NCBI GenBank assembly: GCA_025059205.1
Contig: JANXDS010000003.1
Span: forward strand, 1 to 64,000
Length of the DNA stretch: 64,000 bases
Reading direction: 5' to 3'
Origin: Aigarchaeota archaeon
GTDB taxonomy: Archaea > Thermoproteota > Nitrososphaeria_A > Caldarchaeales > Wolframiiraptoraceae
How positions within the stretch are numbered: the stretch's first letter is position 1; each line of letters starts with the position of its first letter. The notes under the pieces were generated by a model, which saw nothing but the letters and a program-made list of their open reading frames with translations, did not search any database and had not been told where the DNA came from. The position numbers and the translations under genes are program-made. Below, in pieces: positions 1-64,000 of the stretch.

Positions 1-332
1 GAAAGTTTTTTCGAGACTTTCAAGCAACTCCCTGATGTTAACCGATCTTGAATCCGGAAAGGAATTGAAAGAGGCGGGTTTTACAGCGTGGACAGGCTTT
101 TGGAGCCTGCTTCTTGAATCCGGAAAGGAATTGAAAGGGAATTCGATAGTTCATCGGTGCGATAGAATAATTAGCTTGAATCCGGAAAGGAATTGAAAGT
201 TTTATTGTTTCAATCAATTGCTGCCATACTCTTTTCTCTTGAATCCGGAAAGGAATTGAAAGTGAAATATTTCAAGTAGGGATACCCCGATGTCGGCTTT
301 ACTGCCACTTGAATCCGGAAAGGAATTGAAAG
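1..332 (+). CRISPR. CRISPR array, leader-distal end (5 full repeats plus the tail of a sixth)
   Basis: A 25-base repeat that begins CTTGAATCCGG and ends GAATTGAAAG occurs without a mismatch at 47-71, 113-137, 175-199, 238-262 and 308-332; bases 1-5 (GAAAG) are the tail of another copy cut by the window edge. Spacers are 6-46, 72-112, 138-174, 200-237 and 263-307 (41, 41, 37, 38 and 45 bases) and share no obvious sequence. The 3' end GAATTGAAAG matches the type I-A-like repeats of Sulfolobales and Thermoproteales, so by analogy the leader lies to the left, outside the window, and the array is read rightwards. The last repeat is not degenerate. No cas gene is present in this window. Confidence 0.97.
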
Positions 333-539
333 AGCTTTCTCACACTATACTTCCTCAGCTCGAAGTCAACACCCCCTAAAATCCAAACATAACGAACTTG
401 AACGATAACGATGAGAAAGATGATCGGGCTGTATAACGTTCTGTTAACCAGTTAACTAGGGGTCGGCTCGGCTCTTCCTACATCACATTTCAGTCTGGGA
501 CGGCTGCCTCATTCCCCGTACGATTAGCATGTGAATGAC
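333..539. other. Gene-free stretch after the CRISPR array
   Basis: I see no open frame with coding character here on either strand. It holds a doubled GTTAAC (443-448 and 451-456, two bases apart) and a GGCTCGGCTC-like direct repeat near 465-475, with no clear role. The right end carries the promoter of the HIT gene. Confidence 0.6.
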
Positions 540-547
540 TTTATATT
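540..547 (+). promoter_or_regulatory. TATA box of the HIT gene
   Basis: TTTATATT is centred about 30 bases before the TTG at 574. This is the usual archaeal TATA-to-start distance for a leaderless transcript, and it argues against the in-frame ATG at 535, which lies upstream of the box. Confidence 0.55.
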
Positions 548-573
548 CTTTTAACCTCGTAAATAAAGCGGCC

Positions 574-1059
574 TTGAAGTGGTTATGGGCTCCCTGGCGC
601 ATGGCCTACATAAGCTCTGGCGGATCTAAGGAGTGCATCTTCTGCGCGAAAGGAGTATCTTCAAACGAGAGAGAGGACTTGGTCCTCTTCAAGGGTAAGA
701 GGTGCTTCGTACTGATGAACCTCTACCCGTACAACACCGGCCACCTCATGGTGGCGCCCTATAGGCATGTGGGCAACCTGACGGAGCTGGACGATTATGA
801 GCGGAACGAGCTAATGGAGCTTATAGTTAAGTCCATAGCAATTTTACAGAAGGTTCTGAACCCGGACGGTTTTAACGTAGGCGTAAACTTGGGAAGGGCC
901 GCCGGTGCTGGTATTGAAGGGCATGTCCACTTTCATATAGTTCCACGATGGTCTGGCGACACGAACTTCATGACCGTCGTGGGTGACGTGAAAGTAATGC
1001 CTGAGCTGCTGAGCGACACCTACGAAAAGCTCGTGGTACACTTCCTCAAAGAGAAATAG
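574..1059 (+). CDS. HIT-family nucleotide hydrolase/transferase
   Basis: Histidine-triad protein, expected to hydrolyse or transfer nucleoside phosphates (Ap4A/Fhit-like branch). The triad HVHFHIVPRW sits near residue 117 of 161, preceded by the usual N-terminal LWAPWRMAYI and a CIFC pair that is a zinc-ligand pattern in this branch. Start: the open frame reaches an ATG at 535, but family members begin just before LWAPWR, and the TATA box at 540-547 places the transcript start next to TTG 574, so I use TTG. The next gene follows after 21 bases on the same strand, so the two are probably cotranscribed. Substrate is not determined by sequence. Confidence 0.9.
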   Translation: MKWLWAPWRMAYISSGGSKECIFCAKGVSSNEREDLVLFKGKRCFVLMNLYPYNTGHLMVAPYRHVGNLTELDDYERNELMELIVKSIAILQKVLNPDGFNVGVNLGRAAGAGIEGHVHFHIVPRWSGDTNFMTVVGDVKVMPELLSDTYEKLVVHFLKEK

Positions 1060-1080
1060 ACGCCACCGGGAGATTCTGGA

Positions 1081-1731
1081 ATGGGAAAATTCAAGGCCAT
1101 AATATTCGACATCGACGCAACTATCTGCGACAACACCGAGAGGAAGAGAAGGGCGATCGAGCTAACGATGAACGTAGCGATCCCAGACGAAGTTTACTCG
1201 CGGATAAAGAAAAGAGGTTTTCCATACATCATAAAGGCACTCGGGTTCGAGCCTAGCGATGAACTCGTAAAAAAGGTTGAGAAATGCTTTCTCGAGAACG
1301 AGGTGCTCTACGTTCTGGACAGGCCGATAGAAGGTGCGGTCGAGACCCTTAATGTTTTAGCATCGAGCTATAGGATAGGGTATGTGACGGGTAGACCCAA
1401 AGAGCAGTTGGCTTTAGATTTCTTAAAAAGATACGGGTTTCCCATTGGTCCGGTATTGGCAAGGAGGATAGGCAGCGGCGAAGGTATGAGAAAGGTGGAA
1501 ATGTTCAGGGAGGTTCTCAGAAGACTCGAGGCGGAACCATCGGAAGCAGTCTCCGTTGGTGACATGCCTGAAGACGGTCTTGCTTCAAGAGCCGTAGGCA
1601 TGCTGTCCATAGGCGTTGCAGAATTTTCAACAGTCGATGTCGACGTCATGAGGAATAACTTCGACTACGTAATAGAGAGAATAACCGACCTCCCCAAATT
1701 CCTTGCGGATCTAGAAAGAGGCGATCTTTGA
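1081..1731 (+). CDS. HAD-superfamily hydrolase (phosphatase-like)
   Basis: Cytosolic haloacid-dehalogenase fold, 216 aa, probably a small-molecule phosphatase of the phosphoglycolate phosphatase-like group. Motif I is FDIDAT (catalytic Asp10 and Asp12), motif II is the VTGR threonine near residue 103, and motif IV is SVGDMPEDG near residue 157. An alpha-helical cap lies between motifs I and II. The ATG at 1081 follows GGGAGATTCTGG, a plausible ribosome site. Its 3' end overlaps the end of the convergent taw1 gene by 21 bases. The substrate cannot be read from the sequence. Confidence 0.85.
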   Translation: MGKFKAIIFDIDATICDNTERKRRAIELTMNVAIPDEVYSRIKKRGFPYIIKALGFEPSDELVKKVEKCFLENEVLYVLDRPIEGAVETLNVLASSYRIGYVTGRPKEQLALDFLKRYGFPIGPVLARRIGSGEGMRKVEMFREVLRRLEAEPSEAVSVGDMPEDGLASRAVGMLSIGVAEFSTVDVDVMRNNFDYVIERITDLPKFLADLERGDL

Positions 1732-2682
1732 TAATTCAACGTCGGGCCTAGCCAAAAGCACAACTCTGCTATCGAGATCCTCGGTTACCAACGTATAGCC
1801 TAGAAACCCTTTAAGTTCTTCGGCGAAAGCCGAGACTTCTTCCATGCTTGGCATAGCTTCTCTCGGTAACCTCTTTTGAGACTCGCCTACGTGCATGTAG
1901 GCTTTACACTCGACAAACTCTGGCATAGCGAGCTTTATTAAACTTGCATACTTTTCAGCGTATTTCATCGTGTAGTTTTTCACCAAAGTTAACCTCACAA
2001 CCCTCCTACAATCAAACGTGCTCATCAACTCCAGGCTTTTTACCGTTCTCTGCCAACTGTCTGTTATGAGCGGTCTCGTAACCTGTTTATGCGTCTCTTC
2101 ATCAGGCCCGTACAGACTTACGTAAAGGTTAGTGGGCAAAGTTTCGAGCTCCCTGAGCACCTCGGGCATCGTACCGTTCGTTACGAGGAATGTCGTCATG
2201 CCTCTTAGCTTGGCCTCCTTTATCAAATCGGAAAGGTAAGGATAGAGTGTAGGCTCACCGTCCAACGATATGGCAATGTGTTTTGGGTCAACAGCCTCGT
2301 TAAACCTTTGAATGGTAACTTTGGGGTTGCCCTTGAAACCCGAAAGGAGTTCCCGTTGTGCCGCTATGCAACCGTCAAGTATCGTCTTGGGCTCGTCCCA
2401 ATCCCCGCCATACGGGCTAACTCTGTTTATACTATGGAAGCGCCAGCAAAATATGCACATCATGTTGCAGTATTGAAGCGTCGGCGTCATTTGAATGCAT
2501 CTGTGACTCCTTATACCGTACCACCTCTTATAGCAGAACTTACCACCTTTCAACGCAATCTTCGTCCAATGACAGACCTTCACGGCGGAATGTCTGCCTA
2601 CTATCCTGTATCCTGCCTTCTTAAACTTCTCCAATGCCTTAAGTTCATCCCTAGACGGTCTATGTATCGGGATCGTCGACAT
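1711..2682 (-). CDS. taw1: tRNA 4-demethylwyosine synthase (Taw1/TYW1-like), radical SAM
   Basis: Radical-SAM enzyme of wyosine biosynthesis: condenses N1-methylguanosine-37 of tRNA-Phe with pyruvate to give the tricyclic imG-14 base. The radical-SAM cluster motif is CNMMCIFCW (residues about 73-80). Upstream lie three further cysteines (VCHW, KFCYK, HRCIQ) spaced about 12 apart, the ligands of the second 4Fe-4S cluster of the archaeal family. Length 323 aa is normal for stand-alone archaeal Taw1 without flavodoxin domain. ISLDGEPTLYPYL and FLVTNGT are the usual strand motifs of the barrel. Reads towards and overlaps the HAD gene end. Confidence 0.93.
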   Translation of the reverse strand: MSTIPIHRPSRDELKALEKFKKAGYRIVGRHSAVKVCHWTKIALKGGKFCYKRWYGIRSHRCIQMTPTLQYCNMMCIFCWRFHSINRVSPYGGDWDEPKTILDGCIAAQRELLSGFKGNPKVTIQRFNEAVDPKHIAISLDGEPTLYPYLSDLIKEAKLRGMTTFLVTNGTMPEVLRELETLPTNLYVSLYGPDEETHKQVTRPLITDSWQRTVKSLELMSTFDCRRVVRLTLVKNYTMKYAEKYASLIKLAMPEFVECKAYMHVGESQKRLPREAMPSMEEVSAFAEELKGFLGYTLVTEDLDSRVVLLARPDVELSKIASF

Positions 2683-2775
2683 CTAAGATTTACTACGGGC
2701 CCGGTAGCATATATGCTTAACAAGGGATAGATTTATACGACTAATGATGGCGATAAAGGTCGAGGTGTATAGAGT

Positions 2776-3888
2776 TTGAAGATAACTGATGTGAGGCTTG
2801 TGTCGCTATACTCGCCCCTTAAGGAACCCATGAGGTTATCCGTCGGAACGCTTGAAAAAAGGCCGTTTGCCCTCGTTGAGGTTCATACGGATGAGGGCAT
2901 AATCGGCCTTGGGGAGACCTTTGTGAACTTTCCACCGTGGTCGATTGAAGAGAGGAGAGTGACGCTCGAGAACGTTAAAAAGCTAATTTTGGGCGAAGAC
3001 CCTACGAATGTCGAGGTCATATGGAAAAAGATGTACGCATCGTTAGTGAAGATGGGTCTTCAGGGCGGTTGTAAGGGTGCTATAATACAGGTGATCAGCG
3101 GGATAGATATAGCCCTTTGGGACCTACTTGGAAAGATAAAAAATCAACCTATATGCAATCTCATATCAAACAATCCAAAGCAGAAATTAAGGCTCTATGC
3201 AACAGGGCTTAGCGCTAGTGACCCGGTAGGGCATGCAAAGAAGTTGGTGTCACAAGGATACGACACCCTGAAGCTTAGGATAGGATTCGACCCCGAGAAG
3301 GACGTTGAGCTTGTGAGAAGCGTAAGGGAGGCCGTAGGCAAAGATATCAGACTGATCGCAGACGCAAACATGGCTTGGGATTACGAAAAGGCGTTAGATA
3401 TGGCGAAGAGGCTAGAAAAGTATGAACTCTTTTGGCTCGAAGAACCGATTATGTGCGATGACCTAGACGGTATGTCAAGGCTTGCATCAGAACTCACCAC
3501 CTGGATCGGCGCCGGAGAGAATGCATATGGTTTGGCCGAGTTTGAAAGAATGGTTAAGAAAAGGGCCGCTGACGTTCTTATGCCAGATGTCAGCAAGACC
3601 GGTGGTATAACTGAAAGTATTAGGATAGCCAAGTTAATAAGCTCTAATGGTCTGCCGTTCTCACCACACTTTTACGGCTCCGAAGTTGGATTTGCGGCGA
3701 CCTTGCATTTTGTTGCAGCAACTGAGGGGTGCTTGATAGTTCAAAGAGACATATCAGACGTACCTCTCTTCAAGGATATGCTGAAGGAACCCATAAAGAT
3801 AGACGACGGTTATGCTGAAGTGCCCAAGGGTCCCGGCTTAGGTATAGAGATAAATTGGGAAAAGTTAGAAAAGTACCGTGTAAGCTAA
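2776..3888 (+). CDS. Enolase-superfamily enzyme (mandelate racemase/muconate lactonizing type)
   Basis: 370 aa with the N-terminal capping domain followed by a TIM barrel. Metal ligands are visible as DANMAWD (Asp about 195), LEEP (Glu about 221) and GAGEN (Glu about 247). Acid/base candidates are KLRIG (Lys about 165) and SPHFYG (His about 297), the K plus H arrangement of the mandelate racemase subgroup. It would abstract the alpha proton of a carboxylate substrate, likely a sugar acid dehydration, but specificity is unknown. TTG start at 2776: GAGGTG at 2762-2767 is 8 bases upstream and a TATA-like TTTATA lies near 2729-2735. Confidence 0.88.
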   Translation: MKITDVRLVSLYSPLKEPMRLSVGTLEKRPFALVEVHTDEGIIGLGETFVNFPPWSIEERRVTLENVKKLILGEDPTNVEVIWKKMYASLVKMGLQGGCKGAIIQVISGIDIALWDLLGKIKNQPICNLISNNPKQKLRLYATGLSASDPVGHAKKLVSQGYDTLKLRIGFDPEKDVELVRSVREAVGKDIRLIADANMAWDYEKALDMAKRLEKYELFWLEEPIMCDDLDGMSRLASELTTWIGAGENAYGLAEFERMVKKRAADVLMPDVSKTGGITESIRIAKLISSNGLPFSPHFYGSEVGFAATLHFVAATEGCLIVQRDISDVPLFKDMLKEPIKIDDGYAEVPKGPGLGIEINWEKLEKYRVS

Positions 3889-3910
3889 ACGATCACTACT
3901 TTCTCAAAAA

Positions 3911-4705
3911 TTATTTTATGTTATCGAAAATTTCCATAAGTTCCCTCAGCAGCATATCGTTAGCAGCAGCCACGTACCTAATATCTCCTTTGTAGAACAG
4001 GTCTAAGTTTTCCAGCGGCCCCTCCAGACATTTAACAGCACCGCCCGCTCGCATTACTATATACGTTGCAGCCGCCATATCGACGACTCTGACACCGCAT
4101 AGAGCAAGAAAGCAGTCTAATCTTCCACAACCTACGTATGCAGTCTCAAGGGCTGCAGAACCCATAAACCTCGCATAACAAGCCTTCGAGACAACACGTT
4201 CGGCGAACAGTGACAACCTTTCATCTTGCTTGAAAACCTTTAGGTCGAATGATATCATGGCTTCATTTAACGAGTTTACTTCTGATGGTCTGACCGGCTT
4301 ACCGTTAAGGTACACGCTCTTTTCGTCCGCTATTATAACCTCACCGTTAACCAAGTTGATTATACCAGCGGCGATTATGTCTGAAAACTTCCTACCTTTA
4401 GATATCGCTATGGCCGCGGAGTAAAAAGGTAGGTTTTGTTTCAGGTTCACAGTTCCGTCCACCGGGTCCACTACAGCCAAGTACTCGAAGTCGTCCGCAT
4501 CGCCAACGAATCCTGCCTCCTCGCTAATTATCGTTACGTTTGGTATAGCGCTACTTAATACGTCAATTATGGCCCTTTCGGATGCAACGTCAGCCACAGT
4601 GGATACGTCGCCGAAGGCACCAGTGCCTAGTTCGCGTCCTTTGTCTTCTAAGCTACTCACTATTACTTTTGCCGCTTCTAATGCCCTTCTTATTATTAAT
4701 TCCAA
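3911..4705 (-). CDS. suhB: Inositol monophosphatase-family phosphatase
   Basis: Lithium-sensitive Mg-dependent phosphatase family; archaeal members act as inositol-1-phosphatase and often also as fructose-1,6-bisphosphatase. EEAG (Glu about 71), DPVDGTVN (about 90-97) and VVDMAAA (about 207) give the metal-binding carboxylates. 264 aa is the usual size. Starts with TTG at 4705. It lies 15 bases downstream of the 2-hydroxyacid dehydrogenase on the same strand, so the two likely share a transcript. Role, either in gluconeogenesis or in inositol lipid/solute synthesis, is open. Confidence 0.88.
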   Translation of the reverse strand: MELIIRRALEAAKVIVSSLEDKGRELGTGAFGDVSTVADVASERAIIDVLSSAIPNVTIISEEAGFVGDADDFEYLAVVDPVDGTVNLKQNLPFYSAAIAISKGRKFSDIIAAGIINLVNGEVIIADEKSVYLNGKPVRPSEVNSLNEAMISFDLKVFKQDERLSLFAERVVSKACYARFMGSAALETAYVGCGRLDCFLALCGVRVVDMAAATYIVMRAGGAVKCLEGPLENLDLFYKGDIRYVAAANDMLLRELMEIFDNIK

Positions 4706-4720
4706 TTTGGGGTCTCTTTC

Positions 4721-5725
4721 CTAAATCACTTTAACTTTGTTAAGCGGCCTAATTTTCATGACGTCCGGGTTGAACAACGAGAGCGGCTGCTCACCTTTCA
4801 AGACCTTGATAATATTCAACGCACCTGTCTCCGCCATCGCATACCTTGACTCGTACGTCGCATTGCCTATGTGGGGCGTTAAGACTACGTTTGGAAGCTT
4901 CAGTAATGGGCTATCCATGGGCAATGGCTCAATCTCGAAAACATCGAGTCCTGCACCAGCTATCCAGCCCTCCTGCAATGCCTTTATCAACGCTTTCTCA
5001 TCTACGACGGCCCCCCTTGAGGTGTTTATTAGGAACGCTGTCTTCTTCATCATTCTAAGCCTCTCTTCGTTTAGGAGATGATACGTTTCCTTGGACAGGA
5101 ATACGTGTATAGAGACGAAATCTGATGTCTTTAGAAGTTCCTCAAGGCTAACGAACTTTATCCCGAGTTCTTCTTCGGCCTTTTGATTCCTGACGATATC
5201 GTAGTAAATTAGGTTCATACCAAACGCTTTTGCTCTTACGGCCGTCGCATAACCTATCTTACCCAGACCAATTATACCTAATGTCTTGCCCCTAAGTTCC
5301 GCTCCCAGCATCATGAATGGTGTCCATTGGATCTTCCAATTCCCTTCCCTGATGTATTTGTCGCCTTCAACTATCCTCCTAGCAACCGCAAGCATAAGAC
5401 CTATGGCGACTTCAGATACGGGCTCAGATGCCGCAGGAGAATTTGTAACGTATATTCCTTTGGATGTGGCGTATGCCACATCTATGTGGTCAACACCTGC
5501 CGTAATAGTGCCTATGACTCTAAGGTCTGGTGCGGCATCTATTACCTCTTTATTTACCTTAGCTGTCAAATGGCAAAGTATCGCTTGAACATCTTTCACG
5601 CTTTTTACAAACTCTTCGTGCGGTATCGGTTCATCCTTCTCCCTGTAGATCACTTCGCACTCTTTTTTCAAAATTTCTATGCCAGATTCCGGTATCCTGT
5701 TAGTGACGAACACCCTTGGTTTCAT
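4721..5725 (-). CDS. D-isomer 2-hydroxyacid dehydrogenase (glyoxylate/hydroxypyruvate reductase-like)
   Basis: NAD(P)-dependent reductase of 2-oxoacids. The cofactor loop GIIGLGKIG (about 151-159), substrate arginine in NTSRGAVVDE (about 233), Glu in the region AGAGLDVFEIEPLP and catalytic His in LTPHIGNAT (about 284) are all present. 334 aa fits glyoxylate or phosphoglycerate-type reductases without an ACT domain, so serine-pathway SerA is less likely than GyaR-like activity. The gene starts at ATG 5725 behind an AT-rich promoter. First gene of a two-gene unit with the inositol-phosphatase-like gene. Confidence 0.9.
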   Translation of the reverse strand: MKPRVFVTNRIPESGIEILKKECEVIYREKDEPIPHEEFVKSVKDVQAILCHLTAKVNKEVIDAAPDLRVIGTITAGVDHIDVAYATSKGIYVTNSPAASEPVSEVAIGLMLAVARRIVEGDKYIREGNWKIQWTPFMMLGAELRGKTLGIIGLGKIGYATAVRAKAFGMNLIYYDIVRNQKAEEELGIKFVSLEELLKTSDFVSIHVFLSKETYHLLNEERLRMMKKTAFLINTSRGAVVDEKALIKALQEGWIAGAGLDVFEIEPLPMDSPLLKLPNVVLTPHIGNATYESRYAMAETGALNIIKVLKGEQPLSLFNPDVMKIRPLNKVKVI

Positions 5726-5793
5726 GTTTGTTTCAAAAGTTTTAGTTAAATATAAAAGTTAAATAAATTAATTTTAAACTATGAGGGGGTGTT

Positions 5794-6069
5794 TCATATA
5801 CGCCCTCGTTTTAGAAGTTTTTCCACGTTTTTCGAAAGTTCTGGCCACCTTTTTCTGATTTCCGCCTCGATTATTTTAGCTATTTCGTCACTTATGCTGT
5901 AACGTGGTAAGAGGCTTTTCTTATAGTTGAAGATTGCGGCCGAGAGTGGTGAGTAGAATGTAAGCCTCGGTTGCTTCATGGCCAGCTTTATCGCCTCAGC
6001 TAAGAATTTCTTATTTAGCTTCTCTTGTTTTTTATTCGAAGTGTTTTGTTTCGTGGTTCGTTGCTTCAT
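5794..6069 (-). CDS. Small lysine-rich protein, unknown family
   Basis: 91 aa, strongly basic. The first 25 residues are K/Q/T/N-rich and probably disordered. The rest contains PRLTFYSPLSAAIF and a predicted helical C-terminus with DEIAKIIEAEIRKRWPEL. I do not recognise the family. Start: the frame opens at GTG 6081, but AGAAGGTG (6086-6079) is a good ribosome site for ATG 6069, 9-11 bases on. The TATA box inside the operator-like element at 6113-6130 puts transcription start near 6092, again favouring ATG 6069. It sits behind paired repeat elements, so an autoregulated DNA-binding protein is possible but is only inference. Confidence 0.65.
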   Translation of the reverse strand: MKQRTTKQNTSNKKQEKLNKKFLAEAIKLAMKQPRLTFYSPLSAAIFNYKKSLLPRYSISDEIAKIIEAEIRKRWPELSKNVEKLLKRGRI

Positions 6070-6077
6070 TTGCGTTT

Positions 6078-6305
6078 TCACCTTCTACTTATTTTTGCTA
6101 AAGTTTCTTGAAAGTTATAAGGTTTACCTTCAAACGTAGATGGTAAACCAATTAATTCAAGAACTATTGCAAATCGACTGCAGGTGAATAGTATAGCATG
6201 GTTTAATTCAACGTGCTGTGAATTAGCCCCCAATTCAAACGTCTGTATCACCCTAAGGTCCTCGGAAAACCGTCTTTTTTGCATTTTTTGGCGGGGTTTT
6301 GACAC
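6078..6305 (-). CDS. Doubtful 75-aa open frame
   Basis: An open frame from GTG 6305 to the TGA at 6078. It lacks a convincing ribosome site, its composition is unlike the neighbours, and its codons for IGLPSTFEGKPYN are formed by the operator-like repeats at 6116-6149. I think it is more likely leader or intergenic sequence than a gene. Confidence 0.2.
   Translation of the reverse strand: MSKPRQKMQKRRFSEDLRVIQTFELGANSQHVELNHAILFTCSRFAIVLELIGLPSTFEGKPYNFQETLAKISRR
6113..6150 (-). promoter_or_regulatory. Promoter with paired GGTAAACC elements, proximal copy
   Basis: Read on the minus strand, AAGGTAAACCTTATA (6130-6116) fuses a GGTAAACC box to the TATA box of the small basic gene; a second box in opposite orientation is at 6142-6149, 21 bases away (two helical turns). 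The element covers the BRE/TATA position, so a protein bound here would be expected to block TBP/TFB. Confidence 0.55.
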
Positions 6306-6409
6306 AAATCGGTTGGGGAATCGTACATTCGTAAAAATAATGCAACCCTTGATGAATTAAGCGTAAAGGTGTTTGTCGTATGTTTTTTGTGTTGGTATGC
6401 TTTGTCAAT
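6306..6409. other. Non-coding stretch between the doubtful frame and the distal paired elements
   Basis: About 100 bases of AT-rich sequence between the doubtful 75-aa frame and the distal element pair. A 26-codon frame beginning ATG TAC GAT on the minus strand can be read but has no ribosome site. I see no other signal. Confidence 0.4.
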
Positions 6410-6440
6410 GGTTTACCTAAAAAGGTATAAGGTTTACCTT
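6410..6440 (-). promoter_or_regulatory. Promoter with paired GGTAAACC elements, distal copy
   Basis: The same 15 bases (AAGGTAAACCTTATA on the minus strand, 6440-6426) recur exactly, 310 bases from the first copy, with a second GGTAAACC box at 6417-6410, again offset by 21 bases. The element overlaps the purA stop codon. Transcription from this TATA would run through 6400-6082. Confidence 0.5.
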
Positions 6441-7714
6441 ATAATTGTTTCAAACCTTTCTGCACCAATCGACAAATACTTGATCGGACGTGCCAGAAGT
6501 TTTTCCAGAAATGTTACGTAATCCCTTAGCTGCTTTGGAAGAACATCAAAGTTTCCCTTAAGCGCCTCGCTTTTTTCTTCCTTTGAAAGATCCCTCCAAC
6601 CTTCCATCTCGACGTAAACAGGTTTACATCTTTCTAGCACATATAGCGAACTTGGGAAGTTTTTGATTTCTTGACCGTTAAATTCGTAAGCCAAACAGAC
6701 CTTAACTGGATCTATACCAGAAAGACAGTCAACTTTCGTCATGGCGATGGAAGTGACACCATTTAGCATTATCGAATACCTTACAGCTACTGCGTCAAAC
6801 CAACCCACTCTTCTGGGTCTCCCGGTTGAGGTTCCATATTCTTTACCTCTCTCCCTTATTATTGAGGCTACAGGTTCTTCTATCTCTGTTGGAAACGGAC
6901 CTTTGCCGACCCTCGTAGTATACGCCTTAGTTACGCCTATGACCTCATCAACTCTCTTCGGACCTATACCCACGCTACTGCATGCAGCTCCTGCCGTCGT
7001 GTTAGAGGACGTGACGAAAGGGTAGGTTCCGTGGTCTATATCCAATAGCGTCCCTTGAGCCCCTTCTAATATGACAAGCCCTCCCCGCTCTAACGCCTCG
7101 TTAACAAGAAGCGACACGTCTCCGACATATTTTCCTAGCTTTAAAGAAACTTCATAAAGAAACTGGGTTACACGTTCTGCGTTCAAATCTACATGTACGT
7201 TATAGACGTTAGATAGGAGGGCTTTTGTTATATCTAAAACCCTTTCGATCCTAGGCTTGATGAACTCTATCTCAAGCAAATCAGAGAATCTTATACCTAC
7301 CCTCGCAGACTTGTAGGTATAAGCGGGGCCTATCCCTTTTTTAGTTGTTCCGATGCCCTTGCCAGACGACTCTTCCGCCTCATCTAACATCTTATAAACG
7401 TCCAACACTATGTGCGCCTTGCCGTCTATCGTCAGCTTAGGTTGTATGCCCTCCCTGTTTAACGATTCCAATTCGTCAAGAAGCTTTACGGGGTCTATAA
7501 CCATGCCTGAGGCAAGGCAGACGTGCTTGCCCCTAAGCGCGGCGACTGGTAGGTGATGAAACCTGTAAGTCTTCCCATTAAGGATAACAGTATGACCTGC
7601 ATTGGCACCGCCTTGGTATCTTACTGCCAAGTCCGCGTTTTCCGATATAAAGTCCACGATCTTGCCTTTACCCTCATCGCCCCATTGGAGACCAATGATT
7701 ATTATAACCGGCAT
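6434..7714 (-). CDS. purA: Adenylosuccinate synthetase
   Basis: First committed step from IMP to AMP: IMP + aspartate + GTP to adenylosuccinate. N-terminal GLQWGDEGKGKIVD (P-loop-like, catalytic Asp), GGANAGHTV (catalytic His), GTTKKGIGP (IMP loop) and the C-terminal TSTGRPRRVGWFD arginine loop are present. 426 aa is the full bacterial/eukaryotic length rather than the ~340-aa archaeal short form. Four bases downstream of guaB, so both branches from IMP are encoded together. ATG start at 7714. The stop codon lies within a GGTAAACC element. Confidence 0.97.
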   Translation of the reverse strand: MPVIIIIGLQWGDEGKGKIVDFISENADLAVRYQGGANAGHTVILNGKTYRFHHLPVAALRGKHVCLASGMVIDPVKLLDELESLNREGIQPKLTIDGKAHIVLDVYKMLDEAEESSGKGIGTTKKGIGPAYTYKSARVGIRFSDLLEIEFIKPRIERVLDITKALLSNVYNVHVDLNAERVTQFLYEVSLKLGKYVGDVSLLVNEALERGGLVILEGAQGTLLDIDHGTYPFVTSSNTTAGAACSSVGIGPKRVDEVIGVTKAYTTRVGKGPFPTEIEEPVASIIRERGKEYGTSTGRPRRVGWFDAVAVRYSIMLNGVTSIAMTKVDCLSGIDPVKVCLAYEFNGQEIKNFPSSLYVLERCKPVYVEMEGWRDLSKEEKSEALKGNFDVLPKQLRDYVTFLEKLLARPIKYLSIGAERFETIIR

Positions 7715-7717
7715 TGT

Positions 7718-9178
7718 TCACTCTATTACCTCCACATCATGTGGATAGCTCTCTTTTATGCCGGCTTCTGAGAGGCTGATAAACTTGGCATTGCTCCAAA
7801 GTTCTCTAATGTTTCTTGCACCACAGTAACTCATGCCAGCTCTAAGGGCCGACACGAGTTGTCTAAGAAGTTCCGAGGCACTTCCCCTGTAGGGTACGTA
7901 CGCCTCGACACCTTCAGAAGTATATGCGTAATCTGCTATGGAGTCTAAGTCCAAATCTATTTGCTTACCCTCCTTGAGATCTCTAGCTAACATGGCATAG
8001 AATGATGCCATACCTCTGTAGACCTTGTACTTTCTACCACCCCTTGATATCGTTGCACCAGGACTCTCATCTGTACCGGCAAGGAGGCTACCTATCATTA
8101 CGGTTGATGCTCCCGCAGCAATCGCTTTCACTAGGTCTCCACTATTGCGTATACCGCCGTCGGCTATCATGGGTACGTCCAACTCTATAGACTTCTCAGC
8201 ACAGCTGAGTATCGCAGTAAGTTGCGGTACACCGACACCCGTTACGATCCTCGTAGTGCATACCGCACCCGGACCTATCCCGACCTTGACGGCATCAGCA
8301 CCGGCGGAAGCAAGGTCCTCAAACCCTTCAGGTGTAGCTACATTGCCAGCAACCACCTGGACATCACCAAATGTTTGTTTAAGTTTCTTCACGGCTCTTA
8401 TGACCTCTTCCGTATGGCCATGAGCGACATCGATGACTAAGGCATCCGCACCCGCATTTAAGAGTACATCTGCCCTGTCTAGATAACCCTCCTTTATTCC
8501 TATTGCGGCAGCAACTAAAAGCCTGCCCTTATGGTCTCTTGCAGCGTTTGGGTACATGCTCTTAATCATGATGTCTTTTGCTGTCACAAGACCGACTACC
8601 TTGTCATTCTCGTCTACGAGTGGTAACTTTTCAACTTTGTACTTTCTGAATATCTCTTTTGCCTCTTCGAGTGTTATCTTACGGGTTGAAACCACGAGCC
8701 TTTCCCTAGGTGTCATAACTTCTGTTATAGGCTTCTCGTAGTTCTCTTCGAATAGTATGTCGCGCTTCGTAACCAGACCTTTGAGCTTACCGTCATCGTC
8801 AACAACCAAAAGCCCTCCTACGCCGTAGTTTTCCATGAGCTCCTTTGCTTTTCCGACTGTGCTTTTTAATGGTAGCACGTAAGGTTTTTCTATAATTATA
8901 TTTTCGGCCCTCTTGACGCGCTGAACTTCCTGAGCTTGTCGCTCAATAGACATGAACCTATGTATAACGCCTATGCCTCCGTGCCTCGCCATCACAATCG
9001 CCATATCCGATTCCGTAACAGTGTCCATCGCCGAAGATACTATAGGTATGTTAAGTCGTATCTTCTTCGTGAATAAAGTTTCAGTTGAAACCTCCTTCCT
9101 AGAGCGTAGAGAGGATTTCTGAGGTGCAAGAAGAACGTCGTCGAAGGTTAAACCTTTCTCTATTTCTTTTACGACCAC
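7718..9178 (-). CDS. guaB: IMP dehydrogenase
   Basis: Oxidises IMP to XMP with NAD, the first step to GMP. 486 aa with the TIM barrel interrupted by two CBS domains (about residues 95-210; [20 protein letters not shown] and [17 protein letters not shown] are CBS signatures). Catalytic loop [15 protein letters not shown] carries the thioimidate cysteine near residue 302. The flap lies near residue 390. Starts at 9178 (GTG). Followed by purA after 3 bases, and about 45 bases downstream of the purP pair on the same strand. Confidence 0.97.
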
Positions 9179-9223
9179 TTAATCCCTTAGCCCACTGATT
9201 GGATGGTTGAATTTAAGGATTAG

Positions 9224-10243
9224 CTAGGTCACGAGTTTATCTAGCTCAAAAGTTTCGCATGCAAGCTTTATCTCCTTAGCTATCCTCCTACCCATGCTCA
9301 TACCCTCGCCATATAATAGGTAAGAGTAGGGCGAGCCGTTTATGAAAAGGTTTGTGCCAGCGACTATCCTGGCTGAGAACTCAAATACGAGTATGTCATC
9401 AGGCGCCCTACAAGCGGCTTCTATACAAAAAGGCCCTATCATGCCCGGTGGCACGAGCCTTTTCGTGGCTTCAACGAACCTCTCGGCGATATCAAAGAAC
9501 CTCTCTAACATGGATTCCCTTAAGACTAGGGGTATGTTGCCTACGACTTCGTACGTTGGTTGCAAGTCAAGACTCAGCTGATTCGATGCTGGTATCCTTC
9601 CTAAGGCGTCGACATTAGTTTCATATCTTCTGTCAATACCAAGTAACTCTACCTCTCCCTTAAGGGGCGAGTAGAAGAAGTGAGGATATACCGTCACACC
9701 TAGTACGTATTCCTGTATGTAAAGCTCGCGACTTGCCCGTACGCCTAACTCCGTCAGTTTTCTCATCAAGTCTTCTCTTCCGCTTGCTAAGAAGTAGCCT
9801 CTACCTCCTTCCGCTCCTGGCAGCTTGACTATGACAGGACAGTCTACTTCATCCGGTGAACTGAAGGCCCTAGGTACCTTTATGCCTGCCTCTCTAAGGA
9901 GCCTTTCCTTGAGCTCTCTGTCAGATTCCCAAACGAGGAGCTCTCTATTTCCAAATATCGGGACTCTGAAGTCTTTGACGAAGCTGTTGATATCGACATC
10001 CGATATTATCGTTCCGTGCGGCACTAGCACGCTACCCTTGTTTATTAGATCCTTTTGTATCTCCTCTTTTAGTAGATCTTCCACACCGTTTACCAAGAGT
10101 AACTCGTCGGCTAGCCTAAACCTCCCGTAGAGCTTGCGACGGTTCTTAGGGCATAGAAGTATAGCCCTAAGCCCCTCGTCCTTGGCACCTTTTAGTATCT
10201 GAAGTGCTGAGTGCGAACCATAGGTTGCGATCGATACGTTCAA
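9224..10243 (-). CDS. purP: PurP-family FAICAR synthetase (formate-dependent), paralogue 1
   Basis: ATP-grasp-type ligase that formylates AICAR with formate and ATP in archaeal purine synthesis, replacing the folate enzyme PurH. GSHSALQILKGAKDEG at the N-terminus and the family block FEFSARIVAGTN with NGSPYSYLLYGE near residue 300 are characteristic. 339 aa. TTG start at 10243 overlaps the TGA of the upstream paralogue (TTGA), so translation is probably coupled. The intact SARIVAGTN block suggests this copy is the catalytically conventional one. Confidence 0.93.
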   Translation of the reverse strand: MNVSIATYGSHSALQILKGAKDEGLRAILLCPKNRRKLYGRFRLADELLLVNGVEDLLKEEIQKDLINKGSVLVPHGTIISDVDINSFVKDFRVPIFGNRELLVWESDRELKERLLREAGIKVPRAFSSPDEVDCPVIVKLPGAEGGRGYFLASGREDLMRKLTELGVRASRELYIQEYVLGVTVYPHFFYSPLKGEVELLGIDRRYETNVDALGRIPASNQLSLDLQPTYEVVGNIPLVLRESMLERFFDIAERFVEATKRLVPPGMIGPFCIEAACRAPDDILVFEFSARIVAGTNLFINGSPYSYLLYGEGMSMGRRIAKEIKLACETFELDKLVT

Positions 10244-11346
10244 GTAACCACCTCCTTTAACCTATCCTGTTCTGCTGCCCTTTTGATCTCCATCGCTATC
10301 CTCCTACCGACACCTACAATAAAACCGTAATAATACTTTGAATAAGGGCTAGTCGTGGTTAGCATCGGGCTTCCCGGAACCCTCAGCGAGACGTCAAAAA
10401 CTACGAATTCTAAATCCTTATTTATTGCGCCCTGAAGAGCGAACGGTCCTATTATGCCCGGTGGATATTCTTCCCTTACGGTCTCTACAAACTTCTCACC
10501 AACTTCCAATACTTTCTCCAACAACGATTCCCTTATGGATGCTGGCTGATGACCCACTTCTATGTTCTGCAGTAGGACGTTTACTTCAAGCTGTTCTTTG
10601 GCGGGAAGATTGACGAAGTCGTAGAGATTCGTCTGGAGTCTTCTGTCCGCCCCAAGAAACTCAAGCCGCCCATCGATAGGCGAGTAGAAGTAATTGAAAT
10701 TGAAGAGTGTACCTATAACGAACTCTTCTATCACAGCCTCGGATAATCCATCCTCGGATATCAGACCCGCTTCAATCCTTTCCCGAGCTTTTTGTCTATA
10801 TTCCGATGGTGAGGATGCAATAAAGAAGGCCCTCTCCGCCTTCCTCTTGGCTTCTTGTACCTTTACTATTACGGGCCTGTCTATTTCATCGGGAGAACCG
10901 AACCTCATAGGCATCCTTATACCAGCCTTTGATAGGAGATAATACTGGTTCCTTTCAGCCCACCTCTCCTCTGCCTTTAGCAGGGCCCTGTTGCCAAATA
11001 TCGGTACCAAGAATTCGTTCTCTATCCCTTCGTACGGCACGTAAGTTGTAAAGGACCTGTTGGGAACGAAGATGGAGTTTGATGCCCTTAGCTCTTTCAT
11101 TACGTCTTCTCTTAAAACCTCGCTAAATTTGTCTATCACGATCATCCTGTCGACTATTCTTTTAAAGTGAACGTAGGCCCTCATCCTGTCTTTTTGACAA
11201 ACAGCTATCGTCGAAAACCCCTCATCTTTTGCGCCGTCGAAGACCTCCAGGGCCGAATGGCTGCCTATGCAACTAACTGACAAGAATCCCGCGTCGTAAC
11301 TCTCTATAATCTCTGATATTCTGGACCTGTCAATCAAGTTCAGCAC
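10240..11346 (-). CDS. purP: PurP-family paralogue 2
   Basis: Same fold and N-terminal block (GSHSALEVFDGAKDEG) as its downstream neighbour, 368 aa. The C-terminal signature differs: FDVSLRVPGSPMLTTTSPYSKYYYG instead of the usual S-x-RI-x-x-GTN, so the conserved GTN turn is replaced by GSP. Two PurP types are known in several Crenarchaeota, and one may have a different or partner role. GTG start at 11346. First gene of a purP-purP-guaB-purA run on the minus strand. Confidence 0.9.
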   Translation of the reverse strand: MLNLIDRSRISEIIESYDAGFLSVSCIGSHSALEVFDGAKDEGFSTIAVCQKDRMRAYVHFKRIVDRMIVIDKFSEVLREDVMKELRASNSIFVPNRSFTTYVPYEGIENEFLVPIFGNRALLKAEERWAERNQYYLLSKAGIRMPMRFGSPDEIDRPVIVKVQEAKRKAERAFFIASSPSEYRQKARERIEAGLISEDGLSEAVIEEFVIGTLFNFNYFYSPIDGRLEFLGADRRLQTNLYDFVNLPAKEQLEVNVLLQNIEVGHQPASIRESLLEKVLEVGEKFVETVREEYPPGIIGPFALQGAINKDLEFVVFDVSLRVPGSPMLTTTSPYSKYYYGFIVGVGRRIAMEIKRAAEQDRLKEVVT

Positions 11347-11392
11347 CTGGACTATACCTCGGCGTGACGGATAAAAATAAAAATTTTAAAAT

Positions 11393-11821
11393 TTAGCTCC
11401 CTTCCCGGACCACTTCGGTCCTGATCGTAGTGGACGACCTATCGGCAAAGTGTCTTGTGTACTCTTTCGGGGCTAACCCTTTGAGTATATGTTCAAAGGC
11501 TTTCTCAGGCTGGCTTTCGTGACCGCAGGTATAAACGTCAACCGTTGCATACTGATACTCAGGCCATGTATGTACCGCAACATGGCTTTCCGTAATTAGA
11601 GCTATAACAGATACGCCACCCTTCTTACTGAAGAACTTCCACGACTTAAGCTCGACCAAGTGCATGTTTGCTATCTTGACAGCCTCTCTTACCAGCTTTC
11701 TCAGATACCTCTCATTAGCTATCAGACGGGCGTCGCATCCGTATAGATTCCCATAAACGTGCTTACCGACTATACTGTCCTCATTCTTCTTGAATGTAGT
11801 CAACTTGTAGCTACTCAACAT
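11393..11821 (-). CDS. speD: Pyruvoyl-dependent decarboxylase, SpeD family (AdoMet or arginine decarboxylase)
   Basis: Polyamine biosynthesis enzyme made as a proenzyme that cleaves itself at the Glu-Ser bond in [13 protein letters not shown], the Ser becoming the pyruvoyl cofactor; [10 protein letters not shown] follows with the catalytic cysteine. [12 protein letters not shown] precedes. In Crenarchaeota, sequences of this family include both S-adenosylmethionine decarboxylase and arginine decarboxylase, and I cannot tell which from sight. Start: the open frame extends to 11875, but TTTATAAT at 11856-11849 is a TATA box about 30 bases ahead of ATG 11821, so I take that ATG (142 aa, nearly leaderless). 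The C-terminus runs on as [13 protein letters not shown]. Confidence 0.88.
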
Positions 11822-11848
11822 TTTTTGTCTATTTGCTCTACAAACCAA

Positions 11849-11856
11849 ATTATAAA
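11849..11856 (-). promoter_or_regulatory. TATA box of speD
   Basis: TTTATAAT on the minus strand, centred about 31 bases before ATG 11821; it fixes the start codon of speD. Confidence 0.6.
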
Positions 11857-11875
11857 TATTCACCCACACACGCAA

Positions 11876-12174
11876 GGTCAGGACACTTTCGATAACTCTC
11901 TCACTCGTTAACCTTCACGTGATGGACATTGGTCGTGAGTTATCATAAATTGCTAATTTACTCGGCGCATTCATCTGAAAATAAAACAAAATTTGCATAT
12001 CGGCTGAACTCCAAGAGAAAGAGCGAGCATGTGAAAGTACCGTCCGGTTTACGAAGCTTGGCCATAAACGAGCTGAACACGCCCGATAACTTCAGCGGCT
12101 AATCGACCCCACGAGGTTTTTCTTACGTTAAAGTTTTTTAAACGGACGTGCATAAGTAAGACCGGTTACCCCTC
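11876..12174. other. Divergent intergenic region, no gene seen
   Basis: About 300 bases between speD and mrp. It has an 8-base inverted repeat GATAACTC (11891-11898) and GAGTTATC (about 11937-11944), and a TATA-like TTTTTTAAAC near 12134-12143 for mrp. I looked for a tRNA and for C/D boxes and found none that hold together. Confidence 0.5.
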
Positions 12175-13251
12175 TTGCTAACAAAAGAGAAGATCCTCCA
12201 AACACTTAAGAGCGTCGTTGACCCGGAGCTTGGTGTTGACATAATCTCCTTAGGAATGGTAAAGGAGGTTAGTATAGAAAATGGCTCTATCAGAGTGACT
12301 TTGGAGCTAACAACACCTGCCTGCCCGTTTCGTAACCAGCTGAAAGAGGATGTCGAGAGAGTTTTAAAGACGTTAGCTGGGGTTTCCGACGTCAAGGTGG
12401 ACGTGGTCGCTCGCACCATCCCTCTAAGGGTCGGAGACAAAGTTCTTCTAGGTGTAAAGAACATAATCGCAATTGCTAGCGGTAAAGGTGGTGTCGGCAA
12501 ATCCACGGTTGCCGTGAACGTAGGCCTAGCCCTAAGCGAGTCCGGCGCGAGCGTAGGCATACTCGATGCAGACATATACGGACCCACTATACCTAAACTC
12601 TTGGACATCAAAATAGAGCCTACTAGCGCCGGTAATAAGATAGTGCCAGCGGTAAGTTATAACGGCATAAAGGTTATGTCTATGGGTTTTCTTCTCCAAG
12701 AAGAAGAGCCCGTAATATGGCGGGGTCCGCTAGTGGCGAACGTCATCAAGCAGTTCTTAATGGACGTGGAGTGGGGCGAACTTGATTACCTAATAGTAGA
12801 CCTTCCACCCGGAACTGGCGATGCATCTTTAACACTAGCACAGAGCATCCCTCTTACGGGCGTTGTCATAGTTAGCACGCCCCAAGACGCTGCGCTGAGG
12901 ATAGCTATAAAGGCCCTGAATATGTTTAGGAGGTTGAATGTCGAGGTAATAGGGGTAGTTGAGAATATGAGCTACTTTGTTTGTCCTAACTGTGGTCATG
13001 TATCCGAGATATTCGGGAAGGGTAACGTTAAGGCTACCTGTGAGAGGCTGGGAACGAGGTTTTTGGGTGAGGTGCCGTTAGATCCGGACATAAGGCTCAA
13101 TGGTGACCTTGGAAGACCTATTATGATCGCAGCACCGAAATCTGAGTCAGCAGAAGCCTTTAGAAGGATAGCTTATGCGATAGCGGGTAGCGTCTCGGTT
13201 TTAGCCCATAAAAGAAAAGGTATGGTTGGAGGGACCGAGAGTGTCATGTGA
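12175..13251 (+). CDS. mrp: Mrp/NBP35-type Fe-S carrier ATPase with N-terminal MIP18 (DUF59) domain
   Basis: P-loop ATPase that delivers Fe-S clusters. Residues 1-95 form a MIP18/DUF59 domain (VDPELGVDIISLGMV, TTPACPF). The ATPase follows with deviant Walker A GKGGVGKST (about 103-111), switch I DADIYGPTIPK, switch II DLPPGTGD and the cluster pair VCPNCG (Cys about 266 and 269). 358 aa is usual for the fused archaeal form. TTG start at 12175, with a TATA-like tract 30-40 bases upstream. MoaE overlaps its 3' end. Confidence 0.95.
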   Translation: MLTKEKILQTLKSVVDPELGVDIISLGMVKEVSIENGSIRVTLELTTPACPFRNQLKEDVERVLKTLAGVSDVKVDVVARTIPLRVGDKVLLGVKNIIAIASGKGGVGKSTVAVNVGLALSESGASVGILDADIYGPTIPKLLDIKIEPTSAGNKIVPAVSYNGIKVMSMGFLLQEEEPVIWRGPLVANVIKQFLMDVEWGELDYLIVDLPPGTGDASLTLAQSIPLTGVVIVSTPQDAALRIAIKALNMFRRLNVEVIGVVENMSYFVCPNCGHVSEIFGKGNVKATCERLGTRFLGEVPLDPDIRLNGDLGRPIMIAAPKSESAEAFRRIAYAIAGSVSVLAHKRKGMVGGTESVM

Positions 13252-13699
13252 GAAAAAAAGCCTTCCTTCACCAGGAGTATACGAAAAAGAAGAGCTTGAC
13301 TTATGGAAGCTAATACCGAAGGTGCAAGACGTACTCTCTAGCGGGGGTTCTGGGGCTGTCGCCAGTTTCTTGGGTATCGTTAAGTCAGTCGGTAGTAATG
13401 GCAAGAAGGTCGAGTATTTAGAGATAGAAGCATACGATAGACACGCAAATCCTACAATACAGGCGATATGTGAAGAAACAAAAAAGAAGTTTGACCTTGA
13501 ATTTGTAGGTATATGGCACCTAAAAGGCAAGTTTAAGGTCGGCGAACCGCTTGTATTAGTGGTCGTGGCAGGTAAAAGTAGGAAAGAAGTTTTTCAAGCC
13601 TTAGAGGAGGCCGTCAATAGGTACAAGACCGAGCCTGCGCTTTTCAAGAAAGAGGCTTATGAAAACGGGACGTACAAGTGGTTTGACACGCAACATTAA
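13241..13699 (+). CDS. moaE: Molybdopterin synthase large subunit MoaE
   Basis: Catalytic subunit of molybdopterin synthase: uses MoaD thiocarboxylate to put the dithiolene sulfurs on precursor Z. GAVASFLGIVK, EIEAYDRHA and KEAYENGTYKWF (with the catalytic lysine) are typical. GTG at 13241 chosen because GGAGGG (13228-13233) is 7 bases upstream; a TTG at 13226 is in frame but would overlap that site. Overlaps the end of mrp by 11 bases. It fits with moaC/moaB (31-32 kb) and with the MoaD-like gene at 46 kb. Confidence 0.93.
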   Translation: MSCEKKSLPSPGVYEKEELDLWKLIPKVQDVLSSGGSGAVASFLGIVKSVGSNGKKVEYLEIEAYDRHANPTIQAICEETKKKFDLEFVGIWHLKGKFKVGEPLVLVVVAGKSRKEVFQALEEAVNRYKTEPALFKKEAYENGTYKWFDTQH

Positions 13700-13716
13700 T
13701 AAATGTTATCAATGTG

Positions 13717-14217
13717 CTACGATGACTTATCTTGTTTAACAATCTGAGGTAGCAAGACCCTGACGAGCCTCTCCTCACCAGCCATAACGTGATAGCTCGG
13801 CGACCTAACCTTCCTATCGCCTACGAACACGTGACCATGGACTATCAGCTGTCTTGCTTGATGTATTGATGTAACCATTCCAAGCTTGTAAACAACGGTC
13901 TGCAACCTCCTCTCCAAGAAGTCCCTAACCGTAAGCCTTAGCACATCATCTAATGTCGCCGTGGAGGGTAGAACTCCAAGCCTTGCTAGCTTTCCTATAA
14001 GTATTCCCTCTTTCTCTTTTCTTTCTTCGCCGCTAAGGACGAAAAGGGATCTGGCTATCGCCCTGTACTTTCTGAGGATTGCTGCCGCCCTCCAAAGCTC
14101 CCTTTTATTCCTTAATCCATATTCACCCAAGAGCTTCAGTTCTTCTGCTAAGACATCTGCTCTCCAGGGATGTCTCGGTGTCTCATACTTCTTACGATGT
14201 CTCTTAGGGTCTCCCAT
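13717..14217 (-). CDS. rps4: 30S ribosomal protein S4
   Basis: Primary 16S-binding small-subunit protein. GDPKRHRKKYETPRHPW is the archaeal/eukaryotic S4 (S9e) N-terminus, and an S4 RNA-binding domain lies near residues 100-150 (TSIHQARQLIVHGHVFVGDRKV). 166 aa. In many archaea S4 sits in an S13-S4-S11-RpoD operon; here it stands alone, with S11 some 20 kb away. ATG start at 14217. Confidence 0.96.
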   Translation of the reverse strand: MGDPKRHRKKYETPRHPWRADVLAEELKLLGEYGLRNKRELWRAAAILRKYRAIARSLFVLSGEERKEKEGILIGKLARLGVLPSTATLDDVLRLTVRDFLERRLQTVVYKLGMVTSIHQARQLIVHGHVFVGDRKVRSPSYHVMAGEERLVRVLLPQIVKQDKSS

Positions 14218-14304
14218 ACCTACAGGCTAGGCTTTATTGTGCTATTTTAGCTTTCGTAGACCTCAAAGAGAAGAGGTTTATACGACCCCGCTCTACTATG
14301 CGCC

Positions 14305-14613
14305 ATGGGATGTACTTCCTCAAAGTCTCTTGCAAATTTTCAGAACCTATTCAAAGAACTGTACATGGTTAGGGATTCGAGTAGGGGCGCTGATAAGACC
14401 TTGCTTTGGTTGATGTCTGAGTTGGGAGAGTTGACCGATGCTTATCTAAAGCAAGATTTAAATTCTATGAAAGAAGAGGCGGCTGACGTATTCGCATGGC
14501 TCTGTAGCTTTTGCAACCTACTTAACATAGACCTTGAGGAAGCTGTCTTGAAAAAATATGGCAACGGGTGCCCGAGGTGCCTATCGTCGCCATGCAGATG
14601 TCCTATGAGATAA
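14305..14613 (+). CDS. MazG-like nucleotide pyrophosphohydrolase
   Basis: All-alpha NTP pyrophosphatase, 102 aa. LMSELGELTDAYLK and EEAADVFAWLCS carry the ExxE and ExxD Mg-binding acids of the MazG fold (about 46-49 and 70-73). The unusual part is the tail NGCPRCLSSPCRCPMR with four cysteines in the last 17 residues, a possible zinc knuckle. A TATA-like TTTATACG near 14277-14284 is about 25 bases ahead of ATG 14305, so the mRNA is probably leaderless. May act as house-cleaning dNTPase near replication genes. Confidence 0.82.
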   Translation: MGCTSSKSLANFQNLFKELYMVRDSSRGADKTLLWLMSELGELTDAYLKQDLNSMKEEAADVFAWLCSFCNLLNIDLEEAVLKKYGNGCPRCLSSPCRCPMR

Positions 14614-14639
14614 AGAAATTAAAACCCTTTTAACGAAAT

Positions 14640-15887
14640 ATGTCTGACTTGCTCCAAGAGTATGGAATCAGCGAACTTGAGACAAAAGGCGAGCGGAAGA
14701 ACTTCTGTCCAGTTTGTAAGGGTAAGATTTCAGAGTGCAGACCGGCTGTATGTCCCTTCGTTAAGAAGTTGTACGCTTGGATACCCATGGAAAAGTTTCA
14801 AGACAGGATAGTGTTCGGCGCAAGTCCACCAACAGTATTCGTGGGTGAGTGGGGGTACCCAAAGGTAAACGTCGGTCCCGCCGTTTCCACGATGGAAAAG
14901 AACTTTGCAGGATTGTTAGATACATACGAAAAATGGCTGGATTTTTCTATGGAAGAGCTCCTACTCATGAGACTCAGTCTGCTTCACGGTAAGAAGAAGG
15001 TTGGTGTTACCGTAGCAAGGACGCCGAATAAGTTTCTCGAGTCTTCCCAAGAGCTTGCTATGTCCTCAACACCAGTGGACACGGAGATGGAGCTGGAGAG
15101 TAGGCCCCTACTAAAACCGCTATTCTACGTAAGAGAACCTCCTATAGGCCCTTCAGCACCGCTTCTAAAATTAAGGCTCGCAGAGAACCCCAGCGTTCCA
15201 AGGGTTGTCGAGAAAACGGTGTCAGATGCGGATCTGAGGGCAGCAGATGCCATTATAAGGATGTACCGCTCGGGCATTAGGCAGGAGCATATAACCCGGC
15301 TCCTTTCGATTGGCCTCCTCGGCGCTAAGGATGAGAGAAAAATAGTTCCTACGGAGTGGAGCATAACGGCCGTTGATGACATAATCGGTAAGGCGCTTAG
15401 AAAGGAAGTGATGAAGAACCCTATAATAAACTGCTACGAGATTTACGGGTTTGAGGCCTTACACAACAGGGTCTACATACTCCTGCTTCCGTTAAGATGG
15501 GCGTTTGAGGTTCTTGAATACTGGCACAGCATGCCTAGCAGGCTTCCCTACTCTGACCACGAGTTCCCTGGCTTCCCAGAGGGGTACCCTGAAAACATTG
15601 GTGGCGCCTACCATGCAGTAAGGCTTCCTGTATTGGAGCACCTGTCGGCTAGAAAGAGGCAAGCAGCGGCTCTCGCTTTTATTGAAGTCTTTCCAGGATG
15701 GTTACCACTCGGTGTCTGGAGGCTTAGAGAGATAAGCAGGAAGGCCCTTAACATGCAATCTACTAAGGCAAATAGCCTAGATGAGGCTCTTTTACTATTA
15801 TCGACAAAACTGAAACTTCCTATCGAAAATTGGATAGGGGCAAGCCGGTTACTGGATCTTTTGAAAACTCAGAGCAAGTTAGGATAA
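14640..15887 (+). CDS. priL: DNA primase large subunit
   Basis: Regulatory subunit of archaeal/eukaryotic primase, carrying a 4Fe-4S cluster in its C-terminal domain. Cysteine at CYEIYGFEALHNRVY plus the C-terminal block ARKRQAAALAFIEVFPGW resembles the PriL family; N-terminal CPVCKGKISECRPAVCPF adds an extra zinc-like cysteine cluster (about 22-39) that I do not recall in most PriL proteins. 415 aa. ATG 14640. A short PriS gene is not in the window. Starts a DNA-processing neighbourhood with hjc and the coiled-coil protein. Confidence 0.72.
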   Translation: MSDLLQEYGISELETKGERKNFCPVCKGKISECRPAVCPFVKKLYAWIPMEKFQDRIVFGASPPTVFVGEWGYPKVNVGPAVSTMEKNFAGLLDTYEKWLDFSMEELLLMRLSLLHGKKKVGVTVARTPNKFLESSQELAMSSTPVDTEMELESRPLLKPLFYVREPPIGPSAPLLKLRLAENPSVPRVVEKTVSDADLRAADAIIRMYRSGIRQEHITRLLSIGLLGAKDERKIVPTEWSITAVDDIIGKALRKEVMKNPIINCYEIYGFEALHNRVYILLLPLRWAFEVLEYWHSMPSRLPYSDHEFPGFPEGYPENIGGAYHAVRLPVLEHLSARKRQAAALAFIEVFPGWLPLGVWRLREISRKALNMQSTKANSLDEALLLLSTKLKLPIENWIGASRLLDLLKTQSKLG

Positions 15888-15982
15888 AGGAAGGTCGTTG
15901 TTTTACTCCGAGAATGTCTAGTGACAAGGTAGAAGGAAGCGGCTTATATGAGTATATGAAGTTCGTAATGGGGTGCGCGTAG

Positions 15983-16414
15983 GTGCCCAAGAAACCTAAG
16001 GACACGCTCTCACCTAGGTACAAGGCAAGGGTCGGTTACGAAAGCGAGTACGCCCTGGTCAAAAAACTGGTTGGGAAAGGATGGCCTGGATGGTATGCCG
16101 TGAGGACTCCTGGAAGTGGAAGCGGAAAGATGGCAAAGCCAGATATCATAGCGGTCGAGAATGGAGAGCTATACGCGATAGAGGTTAAGTCGAGTAGGAA
16201 ACCCTATGTCATGCTGAACAGGGAACAGGTAAAAAGACTCCTCGAGTTTTGTAGGATGTTCCGCCTAAGGTGTCCGCATTGTAAGAGGGAGTTTACGGCA
16301 AAACCCGTTTTGGCGGTTAGGTTTATGGGTTATGGATGGAAATTCGTTGAAGTCCCACAGGACACGGATCATCCTATTATAATAAAAAGAAGACCTAAAG
16401 ACTCAAACTACTGA
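15983..16414 (+). CDS. hjc: Holliday junction resolvase Hjc
   Basis: Homodimeric structure-specific endonuclease. The PD-(D/E)xK core is clear: Glu in YESEYALVKKL, KPDIIAVENGELYAIEVKSS with Asp and the ExK, and TPGSGSGK for DNA contacts. 143 aa, with an insertion RCPHCKREF (about 97-105) bearing a CxxC pair, possibly half of a zinc site. GTG start at 15983. Convergent with the next gene and overlapping it by 7 bases. Role: resolving recombination and stalled-fork intermediates. Confidence 0.93.
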   Translation: MPKKPKDTLSPRYKARVGYESEYALVKKLVGKGWPGWYAVRTPGSGSGKMAKPDIIAVENGELYAIEVKSSRKPYVMLNREQVKRLLEFCRMFRLRCPHCKREFTAKPVLAVRFMGYGWKFVEVPQDTDHPIIIKRRPKDSNY

Positions 16415-16815
16415 CGCGCCTTTCCTTGCTTATATTGTATCCTTTCTGTCGTCTGGTCAAATTTTATTATCTTTTCCTCGACTGGTCTTCCAAAGACCCT
16501 TCTTTCAACTTCACCAAGTTCTATGAGCAAGGGGCTGAGAAAGTGACTGAGTGATGGCGAATTTTTGAGCCATTTTCTTTCTGATGGCTTCGAGAGGTAG
16601 CCTATTTGGACAAGAGCCTGAAGTAGGTTTGATACACTCCTTCTCTTCTTCTTATCCTTGGTAATCTCCGGTGGTAGGAGCTCAGCTATCTGTGTTAAGG
16701 TAAATGGTTGAACACTTATGTTTGCTATGGCAGCCAAAATCGCCTCGACGTCTTCCGGCTTCAGTAGCCTTGTTTTCCAACTAAGCATCATGACTATGGG
16801 ATGAAACTTACTCAT
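16408..16815 (-). CDS. Unknown small protein, possible winged helix
   Basis: 135 aa. Residues about 20-75 (EDVEAILAAIANISVQ, FTLTQIAELL, RRSVSNLLQALVQIGYL) read like a winged-helix fold, followed by a basic region. I do not recognise a family. It follows the coiled-coil gene by 9 bases on the same strand and is surely cotranscribed with it, and it ends against hjc. A DNA-binding accessory of the coiled-coil protein is a reasonable guess but is inference only. Confidence 0.65.
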   Translation of the reverse strand: MSKFHPIVMMLSWKTRLLKPEDVEAILAAIANISVQPFTLTQIAELLPPEITKDKKKRRSVSNLLQALVQIGYLSKPSERKWLKNSPSLSHFLSPLLIELGEVERRVFGRPVEEKIIKFDQTTERIQYKQGKARQ

Positions 16816-16824
16816 TGCGTTACC

Positions 16825-18300
16825 CTACCTCTGGTAGAGCTTAAGTATAATGTCCGGTTCTATGACGTTGGGTCTATTACAAGAAGGACATACCATCTTC
16901 ATGGTTTCTCCCCTACTCTTAAGTTCAGTCAAATCCTCGAACGTGGGTAGCCAGACTGACGTCCCAGTCCTACAATATTTACATATTATCTTTACTTTCT
17001 TATCGCCCGGGGTTTTAGGAATCTTTTCTCCGGTAGTAGTTTTAACTAAGAAAATTATCTGCTCAACTTCTTTCTCTTTCGGCATGCCAGCAGCTGCTTC
17101 AGCCTGCATGGATTTGAGAGTGTTTTTTAGGGATTGTAGCTCCTCCTCCAACTTTGCCCTTTTCTCGACTAGGCTTTCGAATTGTTTCTCCAATCTCTCG
17201 AAGACCCATTTTGGAACAAACTCGCCAGAAAGAGCTGGTATGACTAGCTCTACCAACCTTTTTCTTGCCTTTTCTAGAAGATGTCCTTCCAACGGTTTTA
17301 ACATCGGTAGCTCGCCACGCTTTATCTTTAGTATGTTGTTCAATTGTTGGATGATCGCCTCTATATTCTCGGGCTGCGCGTTCTGAGGTTCAGAGAGTAG
17401 TATGAGTAGTGACTTAGTGGCATTTAGCTCGTCTTCCATCTCCTTAAGTGTTGTCTGCCTTTTTGACACCTCTTCGTCTAACCTTTTGAGCTCCTCTTTT
17501 TTGCTCTCTAACGCAGAAAGCAATTCTTTTACAGTGCCTCTTACTCCGAGCAATGATGAGTACTCGGTGTAGAGAGTTTCACGTAACCTTTTCAGCTCAT
17601 CAACTTCTTGCCTTAAGTCATCACGCTGAGCTCTTAACTCTTCTAAGGCAGACTTCACTGCGACAACGTCCGATTCGATACCAAGAAGATCGGCACATTC
17701 GCGGAGAAGAGAGTCCCGTTTCATGTTGGTCTCATTTACTAGCGCCTCAACCTCTTTCAACTTCCGTTCTAGCTCAGCTATTTGTTTGCTTAGGTCACCG
17801 GCCTTAATCGCCTGCTCGATTATCTCGTTCGGGTCGCCCTGGACGTTCTTTATGGAGTTCAATACGGCAACAAGTCTCTCGACATCTCCCAGACCTAGCT
17901 TGAATTGTTCTAGAACTGAGAGTAAAGAATTGACTTTGTTTACTATTTCTAAGGTGAGTTTTCTTTGTTGCATATAGATCTCTAAATCTTCCTCAAGTCT
18001 TGCCCTCTTCTTTTTCAGATCATCTATTGCATATTCTATCGTTACGAGTTCCCTTGCTTTCTTCTCGTACTCCTTCAGCAGGGCACCTATGCTCTTCCCA
18101 ATCTCTTTTTCCAGCTTTCTTAGCCTGGTCATAGCAGTGGCATAGTATCTGATCTTTGAGGGCTCTTTTGCGACACTCTCAATAGCATCTAAGAAGTCTT
18201 CGAGTTTTTGTAGTGAAATGCCAGCTTCTTCTAAACGACGTAGTAGTTCTTCTGCTTTTTGAACCGATTCGCTTTCCTTAAAGACTTCTCCCTCTGTCAA
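16825..18300 (-). CDS. Long coiled-coil protein with C-terminal zinc ribbon, unknown
   Basis: 491 aa. Residues about 20-330 are almost continuous heptad-type, highly charged coiled coil (LEELRAQRDDLRQEVDEL and similar), interrupted near 120-160 and 300-345. The C-terminus has two CxxC pairs, CKYC near 442 and CPSC near 476, in a zinc-ribbon-like fold. No Walker A or B motif is visible, so it is not an SMC or Rad50 ATPase. TTG start at 18300. Downstream is the possible winged-helix protein; hjc and priL lie beyond and ssb is upstream. Structural role in DNA organisation or repair is inferred from context only. Confidence 0.8.
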   Translation of the reverse strand: MTEGEVFKESESVQKAEELLRRLEEAGISLQKLEDFLDAIESVAKEPSKIRYYATAMTRLRKLEKEIGKSIGALLKEYEKKARELVTIEYAIDDLKKKRARLEEDLEIYMQQRKLTLEIVNKVNSLLSVLEQFKLGLGDVERLVAVLNSIKNVQGDPNEIIEQAIKAGDLSKQIAELERKLKEVEALVNETNMKRDSLLRECADLLGIESDVVAVKSALEELRAQRDDLRQEVDELKRLRETLYTEYSSLLGVRGTVKELLSALESKKEELKRLDEEVSKRQTTLKEMEDELNATKSLLILLSEPQNAQPENIEAIIQQLNNILKIKRGELPMLKPLEGHLLEKARKRLVELVIPALSGEFVPKWVFERLEKQFESLVEKRAKLEEELQSLKNTLKSMQAEAAAGMPKEKEVEQIIFLVKTTTGEKIPKTPGDKKVKIICKYCRTGTSVWLPTFEDLTELKSRGETMKMVCPSCNRPNVIEPDIILKLYQR

Positions 18301-18529
18301 GGACTTTTCTCTCGAATCTATTTAACTTTGAGTATAAAAATATTGTTAGGTGTATTGTGCATCGACAGGGATGCCGTTTTAACGTTCCGGTATCAGTTCC
18401 TGCACGGACTCTTCATCGTTACACGGTAACTCCGAAATACCCGCTATCATCATCGCCCATAAGGTGTATAATGGCCAGTAATTAGCATTTTAGCTTAGAC
18501 GTAGCCGCTATCCCTGGCCTTTATCATCT
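18301..18529. other. Gene-free region between ssb and the coiled-coil gene
   Basis: About 230 bases without an open frame of coding character. On the minus strand it carries ATGATGA (18453-18447) and CTGA (18396-18393) with ACGATGA between (18419-18413), but the spacings do not match the C/D sRNAs found elsewhere in the window, so I do not call an RNA gene. Confidence 0.4.
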
Positions 18530-18955
18530 TTACCTTTGCCTGCTCTTTCTCCCTGTCTGAAACCTTCTACCTCGTGGTCCACTGTAACCTTCTTCGCGAG
18601 GTATGGCTTTTGTCGAAAGATTGTTTTCTGTATTCACGTTTAGAATTTCTTCGTTAACCGTCTTTATCGAACCGTACCTTCCAAGGTTTAGTTGCATGAA
18701 TCCTTTAAACGGCTTTACAAAAGCGTTGCTGATCATAACTACGTCCCCTTCGCTTACCTTGTCTACGTTATCATCCCAGAGAACCAACGTTATAGCACCA
18801 GTCTCGTCTGCGATCAATGTCTCACTAAGCCTATGCTCCCTTTGGTCAAACTTCGAAGATACGAACTTCTCCTCGCCTTTTTTTACAACCTTCGCAAGAA
18901 GGTTTACCGAACGTGACCACGGGTTTAGGTTACCTATTTTTACTAATCCATTCAA
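18530..18955 (-). CDS. ssb: Single-stranded DNA-binding protein, Sulfolobus type (single OB fold)
   Basis: One OB fold (about residues 3-95) closely follows the crenarchaeal SSB pattern: VKIGNLNPWSRSVNLLAKV, ADETGAITLVLW, and GDVVMISNAFVKPFKG with the aromatic DNA-stacking residues W and F. The tail YSGPRGRRFQTGRKSRQR is basic and lacks the acidic tip that Sulfolobus SSB uses to recruit partners. 141 aa. TTG start at 18955. Lies upstream of the coiled-coil gene on the same strand. Confidence 0.9.
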   Translation of the reverse strand: MNGLVKIGNLNPWSRSVNLLAKVVKKGEEKFVSSKFDQREHRLSETLIADETGAITLVLWDDNVDKVSEGDVVMISNAFVKPFKGFMQLNLGRYGSIKTVNEEILNVNTENNLSTKAIPREEGYSGPRGRRFQTGRKSRQR

Positions 18956-19035
18956 CCTCTTTTACCACGCTTTTTTTTACCGTTAGATTTGATGAGGCGT
19001 ATTTAAGTGTTTATAATTTCACAACAAGAGTAGAT

Positions 19036-20628
19036 TCAATCAGGATGCAAGTATGGTTCGAGCAACCTAAGAACTTCGTCCTTGCCTATGTCGAATAAGT
19101 ATGGTCCTAATCTTGGGCCCTTAGGTATGCCCAGGAATATTTCATAAAGTTTTCTAAAGAACTCTTGAGGCTCTATCCTGTTAGAGCGAGCAAGCTCGAA
19201 GATGCTGTGCTGGAGCTCCTCCGGAGTGTTGACTTCACGTATTTTTAATGCTAGTTGCCTGATCGCTACCCTCTCATTCTCGCTCAGCTCCACCGGAACC
19301 CTCTTCACTCTCCCGAATTTGTTTGCATAGTTTATCGCCAGCCTGATCCTCCTCAGCACCTCTTCATCGACTTTGTAACCGTACTTGGTGAGCCTAGAGG
19401 TTAAAAATTCCTCAACTTTTCCTTGAGGGGCAAAGCTAGCTAACTCCACAAGCAAGTTATACGGAACGTGCGTCCTGGGCTTACTGGGCGGTCTAAGGTG
19501 GTGAATGTATTCGTAAAGACCCTTTAGACGCATTTCAGCGGTTTTTGTGGTCGCTTTTTGTTTACCAAAGTAAACGTCTTCTATATAGTCAACTTCATCC
19601 ATCAGCTTAGGTATGCTCTTGTACGATATCCTCCTAGTCCCGACGTACCTTTTATACACGAGAAGGAGCAAACTTTCTGGTGTGCCGTATTTCAGCCACT
19701 CTTGTGGTGTGAAGACATTACCCGAAGATTTGGATATCTTTCTTCCACGCTCATCTAGAAACATCTCATACCTGATATGATAAGGTGGTACGAAGCCCAA
19801 GATACGTTCAGATACCAGGTCATTTACCTTAACAGAATCTGCTATGTCTTTCCCATAGGCCTCAAATCTTATGTCAAGCCTAGCCCATCTGGCGGCAAAC
19901 TCTACCTTCCAAGCCAGCTTTCCGTCGCCCTTCCTTATGTCCGCTTCGCCTTCGTATCCGCACCCCTCTATCTTCTTGCCCTTTATCTCGACACCCTCAC
20001 ACCTATATTTTACGCTGAACCTTTTTTGATCATACTCGTACGCATTTGCGGTATATACCCTCCCGCATCCTTTACATATAGGGAAGTAAGGTAGAACTTT
20101 CATGAATTTGTCCTGACCTACAGTCTCGTATATTATCTGACCCACAGTAGATGAATTCCTTAGAATTTTGTCTATCTCGTTAACTAGTATGCCATCTTCG
20201 TAAACCTTTCTGGCTGAAAAGAATTTGTACTCCACGCCAATTGTGTCAAGAGCGTCTCTTAGCATGCCGCTCATATGATCACCATATGAATTATGGCAAC
20301 CAAATGGATCCGGTATATGGGACACAGGTTTTAACAAGTACTCTTGGAGCCAAGAAGGCATACCAGAAGGTACTCTCCTCAAACCATCCATGTCGTCCGC
20401 AAAGGCCACAGTTTCAGAATTGTAGCCCATGTTTCTGAGAGCCAGTGTCACACCGTATGCCCTCACGGCGTCCGACAAGCTTCCAACATGCGGTATTCCC
20501 GAAGCACCGAGACCGCTTTCAGTTCTTATCATGTTTATGTCTCTCCTAAAAGATTTTTCACGCTCGATTATTTTGTTGGCTACCACGTCTAACCAGGTTC
20601 CCTTTCCGATTATCTCGTCCATTTTCAT
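19036..20628 (-). CDS. lysS: Lysyl-tRNA synthetase, class I
   Basis: Class I LysRS, the archaeal form unrelated to the usual class II enzyme. SGIPHVGSLSDAV is the HIGH-like motif (about 43), and KISKSSGNV is the KMSKS loop (about 300). A cysteine-rich insertion with ICKGCGRVY and CEGV...EGCGY (about 185-230) is probably zinc-binding. C-terminal alpha-helix cage follows. 530 aa is full length. ATG 20628. Charges tRNA-Lys in the cytosol. Confidence 0.96.
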   Translation of the reverse strand: MKMDEIIGKGTWLDVVANKIIEREKSFRRDINMIRTESGLGASGIPHVGSLSDAVRAYGVTLALRNMGYNSETVAFADDMDGLRRVPSGMPSWLQEYLLKPVSHIPDPFGCHNSYGDHMSGMLRDALDTIGVEYKFFSARKVYEDGILVNEIDKILRNSSTVGQIIYETVGQDKFMKVLPYFPICKGCGRVYTANAYEYDQKRFSVKYRCEGVEIKGKKIEGCGYEGEADIRKGDGKLAWKVEFAARWARLDIRFEAYGKDIADSVKVNDLVSERILGFVPPYHIRYEMFLDERGRKISKSSGNVFTPQEWLKYGTPESLLLLVYKRYVGTRRISYKSIPKLMDEVDYIEDVYFGKQKATTKTAEMRLKGLYEYIHHLRPPSKPRTHVPYNLLVELASFAPQGKVEEFLTSRLTKYGYKVDEEVLRRIRLAINYANKFGRVKRVPVELSENERVAIRQLALKIREVNTPEELQHSIFELARSNRIEPQEFFRKLYEIFLGIPKGPRLGPYLFDIGKDEVLRLLEPYLHPD

Positions 20629-20687
20629 TGGGCAAAGCCCTATAATAGAGCGAACCTTAAAAGTTTTAGCTCGAGATAATTATGTTA

Positions 20688-21548
20688 TCAAAAGCTAGAA
20701 AGTCTGGCAACTATGCTCACAGAAGTCTCGTCAAATCTGACAGAAAACCCTGCTTCTCTGAGCCTCCGCATCACGCCTACCCAAAGCCTTATCCCCCTCT
20801 TTATTCCGGGCTGACCGACGTAGTGGATTAAAATACCGCCTGGCTTTAAGACATTAGCAAGCTTCCTGTAAAACTCTGCACTGTAAAGGTGACCAGCGAG
20901 GGAAAGCCGTGGCGGGTCGTGTATTATAATGTCAAATTCTTTCCCAAAGGTATCCACGACATCATATACATCACCGAGGATCACTTCGACGTTCTCGTTA
21001 GCTAGCTCTCTTGACCAAGGGTTTATCCTAGCGAGTTCTAGTACGTTCCTATCAACCTCCACGGTAACTACAAAGGCTGCACCCCTCGATATGGCGCCTA
21101 TAGCTGTATAGCCTAATCCCATGCAGGTATCTAAAACGCTCTTACCACGAAAACTTCCCGCGTTCCTAAGCTTGAGCCTTGTGTCCTCATCTGGTGTTAC
21201 GTCTTTTATCCTATGCATATGTATGCCATCGATCTCCAGTGTTGGAGGTTTTCCCCATTTTACCATCACGAGCTTGTAAAAGTGTTCGCCAACTATTGCT
21301 GCCGGCTCCAACGCTCCTGGCCTCAAAATGTACACGTCTCGTGGCCTCTTCGCAGATTTTTCGATTGTTTCCCAATCTACGCACCTTCCCCTAACCTCTA
21401 CGCCCGCCTCCGTTAGTCTGCACAGCTCCTTTGATATCGCGAGATCAAATGACGCCATGGTCTCGGAAAGACCGCGCCTTCTAGCGTCTAGTAGCTCTTT
21501 CGCTACCGGTTCAGCAAGCAAAGGCTCATCAATAGACTCGAATTTCAT
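20688..21548 (-). CDS. Predicted SAM-dependent methyltransferase (COG2521-like)
   Basis: 286 aa. Class I methyltransferase core: VLDTCMGLGYTAIGA (motif I, about 142), VEVDRNVLELARINPWS (acidic loop, motif II), and FDIIIHDPPRLSLAGHLYS (motif IV, DPPR). The N-terminal ~110 residues are not typical. The open frame runs upstream to 21839 over the divergent dtdA gene; that extension is antisense to a conserved protein, so I start at ATG 21548. Substrate unknown. HDPPR suggests a small molecule or nucleic acid base, but no more can be said. Confidence 0.8.
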   Translation of the reverse strand: MKFESIDEPLLAEPVAKELLDARRRGLSETMASFDLAISKELCRLTEAGVEVRGRCVDWETIEKSAKRPRDVYILRPGALEPAAIVGEHFYKLVMVKWGKPPTLEIDGIHMHRIKDVTPDEDTRLKLRNAGSFRGKSVLDTCMGLGYTAIGAISRGAAFVVTVEVDRNVLELARINPWSRELANENVEVILGDVYDVVDTFGKEFDIIIHDPPRLSLAGHLYSAEFYRKLANVLKPGGILIHYVGQPGIKRGIRLWVGVMRRLREAGFSVRFDETSVSIVARLSSF

Positions 21549-21588
21549 CGCAGAACGGTTAAAGCTCAGGCTATTTAAGCAGAACCTC

Positions 21589-22404
21589 GTGATAAAGGCT
21601 AAAGCCGCAATATTGACGTCTACAAAGGACACCGCATCTATGCTTACAAGGAAAATCTTATTAGAAAATTTTGGATTTAAAGAATCTGATCTAAGTTTTA
21701 ACGGCAACCCGGTCTTTATGAGAAACGACGCGGCTCTTTTGACACTTAACGTGCCGCTAATACATGCAGAAGGTATTGACGAAATGTTGAACGTATCCCT
21801 TATCGTAGCCGTCTCGAAACATGTGTCGGAAAAGGGCATAAAAGCACTTCTAACGCATCCTGTCGGAAACTGGGGCCCTGATACAAGACAAGGTGGTAGG
21901 GCGTTTAAGGTATCTAGGACGTCTTGTGCTGCACTTACAACGTCTCTAATGACGTTATATGAAGAATCGAGCTCTTTACATGGTTGGTCCGTCGGTCTTG
22001 AAGTAACACATCATGGTCCCTTTAGCACAAAACCTATAATATTCGTGGAATTCGGAGGTCCAGAGAACGAGTTAAACAACATCAATGCAGCCGAGGCCGT
22101 CGCAGCTGCTGCAGTAGCTGCGATCGAAAGGCCGAAACTCCTAGAACCTGCTATAGGATTCGGAGGTGGACATTACGCTCCGTTGTTTACAAGACTAGTA
22201 TTATCAGGTGAGTACTCCTTCGGTCACATGATACCAAAATATGCATTCCCGGTAACTAAGGATGCCGTATTACAGGCATTTGACATGACCGTCGAAAAAC
22301 CTAACGTAGCAGTCATAGATTGGAAAGGTATTCCTGCTACGGATCGACAAGTGCTCCAATTCATATTGGAGGACCTCGAAAAAAAGGTAGTAAAGAAAAA
22401 ATGA
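21589..22404 (+). CDS. dtdA: D-aminoacyl-tRNA deacylase, archaeal/plant type
   Basis: Zinc-dependent proofreading enzyme that removes D-amino acids from tRNA. THPVGNWGPD (about 89), LEVTHHGPFS (about 140) and FGGGHYAPLFT (about 188) carry the conserved histidines, with VEFGGPENEL in between. 271 aa. GTG 21589 chosen because the next in-frame start lies within the divergent gene's start, and GGTTAAAGC near 21558-21566 is a TATA candidate about 26 bases upstream. Only 40 bases separate this start from the divergent methyltransferase start. Confidence 0.92.
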   Translation: MIKAKAAILTSTKDTASMLTRKILLENFGFKESDLSFNGNPVFMRNDAALLTLNVPLIHAEGIDEMLNVSLIVAVSKHVSEKGIKALLTHPVGNWGPDTRQGGRAFKVSRTSCAALTTSLMTLYEESSSLHGWSVGLEVTHHGPFSTKPIIFVEFGGPENELNNINAAEAVAAAAVAAIERPKLLEPAIGFGGGHYAPLFTRLVLSGEYSFGHMIPKYAFPVTKDAVLQAFDMTVEKPNVAVIDWKGIPATDRQVLQFILEDLEKKVVKKK

Positions 22405-22459
22405 GCTTGTAAAGGATACAGCAAACCTTTATTATCGCTCGTTCGTAAGGGCTGAGTAA

Positions 22460-23023
22460 GTGTTCGTTGACATGAACGAAGCTAAGAAAATAGTAAAAGA
22501 ATCCACGATTGCCGAGCTCCTCTCCGTCAGCGGCGGTCTGATAGCGGGCATCATTCTCTCTTCGATGACGGGCATTCTGGAAAGGGTACCTGGGATGTTA
22601 GCAGCGATACCGGCTTTCCTTAACATGAGGGGGGCCGTATTTTCTTCGTTTGGTGCAAGGATTTCAACGAGGTTGCACATCGGCGAGCTAGAACCCAGCT
22701 ATAGACTAAAAGGACTCGCCCTCGAGGAGGTTCTTGCCTCCTTTACTTTGGGTATATCCCAATCACTACTTATCGGTATATTCGCATACCTGGTATCTTT
22801 ATGCATGGGTGTTAATCCTTACCTACCATATCTGCTAGGAATTTTTGCATTTGCAGGATTTCTTTCTAACGTTATAATGATAACCGTCACGTTTTTTTCA
22901 GATATATGGCTTTACAGACGCGGGATAGATCCAGATAACGTAATCGGACCATACATAACGACAATCGGCGATACGATAGGCCTCCTGACACTCATAGCCT
23001 CGGCTAAGGTGTTGGGCCTATGA
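22460..23023 (+). CDS. MgtE/SLC41-type divalent cation transporter, half 1
   Basis: 187 aa, five hydrophobic segments: about 25-45, 90-115, 120-135, 140-165 and 165-185. The MgtE membrane-domain pattern is visible as SGGLIAGIILS, PAFLNMRGAVFSSFGARIST and DPDNVIGPYITTIGDTIGLL, with the pore and metal-site acids. There is no N or CBS domain. Its partner follows with an ATGA overlap, so two half-transporters probably pair into an SLC41-like unit. GTG 22460; an in-frame ATG at 22472 is possible. Confidence 0.87.
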   Translation: MFVDMNEAKKIVKESTIAELLSVSGGLIAGIILSSMTGILERVPGMLAAIPAFLNMRGAVFSSFGARISTRLHIGELEPSYRLKGLALEEVLASFTLGISQSLLIGIFAYLVSLCMGVNPYLPYLLGIFAFAGFLSNVIMITVTFFSDIWLYRRGIDPDNVIGPYITTIGDTIGLLTLIASAKVLGL

Positions 23024-23580
23024 CCAAGGTTTTCTGGAAGATTTTAAAGGAAAGTCAGATACCTTTAACTTTAGCCACCGTGGTCGGAGTTCTTTCGGGA
23101 GCCCTTCTAGAGATGCGATTAGAGACTCTAGTATCCTTACCCATATTGCTGGCCATAGTGCCGCCGCTTAACGATATGGCCGGTGATCTAGGCACAATTA
23201 TCGTTGCAAGACTCACGACGGCCTTCTATCTTGGTTCCATTGAGCCAAAGTTACGCAAGAACAAGGGGTTACGAACTAATCTGTTTTCACTCATGTTAGT
23301 TAGCGCAATCATAATAATTTACATAAGCTTCGTAATTTCTCCTATTTACTCAGTAACATTAGACGCAGGCAGCATGATGTTCACCGTGCTAGTCATAGTC
23401 GTACTTGCCGGTATGATGGGTGTATTTTTTACGCTATTGTCAGGCATAATTCTGTCTATCCTAAGTTTTAAGAAGGGATACAATCCCGACATAGTGGTGA
23501 TGCCTATGATAACGCTCATAGGAGACTTTTTAAGTATAGCGAGTATAATTTTCGTTGCAAGAATGTTTGGATTAGTTTAG
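23020..23580 (+). CDS. MgtE/SLC41-type divalent cation transporter, half 2
   Basis: 186 aa, homologous to the preceding protein: PILLAIVPPLNDMAGDLGTIIVARLTT corresponds to the first conserved block and NPDIVVMPMITLIGDFLSIA to the last one. Five membrane segments. ATG overlaps the TGA of half 1, so translation is coupled. With half 1 it likely forms a heteromeric magnesium or other divalent cation channel at the membrane. The PhoU/TrkA_C gene 72 bases downstream probably controls it. Confidence 0.87.
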   Translation: MTKVFWKILKESQIPLTLATVVGVLSGALLEMRLETLVSLPILLAIVPPLNDMAGDLGTIIVARLTTAFYLGSIEPKLRKNKGLRTNLFSLMLVSAIIIIYISFVISPIYSVTLDAGSMMFTVLVIVVLAGMMGVFFTLLSGIILSILSFKKGYNPDIVVMPMITLIGDFLSIASIIFVARMFGLV

Positions 23581-23652
23581 CCTTTATAAAGAATTATGCT
23601 AAATTATATATCGGGCTTAAAACAACAAAGATATCGAGGTTAGGAGGTACAG

Positions 23653-24876
23653 TTGTCTAAAGCCTCCAAACAGAGGAAACTAAGGCCTGCAAATTTGAAG
23701 GATATAATAACTCAGATGAAAGACACGTCAGAGTTAATGCTGGACCTTGCCTTCTCGACGATACTTTTCGAGGAAGATTATTTTGCAGAAGAGGTTCTCG
23801 AGCTAGAGGGTAAGATGACAGAGCTATGCTTCAAAGCAAGAGAGGTCGTTATGTTAGCATCTAAAGGTATAAAAGAGGTTGAGAGCCTTTCGGCGGTCCT
23901 TCAGATAATTCAGGCTGCTGAAAAAGTCAGCAACGCCGCCGTTGAGATGGCAACGATAGAGCTTAGGGACATTGGTCTTCCAAAAGCATTCTTTAAGACG
24001 ATGCACCTCATCGAGGAGACGATAACATCCCTAGTCGTACCTGAAAATTCAGCCGCTATCGGAAAACGACTTGATTACATCGAGAAAGAGACCGGTATGC
24101 AAATAATTACGATGAAGAGGGATGGTCAATGGTTGATAAAACCTGATGGTAAAATGACATTGAAGGCGGGCGATAGGTTAATAGCAAAAGGACCGTTCGA
24201 AGCTCTTTCCAATTTTGAGGTTTTCATACTAGGAAAGCATGTCATAATGCCAAGCATGTCCGAATTAATGGAGCCCGAATCCCAAAGAAGGATACGTGAG
24301 ATGCTGGTTGAGATGATGAACCTCTCACAACTTTCCGTGGACCTTGCGTACTCTTCAGCGATATTCTATAACAAGGAGATAGCCGAAGAAGTGTTAAAAG
24401 TAGAGGAAAAGATGGACCGCATGCATGAGGTAGTGGAGCATGAGATTCTGCTCTTCGCAAAAATAACCGATAACGTAAAGCTTTTGAGAGGGTTGCTGAG
24501 ACTTGCTTGGGCTTTAGAGACAATAACCGATGCTAGCGTTGAGATGGCGAGCGTCGTCTTGAGCGGTGTAACTCTCCATCCAATATTCGTTTCGGCTATG
24601 GGAGAAAGTGACGAAGTGATAAGTAAGATAGAAGTTAAACCGAATAGCAAGTTAGACGGTCTAACGGTTACAGAGTGCGGACTACAGTCCGACATGGGCA
24701 TCCAGATAGTGACGATAAGGAAGGCGCTTACGGGTAAGTGGGAGTACTATCCAAAGGGCGATACTAAGATAGAGGCAGGTGACGTCCTTATAATAAAGGG
24801 CAGTAAGGATGCGGTTGATTCCCTCGTCAGTTTAACCGCAACAGAGAGTGCTCCAAATGAGACCGGACAGGTTTAA
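23653..24876 (+). CDS. Duplicated PhoU-like plus TrkA_C (RCK-C) regulatory protein
   Basis: 407 aa built of two repeats. Each has a helical PhoU-like domain (about 12-120 and 205-315; DTSELMLDLAFSTILFEEDYFAEEV and LSQLSVDLAYSSAIFYNKEIAEEV match each other) followed by a TrkA_C/RCK-C ligand domain (about 125-195 and 325-395; AGDRLIAKG and AGDVLIIKG). This arrangement is known next to archaeal cation transporters. TTG 23653 has a strong AGGAGGT nine bases ahead. A cytosolic sensor of the MgtE pair is the simplest reading. Confidence 0.86.
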   Translation: MSKASKQRKLRPANLKDIITQMKDTSELMLDLAFSTILFEEDYFAEEVLELEGKMTELCFKAREVVMLASKGIKEVESLSAVLQIIQAAEKVSNAAVEMATIELRDIGLPKAFFKTMHLIEETITSLVVPENSAAIGKRLDYIEKETGMQIITMKRDGQWLIKPDGKMTLKAGDRLIAKGPFEALSNFEVFILGKHVIMPSMSELMEPESQRRIREMLVEMMNLSQLSVDLAYSSAIFYNKEIAEEVLKVEEKMDRMHEVVEHEILLFAKITDNVKLLRGLLRLAWALETITDASVEMASVVLSGVTLHPIFVSAMGESDEVISKIEVKPNSKLDGLTVTECGLQSDMGIQIVTIRKALTGKWEYYPKGDTKIEAGDVLIIKGSKDAVDSLVSLTATESAPNETGQV

Positions 24877-25378
24877 CCTAATCGTGACAACTCTAAGGGG
24901 TATGGAGTCAATCTCCGCGTCTGAACTGATAGATATACTAAACCATATGGGTGACCCCTCTCCTAAGGTTGAGCAGACAAGCATATCAGGACTCATAACG
25001 GCTAAGACTTCTCTAAACCCCTTTGAGGTAGTTGAGAAGTTGAAGGATATAGTCGAAAAGGAACCATGGTTTGTCAGAAACATACAAAGAGTCATACCCG
25101 TCGAAGAGGTCGTCGAGACTAAAGTAGAAAAGATAGCTGAGGTTGCTTCCAGGCTCGCTCAGAGCATACCCGAAGATTGCACGTTCAGAGTCACCGTTGA
25201 AAAAAGACACACGCAACTTTCAAGTAAGGAGATAATAGAAGCTGTAGCCGCCAAGATTAATAGAAAGGTTAACTTGAATAACCCCGATCGAATTGTTCTA
25301 ATAGAGGTTTTAGGTGGCTTAACAGGCATATCTGTGATCAGACCAAACCAAATATTCAGCGCCTCAAAGCACGGCTAG
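24857..25378 (+). CDS. THUMP-domain protein
   Basis: 173 aa comprising little more than a THUMP RNA-binding domain: FNLIVTTLRGMESISASEL at the N-terminus, EDCTFRVTVEKRHTQLSSKEIIEAVAAKI and VNLNNPDRIVLIEVLGG in the C-terminal half. Stand-alone THUMP proteins act as tRNA-modification adaptors, for example the Tan1 partner of Kre33/TmcA in tRNA acetylation. Overlaps the upstream regulator gene by 20 bases. ATG 24857 rather than GTG 24848. Confidence 0.85.
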   Translation: MRPDRFNLIVTTLRGMESISASELIDILNHMGDPSPKVEQTSISGLITAKTSLNPFEVVEKLKDIVEKEPWFVRNIQRVIPVEEVVETKVEKIAEVASRLAQSIPEDCTFRVTVEKRHTQLSSKEIIEAVAAKINRKVNLNNPDRIVLIEVLGGLTGISVIRPNQIFSASKHG

Positions 25379-25392
25379 TTTGTCTTTTAAAA

Positions 25393-26319
25393 TTAACCAA
25401 TATAACTTCTTGCTATTCTTAACGCTTTTCTTACAACATCGATGGCCGACTTTCCGAAGACGTATGTCATAGGCTCTAAGCCTATCCCTCCTCTATCAAA
25501 CACAACATCCAGCTCACCATGTTTCTTAAAAGCCGCGGCTATCGCATCTATTACGACCTCCTCGTTGTTTACGTCTCCCTTTTCAGTATAAGCTACGTTC
25601 ATACCTAACCTCTTAGCCGCGACCTCAACACCTTCATCATATTTCATGTTCATTACTGCCCTAATATCACTCTTAAACGCCCTAACTCGCAGGAGTACTT
25701 TTGCCATATGTTTTGATGCACCAAACTCGGGTTTGCTCATAGGTTTCGGCCGGTCTTTTAGGGCGACTATTCTTCCTGGTACGGCAGCAACATCTGCCTC
25801 AGACTTAGCGTCTTTTAATGATACTGCGATATTGACCGCCACTTCGGGTATTAACCTTACGAAGTAGGTTGAACCCTCCAGCATATATAGCGCATGTTCC
25901 AAATCTCCTAATACTTCCATATGTTCAACGGACGGGTACGTTGGAGCTTTGAGACATAACTCGCATTCATTTAATGATGGGTACATGCTTCTATGATAAT
26001 CGCAGAGCAAACCCCTCGAAAGTATCCCTTTCCAGAAGGCGTAGAATATCTCGTTTGCTTTTCCTGCACTCTCCAGTATATAATTAGAGATAAGCGTTAC
26101 AAGTTTATCAACCTCATCCAGAGGTATACCTATGGATTGAAGTCTCTTCTTGTAGTAGTTGTTATCTTTTGATAGATACAGGCTAACGGCTGCTTGCGTT
26201 ATTCCTAGAAGTGTGGCTATCTTAGACTGACTCATCCCACCTTTCCTAAGCTCGAGCGCAACTAGACCCCTCATCATTGGTAAAAAGTCCCGAACCATTA
26301 TCTCGCACGGAGGAAACAT
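25393..26319 (-). CDS. thiR: HTH plus ThiN-domain regulator (ThiR-like)
   Basis: 308 aa. Residues 1-60 hold an XRE-like helix-turn-helix (MSQSKIATLLGITQAAVSLYL), a middle part has a CDYHRSMYPSLNECELC cysteine motif, and the last 170 residues are a ThiN domain (GRIVALKDRPKPMSKPEFGASKHMA, VFDRGGIGLEPMTYVFG). HTH-ThiN proteins control thiamine biosynthesis and uptake genes in archaea with thiamine phosphate as ligand. ATG 26319 gives the usual MFPPCE opening. No thiamine gene is adjacent here. Confidence 0.87.
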   Translation of the reverse strand: MFPPCEIMVRDFLPMMRGLVALELRKGGMSQSKIATLLGITQAAVSLYLSKDNNYYKKRLQSIGIPLDEVDKLVTLISNYILESAGKANEIFYAFWKGILSRGLLCDYHRSMYPSLNECELCLKAPTYPSVEHMEVLGDLEHALYMLEGSTYFVRLIPEVAVNIAVSLKDAKSEADVAAVPGRIVALKDRPKPMSKPEFGASKHMAKVLLRVRAFKSDIRAVMNMKYDEGVEVAAKRLGMNVAYTEKGDVNNEEVVIDAIAAAFKKHGELDVVFDRGGIGLEPMTYVFGKSAIDVVRKALRIARSYIG

Positions 26320-26441
26320 CTTACCCTGATGTTGTGTCGGTTATGGTGGTTTATAACTTTCTGTTGTGCTAGGAACAATAAACGTATTTTTTTGACCAAT
26401 TTCTACCTTTTCGTAAAGGCTGAGGTGCTTTGGTTCATATA

Positions 26442-27473
26442 ATGCAACTTCCCAACACAATAATCATCGGAAGAAACCTGAAAAATAAGGTTGCTGAAGT
26501 TGCTCTTACAGCATCAGGTGGCCAGCCGGTACTCATCATTACGGGAAAAACGGCCTACAGCATATACGGCCAATCGGTTTCTGAGATAATAGCAGAAAGG
26601 ACTGACATCGAAGTGCACCAGGTTGAGGCCGAAATCTCTCAAGAGCTAGACATTATACGGGGGCTTCTTTCTAAAAAAAGGTTTGCTGCGATCGTAGGGA
26701 TAGGTGGCGGCAAGGTAATAGACATATCTAAAGCATCTGCGCATGAAGCGGGTGTAAGGTTCGTCAGCGTCCCAACCGTTGCATCCCATGATGGCATATC
26801 GAGCCCCATGGTTTCCGCGATGGATAGCTCTCAACCATATTCTAGAATGGTTAGTATGCCGTTTGCTATAGTGGCTGACATAGATGTCATAGAAAAGGCC
26901 CCCCACAGATACTTAGCAAGCGGTTGTGGAGACCTCGTGGCTAAATACACGGCGGTTAAGGATTGGAGATTAAGCCACAGAGTTACTGGTGAGTACTTTG
27001 GCGATTATGCAGCAAGTCTTGCATACATGAGTGCTGAGATAATTTTCAGGAATGCAAGAAAGATAGGCAAGAGAAAACAGGACAGCATCAGGACGGTCGT
27101 CGAGGCATTGATAAGCGCAGGTGTGGCAATGGGCATAGCCGGAAGTAGCAGACCATGCAGCGGCTCTGAGCATTTGATAAGTCATGCATTAGGCCGTTTA
27201 ATGGAAGATCCCCCATTACACGGCGAAAGATGCGGGGTTGCCACGATATTTGCGGCGTTGGCGCATAAAGCCGCATGGAAAAGGGTCAAATCCGCGTTAT
27301 CTTCGATAGGTGCCCCGTCGAATTTGTCAGAATTGGGAGTCGACGAGCAAATATTCGTGAAGGCAGTTGTTACAGCACCAAATATAAGACCGGATAGGTA
27401 CACAATACTCCACAAGCTAAGGCCGACCGAGTCGGACGTAAGGCGGATGCTTAGGGAAGCCGAGCTTGGCTAA
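26442..27473 (+). CDS. egsA: sn-Glycerol-1-phosphate dehydrogenase
   Basis: Makes the archaeal lipid backbone: reduces dihydroxyacetone phosphate to G1P. Iron-alcohol-dehydrogenase fold with GIGGGKVIDISKASA (about 87), VPTVASHDGISSP, and zinc ligands in GCGDLVAK (Asp), GSEHLISHALG (His) and LHGERCGVATIFAALAH (His). 343 aa. ATG 26442 chosen; TTG 26430 also in frame but only two bases beyond the GAGGTG. Convergent with the fumarase beta gene, overlapping by 4 bases. Confidence 0.96.
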   Translation: MQLPNTIIIGRNLKNKVAEVALTASGGQPVLIITGKTAYSIYGQSVSEIIAERTDIEVHQVEAEISQELDIIRGLLSKKRFAAIVGIGGGKVIDISKASAHEAGVRFVSVPTVASHDGISSPMVSAMDSSQPYSRMVSMPFAIVADIDVIEKAPHRYLASGCGDLVAKYTAVKDWRLSHRVTGEYFGDYAASLAYMSAEIIFRNARKIGKRKQDSIRTVVEALISAGVAMGIAGSSRPCSGSEHLISHALGRLMEDPPLHGERCGVATIFAALAHKAAWKRVKSALSSIGAPSNLSELGVDEQIFVKAVVTAPNIRPDRYTILHKLRPTESDVRRMLREAELG

Positions 27474-28069
27474 AGCTTTAGCTTCGCATAAGCTTCTTTG
27501 AGGTTCTGCGCGACCTTTTCTCTTATTTGTTCGTAGTAATTGTTCCCCTTGGAATCTATGATGACGAAGAGTGGTCCGAATTCTTCTACCTCCATGATCC
27601 ATATGGCCTCAGGAACGCCTAAATCTAACCAATGAACGCCTGCAATCCTTTTGATGCTCTTAGCACCTAATGCGCCGGCACCTCCGGTGAATATCGTATA
27701 AACTGCGCCGAACTTCTTGCAGGCCTCAGCTGTGCGCTTTCCCATACCGCCCTTTCCGATGATTATTCGTACCCCTGATTTCTCTATAAAGTCGTATTCG
27801 TACGCCTCTATCCTAGTACTCGTTGTAGGTCCTGCAGATACGACTTCCCATTCACCGTCTTTCTTCTTGACTATTGGTCCCATGTGGTATATAGCCATGT
27901 CCCTGAAATCCACCGGTAGTTTCTCTCCCTTCGCTAGGAGCTCCAAAGCTCTCTTATGACCCGCGTCCCTCAACGTGTAAACAGTCCCAGTTAGGTAAAC
28001 TATGTCGCCGATCGAGAGCTTTCTAACTTCTTCCTCACTGACTGGTGTTCTCAACCTATATTCTGCCAT
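27470..28069 (-). CDS. fumB: Fumarate hydratase class I, beta subunit
   Basis: C-terminal-type subunit of the two-protein class I fumarase/tartrate dehydratase. GPTTSTRIEAYEYDFIEKSGVRIIIGKGGMG (in parts) and YTIFTGGAGALGAKSIKRI are the family blocks, and PVSEEEVRKLSIGDIVYLTG begins it. 199 aa. ATG 28069 is preceded by AAGGAGGTG, five bases off, which also encodes the last codons of the alpha subunit. Acts with the alpha subunit in the TCA cycle. Confidence 0.94.
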   Translation of the reverse strand: MAEYRLRTPVSEEEVRKLSIGDIVYLTGTVYTLRDAGHKRALELLAKGEKLPVDFRDMAIYHMGPIVKKKDGEWEVVSAGPTTSTRIEAYEYDFIEKSGVRIIIGKGGMGKRTAEACKKFGAVYTIFTGGAGALGAKSIKRIAGVHWLDLGVPEAIWIMEVEEFGPLFVIIDSKGNNYYEQIREKVAQNLKEAYAKLKL

Positions 28070-28071
28070 AC

Positions 28072-28977
28072 TCACACCTCCTTTTCGAGAAAGCTGTGGC
28101 TCGGATAAGTAATCTTTCCGTCTGCCGTGATCTTCATGGTCGCTCTTCTATCAGCCCAGCAGAAAACCATGATCGATATCGCATACGTAGCTGGATGCCT
28201 CTCGGCTATCTCGACATGCACGTCCAGCGCCGTAGGCCAGCCACCAGTGCCGTGAACGCCCCATCCTAACGAGTTTACCGCATCTAAAAGCTTCCTCTCA
28301 ATCTCTGCAATCTTAGGGTCAGGATGTCTCTCTCCCACGGGCCTCATTAAGCCTCTTTTTGCCATCTTGACAGCTATATCACCGGTAGCCCCTATGCCGA
28401 GGGCTATGATGTTTGGCGGACATGTTTTTGGACCTACTTCAAACATCGTGTCCACCACAGCTTTTAATGCCCCTTCTAGGCCTTCAGCGGGTGTAAGCAC
28501 CTTCATCATACTCACGGCCTCGCTGCCTCCGCCCTTAAGCATCACGGTTATCTCTGCTTCATCACTATCTGGAACGACTTCCCAGTCTATCCATGGTAGA
28601 TATTTGCCTACGTTGTTCCCGGTATTTTTGCCTGTTATGACATCCACGACATTAGGCCTAAGCGGTATGAGCTCTGTAGCTTCGGCCGTAGCTTCACGTA
28701 ATATTCTAGGTAAGGAACCTATGTATGGAAACTTCTCACCAACTTTAATGTGGAAGAGTATGGCGCCTGTATCTTGACATAAAGGTTTCTTCTCCTTTTC
28801 GGCTATTTCTAGGTTATCAAGGATTGCTCGGAGCATCTTCTTTTGCAGCTCACCCTTCTCTTTATTGTACGCCTCCTCCAATGCACTTTTGACATCCCTT
28901 GGAAGATATACTGCAGCGGCCATCAAGAGCTTAATCGTAGCTTGCTTTATTTTCTCCTCAAATTCTTGAGGAGACAT
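28072..28977 (-). CDS. fumA: Fumarate hydratase class I, alpha subunit
   Basis: Fe-S subunit of class I fumarase: hydrates fumarate to malate. PLCQDTGAILFH (Cys), GPKTCPPNIIALGIGATGD (Cys) and later HGTGGWPTALDV are conserved; the cluster cysteines include CQDTG, TCPPN and possibly FCWADRR. 301 aa. ATG 28977; TTG 28992 upstream is in frame. TATA-like AAATATAT near 29023-29031. Same transcript as the beta subunit. Confidence 0.94.
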   Translation of the reverse strand: MSPQEFEEKIKQATIKLLMAAAVYLPRDVKSALEEAYNKEKGELQKKMLRAILDNLEIAEKEKKPLCQDTGAILFHIKVGEKFPYIGSLPRILREATAEATELIPLRPNVVDVITGKNTGNNVGKYLPWIDWEVVPDSDEAEITVMLKGGGSEAVSMMKVLTPAEGLEGALKAVVDTMFEVGPKTCPPNIIALGIGATGDIAVKMAKRGLMRPVGERHPDPKIAEIERKLLDAVNSLGWGVHGTGGWPTALDVHVEIAERHPATYAISIMVFCWADRRATMKITADGKITYPSHSFLEKEV

Positions 28978-29110
28978 GCTGTTCCCAACCAAGACTTTTC
29001 GAGGTTTATTGAAAACTTCTCATGTATATATTTATCGCGCATGGAAGCACGTTATAGAGAAGACTCTCTGCTTAACTTGAAAATTAAATACAATTTCTCT
29101 TTATTGAAAT

Positions 29111-30310
29111 TTAAAGAAAAGCTGGTTCTACTTCAAAAGTCGGCAATTTCGCTATTGTTTTGAGTTGCAGCATGACTTTTTCTCTTATCTCTTTAGCAGA
29201 AGGCAATTCCGCTACGATCTTGCCCTGCTTTATTAAGGGCTTAAGCAAAGGCTTAACGGGTCGGTTACATTTAGGACAAGCACTCAGCTCTTTAGTCCAC
29301 GGGACTATCGTGTCATGAAACATGTCGCACCTATAAACCTGCTTCCTGCCGGGAAGCTTGCCCTTTTTCGACCTCGGTTGTCCGTTCACCTCGACTATGT
29401 CAAGAGCGATGTCCACAGACGGGGGAAACGCTATAGAGGTTCCTACACCGAAACCATCTACAATGTCTGACAGCTCTTTAATATCCGCCTCGTCGATTCC
29501 GCCACTAACAAATATCTTAACGTTTTCACGTCCTAAAAGCTTGAGTGCCCACCTCGTCTCCATCACTATCTTCCTCATATTTCCCCTTCTAGAGCCCGGT
29601 GTATCAAGCCTAACACCGAATAACCTGTCACCAAGACTCTCCGCTGCAAGCACGGCCTCCACCCTTTCGTCAAACCAAGTATCGCAAAGGGCAATTCTAG
29701 GAACTTCAGGAGGCATGAGGTCGTTGAAAGCTTTCCAAGCCTTTACTTGATCACCGAACGTTATTATCATAGCATGCGGCATCGTTCCTACAGGTTTTTC
29801 GTTTATCATCTTCGCACCTAGCACGTCCGAGACCGCATCACAACCACCTATGAACGCCGACCTGTCTACCATGGGCGCTATCGCCGGATGAACACATCTT
29901 ATGCCGAAGAACAACAGCGTCTTATCACCAGCCGCCATTCTACACTTAGCTGCCTTGGTCATAATGCTTGTGCTATGACGCAGAATCCCAAGGATTGCCG
30001 ACTCCATTTGGCCGAAGGATATGTAGTTCCCTTCCAGCCTAACGATCGGTTCCATCATCCTGAAGATCGTCCCCTCTTCCATGGTGTAAACATCAACGGG
30101 TTTTCCATCTAGAATGTGGGCCACCTCTTCTATACCGCCTAAGACTGCCCATTCATAACCTGTAGGTAACGAGTATGTATGCGCTTCCATGGCTACCGAA
30201 ACCTTATCTAGATTAGACTTCCTCGCTACTTCGGTAGCCCTTTCGAAGTATACATCCGTCACTTTCCCTTCTTTTATTTCAGACTCAAGGGCTACGTAAA
30301 GCTTAGACAA
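29111..30310 (-). CDS. pncB: Nicotinate phosphoribosyltransferase
   Basis: Converts nicotinate and PRPP to NaMN in NAD salvage. VFVSGGIDEADIKEL, FGVGTSIAFPP and MPHAMIITFGDQVKAWKAF are typical of the archaeal/bacterial family. C-terminal CDMFHDTIV and LSACPKCNRP form a zinc-ribbon pattern. TTG 30310 chosen over GTG 30319 because AAGGTGA lies five bases ahead. It follows the nicotinamidase gene directly, so nicotinamide is converted to nicotinate and then to NaMN by one transcript. Confidence 0.94.
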   Translation of the reverse strand: MSKLYVALESEIKEGKVTDVYFERATEVARKSNLDKVSVAMEAHTYSLPTGYEWAVLGGIEEVAHILDGKPVDVYTMEEGTIFRMMEPIVRLEGNYISFGQMESAILGILRHSTSIMTKAAKCRMAAGDKTLLFFGIRCVHPAIAPMVDRSAFIGGCDAVSDVLGAKMINEKPVGTMPHAMIITFGDQVKAWKAFNDLMPPEVPRIALCDTWFDERVEAVLAAESLGDRLFGVRLDTPGSRRGNMRKIVMETRWALKLLGRENVKIFVSGGIDEADIKELSDIVDGFGVGTSIAFPPSVDIALDIVEVNGQPRSKKGKLPGRKQVYRCDMFHDTIVPWTKELSACPKCNRPVKPLLKPLIKQGKIVAELPSAKEIREKVMLQLKTIAKLPTFEVEPAFL

Positions 30311-30321
30311 CTCAGTCACCT

Positions 30322-30918
30322 TTACGGCGCGAAGTCCAGAAGCTCAGAAGTAGTTAGTATGCCCTTGTACAGAAATGAGATCTGGCGTAAGGTTGCCAGC
30401 TGATCAAACTCCGTGAGCGCAGATATGCAGTCAACCGGCAAATACACTTTATAAAGGTTTAAGGCAGCAGAACCAGCCGTATGCAAGACGCAGATGTTGG
30501 ATACAGTTCCCGTTATTACTACGTTTTTTATCCCCTTTATCCTGAGTATGTGGTCCAACGAGGTCCCGAAGAATGCATCGTATCTCAACTTCTTTATGAT
30601 TACTTCGCCTTCGATTGGTTTCAACTCTTCAATTATCTCAGAACCCCAACTACCGGCGACGGAATGCTTTCCCCATATAGGAAACTCTGGGTCATCTTCT
30701 AGGTGCCAGTCTTGCGTGAATACGACCGTGGTGCCACTTTTCCTAGCCTTTTCCAGTAGACGCTTTATGTTCGGAATAGTACGCCTCGCGACATCACCTA
30801 CGTATAACTTACCTTTTTCATGTACAAAGTCATTTTGCATATCCACGATTATCAAGGCAGAAGATTTTGCATCTAGAATAACCTTTTGCGGCTCAGGTAT
30901 GCTCGGTACCTCAACCAT
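30322..30918 (-). CDS. pncA: Nicotinamidase (isochorismatase-like hydrolase)
   Basis: Deamidates nicotinamide to nicotinate. Catalytic triad as in the family: Asp in VDMQNDFV (about 29), Lys in KKLRYDAFFGT (about 110) and Cys in TGTVSNICVLHTA (about 145). Metal-site DWHLEDD present. 198 aa. ATG 30918. Immediately upstream of pncB. Cytosolic. Confidence 0.94.
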   Translation of the reverse strand: MVEVPSIPEPQKVILDAKSSALIIVDMQNDFVHEKGKLYVGDVARRTIPNIKRLLEKARKSGTTVVFTQDWHLEDDPEFPIWGKHSVAGSWGSEIIEELKPIEGEVIIKKLRYDAFFGTSLDHILRIKGIKNVVITGTVSNICVLHTAGSAALNLYKVYLPVDCISALTEFDQLATLRQISFLYKGILTTSELLDFAP

Positions 30919-31093
30919 TCTCAAGAACGATCACCATAATGACGTATCTTAATAATACGACACAGTATCTCTTTAACCGTTGTTTATAGGCAAAAAATTC
31001 ATAACTTTATACTAAATCATGCAGGTTTTGCTGAATTTTTATGAAATAAAGAAAAGAATAAAGTTTACCCCTCTTTAGCGAATATCGAGGGTT

Positions 31094-31240
31094 ATGAAGA
31101 AAAAGGTGATCTACTACTGCCTTGACTGCAAGCGATTTATAATGAAAGTAGAGCCGGAGGAAGATGTCTCTGATAGATTGCGAAGAGTGTTTGATCCCCC
31201 AAAACTCCATGAAGGTCATAGACTCAGCAAGACTCGGTGA
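31094..31240 (+). CDS. Small putative zinc protein (48 aa), unknown
   Basis: An uninterrupted 48-codon frame with ATG 31094 after CGAGGG. The product begins MKKKVIYYCLDCKRF, has an acidic middle (EPEEDVSDRL) and ends KLHEGHRLSKTR: a CxxC pair and a HxxxH pair, i.e. a C2H2-like ligand set that could bind one zinc. Strong codon regularity and the start 47 bases ahead of moaC on the same strand support a real gene. I do not know the family. Confidence 0.6.
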   Translation: MKKKVIYYCLDCKRFIMKVEPEEDVSDRLRRVFDPPKLHEGHRLSKTR

Positions 31241-31286
31241 AGGATGCGCTTATTTAGTTCCGAGCACAACAAATAGATGATTGGTT

Positions 31287-31739
31287 ATGGAAATAAAGCA
31301 GGTCGATATATCGGAGAAAGTCCCCGAGAAAAGGATTGCAATAGCCGCAGGTCGTATAAGACTAAGGCCTGAGACTGTAGAGCGTATAAGAAAGGGCGAA
31401 GTGGAGAAAGGCGATCCATTCCAAGTGGCTAGACTCGCCGGAATACAGGCAGCCAAACTCACGCCCTTACTAATGCCGTTATGTCATCAGCTCAAGCTAG
31501 AGCACGTTGAGATAGAACTGAGGCTTACTGACTCGACGGTGGAAGCAATGGCAAAGGTCACCGCTACAGAAAAAACCGGTGTGGAGATGGAGGCACTTAC
31601 TGCTCTGACAGTCGCTCTGCTTAATATTTGGGATGTGCTCAAAGCATATGAGAAGGATGAAAAAGGTCAATATCCTATTACAGAGATAACGAACATCAGA
31701 GTTGTCAGCAAGGTGAAACAGAGCGTTGATGTCTCATGA
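31287..31739 (+). CDS. moaC: Cyclic pyranopterin monophosphate synthase MoaC
   Basis: Second step of molybdenum cofactor synthesis. VDISEKVPEKRIAIAAG is the opening, MPLCHQLKLEHVEIE (catalytic His/Lys region, about 66) and GVEMEALTALTVALLNIWDVLKAYEK (catalytic Asp/Lys) are the core. 150 aa. ATG 31287; TTG 31281 is in frame. Overlaps moaB by 11 bases. The small zinc protein lies just upstream. Confidence 0.95.
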   Translation: MEIKQVDISEKVPEKRIAIAAGRIRLRPETVERIRKGEVEKGDPFQVARLAGIQAAKLTPLLMPLCHQLKLEHVEIELRLTDSTVEAMAKVTATEKTGVEMEALTALTVALLNIWDVLKAYEKDEKGQYPITEITNIRVVSKVKQSVDVS

Positions 31740-32250
31740 ACTTCATAGGAAAAAAGCACCAAAAAAGGTCAACGTAGCTATAGTAACTGTAAGCACTTCC
31801 AGATACGAGCAAAAGATGAGGGGCGAGAATTATGCCGACGAATCTGGCGATATTTTGACAAACGGAATGCTTGCTAAGGGCTATGAGGTAGTGCACCGCG
31901 AGCTAATTGGCGATGGTATCGAACAAGTGAGATCAGTATTGCTCGCTTTGCTGAAAAGAAACGATGTGGATGTAATAGTGTTTTGCGGTGGAACTGGTAT
32001 AACGAAGTCTGACCTTACGATAGAGGCTGTTGAACCGTACTTGGAAAAGAGGCTAGATGGGTTTGCTGAACTTTTCCGGATGATAAGCTACCAAAAGGTG
32101 GGCTCTGCTGCAATGCTCTCACGAGCAATGGCCGGCGTAGTTAGGGAGAAATTAGTCGTCTGCATACCAGGCTCACCTGACGCTGCCAAAACTACTATTG
32201 AGCTCCTTGCTGACGAGTTGCCGCACATAGTTTACATGGCAAAGAGCTAA
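31729..32250 (+). CDS. moaB: MoaB/Mog-type molybdopterin adenylyltransferase
   Basis: Adenylylates molybdopterin before metal insertion. VFCGGTGITKSDLTIEAVEP is the MoCF signature (about 86), followed by VCIPGSPDAAKTTIELLADELPH. 173 aa. ATG 31729 inside the end of moaC (TCATGA overlap), so coupled translation is likely. With moaC, moaE and the MoaD-like gene, most of the Mo-cofactor pathway is in the window; moaA and moeA are not seen. Confidence 0.94.
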   Translation: MSHELHRKKAPKKVNVAIVTVSTSRYEQKMRGENYADESGDILTNGMLAKGYEVVHRELIGDGIEQVRSVLLALLKRNDVDVIVFCGGTGITKSDLTIEAVEPYLEKRLDGFAELFRMISYQKVGSAAMLSRAMAGVVREKLVVCIPGSPDAAKTTIELLADELPHIVYMAKS

Positions 32251-32255
32251 CGCAC

Positions 32256-33038
32256 ATGAGGCTTACATTTCTCGGTACGGGCTCAATAATACCGACAGTC
32301 AATAGATTTTCCTCAGCGATACTTCTTGAAGTAGAAGATGATAGGCTGCTGTTGGACTGCGGTCCTGGGACCCTAGAAAAGCTCAGGATGGTTCGTGTAG
32401 ACCCAAACACAATATCCAGAGTTTTCTTGACCCATTATCATATAGACCATGTGCTCGATCTTCCAGCCATCGTAAAAGTAAGAGCCTTCGACCGCTCTGG
32501 TGGGCCTTCATTAAGTCCTTTATGTCTTAGAGTTTACGGTCCGCCGGGCTTAAATACATTCGTGAATCATCTTTTTAAAGAAATATCTCAGTTCAGGTAC
32601 CTTTCGGAAAACCTCCTGTGCTTCAGGTACCTTAAGCTGAAAGAGGTAACAAAAGGTCTTGTGGATGAAACTTCTACATGGCGCGTAACATGTACACCGG
32701 TCAAGCATTACGGCGGCGTGGCATATAAGATCGAGGCTGAAAATAAGAGCGTAGTTTACTCTGGGGATACGATTCCAGATGAAAACCTAATAGAGTTTGC
32801 GATGCATGCAGATGTTTTGATACATGAGTGCTCGTTTCCGGACGAGCAACTCTTAGGACTTCATACTTCGGAAAAGGGGTTGGCTAGAGTGGCCGCTAAA
32901 GTAAGACCAAGACTTCTGATGCCCGTCCATCTCTACCCGGCGTGGGAAGGAAGAGAGGAAGAACTGAAGACGTTACTGACCAAAGCCTTTGGTGGGAGCG
33001 TAATTGTACCTAAGGACCTTGAAAGTTACGAAATTTAA
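32256..33038 (+). CDS. Metallo-beta-lactamase-fold hydrolase (RNase Z-like)
   Basis: 260 aa. HxHxDH motif is THYHIDHVLD (about 59-65), the opening GTGSIIPTVNRFSSAILLE resembles RNase Z, and later metal ligands are KHYGGVAYK (His), YSGDTIPD (Asp) and MPVHLYP (His). It lacks the clear exosite of tRNase Z, so another phosphodiesterase or hydrolase of this fold is possible. Six bases after moaB, so likely cotranscribed. Confidence 0.82.
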   Translation: MRLTFLGTGSIIPTVNRFSSAILLEVEDDRLLLDCGPGTLEKLRMVRVDPNTISRVFLTHYHIDHVLDLPAIVKVRAFDRSGGPSLSPLCLRVYGPPGLNTFVNHLFKEISQFRYLSENLLCFRYLKLKEVTKGLVDETSTWRVTCTPVKHYGGVAYKIEAENKSVVYSGDTIPDENLIEFAMHADVLIHECSFPDEQLLGLHTSEKGLARVAAKVRPRLLMPVHLYPAWEGREEELKTLLTKAFGGSVIVPKDLESYEI

Positions 33039-33767
33039 TCAGGCATACATGGGCTTCCTTTCAGCTGCCTGTGCAACTTCTCTTAACGATTGTAGCCTAT
33101 CTTGCATGGCCTTAGCTTCTTTGTATAGCGGCTCTAGATCTATCTTTATCCTAGGCACGAGCCTCGTTAAAGCTTCTAGCAACATCGCAGCCGCGGCAAA
33201 AAGTGGCGTATACTCCGTTACTTCTGCTAAAAGCACAACGACGTCGAAGTTGTTCCACCTCCCTTCACAGAGCAGGACTCCCGGTACACCAGGGACGACA
33301 CCTACGCTTAGCTGTTCTATACCGGCATTCGATAACATTTCCCTCGCCCTCCCTGTACTACCTATGCCGTAAATTTTCGCATCTCCGGATTCTTTAGGAA
33401 TGCTTAACGTTGAGATTACCATTTCGCAACCATTCCTCAAAGACCAATCTATGATCTTGTTTGCCACACTTCTCGAAAGCCATAGCGGTAGGTTAAACTC
33501 CGACACGAACGCCACCAGCTTTAGCTCCTCCTCAACGTATACCCTCGCAGGATACCTCGGCTTACCTCCGTAGATAAAGGCAACAGGGGGGAAATGGGCA
33601 GACTCTATGAAGGCTACCTGGTCCATGTTCAGATGCGCTACAAGATAGCTGGCTACAAGCGGCGTTACTAGACTCGAAGATGGGAACCCATCTATCACGA
33701 TGCCTCCTCTTACGTTGGGTCTTTTGTATTCCTTAATCTTTATTAAATCGGAGACTTCGTATGCCAT
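33039..33767 (-). CDS. PAC2-family protein (proteasome assembly chaperone-like)
   Basis: 242 aa. PAC2 fold pattern: GGIVIDGFPSSSLVTPLVASYLV at the start, GKPRYPARVYVEE, and GVVPGVPGVLLCEG in the middle. In eukaryotes PAC2 domains assemble the proteasome alpha ring; the archaeal proteins (PbaA/PbaB group) are related but function differs. ATG 33767 with a TTTATAAG TATA box about 25 bases upstream. Convergent with and directly abutting the MBL-fold gene. Confidence 0.88.
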   Translation of the reverse strand: MAYEVSDLIKIKEYKRPNVRGGIVIDGFPSSSLVTPLVASYLVAHLNMDQVAFIESAHFPPVAFIYGGKPRYPARVYVEEELKLVAFVSEFNLPLWLSRSVANKIIDWSLRNGCEMVISTLSIPKESGDAKIYGIGSTGRAREMLSNAGIEQLSVGVVPGVPGVLLCEGRWNNFDVVVLLAEVTEYTPLFAAAAMLLEALTRLVPRIKIDLEPLYKEAKAMQDRLQSLREVAQAAERKPMYA

Positions 33768-33861
33768 AAAAACGTTATAAGAAAATCACTCTTATAAAAT
33801 TTATTACATCGACAAACGTTTAAAAATAAACGTTTAGAAAACTCGGCCGGAGGGGAGTCGC

Positions 33862-34383
33862 TTGGCTATACTAAGCGACTTGGACTTGTTAAATTACATC
33901 AGGAGCGGAAGGTTGTTAATAGAACCGTTCGATGAGAGTATAGTTAGAGAAAACGGTGTGGATCTTAGGATCGGTGGAACGATAGCTAGGATGAAGAACA
34001 TCGGAAAGCCCCTCGATACTAGGAACGACAACGTCGAGGAGTTTTACACCATTGAAAGAGGCAGCAGCTTTATCATAAACCCTAGGGAGCACGTCCTTCT
34101 TCACACGAAGGAATACATCAGACTTCCAGTCGACCTAATGGGCTTCGTCAACCTTAGGAGCAGTTATGCGAGAGTGGGTTTGGTTATACCTCCCACGATA
34201 ATAGACGCCAACTTTGAAGGGCAACTAACGATAGAGCTGGTTGGCGGAGATTTTCCTGTCAAACTTTACGAGAACGACAGGTTCATACATGTGGTCTTCT
34301 CTAAGCTTACATCACCTGTGGAGAAGCCCTATAGGGGGAAATACCAAGGACAGACGGGTATAAGGCTCCCTTCCTTCAAATAA
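33862..34383 (+). CDS. dcd: dCTP deaminase
   Basis: Converts dCTP to dUTP, feeding dTTP synthesis. IEPFDESIVRENGVDLRIG at the N-terminus, NLRSSYARVGL (about 94, catalytic Arg/Ser) and IDANFEGQLTIEL (catalytic Glu about 117) are diagnostic. 173 aa. TTG 33862 preceded by GGAGGGGAG. May be bifunctional (DCD-DUT) in some archaea, which cannot be told here. Confidence 0.94.
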   Translation: MAILSDLDLLNYIRSGRLLIEPFDESIVRENGVDLRIGGTIARMKNIGKPLDTRNDNVEEFYTIERGSSFIINPREHVLLHTKEYIRLPVDLMGFVNLRSSYARVGLVIPPTIIDANFEGQLTIELVGGDFPVKLYENDRFIHVVFSKLTSPVEKPYRGKYQGQTGIRLPSFK

Positions 34384-34438
34384 CGACGCAGCGACTTGAA
34401 GCCTTAAATATTTCCCATCAGTTGCTGAATCAACGGCA

Positions 34439-34867
34439 ATGAGTGAAACTAAGCAACAAGTTGAACAGAAACAGAGTCAAAAGAAACCCTTATGGGGAAT
34501 CGTCCATATATACTCCAGTTATAACAACATCATAGTCCACGTAACTGACTTGAGCGGAGCCGAAACGATCGCCAGGGCTTCTGGCGGAATGTTTGTTGAC
34601 GCGGGAAGACTCGAACCGACACCATACGCTGCCACAAGGGCGGCCAACTACGCCATGGAGATCGCCAAGCAAAAAGGGATATCCGCAGTCCATATTAGAG
34701 TGAGGGCACCCGGTGGCGTGAAAGCGAGGACACCAGGCCCAGGTGCGCAGGCGGCTATTAGGGCAGTAGCCAGGTCTGGTGTTCAGATCGGCAGGATAGA
34801 GGATGTTACACCTCTTCCTCATGACAGCATAAGAAAGAAAGGTGGAAGGAGAGGAAGAAGGGTCTAG
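34439..34867 (+). CDS. rps11: 30S ribosomal protein S11
   Basis: Platform protein of the small subunit. [35 protein letters not shown] and the C-terminal [18 protein letters not shown] are archaeal S11. 142 aa. Usually adjoining S4 and RpoD in archaea, here neither neighbours it; an unknown 183-aa gene follows after 21 bases. Confidence 0.97.
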
Positions 34868-34888
34868 AAACAAATACGTGGTCTAGCT

Positions 34889-35440
34889 TTGAAGGTGAAA
34901 CGTAAGAGCCTCGGTAGGATGCTAGGCTACGTTGTGGATATCATACCAAATATGAAGTGGGGCAAATTTCTGTACGCTATTAAACTTATGATGATGGGAC
35001 TCCCGGACATAGTAACTCAGAACGTCGAAGAATTGTCGGATTGGCTTTGGTATGGCTCTGCCGTAAATGTAGAAATCTCGAGAGTTCAACAAGGAGATAA
35101 CGTCAAGCTCGTCGTCGATAGTCTATCGCCAAACGAGTATGAGTTACCTATACAACCGGTACCCGTGAATGTCTTAAGCTATGGTGCCCAAACCGGAGAG
35201 CTGGTGCTCAAAAGAGACGATGGCCGTACATTGACACTTAAGGTTTCCGAGGAGCATTTAAAAGACGAACTTTTAGCAACATCTGAGTCCAACTTTTACG
35301 CGCTGTTTCTCGAGAAGCCAACCGGGTTAAGGATGATAGGCCTGGTACGCTCATCAAAGTACAGACTTTTGAGTAGGGCCAAAGAGTTAGCCCGCTCGCT
35401 TATTTCCCCATCCTTAGAACATAATCTCTGTAAGACTTGA
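34889..35440 (+). CDS. Unknown protein following S11
   Basis: 183 aa, start TTG 34889 (ATG 34919 possible). It opens with a basic patch KVKRKSLGRMLGYV, then a hydrophobic helix-like part GKFLYAIKLMMMGLPD, then a beta-rich part with VVDSLSPNEYELPIQPVPVNV. I do not recognise a family or motif. It follows rps11 by 21 bases on the same strand and overlaps the end of the convergent DUF1152 gene by 41 bases. Membrane contact is possible but not shown. Confidence 0.7.
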   Translation: MKVKRKSLGRMLGYVVDIIPNMKWGKFLYAIKLMMMGLPDIVTQNVEELSDWLWYGSAVNVEISRVQQGDNVKLVVDSLSPNEYELPIQPVPVNVLSYGAQTGELVLKRDDGRTLTLKVSEEHLKDELLATSESNFYALFLEKPTGLRMIGLVRSSKYRLLSRAKELARSLISPSLEHNLCKT

Positions 35441-36371
35441 TACCAAGCCTCTCGACGTCCCTCTCAAAGTCCAACTCTGTTTCTACCCCTAAAGAATGCA
35501 TAGCCTCGTTTGCTTCATCTATCGACTCCGAGTTTGCCACGGCCTTTGCTAATTCGCTCGTTTTGTAAACTATCTGCGCGTCAAGTAAAAACGTTATGCT
35601 CGAGAAGACAGACACGTATGCAGTTCTCGTCCCATCCCTTATCAGCACATCACCTCTAACACCCTTGGCCGCCATGATCGTCAGCTTACTCGCCTCTGTG
35701 TTCAACCCTTCAGATAAAAACTCCATAAGCTTTATGTCGTCTTTTGTCATACCCAATGCACCAAGTAAACCACCCATCGAGGCGATTTCAGACAATCTTG
35801 ACTCTAACTCCTGCGGTTTAAGTTCACCATCGCATCCTAATCCCACCACACCAACTATGCTATTGACCCCCGAGTTAACCATCGCCGCAAGCGTTAACGA
35901 GTCGCATAGCGGGGATCTAAGTCCCTCTTCTTTTCCAGTAGCTAGAACGTCACCTCCAACGTCTATCCCAACAACGAAACTCATACCGAGTTTATCGACC
36001 ATCTTACGAATGCCGCTTGCAAGACCCTTGGCTCCCTTTGTTATGTCCAATAGTAGAACCTTCTCGCCTAACTTTGCGGAGAGTCTACAAGCTTGTGGAA
36101 CGGCTCCACCTCTTATTCTCGTTCGGCTTCCTGCCAAGCATACCGTTTCGCTTAGAATATCTTCAACATTATCTAACTCATCCAAAGACCTCGGGCCAGG
36201 TTTTGGGTCTACTACAAACCTTTCCCATACGACGGATCCTATAAGTACGTCGAATTTGCTCCTTTTTAATGAGTTTCTTGTAGGTATTGTTCCTAGTACA
36301 TCGCCGCCACCGCCTATGCCCACTACTGCGACCTTTCTAGTACCCTTTAAGTCGAAAAGATCCCAATCCAT
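35400..36371 (-). CDS. DUF1152-family protein
   Basis: 323 aa. The N-terminal VAVVGIGGGGDVLGTIPT and central VVGIDVGGDVLATGKEEGLRSPLCD are the DUF1152 signature blocks, and the Gly-rich loop looks nucleotide-binding. Function not known. Starts at ATG 36371, 15 bases after the end of the geranylgeranyl reductase gene on the same strand. Its 3' end overlaps the unknown gene after S11. Confidence 0.85.
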   Translation of the reverse strand: MDWDLFDLKGTRKVAVVGIGGGGDVLGTIPTRNSLKRSKFDVLIGSVVWERFVVDPKPGPRSLDELDNVEDILSETVCLAGSRTRIRGGAVPQACRLSAKLGEKVLLLDITKGAKGLASGIRKMVDKLGMSFVVGIDVGGDVLATGKEEGLRSPLCDSLTLAAMVNSGVNSIVGVVGLGCDGELKPQELESRLSEIASMGGLLGALGMTKDDIKLMEFLSEGLNTEASKLTIMAAKGVRGDVLIRDGTRTAYVSVFSSITFLLDAQIVYKTSELAKAVANSESIDEANEAMHSLGVETELDFERDVERLGIKSYRDYVLRMGK

Positions 36372-36386
36372 GGCAGCACTTGCTCC

Positions 36387-37532
36387 TCAAAGAAGCGCTT
36401 TCGCGAGTTTTATTGCAAATATTGGATGGGACAATAGCTTCATAGCAACCCTTTTGACATTGAGGCCGTTTGCTAGGTCGAGTATGTCCGACGCGTCAAG
36501 CAATGTTTGAAGCAAGTTCAGTTCGTCGTCCGTCATCTTTTCTAGAGCACGCATGACCTTTAAGCTCTTTTTTATTCTCACTATCCAAGGCTCATACTTA
36601 TCGTTGAATTCTAAAAGTCTACTCTTTGATACGTTGCCTTCATGACATGCTTTTGCGGCAACCTCTCCTGCTGCAAGGCCTGCGGCTATTGATGAGTGTA
36701 TGCCCGCGCCCGTCAAAGGTATGACCATTCCAGCAGCATCTCCTATTAGTATGACACCATCCAGTATGTATTCCTTTATCATTCCGCCGATGGGTACGGG
36801 AGCGCCCCTATAGTCGATTATCTTGGCATTTCCAAGCTCCTTCTCAAACATCTTAACAAACTTATCAAGATAAAGTTTGGCTGGGGCGCCCCTCACACCT
36901 ATGCCGACTTCTGCTACCTTCTCGCTTTTGGGAAATATCCACGCGTATCCACCCGGAGCTATATCGTTGCCGAGAAAGAATCTTACAACATCTGTACATT
37001 CGAGCTTACAGTTAACCATCACATACTGAATGGTAGGTATTGGTTCAGAGCGCTCGTTTATTCCAAGACACCTAGCCACTGTTGAATTATATCCATCGGC
37101 ACCTATGACAACCTTTGCCGAGTATTCGTCACGGTTCGTCTTAACTTTCATAGCATCTCCATCTCTCCAAACTGAAACCACCTCCTCCCTTACGTGTATA
37201 TCAGCACCAGCCTCAGCAGCCTGAGCTGCTATTTCCTGTATGAAGAGCGATTTATTTATCAGAAATCCAACGTCCTTTATCTCCACATACTTCATGTTCG
37301 GTGCATAAACTCTTGCGTACGCCTTGTTGAGGACTATACTGGGCTTAGGCTCAACACCAGCAGTTTTAAATGTTGTTTGACTCGTTGCCTCACCGCACGG
37401 TTTGTTTGCCATGATAGTCGGACACTTCTCCAACAGTAAAGTCTTGGCATCACCTAAAGCTGCTGCCTTCGCCGCCGAGACACCAGCCGGTCCAGCACCA
37501 ACAACTATGACATCGTAGTCATAACTGATCAT
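36387..37532 (-). CDS. Geranylgeranyl reductase-family flavoprotein
   Basis: Saturates isoprenoid chains of archaeal lipids. FAD-binding DVIVVGAGPAGVSAAKAA at the N-terminus, PCGEATSQ, GADGYNSTVARCLG and LIGDAAGMVIPLTGAGIHSSIAAG (second FAD motif, about 275) all present. 381 aa matches archaeal GGR. ATG 37532. TATA-like AAATATATGC at about 37570-37561. Together with egsA this covers parts of ether-lipid synthesis. Confidence 0.93.
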   Translation of the reverse strand: MISYDYDVIVVGAGPAGVSAAKAAALGDAKTLLLEKCPTIMANKPCGEATSQTTFKTAGVEPKPSIVLNKAYARVYAPNMKYVEIKDVGFLINKSLFIQEIAAQAAEAGADIHVREEVVSVWRDGDAMKVKTNRDEYSAKVVIGADGYNSTVARCLGINERSEPIPTIQYVMVNCKLECTDVVRFFLGNDIAPGGYAWIFPKSEKVAEVGIGVRGAPAKLYLDKFVKMFEKELGNAKIIDYRGAPVPIGGMIKEYILDGVILIGDAAGMVIPLTGAGIHSSIAAGLAAGEVAAKACHEGNVSKSRLLEFNDKYEPWIVRIKKSLKVMRALEKMTDDELNLLQTLLDASDILDLANGLNVKRVAMKLLSHPIFAIKLAKALL

Positions 37533-37640
37533 AATCAGGCACCCTATCTCTCCTTCGAGAGCATATATTTATCCTTGCCACAACCTTCCACACCGAAACT
37601 CGTAGTATAGGATTTATTTATGTTGGAGAGAAACTAGTTG

Positions 37641-38763
37641 TTATGGTTTTTCCATAAAAACTATGCTCTCCTTCGCCTCGCCGATCTTTATAACTCTCTT
37701 CGTCGTTGCAATCCTTCTGTTTACTACGCATATCTTGTTGACATTAAAGCCTAAGTCTTTCGCCAACCTCGCGATCAGCAGATCCGACTCGACTACTCTA
37801 TCAGGAAAGACACCACCCGCGACTACTAGAGCCACCTTGCCCTTAGGCTTAAGGACCCTGAACATCTCTGAGAGAGCTTTCCGCATATCCGAGAAGTAAG
37901 CTCTCGCGATTATGGGTAGATCCAACTCAGGAAAAGGATCCTGAATGTTTTTAGGATTTAGACCCAAGTAAGAACGAACCGCATCTACCTTGACACCAGG
38001 TAGGAAGAGCTCGTACTCTATCTTGTATACCGTCGTGTACTCTATCTTGTTTAGATACGGTGGTGATGTTATTATTGCATCGAAGATCTCGTCGGGCAAC
38101 TGGAGCATCCTCGCATCGCCGAGCATTATCTTAGCTTCACAATCCTCAAGCTTTATTGATCTAACGTCCATGATCATCTTCTTAACGATCCTTCTGAAGA
38201 ACTTCCTGAAAGGTGGTGTCGGTTTCTTTATGATCTTTATCACACCGCCATCCTTGTAAGCGTAGGAGACTTCCATGGCCGCCCTCATAAGAGCCAGCAT
38301 GAAAAAACCCTTTACGTTCTCGTCAATTTCAGATATCTTATCTCTGAAGAAGACAACGTCTTCAAGAACCGGTCTGCTGAATGCTCTCTTTACGAGCGGG
38401 TCGAGATTATCTAGCGAGGGTCTGGAGAAAGGGGTTGAGAATAAAGACTCCGATACCTTTTCTAATAAATCTGCGTCATACCTAGTAGTCTTAGTTTGTG
38501 ATACGAATACCGCAAGGGGCGAGGAGTCTACGCCGCAAGAGTTTACACCGACTTCCATGCAGGCAAGCGATGTTGTCCCAGATCCGAGAAACGGATCGAG
38601 TACCCAATTTCCTCTACCTATATTAAACTCCTTAAGCATCAACCAGACGAAATCCCTTGAGAAGCCCTCCTTAAAGAAAAAACCAGTTATGAACTGGGAT
38701 GTTCTTATTCGGAACGAACGTCACTAGCCTTCCGAGGTCATACCTTTCTTCGACGACGAACAT
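37641..38763 (-). pseudogene. N4/N6-type DNA methylase, frameshifted near the 5' end
   Basis: Amino-methyltransferase with motif I LDPFLGSGTTSLACME and motif IV TSPPYLNKIEYTTVY (SPPY catalytic site). The long frame has no good start before TTG 38642, but a second frame from ATG 38763 reads MFVVEERYDLGRLV to VHNWFFL and stops at 38668ish, while the main frame continues FFFKEGFSRDFVWLMLKEF. Deleting one T from the six-T run at 38677-38682 fuses the two into one protein of about 373 aa. ATG 38763 lies 3 bases after the pfpI stop and has AGAGGAAG ahead, so it was the original start. No restriction endonuclease gene adjoins, so it may be an orphan or tRNA/rRNA-directed enzyme. Confidence 0.75.
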
Positions 38764-38766
38764 ATG

Positions 38767-39297
38767 TTACTTCCTCTTAAGCTTAGAAGCCTCTTCTATT
38801 ATTGCCTTGCAGAAGCTTGGGAGGTCATCGGGCACCCTGGAGGTTATTATGTTACCGTCCACGACCACCGGAGCATCTATAAACGTCGCACCGGCGTTTA
38901 TCACGTCGTCCTTAATTCCGCTAACACACGTAGCCTTCTTTCCGTTCAGAAGTTTGGCGGATATCAGAAGCTGTGGTCCGTGACATATTGCGCCTATTAT
39001 AGCACCCTTCTGTCCATGTTTCTTAACAAATTCCACGATCCTGCTATCTCTCCTTAACCTATCGGGAGCCCAGCCGCCAGGAATTATAAGGATGTCAAAG
39101 TCCTTACTAAGGGCCTCGTCGATGGTTAAGTCCGGAACTATAGAGAGGCCGTGTTTGCCCTTGTACAAGTCCTTCGTCGGTGCCACGACTTTTACGTCGG
39201 CCCCTTCCTCCTTAAACCTGAGCAACGGATAATGGAGTTCTAAGTCTTCGTAATCAGGACCCGCAAGTATAGCGACACTTTTACCCGAAAGGCTCAA
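38767..39297 (-). CDS. DJ-1/PfpI-family protein (class I glutamine amidotransferase-like)
   Basis: 176 aa. GPDYEDLELHYPLLRF supplies the conserved Glu, and IGAICHGPQLLISA the nucleophile Cys (about 109) with His after it, as in PfpI protease/deglycase proteins. TTG start at 39297 after a TTTTGAG-like stretch. Terminates 3 bases before the methylase start, so they were one transcript. May be a chaperone or glyoxalase III rather than a true protease. Confidence 0.9.
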   Translation of the reverse strand: MSLSGKSVAILAGPDYEDLELHYPLLRFKEEGADVKVVAPTKDLYKGKHGLSIVPDLTIDEALSKDFDILIIPGGWAPDRLRRDSRIVEFVKKHGQKGAIIGAICHGPQLLISAKLLNGKKATCVSGIKDDVINAGATFIDAPVVVDGNIITSRVPDDLPSFCKAIIEEASKLKRK

Positions 39298-39404
39298 AAC
39301 TGAACACCGTTCTTCAATACAGTACTCCCTATATAAAAGATTAGCGCGTATCGTTAAGCCCTTATATAGAGCGAGGAGTTAAAGTTAGTTTTGAGGTGGC
39401 TTTT

Positions 39405-39722
39405 TTGCAAAAGGATATGCCCACTGTGAAGCAGGTTATAGACGTACTCAAGAACTGCTACGACCCAGAGATTCCAATAAATATAGTGGACCTAGGGCTC
39501 ATATACGATGTCCAAGTGAGGGACGATGCCAGCGTTTACGTTAAGATGACTCTCACGGCTCCAGCTTGCCCAATAGCCCGTTTTCTCGTGGAGCAAGTAA
39601 AGGAGGCTATAATGAACGGAGTGAAAGGTGTTCGAAGGGTCGATGTGGACTTGGTATTTGATCCGCCATGGAATCCAGGTATGATGAGTGAAGAAGCTAA
39701 GAAGATGCTTGGTATTAAATGA
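39405..39722 (+). CDS. sufT: SufT/MIP18-family (DUF59) Fe-S assembly protein
   Basis: 105 aa from TTG 39405 (GAGGTGG lies 5 bases ahead; GTG 39396 and ATG 39417 also in frame). KNCYDPEIPINIVDLGLIYDV and TLTAPACPIARFL are the DUF59 blocks with the conserved Cys. Stand-alone copy of the domain that is also fused to Mrp at 12 kb. Probably helps maturation of Fe-S proteins such as the ferredoxin oxidoreductase nearby. Confidence 0.9.
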   Translation: MQKDMPTVKQVIDVLKNCYDPEIPINIVDLGLIYDVQVRDDASVYVKMTLTAPACPIARFLVEQVKEAIMNGVKGVRRVDVDLVFDPPWNPGMMSEEAKKMLGIK

Positions 39723-39813
39723 CTCAGGTCCTATGATTCTTTTTGCATCCTGACGGCAACATTCACCCAAACTTCGTAGGAAAGCTTAAGCAAAGGCTTT
39801 ATCGAACACCTGG

Positions 39814-42162
39814 ATGGTTAACTGGCGTATGGAGCTGGCACCGAAAATACAGGAAAAAACATGGAACCCGTCGATTGAAAAGAAGATGCTCGAAGTTTGG
39901 GAGTTGGAAAACCTATACACGTTTAATATAAGGAGTAAGAAGAAAAAATTTGTCATAGATACGCCGCCACCGTACCCATCAGGAAGACCATGGCACATAG
40001 GAGCAGCAGCCCAATACTCACAGATCGATATGATAGCAAGGACCGCGAGGATGATGGGCTACGAGGTGCTGTTCCCTATAGGCATCGATAGAAATGGCAT
40101 ACCCGTCGAGCTTTACGTCGAAAAAGTGTATAAGGTCTCCATGAGGTCTGTGCCAAGAAAAGACTTCATCGAGCTTTGTAGTAAGGCCCTCAATGAGCTG
40201 GAGGCAGAGATGCTATCAATAATGCGGAGGATGGGCTTAAGTGCTGACTTCAAGAACTATTACAGAACAGATTCTCCGGAGTACAGGGCCCTAACTCAGA
40301 AGACTTTTATCAAGTTGTGGAATGAAGGCTTGATCTATGAGGCAACAAGGCCGAACAACTACTGTTGGGAGTGCGGAACGACGATAGCGGATGCTGAGGT
40401 CGAGTACGAAGAACTCCCGGCAAAACTCGTCTACATGAAGTTTAAGGTCAAGGAGACCAACGAAGATTTGATAGTTGCGTCAACGAGGCCTGAACTTCTG
40501 TGTTCTTGTAAGGCCGTCATAGTGAACCCAAGCGATGAAAGGTACACCCACATTCATGGTTTGCACGCTATAGTTCCGCTATACTCGACAGAAGTACCTA
40601 TAATACCGCATCCGGCAGCCAAGCCTGAGTTCGGTACCGGCGTCATGATGGTATGCAGTTATGGCGACTACACAGACGTTCAACTATTCAGGGAGCTTGG
40701 CTTGGAAGAGGTCGTGGCGATAGGTGAAGACGGAATGATGACTGAAAAGGCAGGCAGGTACGCGGGTCTAAAGGTTGAAGACGCAAGAAAGAAGATAATC
40801 GAGGACATGGAACGTGAAGGATTTCTTGTAAAGGTCGAGGACATAGTCCATAGAACCCCGATATGCGAAAGGAGCAAGACACCTATAGAAATCATCCCGA
40901 TGAAGGAGTACTACCTCAAACAGCTTTACGTGGTGAAGGACTTAGATAGGTTGGCAAGGAAGATGAAGTTCCACCCGGAGATGCATAGGCAGCTTCTGCT
41001 GGACTGGATAAACTCTCTCAAGATAGATTATCCTATATCCAGACGCAGGTATTATGCTACCGAGATACCGATCTGGTACTGTAAGGGTTGTGGTGCGGCC
41101 CTTGTACCGCCACCTAACAGGTACTATAGGCCATGGTGCGAACCGCCTCCTTTTGAACGATGTGAGAAATGCGGCGGTACGGAATTCATCGGCGAGGATA
41201 GAACATTTGATACATGGATGGATTCAAGTATCTCACCGCTCTTCATCACTAAGTACGGTAGCGATCCAAAATTCTATAAGGCCCTGTACCCTGTTAGTCT
41301 CAGACCACAGGGCAAGGACATAGTCAGAACTTGGCTCTACTACACGGTTCTCAGATGTTATCAACTTACGGGAAAGGAACCCTTCAAGCACGTTTGGATA
41401 TCGGGCTTAGGCCTCGACGAGAAAGGAGAGAAGATGAGTAAGAGCAAGGGCAACGTCATAGACCCGGTCCCTATACTAGAGAAGTACGGCGCCGATGCTT
41501 TCAGGTTCTGGAATGCGCAAGAAGCCAGCTTAGGTTACGACTTTAGGATATCAGAGGCAAAGATAGCCAGCGCCACAAAGTTTCTTACAAAGCTCTGGAA
41601 CCTGTCAAGGTTTGTATCATCCTTTCCGATACCAAAGAGGGCGAAGCTCACACCGACGGATAGATGGATACTCGCAGAGCTCTCAATCTTAATACGCGAA
41701 TCCTTAAAACATTATAAAGACTTCAACTTCTTCTATCCCGCTAGGTTGATCAGGGACTTCGTCTGGAACGTCTTCGCCGATCATTATGTAGAGATCGTTA
41801 AGACCAGAGCCTATGGATTAGGGTTCACGAAAGGTGAGCAGAGAGCTGCTTGGTTTACATTACACACAGTACTTAAGAACGTCCTATTGCTACTGGCACC
41901 AATAGTTCCCTTCATAACGGATGCGTTGTGGAGACAGCTCTACGGTAAAGGCAGTATACACCTGGAGACTTTCCCGAAAGCTATATGGCCTACCGCGTAC
42001 AAGAAGTTTACTGAGCCTATCATCGAGTTCAACTCCAGCATTTGGGCAAAGAAGAAGAGCCTAGGCCTTTCTTTGAAGGATCCTATAAAATGTGAGATAC
42101 CAAAGAAGCTCAAGACCTTCGAGAAAGACCTCAGGGCTATGCATAACATAAAGGATGATTAA
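39814..42162 (+). CDS. valS: Valyl-tRNA synthetase
   Basis: Class Ia synthetase of 782 aa. HIGH region is PPPYPSGRPWHIGAA (about 50-63), editing CP1 domain with STRPELLCSCKAV, zinc pairs CWECG and CKGCG/CEKCGG, RTFDTWMDSSIS and the loop KMSKSKGNV (about 548). The isoleucyl enzyme is much longer and leucyl has different zinc patterns, so ValRS is the best fit. ATG 39814 used; ATG 39829 is also possible. No coiled-coil C-terminal arm, as usual in short archaeal ValRS. Confidence 0.93.
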   Translation: MVNWRMELAPKIQEKTWNPSIEKKMLEVWELENLYTFNIRSKKKKFVIDTPPPYPSGRPWHIGAAAQYSQIDMIARTARMMGYEVLFPIGIDRNGIPVELYVEKVYKVSMRSVPRKDFIELCSKALNELEAEMLSIMRRMGLSADFKNYYRTDSPEYRALTQKTFIKLWNEGLIYEATRPNNYCWECGTTIADAEVEYEELPAKLVYMKFKVKETNEDLIVASTRPELLCSCKAVIVNPSDERYTHIHGLHAIVPLYSTEVPIIPHPAAKPEFGTGVMMVCSYGDYTDVQLFRELGLEEVVAIGEDGMMTEKAGRYAGLKVEDARKKIIEDMEREGFLVKVEDIVHRTPICERSKTPIEIIPMKEYYLKQLYVVKDLDRLARKMKFHPEMHRQLLLDWINSLKIDYPISRRRYYATEIPIWYCKGCGAALVPPPNRYYRPWCEPPPFERCEKCGGTEFIGEDRTFDTWMDSSISPLFITKYGSDPKFYKALYPVSLRPQGKDIVRTWLYYTVLRCYQLTGKEPFKHVWISGLGLDEKGEKMSKSKGNVIDPVPILEKYGADAFRFWNAQEASLGYDFRISEAKIASATKFLTKLWNLSRFVSSFPIPKRAKLTPTDRWILAELSILIRESLKHYKDFNFFYPARLIRDFVWNVFADHYVEIVKTRAYGLGFTKGEQRAAWFTLHTVLKNVLLLLAPIVPFITDALWRQLYGKGSIHLETFPKAIWPTAYKKFTEPIIEFNSSIWAKKKSLGLSLKDPIKCEIPKKLKTFEKDLRAMHNIKDD

Positions 42163-42169
42163 CTCAACT

Positions 42170-43099
42170 TTAGCGCTCTACCTTGCTCCAGTATTCGTCT
42201 ACTTGCCTCTGTATTTCGGCTATAATGCCTTCGTTCTTTACCGGTTTAAACAGGTGGGCGAACCTTCTTTGGGCTTTCAAGTAATCTTCAACAGGCCTTC
42301 TTTTTAACGGAATGTATGTATGTGTCACCTCACCATAAACAGCCTCCTTTAACGGCCATATTCCAGCCTCGACGGCAAGCCTAGCCAACTTTACAGATTC
42401 CGAAGGTTCCATGCCCCAGCCTGTAGGACATGGACACAAGGCCAAGAAAAGTTTCGGTCCTTTGAAGTTAAGTGCTTTCTCAACCTTTCTGAGCGCGTCA
42501 ACCACGTGAGAGGGTGATATCGTCGCAACGTACGGTGGCTTATGGCTTCGCCATATCTCGAATAGGTCCTTCTTGGGAAGAACGTTCCCCATAGGATATA
42601 AAGGTGTGGGCTTTGTGGTCGCAGTTCCGCTACCTATTGGCGAAGACGAGGAGGCTTGAAAACCAGTGTTACCGTACGCCTCGTTGTCGACGCATAGATA
42701 GAAGAAATCTAAGCCTCTATGTATGGCTCCCGAGGTTGATTGTAGACCTATGTCCGAGGCAGCACCATCTCCCGTTATAACTACAACCTTAAGGTTCTCT
42801 GATGGGTCCAGTTTGCCCTTTTTGATGAGTATGTCTAATGCGTCCCTTATGCCTTGTGCACCGGCCGGCGCGGAGGGCATCGCGGTGTAAAACCATGAAG
42901 ACCTGAGTGGTGTATACGGAAACGTTGCCATTAAGGTTATACAACCAGCTGCGTTTACCCAGACCACATCACCACCTAGCGCCTTGTGAAAAAGCCTCAT
43001 GACGAGTAGAGCTCCACACCCAGCACAGAGCGGCGTTCCTGGTACAAGGAATTCTTCCCTAGGCACGTCCTTTATTGTTCTATACTTCGTGACGCTCAT
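42170..43099 (-). CDS. porB: 2-oxoacid:ferredoxin oxidoreductase (pyruvate type), beta subunit
   Basis: Thiamine-diphosphate subunit, 309 aa. CAGCGALLVMR provides cluster cysteines, VVITGDGAASDIGLQ is the GDG...N TPP motif (about 106), followed by DNEAYGNTGFQ. CPCPTGWG later carries another Cys. Together with alpha and gamma-delta it decarboxylates pyruvate (or related) to acyl-CoA with reduction of ferredoxin. Last gene of the three-gene operon. Confidence 0.94.
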   Translation of the reverse strand: MSVTKYRTIKDVPREEFLVPGTPLCAGCGALLVMRLFHKALGGDVVWVNAAGCITLMATFPYTPLRSSWFYTAMPSAPAGAQGIRDALDILIKKGKLDPSENLKVVVITGDGAASDIGLQSTSGAIHRGLDFFYLCVDNEAYGNTGFQASSSSPIGSGTATTKPTPLYPMGNVLPKKDLFEIWRSHKPPYVATISPSHVVDALRKVEKALNFKGPKLFLALCPCPTGWGMEPSESVKLARLAVEAGIWPLKEAVYGEVTHTYIPLKRRPVEDYLKAQRRFAHLFKPVKNEGIIAEIQRQVDEYWSKVER

Positions 43100-43103
43100 T
43101 TTA

Positions 43104-44327
43104 CTAACCTCCAGAGGCAGTTTTCAACAAAGACTCGACAAGTATGGCCTCATCCTCACGGAATAGCAATAATGGCCCGTCAGGCCCTGCCTTTAGTGAT
43201 GCCAATCTTTCAGCGACCCTTACAGCGTATCTGAACTCCTCTAGACTTATCGACTTGCCACCTAGACCTGCGATGACCGGCAGGATGACCCTGGGCCTAT
43301 CTTCTAGGTGATAGAGTGCCTCGGCGATTTCCGGACACATTATTCCGCCTTTACCTACAGATATGTTCTGATCAATCACCACCACGCACTTCTTACCTCT
43401 AAGACTTTTGATGATGTCGTCGGTCGGAAACGGTCTGAACAATCTGATCTTAAGCAGTCCTACCTTATGCCCTTCTTCCCTTAGAGCGCTTACAGCTTGC
43501 TTACCAGCTGATGCAAAGGAGTTAGACATAACGATTACGGTATCCGCATCCTCTACCATGTACTCCTCAACGGGCGCGTACGTTCTGGAAAATAATTTTT
43601 CGAAGTCTTTTGCCGCCTCTCTGAACACGTTAAGAGCATTGCGTGAGGCCATGTGCATTTGGTACTTGAAGAACGAGTACAGGGGCGGTATGAGAACCGG
43701 TATCCCTTTCGCTACAGGCTCTGAAGCCCTGATTGGATTGACAGGATTGTACTCTGGAAGAAACTCATCTACAAAGCTCTGTTCGGGCAGCTCTACGCGT
43801 TCTCTCGTAAAGGAGAGGTGAAAACCATCTATGTTAACGATGGCAGGTAACAGGACTCTGTGGTCCTCAGCTACCCTATACGCAAAGAGCACAAGGTCTA
43901 ATGCTTCCTGCACGTTCTCTGCATGGAACTGGAGGAATCCGGAGTCCCTTGCTGCAAGCACGTCGTTGTGGTCAGGCTCGAGCGTTATAGGAGCCGCTAC
44001 CGCCCTTGCAACGTTAACCAACACTAAGGGAGCTCGCCAGCCGGCTATACTGTACAGCATCTCAAAACCATACAGAAGACCTTGGCTCGACGTCGCTGTA
44101 AAAACCCTGGCACCGGTCGCTGCGGCCGTGCCTGCTGCCGTAAATAATGAGTGCTCAGACTCCATCTGCACGAATATAGCTTCCATCTCTCCTTTCCTTA
44201 CCCATTCGCTTAATATCTCGATGATCTCTGTTTGAGGTGTGATCGGGTAGGCCGGTATGTAGTCGACCCTTGCTAATCTGGCGGCCCACGCGACGGCTTG
44301 TGAGCCTGTAAGCATCTTTAGGACCAT
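43104..44327 (-). CDS. porA: 2-oxoacid:ferredoxin oxidoreductase, alpha subunit
   Basis: 407 aa. LTGSQAVAWAARLARVDYIPAYPITPQT starts domain I, MESEHSLFTAAGTAAATGARVFTATSSQG is domain VI-like, and RLFRPFPTDDIIKSLRGKKCVVVIDQNIS is the domain II part. ATG 44327 chosen (GGGAG nine bases ahead); it overlaps the last codons of the gamma-delta gene by 10 bases. The pyruvate-specific type is suggested by EPDHNDVLAARD. Confidence 0.95.
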   Translation of the reverse strand: MVLKMLTGSQAVAWAARLARVDYIPAYPITPQTEIIEILSEWVRKGEMEAIFVQMESEHSLFTAAGTAAATGARVFTATSSQGLLYGFEMLYSIAGWRAPLVLVNVARAVAAPITLEPDHNDVLAARDSGFLQFHAENVQEALDLVLFAYRVAEDHRVLLPAIVNIDGFHLSFTRERVELPEQSFVDEFLPEYNPVNPIRASEPVAKGIPVLIPPLYSFFKYQMHMASRNALNVFREAAKDFEKLFSRTYAPVEEYMVEDADTVIVMSNSFASAGKQAVSALREEGHKVGLLKIRLFRPFPTDDIIKSLRGKKCVVVIDQNISVGKGGIMCPEIAEALYHLEDRPRVILPVIAGLGGKSISLEEFRYAVRVAERLASLKAGPDGPLLLFREDEAILVESLLKTASGG

Positions 44328-45199
44328 GCACTCTCCCTCCCTGTCTTTATAGCCTTCCTTGGGCACTCGATTGCACACACTAAACAGCCCTTACAGTTGT
44401 CATAATCTACGGCCGGATAACCCTGCTCGTCCAAAGATACGCACGATTCAGGACAGTAGACGTAGCAAATACCGCATGCCGTGCAAAGATTCCTATCTAT
44501 AATTGGTGTGAACACTCTCCAACTACCCGTCTTTCTGAATGCAGTGTTCCCCACCGAGAGCAAATCTGGGATTCCCTTCTCACCTAAGTACTGGACTTCC
44601 ACTACCTTATGAGACGGTTTATAACTTAACCCACTTAACCCTACCGATTCTACACATAGGTAGCATTCTTTGGCCAATTGTATGTTCTTCTCTATCATGT
44701 CGGGTTCAAGCCCTAGGTCTGCGAGTTCCTCTCCCACAGAGTCAACCGTCGACTGAAGGCTTATCGTTCCTGAGAGTTTGCAAGCCACCGCACCCATAGC
44801 GGCGCTTAGGATGTCTTTTCCAACGTATTTCAACGCTAGGCCGGTCACATCCCTAAAAATCATGTGTACTTTTTTCGGCTGTAAAATTGGTATCTCCCTT
44901 GACGAATTGACAAAAAGTACGGCACCCTCAACCATACCTTCAAGCGTTTTGACGGTCGGGTCAAATAGCAGTGAGGGTGCCGCGACAAGCACATAGCTTG
45001 GATTAAAGATGTGTCCACGCTCTAGTATGGGAGCGTCGGATAACCTTACGAAAGCCGTTATGGGTGCTCCACGTCTCTCAGCACCATATATTGCAAAGTC
45101 TTGAGCGAACAAACCTTCAAAAAAGGCGGCCTTGCCAAGTATGCGGCCGGCTGTCTTGATACCCTGTCCGCCCCTTCCATGAAACCTAAACCTTATGAT
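44318..45199 (-). CDS. porGD: 2-oxoacid:ferredoxin oxidoreductase, fused gamma-delta subunit, non-ATG start
   Basis: Gamma domain (residues 1 to about 200) then delta domain with two 4Fe-4S motifs, CTACGICYVYCP and CKGCLVCAIECP, in about 293 aa. The conserved gamma opening IRFRFHGRGGQGIKTAGR lies upstream of the first TTG (45112), and the frame is closed by TGA at 45209-45211. No ATG, GTG or TTG occurs between. GAGGTGA (45215-45209) is 9 bases ahead of an ATC at 45199, and a TATA box at 45246-45239 puts the transcript start near 45218. I therefore give ATC 45199 as start; ATA 45196 is the alternative. A single sequencing error cannot be excluded. Confidence 0.8.
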   Translation of the reverse strand: MIRFRFHGRGGQGIKTAGRILGKAAFFEGLFAQDFAIYGAERRGAPITAFVRLSDAPILERGHIFNPSYVLVAAPSLLFDPTVKTLEGMVEGAVLFVNSSREIPILQPKKVHMIFRDVTGLALKYVGKDILSAAMGAVACKLSGTISLQSTVDSVGEELADLGLEPDMIEKNIQLAKECYLCVESVGLSGLSYKPSHKVVEVQYLGEKGIPDLLSVGNTAFRKTGSWRVFTPIIDRNLCTACGICYVYCPESCVSLDEQGYPAVDYDNCKGCLVCAIECPRKAIKTGRESAWS

Positions 45200-45238
45200 A
45201 AAGGGGCTTCACCTCATGATGAATTATGATGACCGAAT

Positions 45239-45246
45239 GATATAAA
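45239..45246 (-). promoter_or_regulatory. TATA box of the por operon
   Basis: TTTATATC on the minus strand; about 25 bases downstream lies ATGAGGTGAAGCC, giving a leader of about 20 bases that contains the Shine-Dalgarno of porGD. Confidence 0.55.
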
Positions 45247-45313
45247 GTTGATCCATGCGTTTAGTTCCTCATCCTCGTTAAACTTTTTAACATCCTATTG
45301 GTATCTATAAAAC

Positions 45314-45373
45314 GGGGCGTTGATGAGTACCGCCTTCTGAATCGTGATGATGCGGGAGTACCACTGAAGCCCC
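45314..45373 (+). ncRNA. C/D-box sRNA candidate
   Basis: Box order is complete: C TTGATGA (45320-45326), 10-base guide, D' CTGA (45337-45340), 3-base spacer, C' GTGATGA (45344-45350), 13-base guide, D CTGA (45364-45367). GGGGC before and GCCCC after the boxes can pair as a terminal stem. It lies in a gene-free stretch with a TTAAACTTTTTAA tract 25 bases upstream. Spacing of D' to C' and guide lengths fit archaeal methylation-guide RNAs. Target not determined. Confidence 0.72.
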
Positions 45374-45443
45374 AAACATTACGTTCATGAAAAAGCACAG
45401 TAAACTCTTTATGGTGAACCTTTACCTCGGTAAGCGATGAAAC

Positions 45444-45629
45444 ATGTCGGAAGCATGTCCTGACTGTAGGGAAGAAATGAAAAAATACGTCGTTTCATTA
45501 ACTAGGTCCTTTGCCCTGGGCATATCGGCGAAAAGTCTGCTCCCAACGGAGCTGAAGAAGTATAACTTCCTAGATGTTTGGATATGCGAGAACTGTGGGC
45601 ACGTCGACATACATCTGCGTATAACTTAA
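45444..45629 (+). CDS. Small zinc-ribbon protein, unknown
   Basis: 61 aa from ATG 45444. CPDC at residues 5-8 and CENC at about 49-52 form a two-knuckle zinc ribbon; between them is a basic and hydrophobic stretch KKYVVSLTRSFALGIS. End VDIHLRIT. Similar short ribbons accompany transcription or are stand-alone in archaea. Not recognised beyond that. It is isolated between two sRNA candidates. Confidence 0.75.
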   Translation: MSEACPDCREEMKKYVVSLTRSFALGISAKSLLPTELKKYNFLDVWICENCGHVDIHLRIT

Positions 45630-45699
45630 ACTTAAGAGGGCGGGTCGTGAAGCTTTTTAGAGAAAAACGTTAAATCTCCCGATGAGGAAGACGAGTCGT
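45630..45699. other. Gene-free stretch before the second sRNA candidate
   Basis: No open frame. Holds CGTTAAATCT near 45668-45677, a TATA candidate about 25 bases before the C box that follows. Confidence 0.35.
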
Positions 45700-45756
45700 A
45701 GCGATGATGAGTCTGACCAGGATGAAAGGATGATATGGATCTTGAGCTCTGAGCTC
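45700..45756 (+). ncRNA. C/D-box sRNA candidate with relaxed inner boxes
   Basis: C box ATGATGA (45704-45710), 11-base guide, ATGA in the D' place (45722-45725), 4-base spacer, ATGATAT in the C' place (45730-45736), 12-base guide, D CTGA (45749-45752). AGC before and GCT after can pair. The inner boxes are imperfect, but the spacing is identical to the candidate at 53925 and close to the one at 57140. Confidence 0.5.
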
Positions 45757-45933
45757 TATCTTTGAGGTTCTCGGTGGCGGTTTCGGTACATATAAGCGAG
45801 CGATTCCGAATAGGCTTTAATCTCTTCTCACGATGCACCTCAACCACTCGTTTTTACCAAAAAGCCGACTCGGAAAAGGTAAGGATATAATAAGGTGAGA
45901 AGCGCGATAACCGGTTAAAGTTCTAGAGAATGT
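45757..45933. other. Gene-free stretch
   Basis: Between the second sRNA candidate and the MoaD-like gene (which ends at 45934). I see no gene, box pair or clear inverted repeat. Confidence 0.35.
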
Positions 45934-46230
45934 TCAGAAGATGCTTGGGTTACCTCCGCCTATCGCTGGAAGTATCAACACTTCGTCACCGTCTTCAAGT
46001 TTTGTATCGACGCCTTCTGTGAATTCTATGTTCTTTCCGTTGATGTAGAGGACGACGAAGCTTTTCAGGTTACCTTTGTCATCCAAAACCCTTTGTCTGA
46101 ATGCATCGCCGAACCTTTCAGAGAGTTTTTGTAGTAAATCCCGTACGTTTGTTGCCTCTAACTGTAGCTCGCGCTCGCTGTTTAGGTACATCGCCAACGT
46201 GCTTGTCATGACGAGCTTGACCTTTGCCAT
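45934..46230 (-). CDS. MoaD/ThiS-family ubiquitin-like sulfur carrier with C-terminal extension
   Basis: 98 aa beta-grasp protein. VRDLLQKLSERFGDAF, VLYINGKNIEFTEG and LEDGDEVLILPAIGGG are MoaD blocks. MoaD and sulfur carriers normally end with GG, but here five more residues, NPSIF, follow the GGG. The normal activation (C-terminal adenylation and thiocarboxylate) therefore needs prior removal of NPSIF, as JAMM-type proteases do for some carriers. It starts at ATG 46230, 6 bases after the threonine-synthase-like gene. It could be MoaD for MoaE at 13 kb, or a carrier for its neighbour enzyme, or a protein modifier. Confidence 0.85.
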   Translation of the reverse strand: MAKVKLVMTSTLAMYLNSERELQLEATNVRDLLQKLSERFGDAFRQRVLDDKGNLKSFVVLYINGKNIEFTEGVDTKLEDGDEVLILPAIGGGNPSIF

Positions 46231-46236
46231 GTACTC

Positions 46237-47448
46237 TCACCGAGTAAACACCGTACTGAGCATTTCAATCTTGGGCAATATTAACTTTGTCTTAACGTCC
46301 TGTTGGGGGATTATCTCGAGCGTCTTAAAGCCTGCACCCGTAACGCAGCATACAACCTCTTCCGACTTGTCAATCTTACCCTGCTCCAGCAGCTTCTTCA
46401 AGACCGCCACGCTTATAGCTCCGCCAGGCTCCGCGAAAATGCCTTCTGTCTTAGCCAAAAGTTTAACGGAATGTAACACCTCCTCGTCGGATACGGACTC
46501 GCACACACCGTGGCTCTGCCTGACAGTCTTGAGGGCAAAGGCACCATCACCAGGCATGCCTATCGCAAGGCTCTTGACGAGCGTCATAGGCTTCTCGACG
46601 GGTAAAACATAATCCAAACATTTCTTGAATGCATTAACTATCGGTGAGCAACCTTCCGGTTGGGCACCATGCATTCTGGTAGAACCCTTCACGATGCCGA
46701 GCTCTTCAAGCTCCATCAAACCTTTGTATAAGGCACAAAGGAGCGCACCGCTCGCCATAGGAACTATGACGTTTTCTGGAACTCTCCAACCTAGCTGCTC
46801 GACTATTTCGAACATCATTGTCTTCGACCCCTCGACATAGTAAGGCCTTAGGTTCACGTTGACTATACCTACGTTGTATAGGTCGCAGGATATGTGCGCA
46901 AGCCTGTTAACGTCATCGTAAGTACCGTTCACGAGCACCACATCCGCACCATACTGGGTTGCCTGGAGTATCTTGTTCCGTTCGACGTCATACGGCATGA
47001 AGACATAGCAAGGAAGCCCTGCTTTACTTGCATGCGCAGCCGTTGCCGATGCGAGGTTTCCGGTCGAGGCACAACCTACCGCGCTCAACTTGAACTCCTT
47101 AGCCTTGGACACTGCCACGGATGCCGGCCTGTCCTTAAAGGAGAAAGTCGGGTTTAGCGTGTCGTTCTTTATGTAGAGCTTTTTTATCCCAAGCTCTTCG
47201 CCGAGTCTATCCGCCCTTACTAAGGGCGTGTTGCCTGAGCCTATGTTGACGATGTTGTTCGGGTCTTCTATGGGCAGCAGTTCGAAGTACCTCCAGATAG
47301 ACCTCTCCCTCGACTCAAAATTATACCTCGAAACGTCAGACAAATCATACTTTACTTCGAGAGCACCTAGACACTTCGGACACATGTAGAGGAGGCGGGA
47401 CTCGTACTCTTCGGAGCAATTCCTACATACCAGCTTTATCTTCCTGAC
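46237..47448 (-). CDS. thrC: Threonine-synthase-fold PLP enzyme with N-terminal zinc ribbon
   Basis: About 403 aa. Zinc ribbon LVCRNC...YMCPKC (two CxxC), then fold-type II PLP enzyme: PTFSFKDRPAS has the Schiff-base lysine (about 111), ASTGNLASATAAHASKAGLPCYVF binds substrate phosphate, SGALLCALYKG the PLP phosphate. Annotated threonine synthase acts on O-phosphohomoserine; some archaeal relatives act as cysteate or cysteine synthases. The first ATG (47385) falls inside the ribbon. Upstream the frame has no ATG/GTG/TTG: AAGGTGGT (47464-47457) is 8 bases ahead of GTC 47448, with a TATA box at about 47493-47484. ATA 47439 or CTG 47433 are alternatives. Confidence 0.85.
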   Translation of the reverse strand, partial: VRKIKLVCRNCSEEYESRLLYMCPKCLGALEVKYDLSDVSRYNFESRERSIWRYFELLPIEDPNNIVNIGSGNTPLVRADRLGEELGIKKLYIKNDTLNPTFSFKDRPASVAVSKAKEFKLSAVGCASTGNLASATAAHASKAGLPCYVFMPYDVERNKILQATQYGADVVLVNGTYDDVNRLAHISCDLYNVGIVNVNLRPYYVEGSKTMMFEIVEQLGWRVPENVIVPMASGALLCALYKGLMELEELGIVKGSTRMHGAQPEGCSPIVNAFKKCLDYVLPVEKPMTLVKSLAIGMPGDGAFALKTVRQSHGVCESVSDEEVLHSVKLLAKTEGIFAEPGGAISVAVLKKLLEQGKIDKSEEVVCCVTGAGFKTLEIIPQQDVKTKLILPKIEMLSTVFTR

Positions 47449-47571
47449 TAGCCCCGACCACCTTGTAAGTTCGACTCGCCACTTATAATATAAACCTTTT
47501 TTAACACATATCGTCCGGCTTTCTTAGAAAATGCTATATTGACACATTTATGTAAAACTATTCTTAAATAA

Positions 47572-48918
47572 ATGTTCAAATATGCATTAGACATGAATAG
47601 AGCGAAAAGCACCTTGAACGATAGAAAGATATCCAGAAGGGACTTTCTTGGCATCACGAAGGTTGCAGCAATTGGCGGCATAGTCGCCGCAGGTGTTGCG
47701 GGCGGTGTAGCAGGTTACCTTGCCAGGACGCCAGAGGTCAGGGAAGTCACAAAAACCGTCACATATACACCGCCAGTAACGGAGCTAAAACCGATTAAGG
47801 TGGGTTACGTGTACGTCGGGCCGGTCGGCGATTACGGTTGGAGTTACGGACATGACAGAGGTAGGAAATGGGCCGATGCAAGATTCAAGAACGCCGAGAG
47901 CTTCTACATAGAAAGCGTTCCAGAGGCTGAGGTTATTCCGGCAATCGAAAACTTGCTCGCGAAGGGCTGTGAGCTGATAATAACGACTAGCTTTGGCTTC
48001 ATGGACGGAACGGCTGAAGTTGCCGAGAAGAATCCTGACAAATACTTCGTTCATATATCGGGCTACAGAAGCGGTGCTGCTGGGAACGCACCGCAGAACA
48101 TGAGCTCGGCGTTCGCGGAATTCTATCAACTATACTATCTCTGCGGTCTCGCCGCAGGTGCTGTAACACAAACCGGTGTCGTAGGATACGTTGGAGCATA
48201 CCCGATACCGGAGGTCGTTAGACACATAAACGCCTACGTACTCGGTGCTCAGTATGCATACAAAAAGAGAACCGGGAAGGACATTAAGGCACATGTAACA
48301 TGGCTCTTTGGGTGGGTTGCACCGGAGCAGGCAAGACTCGCAGCCTCTGCCCTAATCGATGATAAGAACTGCGATGTACTCAACTATACTGAGGACACTC
48401 CAGCAGTGTTAATGGTTGCAGAAGAGTATCAGAAGAAAGGTAAGAAGGTATGGAGCTTCAGTCACTACAGTGACATGAGAGAGTATGGACCTACGGCTCA
48501 CTTGACGGGGCCAGTAGCCAACTGGGGACCTATATACTTGGACTTTTATAAAATGGTCGCGACCAAAACATGGTATAGCGTTGACATCTGGTCGAGGGTT
48601 GGCGACTACATGCCATGGAGATGGAGGCAGACTATCGAGAAGAGCACAGCAGGAAGAGAAGAAGGGACGGTTTACTTAGCGCCTATAAGTCCAGTCATAC
48701 CAAGCGAATATGTCAACCTGATTAAGCAAAGGTACGAAGAGATGAAGGAACTCCTCTTCGAACCATTTAGCGTTGAAGGGCACGACCCTGAGGGGAAGAG
48801 ACCGATTAGGGACCAGAACGGAAATATCAGAATAAGGCCTGGTGAGAGGGCCGACCGCGATGCTTTATGGTCTATGGACTGGTTGGTAGAGTATGTAGAG
48901 GAACCGCTGCCCAAGTGA
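47572..48918 (+). CDS. BMP-family ABC transporter substrate-binding protein, Tat signal
   Basis: 448 aa. N-terminal KISRRDFLGITKVAAI is a twin-arginine signal followed by a hydrophobic segment (about 28-50), so it is exported folded and stays anchored. Then the BMP/PnrA domain: VGYVYVGPVGDYGWSYGHDRGRK, TTSFGFMDGTAEVAEKNPD, FAEFYQLYYLCGLAAGAVTQTG. Family members bind purine nucleosides or related ligands. ATG 47572 gives 21 extra residues before a second in-frame ATG at 47593, and either may be used. Opens the importer operon. Confidence 0.92.
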   Translation: MFKYALDMNRAKSTLNDRKISRRDFLGITKVAAIGGIVAAGVAGGVAGYLARTPEVREVTKTVTYTPPVTELKPIKVGYVYVGPVGDYGWSYGHDRGRKWADARFKNAESFYIESVPEAEVIPAIENLLAKGCELIITTSFGFMDGTAEVAEKNPDKYFVHISGYRSGAAGNAPQNMSSAFAEFYQLYYLCGLAAGAVTQTGVVGYVGAYPIPEVVRHINAYVLGAQYAYKKRTGKDIKAHVTWLFGWVAPEQARLAASALIDDKNCDVLNYTEDTPAVLMVAEEYQKKGKKVWSFSHYSDMREYGPTAHLTGPVANWGPIYLDFYKMVATKTWYSVDIWSRVGDYMPWRWRQTIEKSTAGREEGTVYLAPISPVIPSEYVNLIKQRYEEMKELLFEPFSVEGHDPEGKRPIRDQNGNIRIRPGERADRDALWSMDWLVEYVEEPLPK

Positions 48919-48961
48919 CTGCCGCAAACCTTCCCTTATTTTTTAGTCGGAGGTTCATAAG

Positions 48962-50491
48962 ATGTCTGTTACGCCTTTAGTCGAGTTAAAGGGCATAGTG
49001 AAGAAATTCCATAACGTGTTAGCTAACGATCATGTAGACTTTTCGCTCATGCCTGGTGAAGTACACGCACTGCTGGGTGAGAACGCTGCTGGAAAAACAA
49101 CGTTGATGAACATACTATACGGACTTTACAGTCCTGACGATGGAGAAATATACGTAAAAGGAAAGAAGGTGAGAACCAAGTCACCGGCGGATTCTATAAA
49201 ATTAGGAATAGGCATGGTCCATCAGAACTTTAAGCTAATACCAGTCCACACGGTTTGGGAGAATGTCGTGCTTGGTCTCAAGGAGGCTGGTTTCATTTTG
49301 AATAAAAGAAAGCTTGCAGAAACTGTGAGGAAGGTTTGTGAGGAGTATGGCTGGAATATCAACCCAAATGCAAAGGTCTGGCAACTCTCAGTAAGCGAAA
49401 AGCAACAAGTTGAACTCTTGAAGCTCTTGATAAGAAACGCTGAAGTTCTAATTCTGGACGAGCCCACTTCTGTCCTTACGCCTCAAGAGACCAAGAACCT
49501 CTTCAAAGCCCTTAGGATTATGGCGAAAAAGGGCAAGGGTATAATCTTCATCACGCACAAACTCGAGGAGGTCTTCGGGGTAAGCGATAGGGTCACAGTT
49601 ATGAGGAAAGGGAAGGTTATAGCAACAAAACCTACGAGTGGAGTAACTGCTGAAGAGCTTGCAAACTTGATGATAGGCAGACCAGTGTTATTCAGATTTA
49701 AGAAGTCTGATGTAAAAAAAGGAAATATCGTATTGGAAACGAGAGATCTCAAGGCCATGGGCGACAGGGGCGTTCTAGCTTTAGATGGCATTAACCTTCG
49801 TGTTCATTCCGGCGAGATCCTCGGTATTGCAGGAATTGCCGGAAACGGCCAGGAGGAATTGATGGAAGTTCTTGCCGGTCTACGAAGAGCTAGTAGTGGT
49901 AAGGTGTTTGTAGACGGTGAGGATGTGACAAACAAGGGTGTGAGTTACTTGAGAGAAAAAGGTGTTGTGTACATACCGCCCGAGAGCACCAGATGGGCTA
50001 TCATCCGTGATATGAATCTCATGGAAAACATAGCGCTGAAGCTATACAGGAGTAGGAATTTTTCAGGCATGTTCACGATCGATTGGAGCAAGCTCTATGA
50101 ATTTTCAAAGAAGCTCATAGAAGATTACGAGATAGCGGCACATAGCCCGTTAACGTTGGCCGGCACACTTTCTGGTGGAAATTTGCAGAAAGTTGTCCTA
50201 GCCAGAGAGCTATCAGCGACGCAGGACGGTAGTGTGCCTAAGCTTATACTTGCAGCTTATCCAACTAAAGGCCTCGATGTTGCAGCAACAGAATTTGTCC
50301 AAGGCTTACTGTTAAATTATAGATCTATGGGTTCGGCCATAATCTTCCTATCCGAGGACCTAGAGGAGATAATGATGCTGAGTGACAGGGTGGTCGTTAT
50401 ATCTAAGGGAGGGGTAGTCAGTGAGTTCGCACCGACAGAAAAGACTATAGAAGAAGTTGGCATGATGATGGTAAAGGGTAACGCAGCTTAG
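48962..50491 (+). CDS. ABC transporter ATPase, two nucleotide-binding domains (BMP/nucleoside importer)
   Basis: 509 aa. Domain 1: Walker A GENAAGKTTLMN (about 39), Walker B LILDEPTSVLTP, H loop THK. Domain 2: degenerate Walker A GIAGNGQEEL (about 286), signature LSGGNLQKVVLAREL, Walker B LILAAYPTKGLDVAA. The degenerate second site is the rule in the RbsA/YufO branch. CGGAGGTTC is nine bases ahead of ATG 48962. Energises the two following permeases. Confidence 0.94.
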   Translation: MSVTPLVELKGIVKKFHNVLANDHVDFSLMPGEVHALLGENAAGKTTLMNILYGLYSPDDGEIYVKGKKVRTKSPADSIKLGIGMVHQNFKLIPVHTVWENVVLGLKEAGFILNKRKLAETVRKVCEEYGWNINPNAKVWQLSVSEKQQVELLKLLIRNAEVLILDEPTSVLTPQETKNLFKALRIMAKKGKGIIFITHKLEEVFGVSDRVTVMRKGKVIATKPTSGVTAEELANLMIGRPVLFRFKKSDVKKGNIVLETRDLKAMGDRGVLALDGINLRVHSGEILGIAGIAGNGQEELMEVLAGLRRASSGKVFVDGEDVTNKGVSYLREKGVVYIPPESTRWAIIRDMNLMENIALKLYRSRNFSGMFTIDWSKLYEFSKKLIEDYEIAAHSPLTLAGTLSGGNLQKVVLARELSATQDGSVPKLILAAYPTKGLDVAATEFVQGLLLNYRSMGSAIIFLSEDLEEIMMLSDRVVVISKGGVVSEFAPTEKTIEEVGMMMVKGNAA

Positions 50492-50504
50492 GTGGTATAA
50501 AGAT

Positions 50505-51560
50505 TTGTTTAAATTAGAGAGACGCGTATATGTGAGCCGGAAAACATCTGTTCTCGTCATCTTCTTATCACTCTTGCTTGCATTTTTCGTGACGGGTCTT
50601 ATATTCCACTTTTTGGGTGTGGATGTTGTCCAATTCTACTCGATTATATATAACGTCTTCATCACACCCGCTCTTCTTATTCAAGCTGTTTTCAGAAGCA
50701 TACCGATAATCTTAGCATCTTTAGGTCTAGTCATTGCTTTTAGGATGGGTTTTTGGAACATAGGTGCCGAGGGGCAGATATATCTAGGAATGGTGGCCGC
50801 GACTGGTATAGTCATATTACACGTTTCCTACGGTACTATTCCTGAGCCTTTAATGCTCATAACGATGGGTACTGCCTCGTTCCTGGCCGGTGGGGTATGG
50901 TGCCTCATACCAGCATCCTTAAAGGTAAGATTAGGTGTTAATGAGGTTCTAACAACCTTGATGCTAAACTACATAGCCATGTTGTTTGTGGATTACTTGG
51001 TATATGGTCCATGGAGAGATCCGGAAGGTTGGGGCTTTGCACTTTCCATACCGTTCCCTGATTATGCAACGCTTACGTTCAGCGGGCATCCTTCTATTGC
51101 TGGTATTGTGATATCTGTCGCGATTGCGACACTAGTGTACATATTGTTCAAGTACACGAAGCTGGGTTTCGTACTCAGTGTTCTTGGAAAGAGTAGCGAG
51201 GTTGCCAAGTATGCAGGTATGCCGGTCGGACGCGCCACGTTGCTAGGCTCTCTAATTAGCGGCGGCATAGCTGGCTTGGGAGGTTTTTATGTAGTGTCTG
51301 GGATGATAGGAAGGCTAAGGCCCAGAGCATCGCCAGGTTATGGTTATGCTGCCATAATAGTGGCTATGCTTGCTCAGCTCAACCCTTGGCTCATACTGCC
51401 TGCCGGCATATTCTTCGGAGGTCTACTAACAGCTGGTGACGCACTCCAATCATTACTAAGGCTACCATATTCGGCCATCACAGTCTTTCAGTCCGTGATC
51501 TTTCTCTGTATAGTGTTGGCTGAGTTCTTCATAAAGTATAGGGTTGTTTTAAAGAGGTGA
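50505..51560 (+). CDS. ABC transporter permease 1 (BMP/nucleoside importer)
   Basis: 351 aa, about eight membrane segments. FRMGFWNIGAEGQIYLGM, LGVNEVLTTLMLNYIA and YAGMPVGRATLLGSLISGGIAGLGG are the family loops of the YufP/BPD-type permease. TTG 50505; GGTGGT just ahead. Forms the membrane pore with the next permease. Confidence 0.92.
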   Translation: MFKLERRVYVSRKTSVLVIFLSLLLAFFVTGLIFHFLGVDVVQFYSIIYNVFITPALLIQAVFRSIPIILASLGLVIAFRMGFWNIGAEGQIYLGMVAATGIVILHVSYGTIPEPLMLITMGTASFLAGGVWCLIPASLKVRLGVNEVLTTLMLNYIAMLFVDYLVYGPWRDPEGWGFALSIPFPDYATLTFSGHPSIAGIVISVAIATLVYILFKYTKLGFVLSVLGKSSEVAKYAGMPVGRATLLGSLISGGIAGLGGFYVVSGMIGRLRPRASPGYGYAAIIVAMLAQLNPWLILPAGIFFGGLLTAGDALQSLLRLPYSAITVFQSVIFLCIVLAEFFIKYRVVLKR

Positions 51561-51564
51561 GAGC

Positions 51565-52545
51565 ATGAGTATCGAATGGATCGAGCCTGTGCTTGCAAGC
51601 ACAACAAGCATCAGCGCCATCTATCTGCTCGGCTCGCTAGGTGAAATCTACGCAGAAAGGTCTGGAATACTCAACTTAGGCCTGGAGGGGATCATGGCGA
51701 TGGGTGCTGCTGTTTCTTTCATAATTACAATAGCATGGGGACATGTGCCCGCCTTCCTGATTTCATGCGTTTTTGGCATACTGATGGGGTTACTGCTCGC
51801 CCTCTTTACGGTGTCTCTTAGGCTGAACCAGATAGCGGTAGGCTTAGCAATAACTATGCTGGGCATAGGTCTTAGCGGCTTCATAGCGTTTCCGACTACT
51901 AGGAAGGCGATACTCCAAGCCCTGAATCCACAGCTTCCGAGCATAGCTCTTGAAATCCAGAGCGCTCCTATGTTGCCGTCCGTTCCTTTACCGTTCCTTA
52001 AGGACATACCGATAATTGGTCCGATGTTCTTTAACCACAACGTCGTCGTCTACATAGCGCTCATACTGGCGCCGTTGATGTGGTTTCTGCTGTTTAGGAC
52101 GAGCATAGGTTTGAAAATTAGGAGCGTCGGCGAGAATCCAGGAATGGCGGACGCCCTCGGAATAAACGTTTTCAGGATAAGGTATCTTACATGCATGCTA
52201 TCGGGCGTGTTCTCAGCTCTAGCCGGTGCATATCTCATACTTGGATTTCAACCGTTCTGGATAGAAGGCATTACCGGTGGCAGGGGCTTCATAACTTTGT
52301 CCTTAATCATATTGTCTACTTGGAGTCCGTTGAGGGCGATATTCGGCTCTTTACTCTTTGGGGGTATAGAGGTGCTACAGTATAGGCTACAGCTCTTTGG
52401 ATTAGGTGCAACAGCTCCCCAATTCGTCTTGATGCTTCCATACGCAATAGCCGTGATTACCTTAACCTTGCTATCCCTCGAGAGCTTCAGGAAAAGGATA
52501 AGCGCTCCGGCTGCGCTGGCAAAACCCTACTGTAGAGAGGAGTGA
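51565..52545 (+). CDS. ABC transporter permease 2 (BMP/nucleoside importer)
   Basis: 326 aa, eight or nine membrane segments. LGSLGEIYAERSGILNLGLEGIMAMGA and RSVGENPGMADALGINVFRIRYLTCMLSG are the YufQ-type blocks. Four bases after permease 1 with GAGGTGAGAGC ahead of ATG 51565. Last gene of the importer operon. Confidence 0.93.
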   Translation: MSIEWIEPVLASTTSISAIYLLGSLGEIYAERSGILNLGLEGIMAMGAAVSFIITIAWGHVPAFLISCVFGILMGLLLALFTVSLRLNQIAVGLAITMLGIGLSGFIAFPTTRKAILQALNPQLPSIALEIQSAPMLPSVPLPFLKDIPIIGPMFFNHNVVVYIALILAPLMWFLLFRTSIGLKIRSVGENPGMADALGINVFRIRYLTCMLSGVFSALAGAYLILGFQPFWIEGITGGRGFITLSLIILSTWSPLRAIFGSLLFGGIEVLQYRLQLFGLGATAPQFVLMLPYAIAVITLTLLSLESFRKRISAPAALAKPYCREE

Positions 52546-52619
52546 CAACCTTTTATTCAGCGAAACGCATAAACCGTCGAGCAAAAAGCTTTTTATGCGC
52601 ACAGGAGGTTGTCTTTTTC

Positions 52620-53822
52620 ATGGAGAAAAAGGCCCCTTCATACTTTGAAGGTGTGCGCGAGTATGTTGCAATGCCGAGAAAATTGATCTTCGGACCCGAT
52701 TCTGTCAAGCAGGTCGGTAAGGAAGTGAAACGGTTCGGTAACAGGACGCTCGTAGTGACGGATGAGGGCGTCCGTAAAGCAGGTTTGGTAGACAAAGTAA
52801 CGGAAGTTCTGCTTTCCGAGGGCATAGAGTTTTACGTGTTCGACGGTGTGAAAACGGAGCCTGACCTAGAAAACGCGAGAGTTGTCGCAAAAGTATCCAG
52901 GGAGAGGAGTTATGATGTCGTGCTGGGTGTAGGAGGCGGTAGTTGTCTAGATATGGCAAAGGTTGCGACCGTGATGGCTACGAACGAAGGCGATGTCGAG
53001 GAATACTTCGGAGACGAACTCATCAAGCGACCTGGTCTTCCCTTGATATTGATACCTACGACGTCGGGCTCCGGTAGTGAGGCTACGAGAGGGTCGGTTA
53101 TATCGGTGGGAGATATCAAGAAAGTAATCTTCAGCAGATGGATGATAGCAGAGGCGGCGATTGTGGACCCCTTGATGACCTTGACGATGCCTCCTAGGCT
53201 AACGGCGATTACCGGCATAGATGCGCTAAGCCATGCGGTGGAGAGCATTCTCTCCAGAAGATCGAACATCGTATCATTGGCACTCGCTAAAGAGAGCGTA
53301 AGTCTGGTATTCAAAGGCCTGGAGGCTGCTTATAGGGATGGTAAGGACGTGAATGCAAGGTACAGGATGGCGATGGCCGCGACATTTGCCGGAGCGTCAT
53401 TTGCTAACTCAAGCGTAGTCCTCGGTCACGGGATCTCTTATGCGCTCAGCACACTCTTCCACGTGCCGCACGGTCTCGGTTGCGGTATTGCTTTACCTTA
53501 CGTCATGGAATACAACATACAGGAACGTGCCGAGGAGTTGAGGGATACCGCAGCATACATCGGTCTGAACGTAGAAGGCCTTGATGATGTAGAGGCGGCC
53601 AAGACGATGGTTAGGGTCGTGGCGAACCTGATAAGAAAGGTAGGACTTCCCATCAGCTTAAGGGAGATGGACATTCCTAAGGATTCCGTGGCAGAGCTGG
53701 CTGGCATTCTCATATCTAGGTATCAGCGGCTACTCATCAATAACCCCCGCGAGGTCACCTACGAGGATGCGATCAAGCTATTCTCAAACATATGGGAAGG
53801 TAGGTTAGAAAGCCTAGGCTGA
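52620..53822 (+). CDS. Iron-containing alcohol dehydrogenase (group III)
   Basis: 400 aa. GVGGGSCLDMAKVATVMAT (NAD site, about 98), IPTTSGSGSEATRGSVI, and the metal ligands DALSHAVESI (Asp, His) and HGISYALSTLFHVPHGLGCGIA (His, His). Open frame goes back to 52542, but AGGAGG at 52602-52607 and a TTTTTATG TATA-like tract place the start at ATG 52620. Reduces aldehydes or oxidises alcohols; whether it is linked with the importer upstream is unknown. Confidence 0.9.
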   Translation: MEKKAPSYFEGVREYVAMPRKLIFGPDSVKQVGKEVKRFGNRTLVVTDEGVRKAGLVDKVTEVLLSEGIEFYVFDGVKTEPDLENARVVAKVSRERSYDVVLGVGGGSCLDMAKVATVMATNEGDVEEYFGDELIKRPGLPLILIPTTSGSGSEATRGSVISVGDIKKVIFSRWMIAEAAIVDPLMTLTMPPRLTAITGIDALSHAVESILSRRSNIVSLALAKESVSLVFKGLEAAYRDGKDVNARYRMAMAATFAGASFANSSVVLGHGISYALSTLFHVPHGLGCGIALPYVMEYNIQERAEELRDTAAYIGLNVEGLDDVEAAKTMVRVVANLIRKVGLPISLREMDIPKDSVAELAGILISRYQRLLINNPREVTYEDAIKLFSNIWEGRLESLG

Positions 53823-53865
53823 GTATTGGGGTTCGGCCATGGGTCCATGGTACGCTCGTACACCC

Positions 53866-53916
53866 AATTAGTTCAGCATGCCGGAAAAAAATTTTTCCCA
53901 AGGTGCTGAACTAATT
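53866..53916. repeat. Perfect 13-bp inverted repeat with inner A/T stem
   Basis: AATTAGTTCAGCA (53866-53878) and TGCTGAACTAATT (53904-53916) are exact reverse complements. Inside, GGAAAAA (53883-53889) and TTTTTCC (53892-53898) pair, with CC/GG between. A 51-base RNA or DNA hairpin can form. It lies 44 bases after the alcohol dehydrogenase stop, between convergent genes. A terminator, an element remnant or a structured RNA are all open. Confidence 0.75.
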
Positions 53917-53924
53917 TTAGGCAT

Positions 53925-53981
53925 GGGGATGATGAGCTCGGGAAATATGACCGGATGAAATGGGTCTTAAGTTCTGACCCG
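53925..53981 (+). ncRNA. C/D-box sRNA candidate
   Basis: C box ATGATGA (53929-53935), 11-base guide, ATGA as D' (53947-53950), 4-base spacer, ATGAAAT as C' (53955-53961), 12-base guide, D CTGA (53974-53977). GGGG before and CCC after can form a short stem. Box positions are the same as in the candidate at 45700. It begins 9 bases after the inverted repeat and ends 4 bases before the stop of the convergent gene. Confidence 0.6.
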
Positions 53982-53984
53982 TCC

Positions 53985-54833
53985 CTATAGCTTATAGTAA
54001 GACCTCGGAGCATACCTCAGCCATACTTTCTTGAGCTTTTCTATGCCCTCAAGCACTTTATCATCCGCGACTTCCTCGACCCTTTTCTTATTGGATTCCA
54101 AAACAAAATCCAGCAGCCTGGAACCTGTCTGTTTGAAGAGGATCTCCGTGTTCTGAATAAGACAGTGGCCGCCTATGACGTCCGGGTAGTATATCGGCCT
54201 ATCCTTCAAGACTTCGTGAACCTCTGACACGAATTCTGCTATGACATCTACATCAGCTCCGAACCTCATCGCTATGCGGTGTACTTCGTGCCACGATGTT
54301 ATCATGATCGCTCTATACACCGTCTCCCAGAGCTTTGCCAACTCTAACGACTCTGGCTCTTGGGATACCCTTACCCTAAACCCTGCACGCTCCAAGTGAT
54401 CCTTCGCATGATTTAAGGCGACGCTGTCAACTGCTGCAACCCATTTGCTCCAGAAAACTATGTGATCCTTCATTAGTGGATGTTTACCCCTTACTGGTGA
54501 ATAAGCGACTTTTGCTTTCGTTCTCGACTGCAACGTCCTGGTGGTTCCGAGCGCGACAGTCGAGTGAACTATTACCAAAGACGGGGCCAGCATGTTGATA
54601 TAACTTAACGTGGTGTCCACGAATTGATTAAGCTCCTTGAATGGATATGTTATGTGGAGTATCCCGACTGGGAGTTCAACGTCATCAATACTGTTAACCG
54701 TCTTACTGCTATCCAGATCGTAGCCGTATACGTTTGAAAATTTCTCAGATAATATTTCGTATATGGGCCTTCCAACTTCACCAAGCCCTATGACGAGTAT
54801 ACCGTTACCTTCTTCTGAATCCCTAGCCTTCAC
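53985..54833 (-). CDS. NDP-sugar dehydrogenase-like protein, shortened
   Basis: 282 aa with a Rossmann start GILVIGLGEVGRPIYEIL and blocks that recall UDP-glucose/UDP-ManNAc dehydrogenases: SPVRGKHPLMKD, SLELAKLWETVYRAIMITSWHEVHRIA and DVIGGHCLIQNTEIL with the catalytic-type Cys. Normal family length is about 400-430 aa with a C-terminal NDP-binding domain, which is absent here. It may use another substrate or be a partner-dependent form. GTG 54833. Confidence 0.75.
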   Translation of the reverse strand: MKARDSEEGNGILVIGLGEVGRPIYEILSEKFSNVYGYDLDSSKTVNSIDDVELPVGILHITYPFKELNQFVDTTLSYINMLAPSLVIVHSTVALGTTRTLQSRTKAKVAYSPVRGKHPLMKDHIVFWSKWVAAVDSVALNHAKDHLERAGFRVRVSQEPESLELAKLWETVYRAIMITSWHEVHRIAMRFGADVDVIAEFVSEVHEVLKDRPIYYPDVIGGHCLIQNTEILFKQTGSRLLDFVLESNKKRVEEVADDKVLEGIEKLKKVWLRYAPRSYYKL

Positions 54834-54939
54834 GTCACCCCAACAAATTCAGCATGAATTTAAGCTTTAACAGATTGAATCGAATTCAAAGTATAAAAAT
54901 TTCAGAAAAATTTCAGCAACGACGAAAAGTGTAACGGAC

Positions 54940-56217
54940 ATGCTTGACTACAAGTGTTACATCGGCCTTGGGATACTGAGTTTTTTAATCATCTCTCTCG
55001 TACTTAGAGGTAAAAGAGGCTACAGAATTCCCGTATGGAGCATAATGGCTCTTGCAGCGTTCATAACAGTGATGTCAGGTCTCGTCGGTTTGGAAGAGAT
55101 GGGATCAGTGATAGACGTAGATGTCGTGCTGTTTTTGATAGGTATGTTCAGCCTAGTAGGACTGGCGGAGGCATCTGGTTTGCTGAATATGGTGTCTGTA
55201 TGGTTTATATCAAGATTCAAAAGCAGCTACTCTTTAGTTTTAGCATCTTCTATGCTTTTTGGTTTCCTAGCAGCCTTTGCCATGAACGATACTGTAGCCT
55301 TGATGGGACCTCCTATAGCATACACGATCTCGAAGATCATAAAGGCGAGCCCGACCATGATGTTCTTGCTCTTGGCTTTCTCGATAACCATAGGTTCCGT
55401 TATGACGCCTATCGGAAACCCTCAAAACGTGCTGGTGGCGGAGAATTCCGGCATACAGGCACCGTTCGTAACTTTTGTCTTAAAGCTCTCCGTGCCGACG
55501 TTTTTGAACTTAATCATCACGCCGCTAATCCTTCTTAGAATCTTTAAGGTTAGGAATATAAAGATAGAGGTCGGGCTGATTCCACAGGAAACCATAAGGG
55601 ATAAGAGGGATGCCCTGTTAGCCGCCATAGGTTTAACGGCCTCGGTCGTCGTGCTTGTAATAAACGACCTATTCGAGCTGAGCGGTCTCCCGCACGTAAC
55701 CAAAAGGGGGTTCATCCCATTCATAATAGCCGCGGGGACGTACGCATTCTCTAGGAACCCGAGGAAGCTTATTTCAAACGTTGACTGGGGAACAATAATC
55801 TTCTTCATCGCGATGTTCATAACTACGGAAGGTATTTGGAGGAGCGGCATACTGACGCCTTTAGAGTTTATCATGAGTTCCAAGCAAGAGGGGATCATGG
55901 CTTATCTAACTATTGCAACGGTATCGATACCTATGAGCCAGCTGATCAGCAACGTTCCCTTCACGAAGCTTTTCATAATGCACATGCAAAACCTGGGCTA
56001 TACTGGAGCAGATGTCGATGCGTGGCTTGCGCTGGCCGCATTCTCAACGATTGCCGGTAACCTGACGATACTCGGCGCGGCGTCCAACATAATCATACTT
56101 GAGGCGTTGGAGTCTAGGATGAATGCGACGATATCCTTCTTCGAGTTTTTAAAGGCTGGGCTCCCCGCAACACTTGTTAACGTTGTGACATACCTGGCTT
56201 TCTTTACGGTATTCTAG
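54940..56217 (+). CDS. ArsB/NhaD-type ion permease
   Basis: 425 aa, about eleven membrane segments. DVDVVLFLIGMFSLVGLAEASGL and MNDTVALMGPPIAYTI resemble the ion transporter superfamily; TPIGNPQNVLVAENSG is the conserved re-entrant loop. Could move Na+/H+, arsenite, or a dicarboxylate. ATG 54940. Divergent from the NDP-sugar dehydrogenase-like gene; the RecA-fold gene follows 36 bases on. Confidence 0.85.
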   Translation: MLDYKCYIGLGILSFLIISLVLRGKRGYRIPVWSIMALAAFITVMSGLVGLEEMGSVIDVDVVLFLIGMFSLVGLAEASGLLNMVSVWFISRFKSSYSLVLASSMLFGFLAAFAMNDTVALMGPPIAYTISKIIKASPTMMFLLLAFSITIGSVMTPIGNPQNVLVAENSGIQAPFVTFVLKLSVPTFLNLIITPLILLRIFKVRNIKIEVGLIPQETIRDKRDALLAAIGLTASVVVLVINDLFELSGLPHVTKRGFIPFIIAAGTYAFSRNPRKLISNVDWGTIIFFIAMFITTEGIWRSGILTPLEFIMSSKQEGIMAYLTIATVSIPMSQLISNVPFTKLFIMHMQNLGYTGADVDAWLALAAFSTIAGNLTILGAASNIIILEALESRMNATISFFEFLKAGLPATLVNVVTYLAFFTVF

Positions 56218-56253
56218 TCGGTTTTGGGCATATTGTACACGAAGGTTTAAATC

Positions 56254-56997
56254 GTGGCAGTGCACTCACTACCTAAGTTAAAAAAAATGGTAGATCTAAA
56301 GCTACATAGAAGACCTGAGCTCGTCAAGAGACTCATACTTGAAGATTACCCGAACGCTACTTTCCTCCATATAGGTCCGGTGGGTTGCGGAAAGAGGCTT
56401 TTTCTGAAACATCTATTATACGTAAGGTTAAGAGAAGGTTTCATATGTACCCATGTTTGCGTGAAGCACCCTCCGACGGCGTTTATATGGATGATGAAGA
56501 AAAGGGGCATGGATGTTGAGCCCTACATAAAAAATGGGCAACTCGTACTTGTCGATTACCACTCTATAAAAACGGGTGCGTCCTTGACACAGAGTGTGTG
56601 CGAACCTGGAGTCTTAAAATTGAAAAGTACGGACCCATTAGAGTTTAGCGTACTGCTCAACGAGCTTAGAGCAAAGCCCATGGAATTCATTTACGTAGAC
56701 AGCCTATCTGACCTCTTCATAAATTATGGATGCAAGAGTACGATAAAGCTTCTCGAGATGATGATACCCAGGATAAGGGAGACGTGCGTGGGCGCATTCG
56801 TACTGGATGAAGGAATACTCAGCAAAAGGTTGGAAAACTACCTTAGGTCGATATTCGACGGTATAGTAGAGTATAAAATTGTCGATGGGCCGAACGGGAT
56901 CGAGAGGTACATAAGGGTTGTCCATTTTGACTTCGCAGAAGTAGATACTAGATGGCATAAGCTGATAATAGAGCCCTGCGATCTAAGGATTGAATAA
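56254..56997 (+). CDS. KaiC/RAD55-like ATPase-fold protein with altered Walker A
   Basis: 247 aa. ATFLHIGPVGCGKRLFLKHLL is a RecA/KaiC-type P-loop, but the Ser/Thr after the Lys is replaced by Arg (GCGKR). Walker B is MEFIYVDSLSDLF (about 151). The rest follows stand-alone KaiC domains. Mg coordination by the P-loop Ser/Thr is lost, so ATP binding without normal hydrolysis, or none, is expected. GTG 56254. Downstream of the permease on the same strand. Confidence 0.75.
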   Translation: MAVHSLPKLKKMVDLKLHRRPELVKRLILEDYPNATFLHIGPVGCGKRLFLKHLLYVRLREGFICTHVCVKHPPTAFIWMMKKRGMDVEPYIKNGQLVLVDYHSIKTGASLTQSVCEPGVLKLKSTDPLEFSVLLNELRAKPMEFIYVDSLSDLFINYGCKSTIKLLEMMIPRIRETCVGAFVLDEGILSKRLENYLRSIFDGIVEYKIVDGPNGIERYIRVVHFDFAEVDTRWHKLIIEPCDLRIE

Positions 56998-57010
56998 GCG
57001 TAAGTTTTAA

Positions 57011-57070
57011 GCGGCTCAGACCCCGCTCCTAACGATCATTTTTAAGCCGCGACGTTCTCTCATCATCGCC
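57011..57070 (-). ncRNA. C/D-box sRNA candidate with TATA box
   Basis: Minus strand: GGCG, then C box ATGATGA (57066-57060), 13-base guide, CTTA as D' (57046-57043), 3-base spacer, ATGATCG as C' (57039-57033), 13-base guide, D CTGA (57019-57016), then GCC that pairs with the GGC. TTATAAAT at 57100-57093 is a TATA box 27 bases ahead of the RNA. Inner boxes are degenerate. Confidence 0.55.
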
Positions 57071-57092
57071 AACATGCCCAGATACCCGGACG

Positions 57093-57100
57093 ATTTATAA
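57093..57100 (-). promoter_or_regulatory. TATA box of the sRNA candidate
   Basis: TTATAAAT on the minus strand, 27 bases upstream of the GGCG before the C box at 57066. Confidence 0.5.
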
Positions 57101-57139
57101 GGCTTCTGCGTCCCCGATGCTTTTCATCAACAACCTTTC

Positions 57140-57194
57140 GGCTCAGATACCCCAGAGGATATCACGACTCAACTTTTAGGGCTTCATCATAGCC
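57140..57194 (-). ncRNA. C/D-box sRNA candidate
   Basis: Minus strand: GGCT, C box ATGATGA (57190-57184), 11-base guide, TTGA as D' (57172-57169), 3-base spacer, GTGATAT as C' (57165-57159), 12-base guide, D CTGA (57146-57143), GCC pairing with GGC. It starts about 35 bases after the pyrC stop on the same strand; GTAAAGCTTATCC overlapping that stop is a possible TATA site. Confidence 0.62.
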
Positions 57195-57227
57195 ATCGAA
57201 ATCATCGACTAAGGTCACGGATAAGCT

Positions 57228-58451
57228 TTACCTCTGCTTCAGCTCATGGACATGTGCTCCGCCGCCTTTTACCATAAGCTCGCCTTCATAGACAAGCTCG
57301 CCCCTCCTGAATACCGATGAAACCCTTGCGGATAGTCTCCTGCCCTCGAACGGTGTGTACTTCGCTTTGCTCAAGAAATTCTTAGCACTCACGCTCCACT
57401 GTGTCCTTATATCGAATATAACGAGGTCTGCATAGAAGCCTTTCTTGATCTCTCCTTTAGGTATGCCGAGATACTCGGCCGGAGCTTTGCAAAGCTTTTT
57501 GACAAGCGTTGATATGTCGAGCCTTCCTTCAAGCCACTCGGTCAACATCAGAGGATACATTATCTCGAGACCAGGAAAACCTGCTGCCCGTTGCTCGGAA
57601 AATTTCTCCTCCAAAGTATGCGGCGCGTGATCGGACGCTATGAAGTCCACGGAACATCTACATAAGCCTGAAAAAACGTATTGCTTATCAATCATAGAGG
57701 CGAGCGGAGGTCTCACTGCCGATATTCTCTTAGCATTTTCGTCAAGTTCCTCCTCCGATAGAAGAAGGTGGTGCGGCGTCGCCTCTACAGTCATCTTAGC
57801 ACCAAGCTCGCCCCTAACCATCTCTATCATCTTCAGCGACTCAGCCCTTGAGACGTGCGCGAACCTTACGTCGTCGTTCGGTCCTATATGCGGTAACAGC
57901 ATCTTTACGGCTTCGACCTCATCGCCTCCCCTTATCTCCGCATGGACGACAAGCCTCATTCCACTCTCTCTAGATACTCTGAGATAATCTTCGAACCTTT
58001 CTAAGTCTGCAGGGTAGAGCTTCATACCACAGGCTCCTAACTCCAGCGCCCTTTTAGCGTCCTCGACTTTCTCAAGGGCGCCCACATGGACTGAGTAGTC
58101 CGCGATTGCACGCGCAGCTAGCAGTCTGAGTCTTTCTCTAAGAACCTCGGGACTCTTTATCGGTGGCGAAGTGTTTGGCATTTCCGCCACCGTCGTGACA
58201 CCGCCGGCGACAGCAGCCGACGTTCCTGTGAAAACATCCTCCTTGTAGGCCTGCTTCCAGTCCCTGAGGTGGACATGAAGATCCGTAGCAGAAGGTAGAA
58301 GTATTTGGCCCCTGCCTATCAGCAACCTAGGACCCGAGCCGCTCTCGCCGACGCTCACGGAGGATATGCGCTCACCATCTATCTCGACGGTAACCTCGTC
58401 CAAGATCATACCGTTGACGAATGCCCTGCCGATTATCCTTAGGTCCGCCAT
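57228..58451 (-). CDS. pyrC: Dihydroorotase
   Basis: Closes carbamoyl aspartate to dihydroorotate. Metal ligands DLHVHLRDW (His, His, about 60), HAEI (His about 168), HVSRAESLK (His) and the catalytic Asp in SDHAPHT (about 292) are visible. 407 aa, class I type. ATG 58451 (GTG 58460 also in frame). It overlaps nothing but follows pyrI within a few bases in the pyrB-pyrI-pyrC order. Confidence 0.95.
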   Translation of the reverse strand: MADLRIIGRAFVNGMILDEVTVEIDGERISSVSVGESGSGPRLLIGRGQILLPSATDLHVHLRDWKQAYKEDVFTGTSAAVAGGVTTVAEMPNTSPPIKSPEVLRERLRLLAARAIADYSVHVGALEKVEDAKRALELGACGMKLYPADLERFEDYLRVSRESGMRLVVHAEIRGGDEVEAVKMLLPHIGPNDDVRFAHVSRAESLKMIEMVRGELGAKMTVEATPHHLLLSEEELDENAKRISAVRPPLASMIDKQYVFSGLCRCSVDFIASDHAPHTLEEKFSEQRAAGFPGLEIMYPLMLTEWLEGRLDISTLVKKLCKAPAEYLGIPKGEIKKGFYADLVIFDIRTQWSVSAKNFLSKAKYTPFEGRRLSARVSSVFRRGELVYEGELMVKGGGAHVHELKQR

Positions 58452-58459
58452 AGCGTTCA

Positions 58460-58936
58460 CTATTGTGTTAGCTGCTTCAGCACGTCATCCTCTTCTAGGT
58501 ATCTGCCGCAGTACTCGCATTCGAGTCTTAGAGGGCTCTTCGAGACTACGGTAAATTTTGAGCTCACGTGTTCCATGGGCTGCCTCGTTATGCAGCCTGG
58601 GTTTGTGCATCTAAGAATGCCGACTATCCTATCCGGTAGCTTGACCGTCCTTTTTTCCACGACCTCGTAATTCCGTATTATGTTTATCGTGGCGGTAGGT
58701 GCTACCAGCGTCAACTTGTTTACTTGCTCGGTCATGAGCTCTAAGTCCTCAACCTTGACTAAGTCCTTTTTGCCTAGCTTTCTGCTCCTAACGTTCATCG
58801 TGACCGTAACGACGTGTCCCTCGCTCCCGGTTATCCCTAGCAGCCTCAGGACCGCTAAGGCCCTGCCTGCGGGTATGTGATCTATGACCGTCCCATTTCT
58901 TATCTTACTCACCCGTAAAGTTTCTTGCTCGTTCAT
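58460..58936 (-). CDS. pyrI: Aspartate carbamoyltransferase regulatory subunit
   Basis: Allosteric subunit of ATCase, 158 aa. N-terminal TVIDHIPAGRALAVLRLLGI is the nucleotide-effector domain; the zinc domain has CTNPGCI and CEYCGRYL (four Cys). ATG 58936 with GGTG six bases ahead. Between pyrB and pyrC. Lets CTP/ATP control the pathway. Confidence 0.96.
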   Translation of the reverse strand: MNEQETLRVSKIRNGTVIDHIPAGRALAVLRLLGITGSEGHVVTVTMNVRSRKLGKKDLVKVEDLELMTEQVNKLTLVAPTATINIIRNYEVVEKRTVKLPDRIVGILRCTNPGCITRQPMEHVSSKFTVVSKSPLRLECEYCGRYLEEDDVLKQLTQ

Positions 58937-58945
58937 AAAAAACAC

Positions 58946-59863
58946 CTAAAACACCCCGAGAACCAAACCTATTAGGGCCATCCTCACAGGAACCCCGAGT
59001 TTAGCCTGTATGAAGTAGGCTTGGTATGGTGTATCGTCCACATCATTGGAGAGTTCATCGACCCTTGGAAGCGGATGCAAAACCTTTAGGTCTTCGCGCG
59101 CCCTTGAGAGGAGCTTTCTCGTTACCACGTAGCTGCCCCTTAGCTTCTCGTACTCAGCCGGGTCGGGAAATCTTTCTTTTTGTATCCTCGTTACGTACAG
59201 TATGTCGACGTTCTCTACGGCTACCTCAAGGTTCTCTGTCTTTACGATGTCCACGTTCGTATTCTTTAACCTGTCCATGAGTTCGGGCCTTGGCGAAAGG
59301 GGTTCCGGTGACACCAACCATATCTTTTTGACGTTAAACTTCGTGAGGCCGTATATGAAGGATGCCGCAGCCCTACCATACTTTAGATCACCGACCACGC
59401 CAACCTCCAGACCATCTATCCTACCCTTCAACCTCCTTATCGTATAGAGGTCTATCATCGCCTGAGTGGGATGGTGCTGCGTCCCGTCGCCGCCGTTTAT
59501 CACGGGATGCTCGCAGACGTCGGCCGCATGCTTCGCCGAGCCTTCGTACGGACTTCTTATTACTATGAGGTTGGCGTAGTCATCCAACATTCTCATCGTA
59601 TCGGTCAGGCTCTCGCCCTTAGCCATAGAGGATAGGTGGGGTTCGAGGTTTATGACCTCGGCACCAAGCCTCTTGGCGGCAGTCTCAAAGCTAAGCCTCG
59701 TCCTAGTGCTAGGCTCTATAAACGCCGTAGCCACTATCTTTCCATCCAAAGGCTTTCCTATATCCAGCTCCTGCGCAATCAATCTGTCGGTCACAGAAAA
59801 TAGGTGCTCGAGATCATCCCTACTGTAGTCTAGTATGGATATAACGTCCCTAAACTTCCACAA
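58946..59863 (-). CDS. pyrB: Aspartate carbamoyltransferase catalytic subunit
   Basis: Carbamoyl phosphate + aspartate to carbamoyl aspartate. FIEPSTRTRLSFETAAKRLG (carbamoyl-phosphate STRTR loop, about 51), NGGDGTQHHPTQAMIDL and HPLPRVDEL are the family motifs. The frame extends to 59923, but a TATA box at 59900-59894 lies inside that extension. TTG 59863 gives the usual opening WKFRDVISILDYS and 305 aa. First gene of pyrB-pyrI-pyrC. Confidence 0.95.
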   Translation of the reverse strand: MWKFRDVISILDYSRDDLEHLFSVTDRLIAQELDIGKPLDGKIVATAFIEPSTRTRLSFETAAKRLGAEVINLEPHLSSMAKGESLTDTMRMLDDYANLIVIRSPYEGSAKHAADVCEHPVINGGDGTQHHPTQAMIDLYTIRRLKGRIDGLEVGVVGDLKYGRAAASFIYGLTKFNVKKIWLVSPEPLSPRPELMDRLKNTNVDIVKTENLEVAVENVDILYVTRIQKERFPDPAEYEKLRGSYVVTRKLLSRAREDLKVLHPLPRVDELSNDVDDTPYQAYFIQAKLGVPVRMALIGLVLGVF

Positions 59864-59987
59864 AATGACCCTTACAAAAAATCTTCGTTCCTGTATATAA
59901 GGGAACTCGTTTGCTTTGGTCAACGATAAGACCGGCGGAGTTCTATAAAGGATAATATGGTAGTTTGGGGTATAAGATGGGGCGCAC
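59864..59987. promoter_or_regulatory. Divergent promoter region of pyrBIC and pyrD
   Basis: TTATATA (59900-59894, minus strand) faces pyrB and TCTATAAAG (59942-59950, plus strand) faces pyrD. The two TATA boxes are about 45 bases apart and could be regulated together. Confidence 0.5.
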
Positions 59988-60953
59988 TTGTCGCTTAGGA
60001 TAAATCCCGCCGTAAAGTTTCTGTCGCGTATCTTAGGGCCGGAGCTCCTGCATAATGCTTGGCTTAGGCTCTTGAATCACTTGCCTTTAGATTTCGAGCC
60101 GCCAGAGAGCCTAGAGATCGAGACCAAGATGGGAAGGTTAAGAAGCCCACTAGGTCTCGCGGCAGGCTACGATAAGAGCGGGAAGTACGTCAAGGCACTC
60201 TCCAAGCTCGGCTTTGGCTATATCGTAGTAGGCAGCTTCACGCTAAAGCCGAGGAAAGGTCATCCCAAGCCAAGGATAGCCTACAGGGACGCAGAACAAG
60301 CTGTCGTAAACGCCATGGGCCTACCAAACCCTGGCGTGATGGAATTCGTGAAGAACTTCAAGAAGGCCGATGGGTGTAAGGTCGTGGCCAGCATCACGGG
60401 CGACACGGTAGATGAATTCGTCGAGTGCTTTGCCGTTGTGCAGAAAGTCGTCGATGCTGTTGAGGTCAACATCTCGTGTCCTACGCATGAGGCGAGCATG
60501 CGTATGAAGGAGCTCGAAACTATACGCGAGCTGACCGAGAGGTTAAAAGAAATCAAAACAAAAACCGTATACATCAAGATCCCGCCGCCAGTTACTTCTG
60601 AGGAGATGGAAAGCACGTGCAGGTTGCTGAAGATATGGTTGGATTGTGGGATGGATGGTGTAACTGCCGTCAACACGCTCTTGGTTGATGCGCCCGAGCT
60701 CGCACTCGGAAAAGGTGGCTTGAGCGGCAGACCCCTAAGACCTATTATGCTGAGAACTGTGAGCAGGATCAGAAGAGAGTTGGGTGAAGATATCGAGATA
60801 AACGCGGTCGGTGGCATAATGACGGGGGCAGACGTATCTGAGGCACTGAAGGCTGGCGCGAACACCGTTCAGATAATGACGGCCATGTTGTTCAGGGGCC
60901 CGAATACTCCAAGATACATCAGCGAGGAACTAATTTCGTTCAGGAAATGCTAA
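59988..60953 (+). CDS. pyrD: Dihydroorotate dehydrogenase
   Basis: Oxidises dihydroorotate to orotate with FMN, 321 aa. SPLGLAAGYDKSGKYVKAL, VNAMGLPNPG, VEVNISCPT and INAVGGIMTGADVSEALKAGA are the family motifs. The base position reads Cys in NISCPT, but the N-terminal helical stretch RILGPELLHNAWLRLLNHLPL recalls class 2 enzymes, so the class is open. TTG 59988. Divergent from pyrBIC. Forms with them four successive steps. Confidence 0.93.
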   Translation: MSLRINPAVKFLSRILGPELLHNAWLRLLNHLPLDFEPPESLEIETKMGRLRSPLGLAAGYDKSGKYVKALSKLGFGYIVVGSFTLKPRKGHPKPRIAYRDAEQAVVNAMGLPNPGVMEFVKNFKKADGCKVVASITGDTVDEFVECFAVVQKVVDAVEVNISCPTHEASMRMKELETIRELTERLKEIKTKTVYIKIPPPVTSEEMESTCRLLKIWLDCGMDGVTAVNTLLVDAPELALGKGGLSGRPLRPIMLRTVSRIRRELGEDIEINAVGGIMTGADVSEALKAGANTVQIMTAMLFRGPNTPRYISEELISFRKC

Positions 60954-61040
60954 AACCCATTTTCACTTTCAGCGCCCCCTCCCCACACTATACACGAATA
61001 ACCTTTTAACGGAAAACTTCATCCTGAAGTTTGACAAATT

Positions 61041-61706
61041 TTGGTTCCGCGGACCATCCTTGAAAGGGGCATCATAAACCACATGTCAAAGCAAGGCCTG
61101 AGGTTCGAGAACGGTAGCATAGAAGAGGGTGTTTTGAGGTTCGTCGGGAACGGCTCCACCTACGTCGTCAAGGTGCTGGACGAAACGGATGGTAAAGTAG
61201 AGCTAATCTCAGCAGCCTTACAATCAGCATTCTGGGCGGCCAAGGGTGATAGACCCTACATATTGGTTCCGAAAAGCATGGCTTCTACCGACGAGCTTAT
61301 GGTTATTAGGCTACATGGCATAGGTCTTCTGCTGTACGGATCGCATGGGATAGAAGAGTTGCCGCCAATCGTAAAACTGACAAGTGAGAGTAAGAGAGAG
61401 GATGAGGGAAAGCTTTCCATAGAACATGAAGATGTCCTGCAATTGCTAGAAAGGGTGGAGAGGTTAGAACGGCTCGTACATAGGATAAACGAGGTAGATG
61501 CGCTAGTATCAAGGTTGGAGAGACTCGAAGCATTGTACAGCGAGCTCTCCAATAAGTTATTGACTTTTGGAGGTGCACGTCCACCAAATATAAAGACCAC
61601 GATCCCGGATATTCCTAGCAGAAGCAGTAACGCAGTCTCGGAGGTAGAGCTACCTTCGTTTATGAAGGATAACCCCTGGCTCGACATACTGGCGGGCAAG
61701 GGCTAG
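61041..61706 (+). CDS. Coiled-coil protein, arcadin-2-like, partner of crenactin
   Basis: 221 aa (TTG 61041; ATG 61083 possible). Residues about 15-125 form a beta-rich globular part (RFVGNGSTYVVKVLDETDG), residues about 135-180 a clear coiled coil (LLERVERLERLVHRI, LVSRLERLEALYSEL), then a Pro/Ser linker and a short C-terminal segment LPSFMKDNPWLDILAGKG. This layout is that of Pyrobaculum arcadin-2, whose C-terminal helix binds crenactin monomers, and the gene lies directly before crenactin. The homology is not proved by sight. Confidence 0.65.
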   Translation: MVPRTILERGIINHMSKQGLRFENGSIEEGVLRFVGNGSTYVVKVLDETDGKVELISAALQSAFWAAKGDRPYILVPKSMASTDELMVIRLHGIGLLLYGSHGIEELPPIVKLTSESKREDEGKLSIEHEDVLQLLERVERLERLVHRINEVDALVSRLERLEALYSELSNKLLTFGGARPPNIKTTIPDIPSRSSNAVSEVELPSFMKDNPWLDILAGKG

Positions 61707-61758
61707 TTTAACGGTTTAACGCTTAAATTCACAGGCATAATGTTCCTCGTTGGTTGAA

Positions 61759-63030
61759 ATGTACGACGAAGATTACAAGAAGCGCTACGTGTTCGGAGCA
61801 GATTATGGGACTAGCGAGTTCAAGTACGGACCAATAACCCAAGGTGAGAAGCCGCTCGTCGTAGAGAACAGGGGCTACTTTCCTGAAAAGTCCGTTCTTT
61901 CCCAAATAATGGGGGTTGACCGTGAAGTTGTCGTCGGCAAAGATGTGACGCTCTTCTTGGAGAGCGGTGCGGAGCTCGCTACCAGGCTCGTTTACCCGAT
62001 GAGGGAGGGTATAATTGCAAAGGAGGACACGAGGGCCTGGAAGGTGGTTAGGGAGCTGACGCGATATGCATTGGAAGAGTTCAAACCAAAGGGTTGGGGC
62101 TTCAACGGCTTTTATGTCGTTGCAGCCCTCTCGGCGGTCGCACCGAGGTACATGTATGAGAGGTTCTTCGAAATGTTTGACAGCATGGCTAAAGACGCGG
62201 GCCTCGTACATTCAGCGACGATAATTCCGCAACCCCTGGCGGTTGCCATAGCCCACAAGAAGACATCATGCGTCGTCGTGGAAAGCGGACATGGAAATAC
62301 ACAGTTCGCACCAATTTCTAGAGCACCCATCAGAGGAGCCGTCATAGCCTTGAATAGAGGAGGTAGCGATGCTAACACCATTATGGCAGAAATTCTCAAA
62401 GATGCTGGTTATGGTGACTTGGCTGCCGAGGAGACTTTAGTAAGAAAGGTTAAGGAGAACCTAGGCCTATTGCCCGCAGATTTAAACTCGGCCATATCGT
62501 TCGCCAAGAGCAATCCTGAGATAGTAAGGGCCGTTTACGCTATTCCTGGAACGAGGCTCAAGATAGATCTAGCCGAGAACTCTTGGGCAAGATTCCTGGT
62601 CGGTGAGTACGTGTTCAACCCAAACCATGAAATATTCCAGAGCTACTTTAAGAGGGGCATGCCGAGACCGAGGGACACGAAGGTCGGTGACGTCGTCTTT
62701 TACGGTACGCTGGATATGGCAGAAGCGATAACGACCGCCGTGGAAAAATGTCCTGTCGAGCTCCAACCACTCCTCTACAGTCAGATACTACTGTCTGGTG
62801 GGAACTTCTCGTGGAGGGTTCCAGAGAAGTTGAAGAACGTATGTGTAGATTCTGCGACAAAGGTTAAGCGTATGATGGCAGAGAAGGGTATAGAGAACGT
62901 CGAGGTCACGATGGCAACAGAACCGCAGTACTCAGTTTGGCGTGGTTGCATAGTATATGGATACGCCGTACCGGCAAGTTATGGTTGGTCTTGGGAGAAG
63001 ATGGAGGGCTGGATGAACTTTTACAGGTAA
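61759..63030 (+). CDS. Crenactin-like archaeal actin
   Basis: 423 aa. Actin-fold motifs: phosphate 1 FGADYGTSEFKYGP, phosphate 2 VVVESGHGNTQFAPI (about 173), adenosine LLSGGNFSWRVPE (about 345), and connecting QPLAVAIAH. Length and the large subdomain insertions fit crenactin rather than MreB or Hsp70. ATG 61759 (TTG 61750 also possible), with CTTAAAT near 61724-61730 as TATA. Assembles into cytoskeletal filaments that in Thermoproteales shape the rod cell. Preceded by the arcadin-2-like gene. Confidence 0.9.
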   Translation: MYDEDYKKRYVFGADYGTSEFKYGPITQGEKPLVVENRGYFPEKSVLSQIMGVDREVVVGKDVTLFLESGAELATRLVYPMREGIIAKEDTRAWKVVRELTRYALEEFKPKGWGFNGFYVVAALSAVAPRYMYERFFEMFDSMAKDAGLVHSATIIPQPLAVAIAHKKTSCVVVESGHGNTQFAPISRAPIRGAVIALNRGGSDANTIMAEILKDAGYGDLAAEETLVRKVKENLGLLPADLNSAISFAKSNPEIVRAVYAIPGTRLKIDLAENSWARFLVGEYVFNPNHEIFQSYFKRGMPRPRDTKVGDVVFYGTLDMAEAITTAVEKCPVELQPLLYSQILLSGGNFSWRVPEKLKNVCVDSATKVKRMMAEKGIENVEVTMATEPQYSVWRGCIVYGYAVPASYGWSWEKMEGWMNFYR

Positions 63031-63034
63031 AGAG

Positions 63035-64000
63035 TTAATCTTGTCGCACAAGTTTGATTATGTTAGCCTGAATCCTTCCGTAGAGCAGCCGCTTAGTCTC
63101 AACTATCTGCATGCCGAGCATCTCTGCGATCCTTCTAAGGATGCTTAGCTTGCTTGTTATCACGGTTATAGTTGCATGCGGAGCCGCACGTTTAATCGAC
63201 ATGAAGAGCTTCTCGTAGAACCTTTCGATGTTCCTGATACCCATTCTTATACCATACGGCGGGTTCATTATGATGTGGTCCGGCGGCTCCCGTATGTAGT
63301 TAATCAAACTCAAAGCGTCGCCCATGGTTATCGACACCGTATCTGCTACCTCTGCTTTGGCCGCGTTGGTAAGGGCACCTTCAACACTCTTAGGTGAGGC
63401 GTCGATCCCATATATCTCCACCATAGCCTTCGTCTCTTTTGAAAGAAGCTCGTGACGAACGTCTTCGACAACATCCTTTTCTATAAAGCAGAGCTTCTCC
63501 AAGGCTAGTCCACCCCTTCGCAAGCCTGGTGCTACATGCCTTGCTGTTAACGCGGCCTCTATAGGTATCGTCCCGCTTCCGCACATTGGGTCCAACAACC
63601 TTTCGTCTGGTCTCCAGCCGCTCAGCAAGATCATGGAACAAGCTATCGTCGGCATGAGGGCCGCTCTATGATGAAAAACTCTGTAGAACCTTCTATGGAG
63701 CGACTGTCCAGTGGTGTTTAGTCCGATCAAAAGCTCGTCATCTCTCAGCAAAGCATACAGCTCGACGTCTGGATTGTCCAGGTTAACCGCAAGTCTAACG
63801 TTCCTAGATGTGATGTAAGATTCTATAACGCTCCTGCCTATGGTTGCCGCAATATCGAGGCTTCTAAGCGTATGCGTGCTGTGCTTCTCGACCCTAACCG
63901 CGAATGACTGAGACGGTAGGATGAACTCGTTATAGTCTACACCACGGGCAAGATGAGCAACGTCGTCTAGCGAAGACACCTTACCGTATTCTAGTAATAA
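63035..64000 (-). CDS. THUMP/Trm14-type tRNA guanine-N2 methyltransferase, 5' end outside window
   Basis: Gene runs in from the right edge; the frame stays open to base 64000. THUMP remnant (about residues 40-90 of the visible part), then LLDPMCGSGTIPIEAALTARHV (motif I), FIEKDVVEDVRHEL, YGIDASPKSVEGALTNAAKA (motif II) and MNPPYGIRMG (NPPY catalytic motif). TGQSLHRRFYRVFHHRAALM is typical of Trm14/Trm11-type enzymes. Makes m2G at position 6 or 10 of tRNA. Convergent with crenactin, stop 4 bases apart. Confidence 0.87.
   Translation of the reverse strand, partial: LLLEYGKVSSLDDVAHLARGVDYNEFILPSQSFAVRVEKHSTHTLRSLDIAATIGRSVIESYITSRNVRLAVNLDNPDVELYALLRDDELLIGLNTTGQSLHRRFYRVFHHRAALMPTIACSMILLSGWRPDERLLDPMCGSGTIPIEAALTARHVAPGLRRGGLALEKLCFIEKDVVEDVRHELLSKETKAMVEIYGIDASPKSVEGALTNAAKAEVADTVSITMGDALSLINYIREPPDHIIMNPPYGIRMGIRNIERFYEKLFMSIKRAAPHATITVITSKLSILRRIAEMLGMQIVETKRLLYGRIQANIIKLVRQD

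Follow-up and report, generated by a model that had tools for sequence, protein, structure and literature searches.

In Wolinella, the HcyS-HcyD-HcyF system makes homocysteine through a carrier thiocarboxylate; the residues of HcyS beyond its Gly-Gly are removed by a JAMM protease, and the system uses a MetY-type enzyme of PF01053 (the family of cystathionine synthases/lyases and O-acylhomoserine sulfhydrylases). In the CysM-CysO-Mec system of Mycobacterium tuberculosis, a PLP fold-II enzyme is fed by a ubiquitin-like carrier, with release by a JAMM protein. In Streptomyces, MetM is reported to form homocysteine from O-phosphohomoserine (Hasebe et al. 2024, doi 10.1128/aem.01247-24, via PMC12172450). 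PMC12172450 mentions metO alongside it, together with a Microcystis relative that bears a sulfur-carrier annotation and adjoins the Microcystis ThrC gene. In vitro, the Microcystis homologue encoded beside this MetO-like gene acted as a threonine synthase and as a deaminase, and in cells it gave no increase in methionine (PMC12172450). Finally, Gly-Gly lies inside a longer chain in MoaX of M. tuberculosis and in the MoaD-MoeB fusions of Thaumarchaeota, which have been listed before; both were assigned to molybdenum cofactor synthesis.

Here, we describe a related gene couplet in a window that spans positions 1-64000 of contig 3 in the genome of a hot-spring archaeon (1.19 Mb, 97% complete). 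The first-pass annotation had reported a MoaD-like protein ending GGG-NPSIF, whose gene follows that of a PLP enzyme by 6 bases, and we verified both open reading frames and their domain matches (Table 1). We refer to the two proteins as ThrC' and MoaD'. The MoaD' frame ends in ...LPAIGGGNPSIF, with glycines and tail reading GGGNPSIF. It matches PF02597 (ThiS) at 7.8e-14, and its score exceeds the cut-off of TIGR01687 (moaD_arch); against the curated SAMP1 model it reaches 53.3 bits, below the cut-off of 60. ThrC' matches PF00291 at 4.1e-73 and carries an N-terminal zinc-ribbon-like segment (CxxC...CxxC). Divergent from the couplet, genes for a BMP-type lipoprotein and an ABC transporter occupy window positions 47572-52545.

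Table 1. Features of the couplet and of candidate partner genes elsewhere in the genome. Positions without a prefix are those of the window.
Feature	Position	Strand	Basis or remark
MoaD', 98-aa sulfur carrier with ubiquitin fold, MetO/CysO type	45934..46230	-	PF02597, TIGR01687, tree clade
GGG codons (residues 91-93), predicted E1 adenylation site	45952..45960	-	sequence; GG conserved in MoaDs examined
Tail NPSIF past the glycines (residues 94-98)	45937..45951	-	sequence
Gap between ThrC' and MoaD', 6 bases	46231..46236	-	consistent with a single transcript
ThrC', threonine-synthase-fold PLP enzyme, putative homocysteine synthase (MetM type), 403 aa (exact start codon uncertain)	46237..47448	-	
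Lys105 in the SFKDR motif, predicted to bind PLP	47134..47136	-	alignment to solved threonine synthases
MoeB-like E1	C1:172185-173264		36-43% identity, nearly full length, to E1s after ThrC'-MoaD in sister taxa
CysM-like enzyme	C2:279603-280622		JAMM gene directly follows
Mec-like JAMM, intact HxHx(10)D: HSHPNYPARPSAYD	C2:279162-279503		unlinked to the couplet

Judged from sequence, the couplet is most aptly classed as an archaeal form of the MetM-MetO system, given the MetM precedent and a locus in the actinobacterium Nonomuraea, where a ThrC'-type protein (46% identity) with the archaeal signature motifs is followed by a MoaD ending AGG. The MetM-MetO locus of Streptomyces albulus likewise has a ThrC-like enzyme adjoining a sulfur-carrier gene; the present system, in contrast, is archaeal, has a carrier that is tailed or fused to an E1 or a cysteine synthase, and comes with separate JAMM genes and with linkage to homoserine dehydrogenase and sulfur-relay genes. 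CysO (3dwg_C) is among the solved carriers nearest to MoaD', whereas ThrC' belongs to the ThrC family rather than the cysteine synthase family, and the CysM/Mec-like pair of the genome lies elsewhere. MoaD' resembles Wolinella HcyS in having residues past the GG, and JAMM genes are present in the genome; in contrast to the Wolinella system, a profile search of this archaeal genome gave no strong PF01053 match. The threonine-synthase relative also sets the system apart from MoaX and the MoaD-MoeB fusions, since the portions of that literature available make no mention of such a protein.

We found that ThrC' differs consistently from canonical threonine synthases. Across 61 relatives, it stands out as a sharply delimited group, with 54-86% identity within and at most 43% to other ThrCs, and a separate clade in the tree (support 0.999). 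Its STGNL replaces the STGNT of solved threonine synthases and of the canonical ThrC in the same genome (C1:452327), and further exchanges are NVNxRPYYVEGSKT for NSxNPxRLEGQKT, PxxSGALL for PVGNAGNI, GAGxTPL (GSGNTPL in the window protein) for EGxTPL, and IGxPGDG for IGxPxxW. A search of ThrC' for the canonical STGNT, NSxNPxRLEGQKT and GNxGNI motifs found none of them. Many of the altered positions show no variation among 11 aligned ThrC' sequences, nor does Lys105, and these altered residues presumably contact the substrate. The fold itself is still that of threonine synthase, as threonine synthases are the nearest solved structures both by alignment and by Foldseek (AlphaFold2 model, pLDDT 89.7). 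Because a canonical ThrC is encoded elsewhere, the clade is separate and supported, and the active-site motifs are altered, we conclude that ThrC' is distinct from the housekeeping threonine synthase. A second, canonical-looking ThrC is present in ammonia oxidisers too, and we rejected ThrC' as their threonine synthase on this ground. The genome encodes six PLP fold-II enzymes in all, namely ThrC', the canonical ThrC, two TrpB-like proteins, the CysM-like enzyme and a threonine-synthase-like enzyme with a C-terminal PadR-like winged-helix domain (C2:269950-271074, in a frame of 521 aa); in the alignment the last reads SFLDR, without the lysine of SFKDR.

To place the couplet among its relatives, we scanned species genomes with the ThrC' alignment, which yielded 342 relatives, and read the loci of the best 80. 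These are all archaeal save one record titled Nitrosomonas, apparently a mis-binned ammonia-oxidising archaeon, and the closest named genomes among them are those of Ca. Terraquivivens, an aigarchaeote of the order Caldarchaeales; the present genome is assigned to this genus. A MoaD gene directly follows ThrC' in 77 of these 80 loci (some loci end close by), a frequency by which we rejected chance adjacency. The MoaD is fused to an E1 in 45 loci, with GG at the junction (e.g., AGG-SELSSKELERYSRQ), is followed by a separate E1 in 15, and stands alone after ThrC' in 17. The MoaDs examined retain Gly-Gly, either C-terminally or, in fusions, at the junction. Within the same best 80 of 342, one ThrC'-MoaD locus continues into homoserine dehydrogenase, and two bathyarchaeal loci encode a carrier-cysteine synthase fusion. 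One of these two has a serine-kinase-like middle domain, a label taken solely from a match to the genome's own SerK-like frame, as a PDB search with the domain gave no match. This three-part fusion (L286:1991-3607), whose cysteine synthase is divergent, lies between ThrC' and an E1, followed by SufS. In two sister genomes of family f1, genes for sulfite reductase, TusA and cysteine desulfurase surround the ThrC' cluster.

The first-pass annotation had asked whether the gene pair is conserved; it is kept in the genus, at 75-86% identity. Outside the genus, Caldarchaeum-type genomes have ThrC' without an adjacent MoaD. In the f2 genomes G028 and G040, the MoaD beside ThrC' is a different one according to the tree, and the true MoaD' is found elsewhere; adjacency is therefore not strict orthology everywhere.

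We next consider how ThrC' is distributed relative to the known homocysteine enzymes. Among 397 Thermoproteota genomes, ThrC' occurs in 116 and a strong PF01053 match in 174, and only 7 genomes have both, against about 51 expected (Fisher 1e-25). Counted per genus, 7 have both, 38 and 69 have one exclusively and 56 have neither (p 3e-6). In both counts, genomes that share a clade are not independent data points, and a few large clades account for most of the near-exclusion. The contrast is weak when family f1 is taken alone (3 with both, 7 and 7 exclusive, 3 neither). In the genus itself, four genomes have ThrC' only and two, G002 and G005, have PF01053 only; in G005, MoaD' survives at the syntenic place although ThrC' is gone, and the order of the lipoprotein and transporter genes is retained there, with ThrC' missing between them and MoaD'. 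The other known family, PF01837 (HcyBio), was found in 4 of 61 genomes and in none of the sampled genomes of the whole order. Counts compiled from the separate ThrC', PF01053 and PF01837 results place ThrC' in 28 of the 38 genomes that lack both families and in 5 of the 23 that have one (p 1.4e-4). Neither family was found in two ammonia-oxidising archaea checked for both, and none of the listed ThrC'-bearing genomes from ammonia-oxidiser families yielded PF01053. Together with the gene linkage and fusions, the near-exclusion with PF01053 indicates that ThrC' would make homocysteine from O-phosphohomoserine and a carrier thiocarboxylate.

The remaining components of such a pathway were sought in the genome, for which the first-pass annotation had suggested looking for a JAMM protease and a MoeB-like E1. 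Both are present: E1 genes of the ThiF type and JAMM genes number three each. The MoeB-like E1 of Table 1 lies head to head with genes for TusA, a NifS/IscS cysteine desulfurase and a NifU-like protein, and a split MetE is also encoded. The Mec-like JAMM type is lacking in G007 and G015, which have the fusion or the couplet. A motif search and the genome stretches read revealed no GHMP-type homoserine kinase motif, only a single GHMP protein, and no archaeal shikimate kinase of GHMP type was seen in those stretches; the source of O-phosphohomoserine is therefore assumed from the canonical ThrC. Separately, a JAMM of Rpn11 size lies close to a 395-aa E1 (C2:286000-300000), and this proximity suggests a Caldarchaeum-like ubiquitin system.

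The first-pass annotation had also asked whether the extension beyond the glycines is conserved. An extension is present in 5 of 5 genus members that have the gene; its sequence, however, is never the same (NPSIF, ILKSQ, TSKIALIIV, TILHTL and TANINTGLQAA). Outside the genus it amounts to 0-2 residues in most relatives, or is QSGNKKHY, or a whole E1. A tail that is found in every genus copy but is specific to the species is probably trimmed, and the simplest reading is that the cut falls after Gly-Gly, so that the sequence beyond would be unimportant. The carrier of ammonia oxidisers has an entire E1 behind its glycines, so that cleavage after GG is required if it works there. Mycobacterial MoaX is cleaved at Gly82|Ser83, and the literature on MoaD-MoeB fusions cites cleavage of a MoaD-MoaE fusion by a JAMM protease.

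Altogether, we consider it likely that the couplet corresponds in archaea to MetM-MetO, pairing a homocysteine synthase that depends on O-phosphohomoserine with a sulfur carrier dedicated to it. For ThrC' and MoaD', we infer the substrate, the chemical steps, the sulfur transfer from the carrier, the JAMM release, the tail removal and the choice of protease as follows. A JAMM protease would probably remove the NPSIF tail and so expose a C-terminal Gly-Gly, whose glycine the MoeB-like E1 would adenylate, with sulfur from the cysteine desulfurase and TusA then giving the thiocarboxylate. ThrC' would eliminate phosphate from O-phosphohomoserine on PLP, and the carrier sulfur would add at the gamma carbon. 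Homocysteine could be freed by hydrolysis, or by an S-to-N shift and JAMM cleavage, and the split MetE would methylate it to methionine. Against this MetM-type reading we count the seven genomes with both ThrC' and PF01053, the weight of a few large clades in the near-exclusion, the weak f1 contrast, the missing GHMP homoserine kinase motif, the Caldarchaeum-type ThrC' without an adjacent MoaD, and the Microcystis result (PMC12172450). Ammonia oxidisers are abundant and able to make many of their own amino acids, and the couplet provides a specific candidate for their homocysteine enzyme, which would explain their methionine synthesis. Many annotations as "threonine synthase" or "molybdopterin" would be corrected by it, and the processing of a ubiquitin-like precursor would be tied to a core metabolic pathway. 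As far as the literature searched shows, the archaeal distribution, the cysteine-synthase fusions, the tailed precursor form and the connection of the Thaumarchaeota MoaD-MoeB fusion to a putative homocysteine synthase are new.

Other readings of the enzyme have to be weighed against these data. That ThrC' is an ordinary threonine synthase in a functionally meaningless MoaD neighbourhood would agree with its scores above the cut-offs of TIGR00260 (thrC) and PRK08197 and with the threonine synthase activity of the Microcystis homologue; given the canonical enzymes that coexist in the same genomes, the loss of conserved active-site motifs, and the MoaD adjacency in 77 of the best 80 of 342 relatives with its fusions, we regard this as very improbable. 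The first-pass annotation had proposed a thiocarboxylate-dependent pathway to either cysteine or homocysteine. The homocysteine half gains from the E1 linkage and fusions, the near-exclusion with PF01053, the homoserine dehydrogenase linkage, the split MetE and the MetM/MetO precedent, while the cysteine half loses ground to the separate CysM-like/JAMM pair. ThrC' acting like CysM with CysO, on O-phosphoserine and a carrier thiocarboxylate, might be read from the two bathyarchaeal carrier-cysteine synthase fusions, one with its serine-kinase-like domain, and from the JAMM gene adjoining the CysM-like gene. However, the CysM-like enzyme and JAMM at C2:279-280 kb form the better pair for cysteine synthesis and are found in the genus whether or not ThrC' is there, ThrC' tracks the absence of homocysteine enzymes, and its fold is that of threonine synthase rather than cysteine synthase, so that we find a cysteine-making ThrC' unlikely.

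As for the carrier, MoaD' might be a subunit of molybdopterin synthase, or combine the roles of MoaD and protein modifier as the first-pass annotation had suggested; its MoaD-family score above the cut-off as well as the discussion of Thaumarchaeota MoaD-MoeB fusions as molybdenum cofactor proteins speak for this reading. The annotation's statement that there is no other MoaD holds within the window; the whole genome encodes three further ThiS-family proteins. Two of these, MoaD2 beside a MoeA gene and MoaD3 beside an aldehyde ferredoxin oxidoreductase (AOR) gene, have clean AGG ends, and therefore the molybdenum/tungsten pathway has its own carriers. We looked for linkage of MoaD' to Mo/W cofactor genes and for its placement in the MoaD group, and observed neither; instead, the ThrC'-linked MoaDs, including MoaD', form their own clade in the MoaD tree. 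Furthermore, molybdate uptake and molybdoenzyme synthesis genes are described as setting Nitrososphaerales apart from other ammonia oxidisers, yet Nitrosopumilus-type genomes have the fusion throughout. On the MoaD tree and this gene distribution we rejected a molybdenum cofactor role, and the dual function, which the plain-GG MoaDs and the separate clade do not support, has very little probability left. A further reading is that the tailed Terraquivivens carrier no longer carries sulfur, its tails being decay once a free glycine was unneeded, with ThrC' using free sulfide. The variation of the tails in sequence and length among all species of the genus, the unlinked E1 in this genus and the persistence of MoaD' without ThrC' in G005 would fit such decay. 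GGG is conserved in 5 of 5 copies, however, E1 and JAMM genes are retained, and the E1 after the glycines in ammonia oxidisers and the MoaX cut at Gly|Ser favour cleavage; decay therefore seems rather unlikely to us, and we retain the sulfur-carrying MetO-type reading.

Within that reading, the MoaD' carrier may be shared with the CysM-like cysteine pathway. More broadly, one might tentatively propose, with somewhat less than even confidence, that a single ubiquitin-like carrier serves both ThrC' (homocysteine) and CysM (cysteine), that it is made as a precursor with a short tail or as an E1 or cysteine-synthase fusion, and that the same JAMM matures the carrier and releases the amino acid. 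If true, ammonia-oxidising archaea would make homocysteine mainly in this way. Among relatives, the CysM-like gene in G001:C3 (L361:5977-6932) is interrupted, as is the gene upstream, reflecting pseudogenes or assembly errors. The f4 relatives have a CysM-JAMM-MoaD operon, in which the MoaD (L182:8446-8988, L358:4837-5376) is distinct and bears a 90-residue C-terminal extension; this extension weakly matches an MraZ-like domain.
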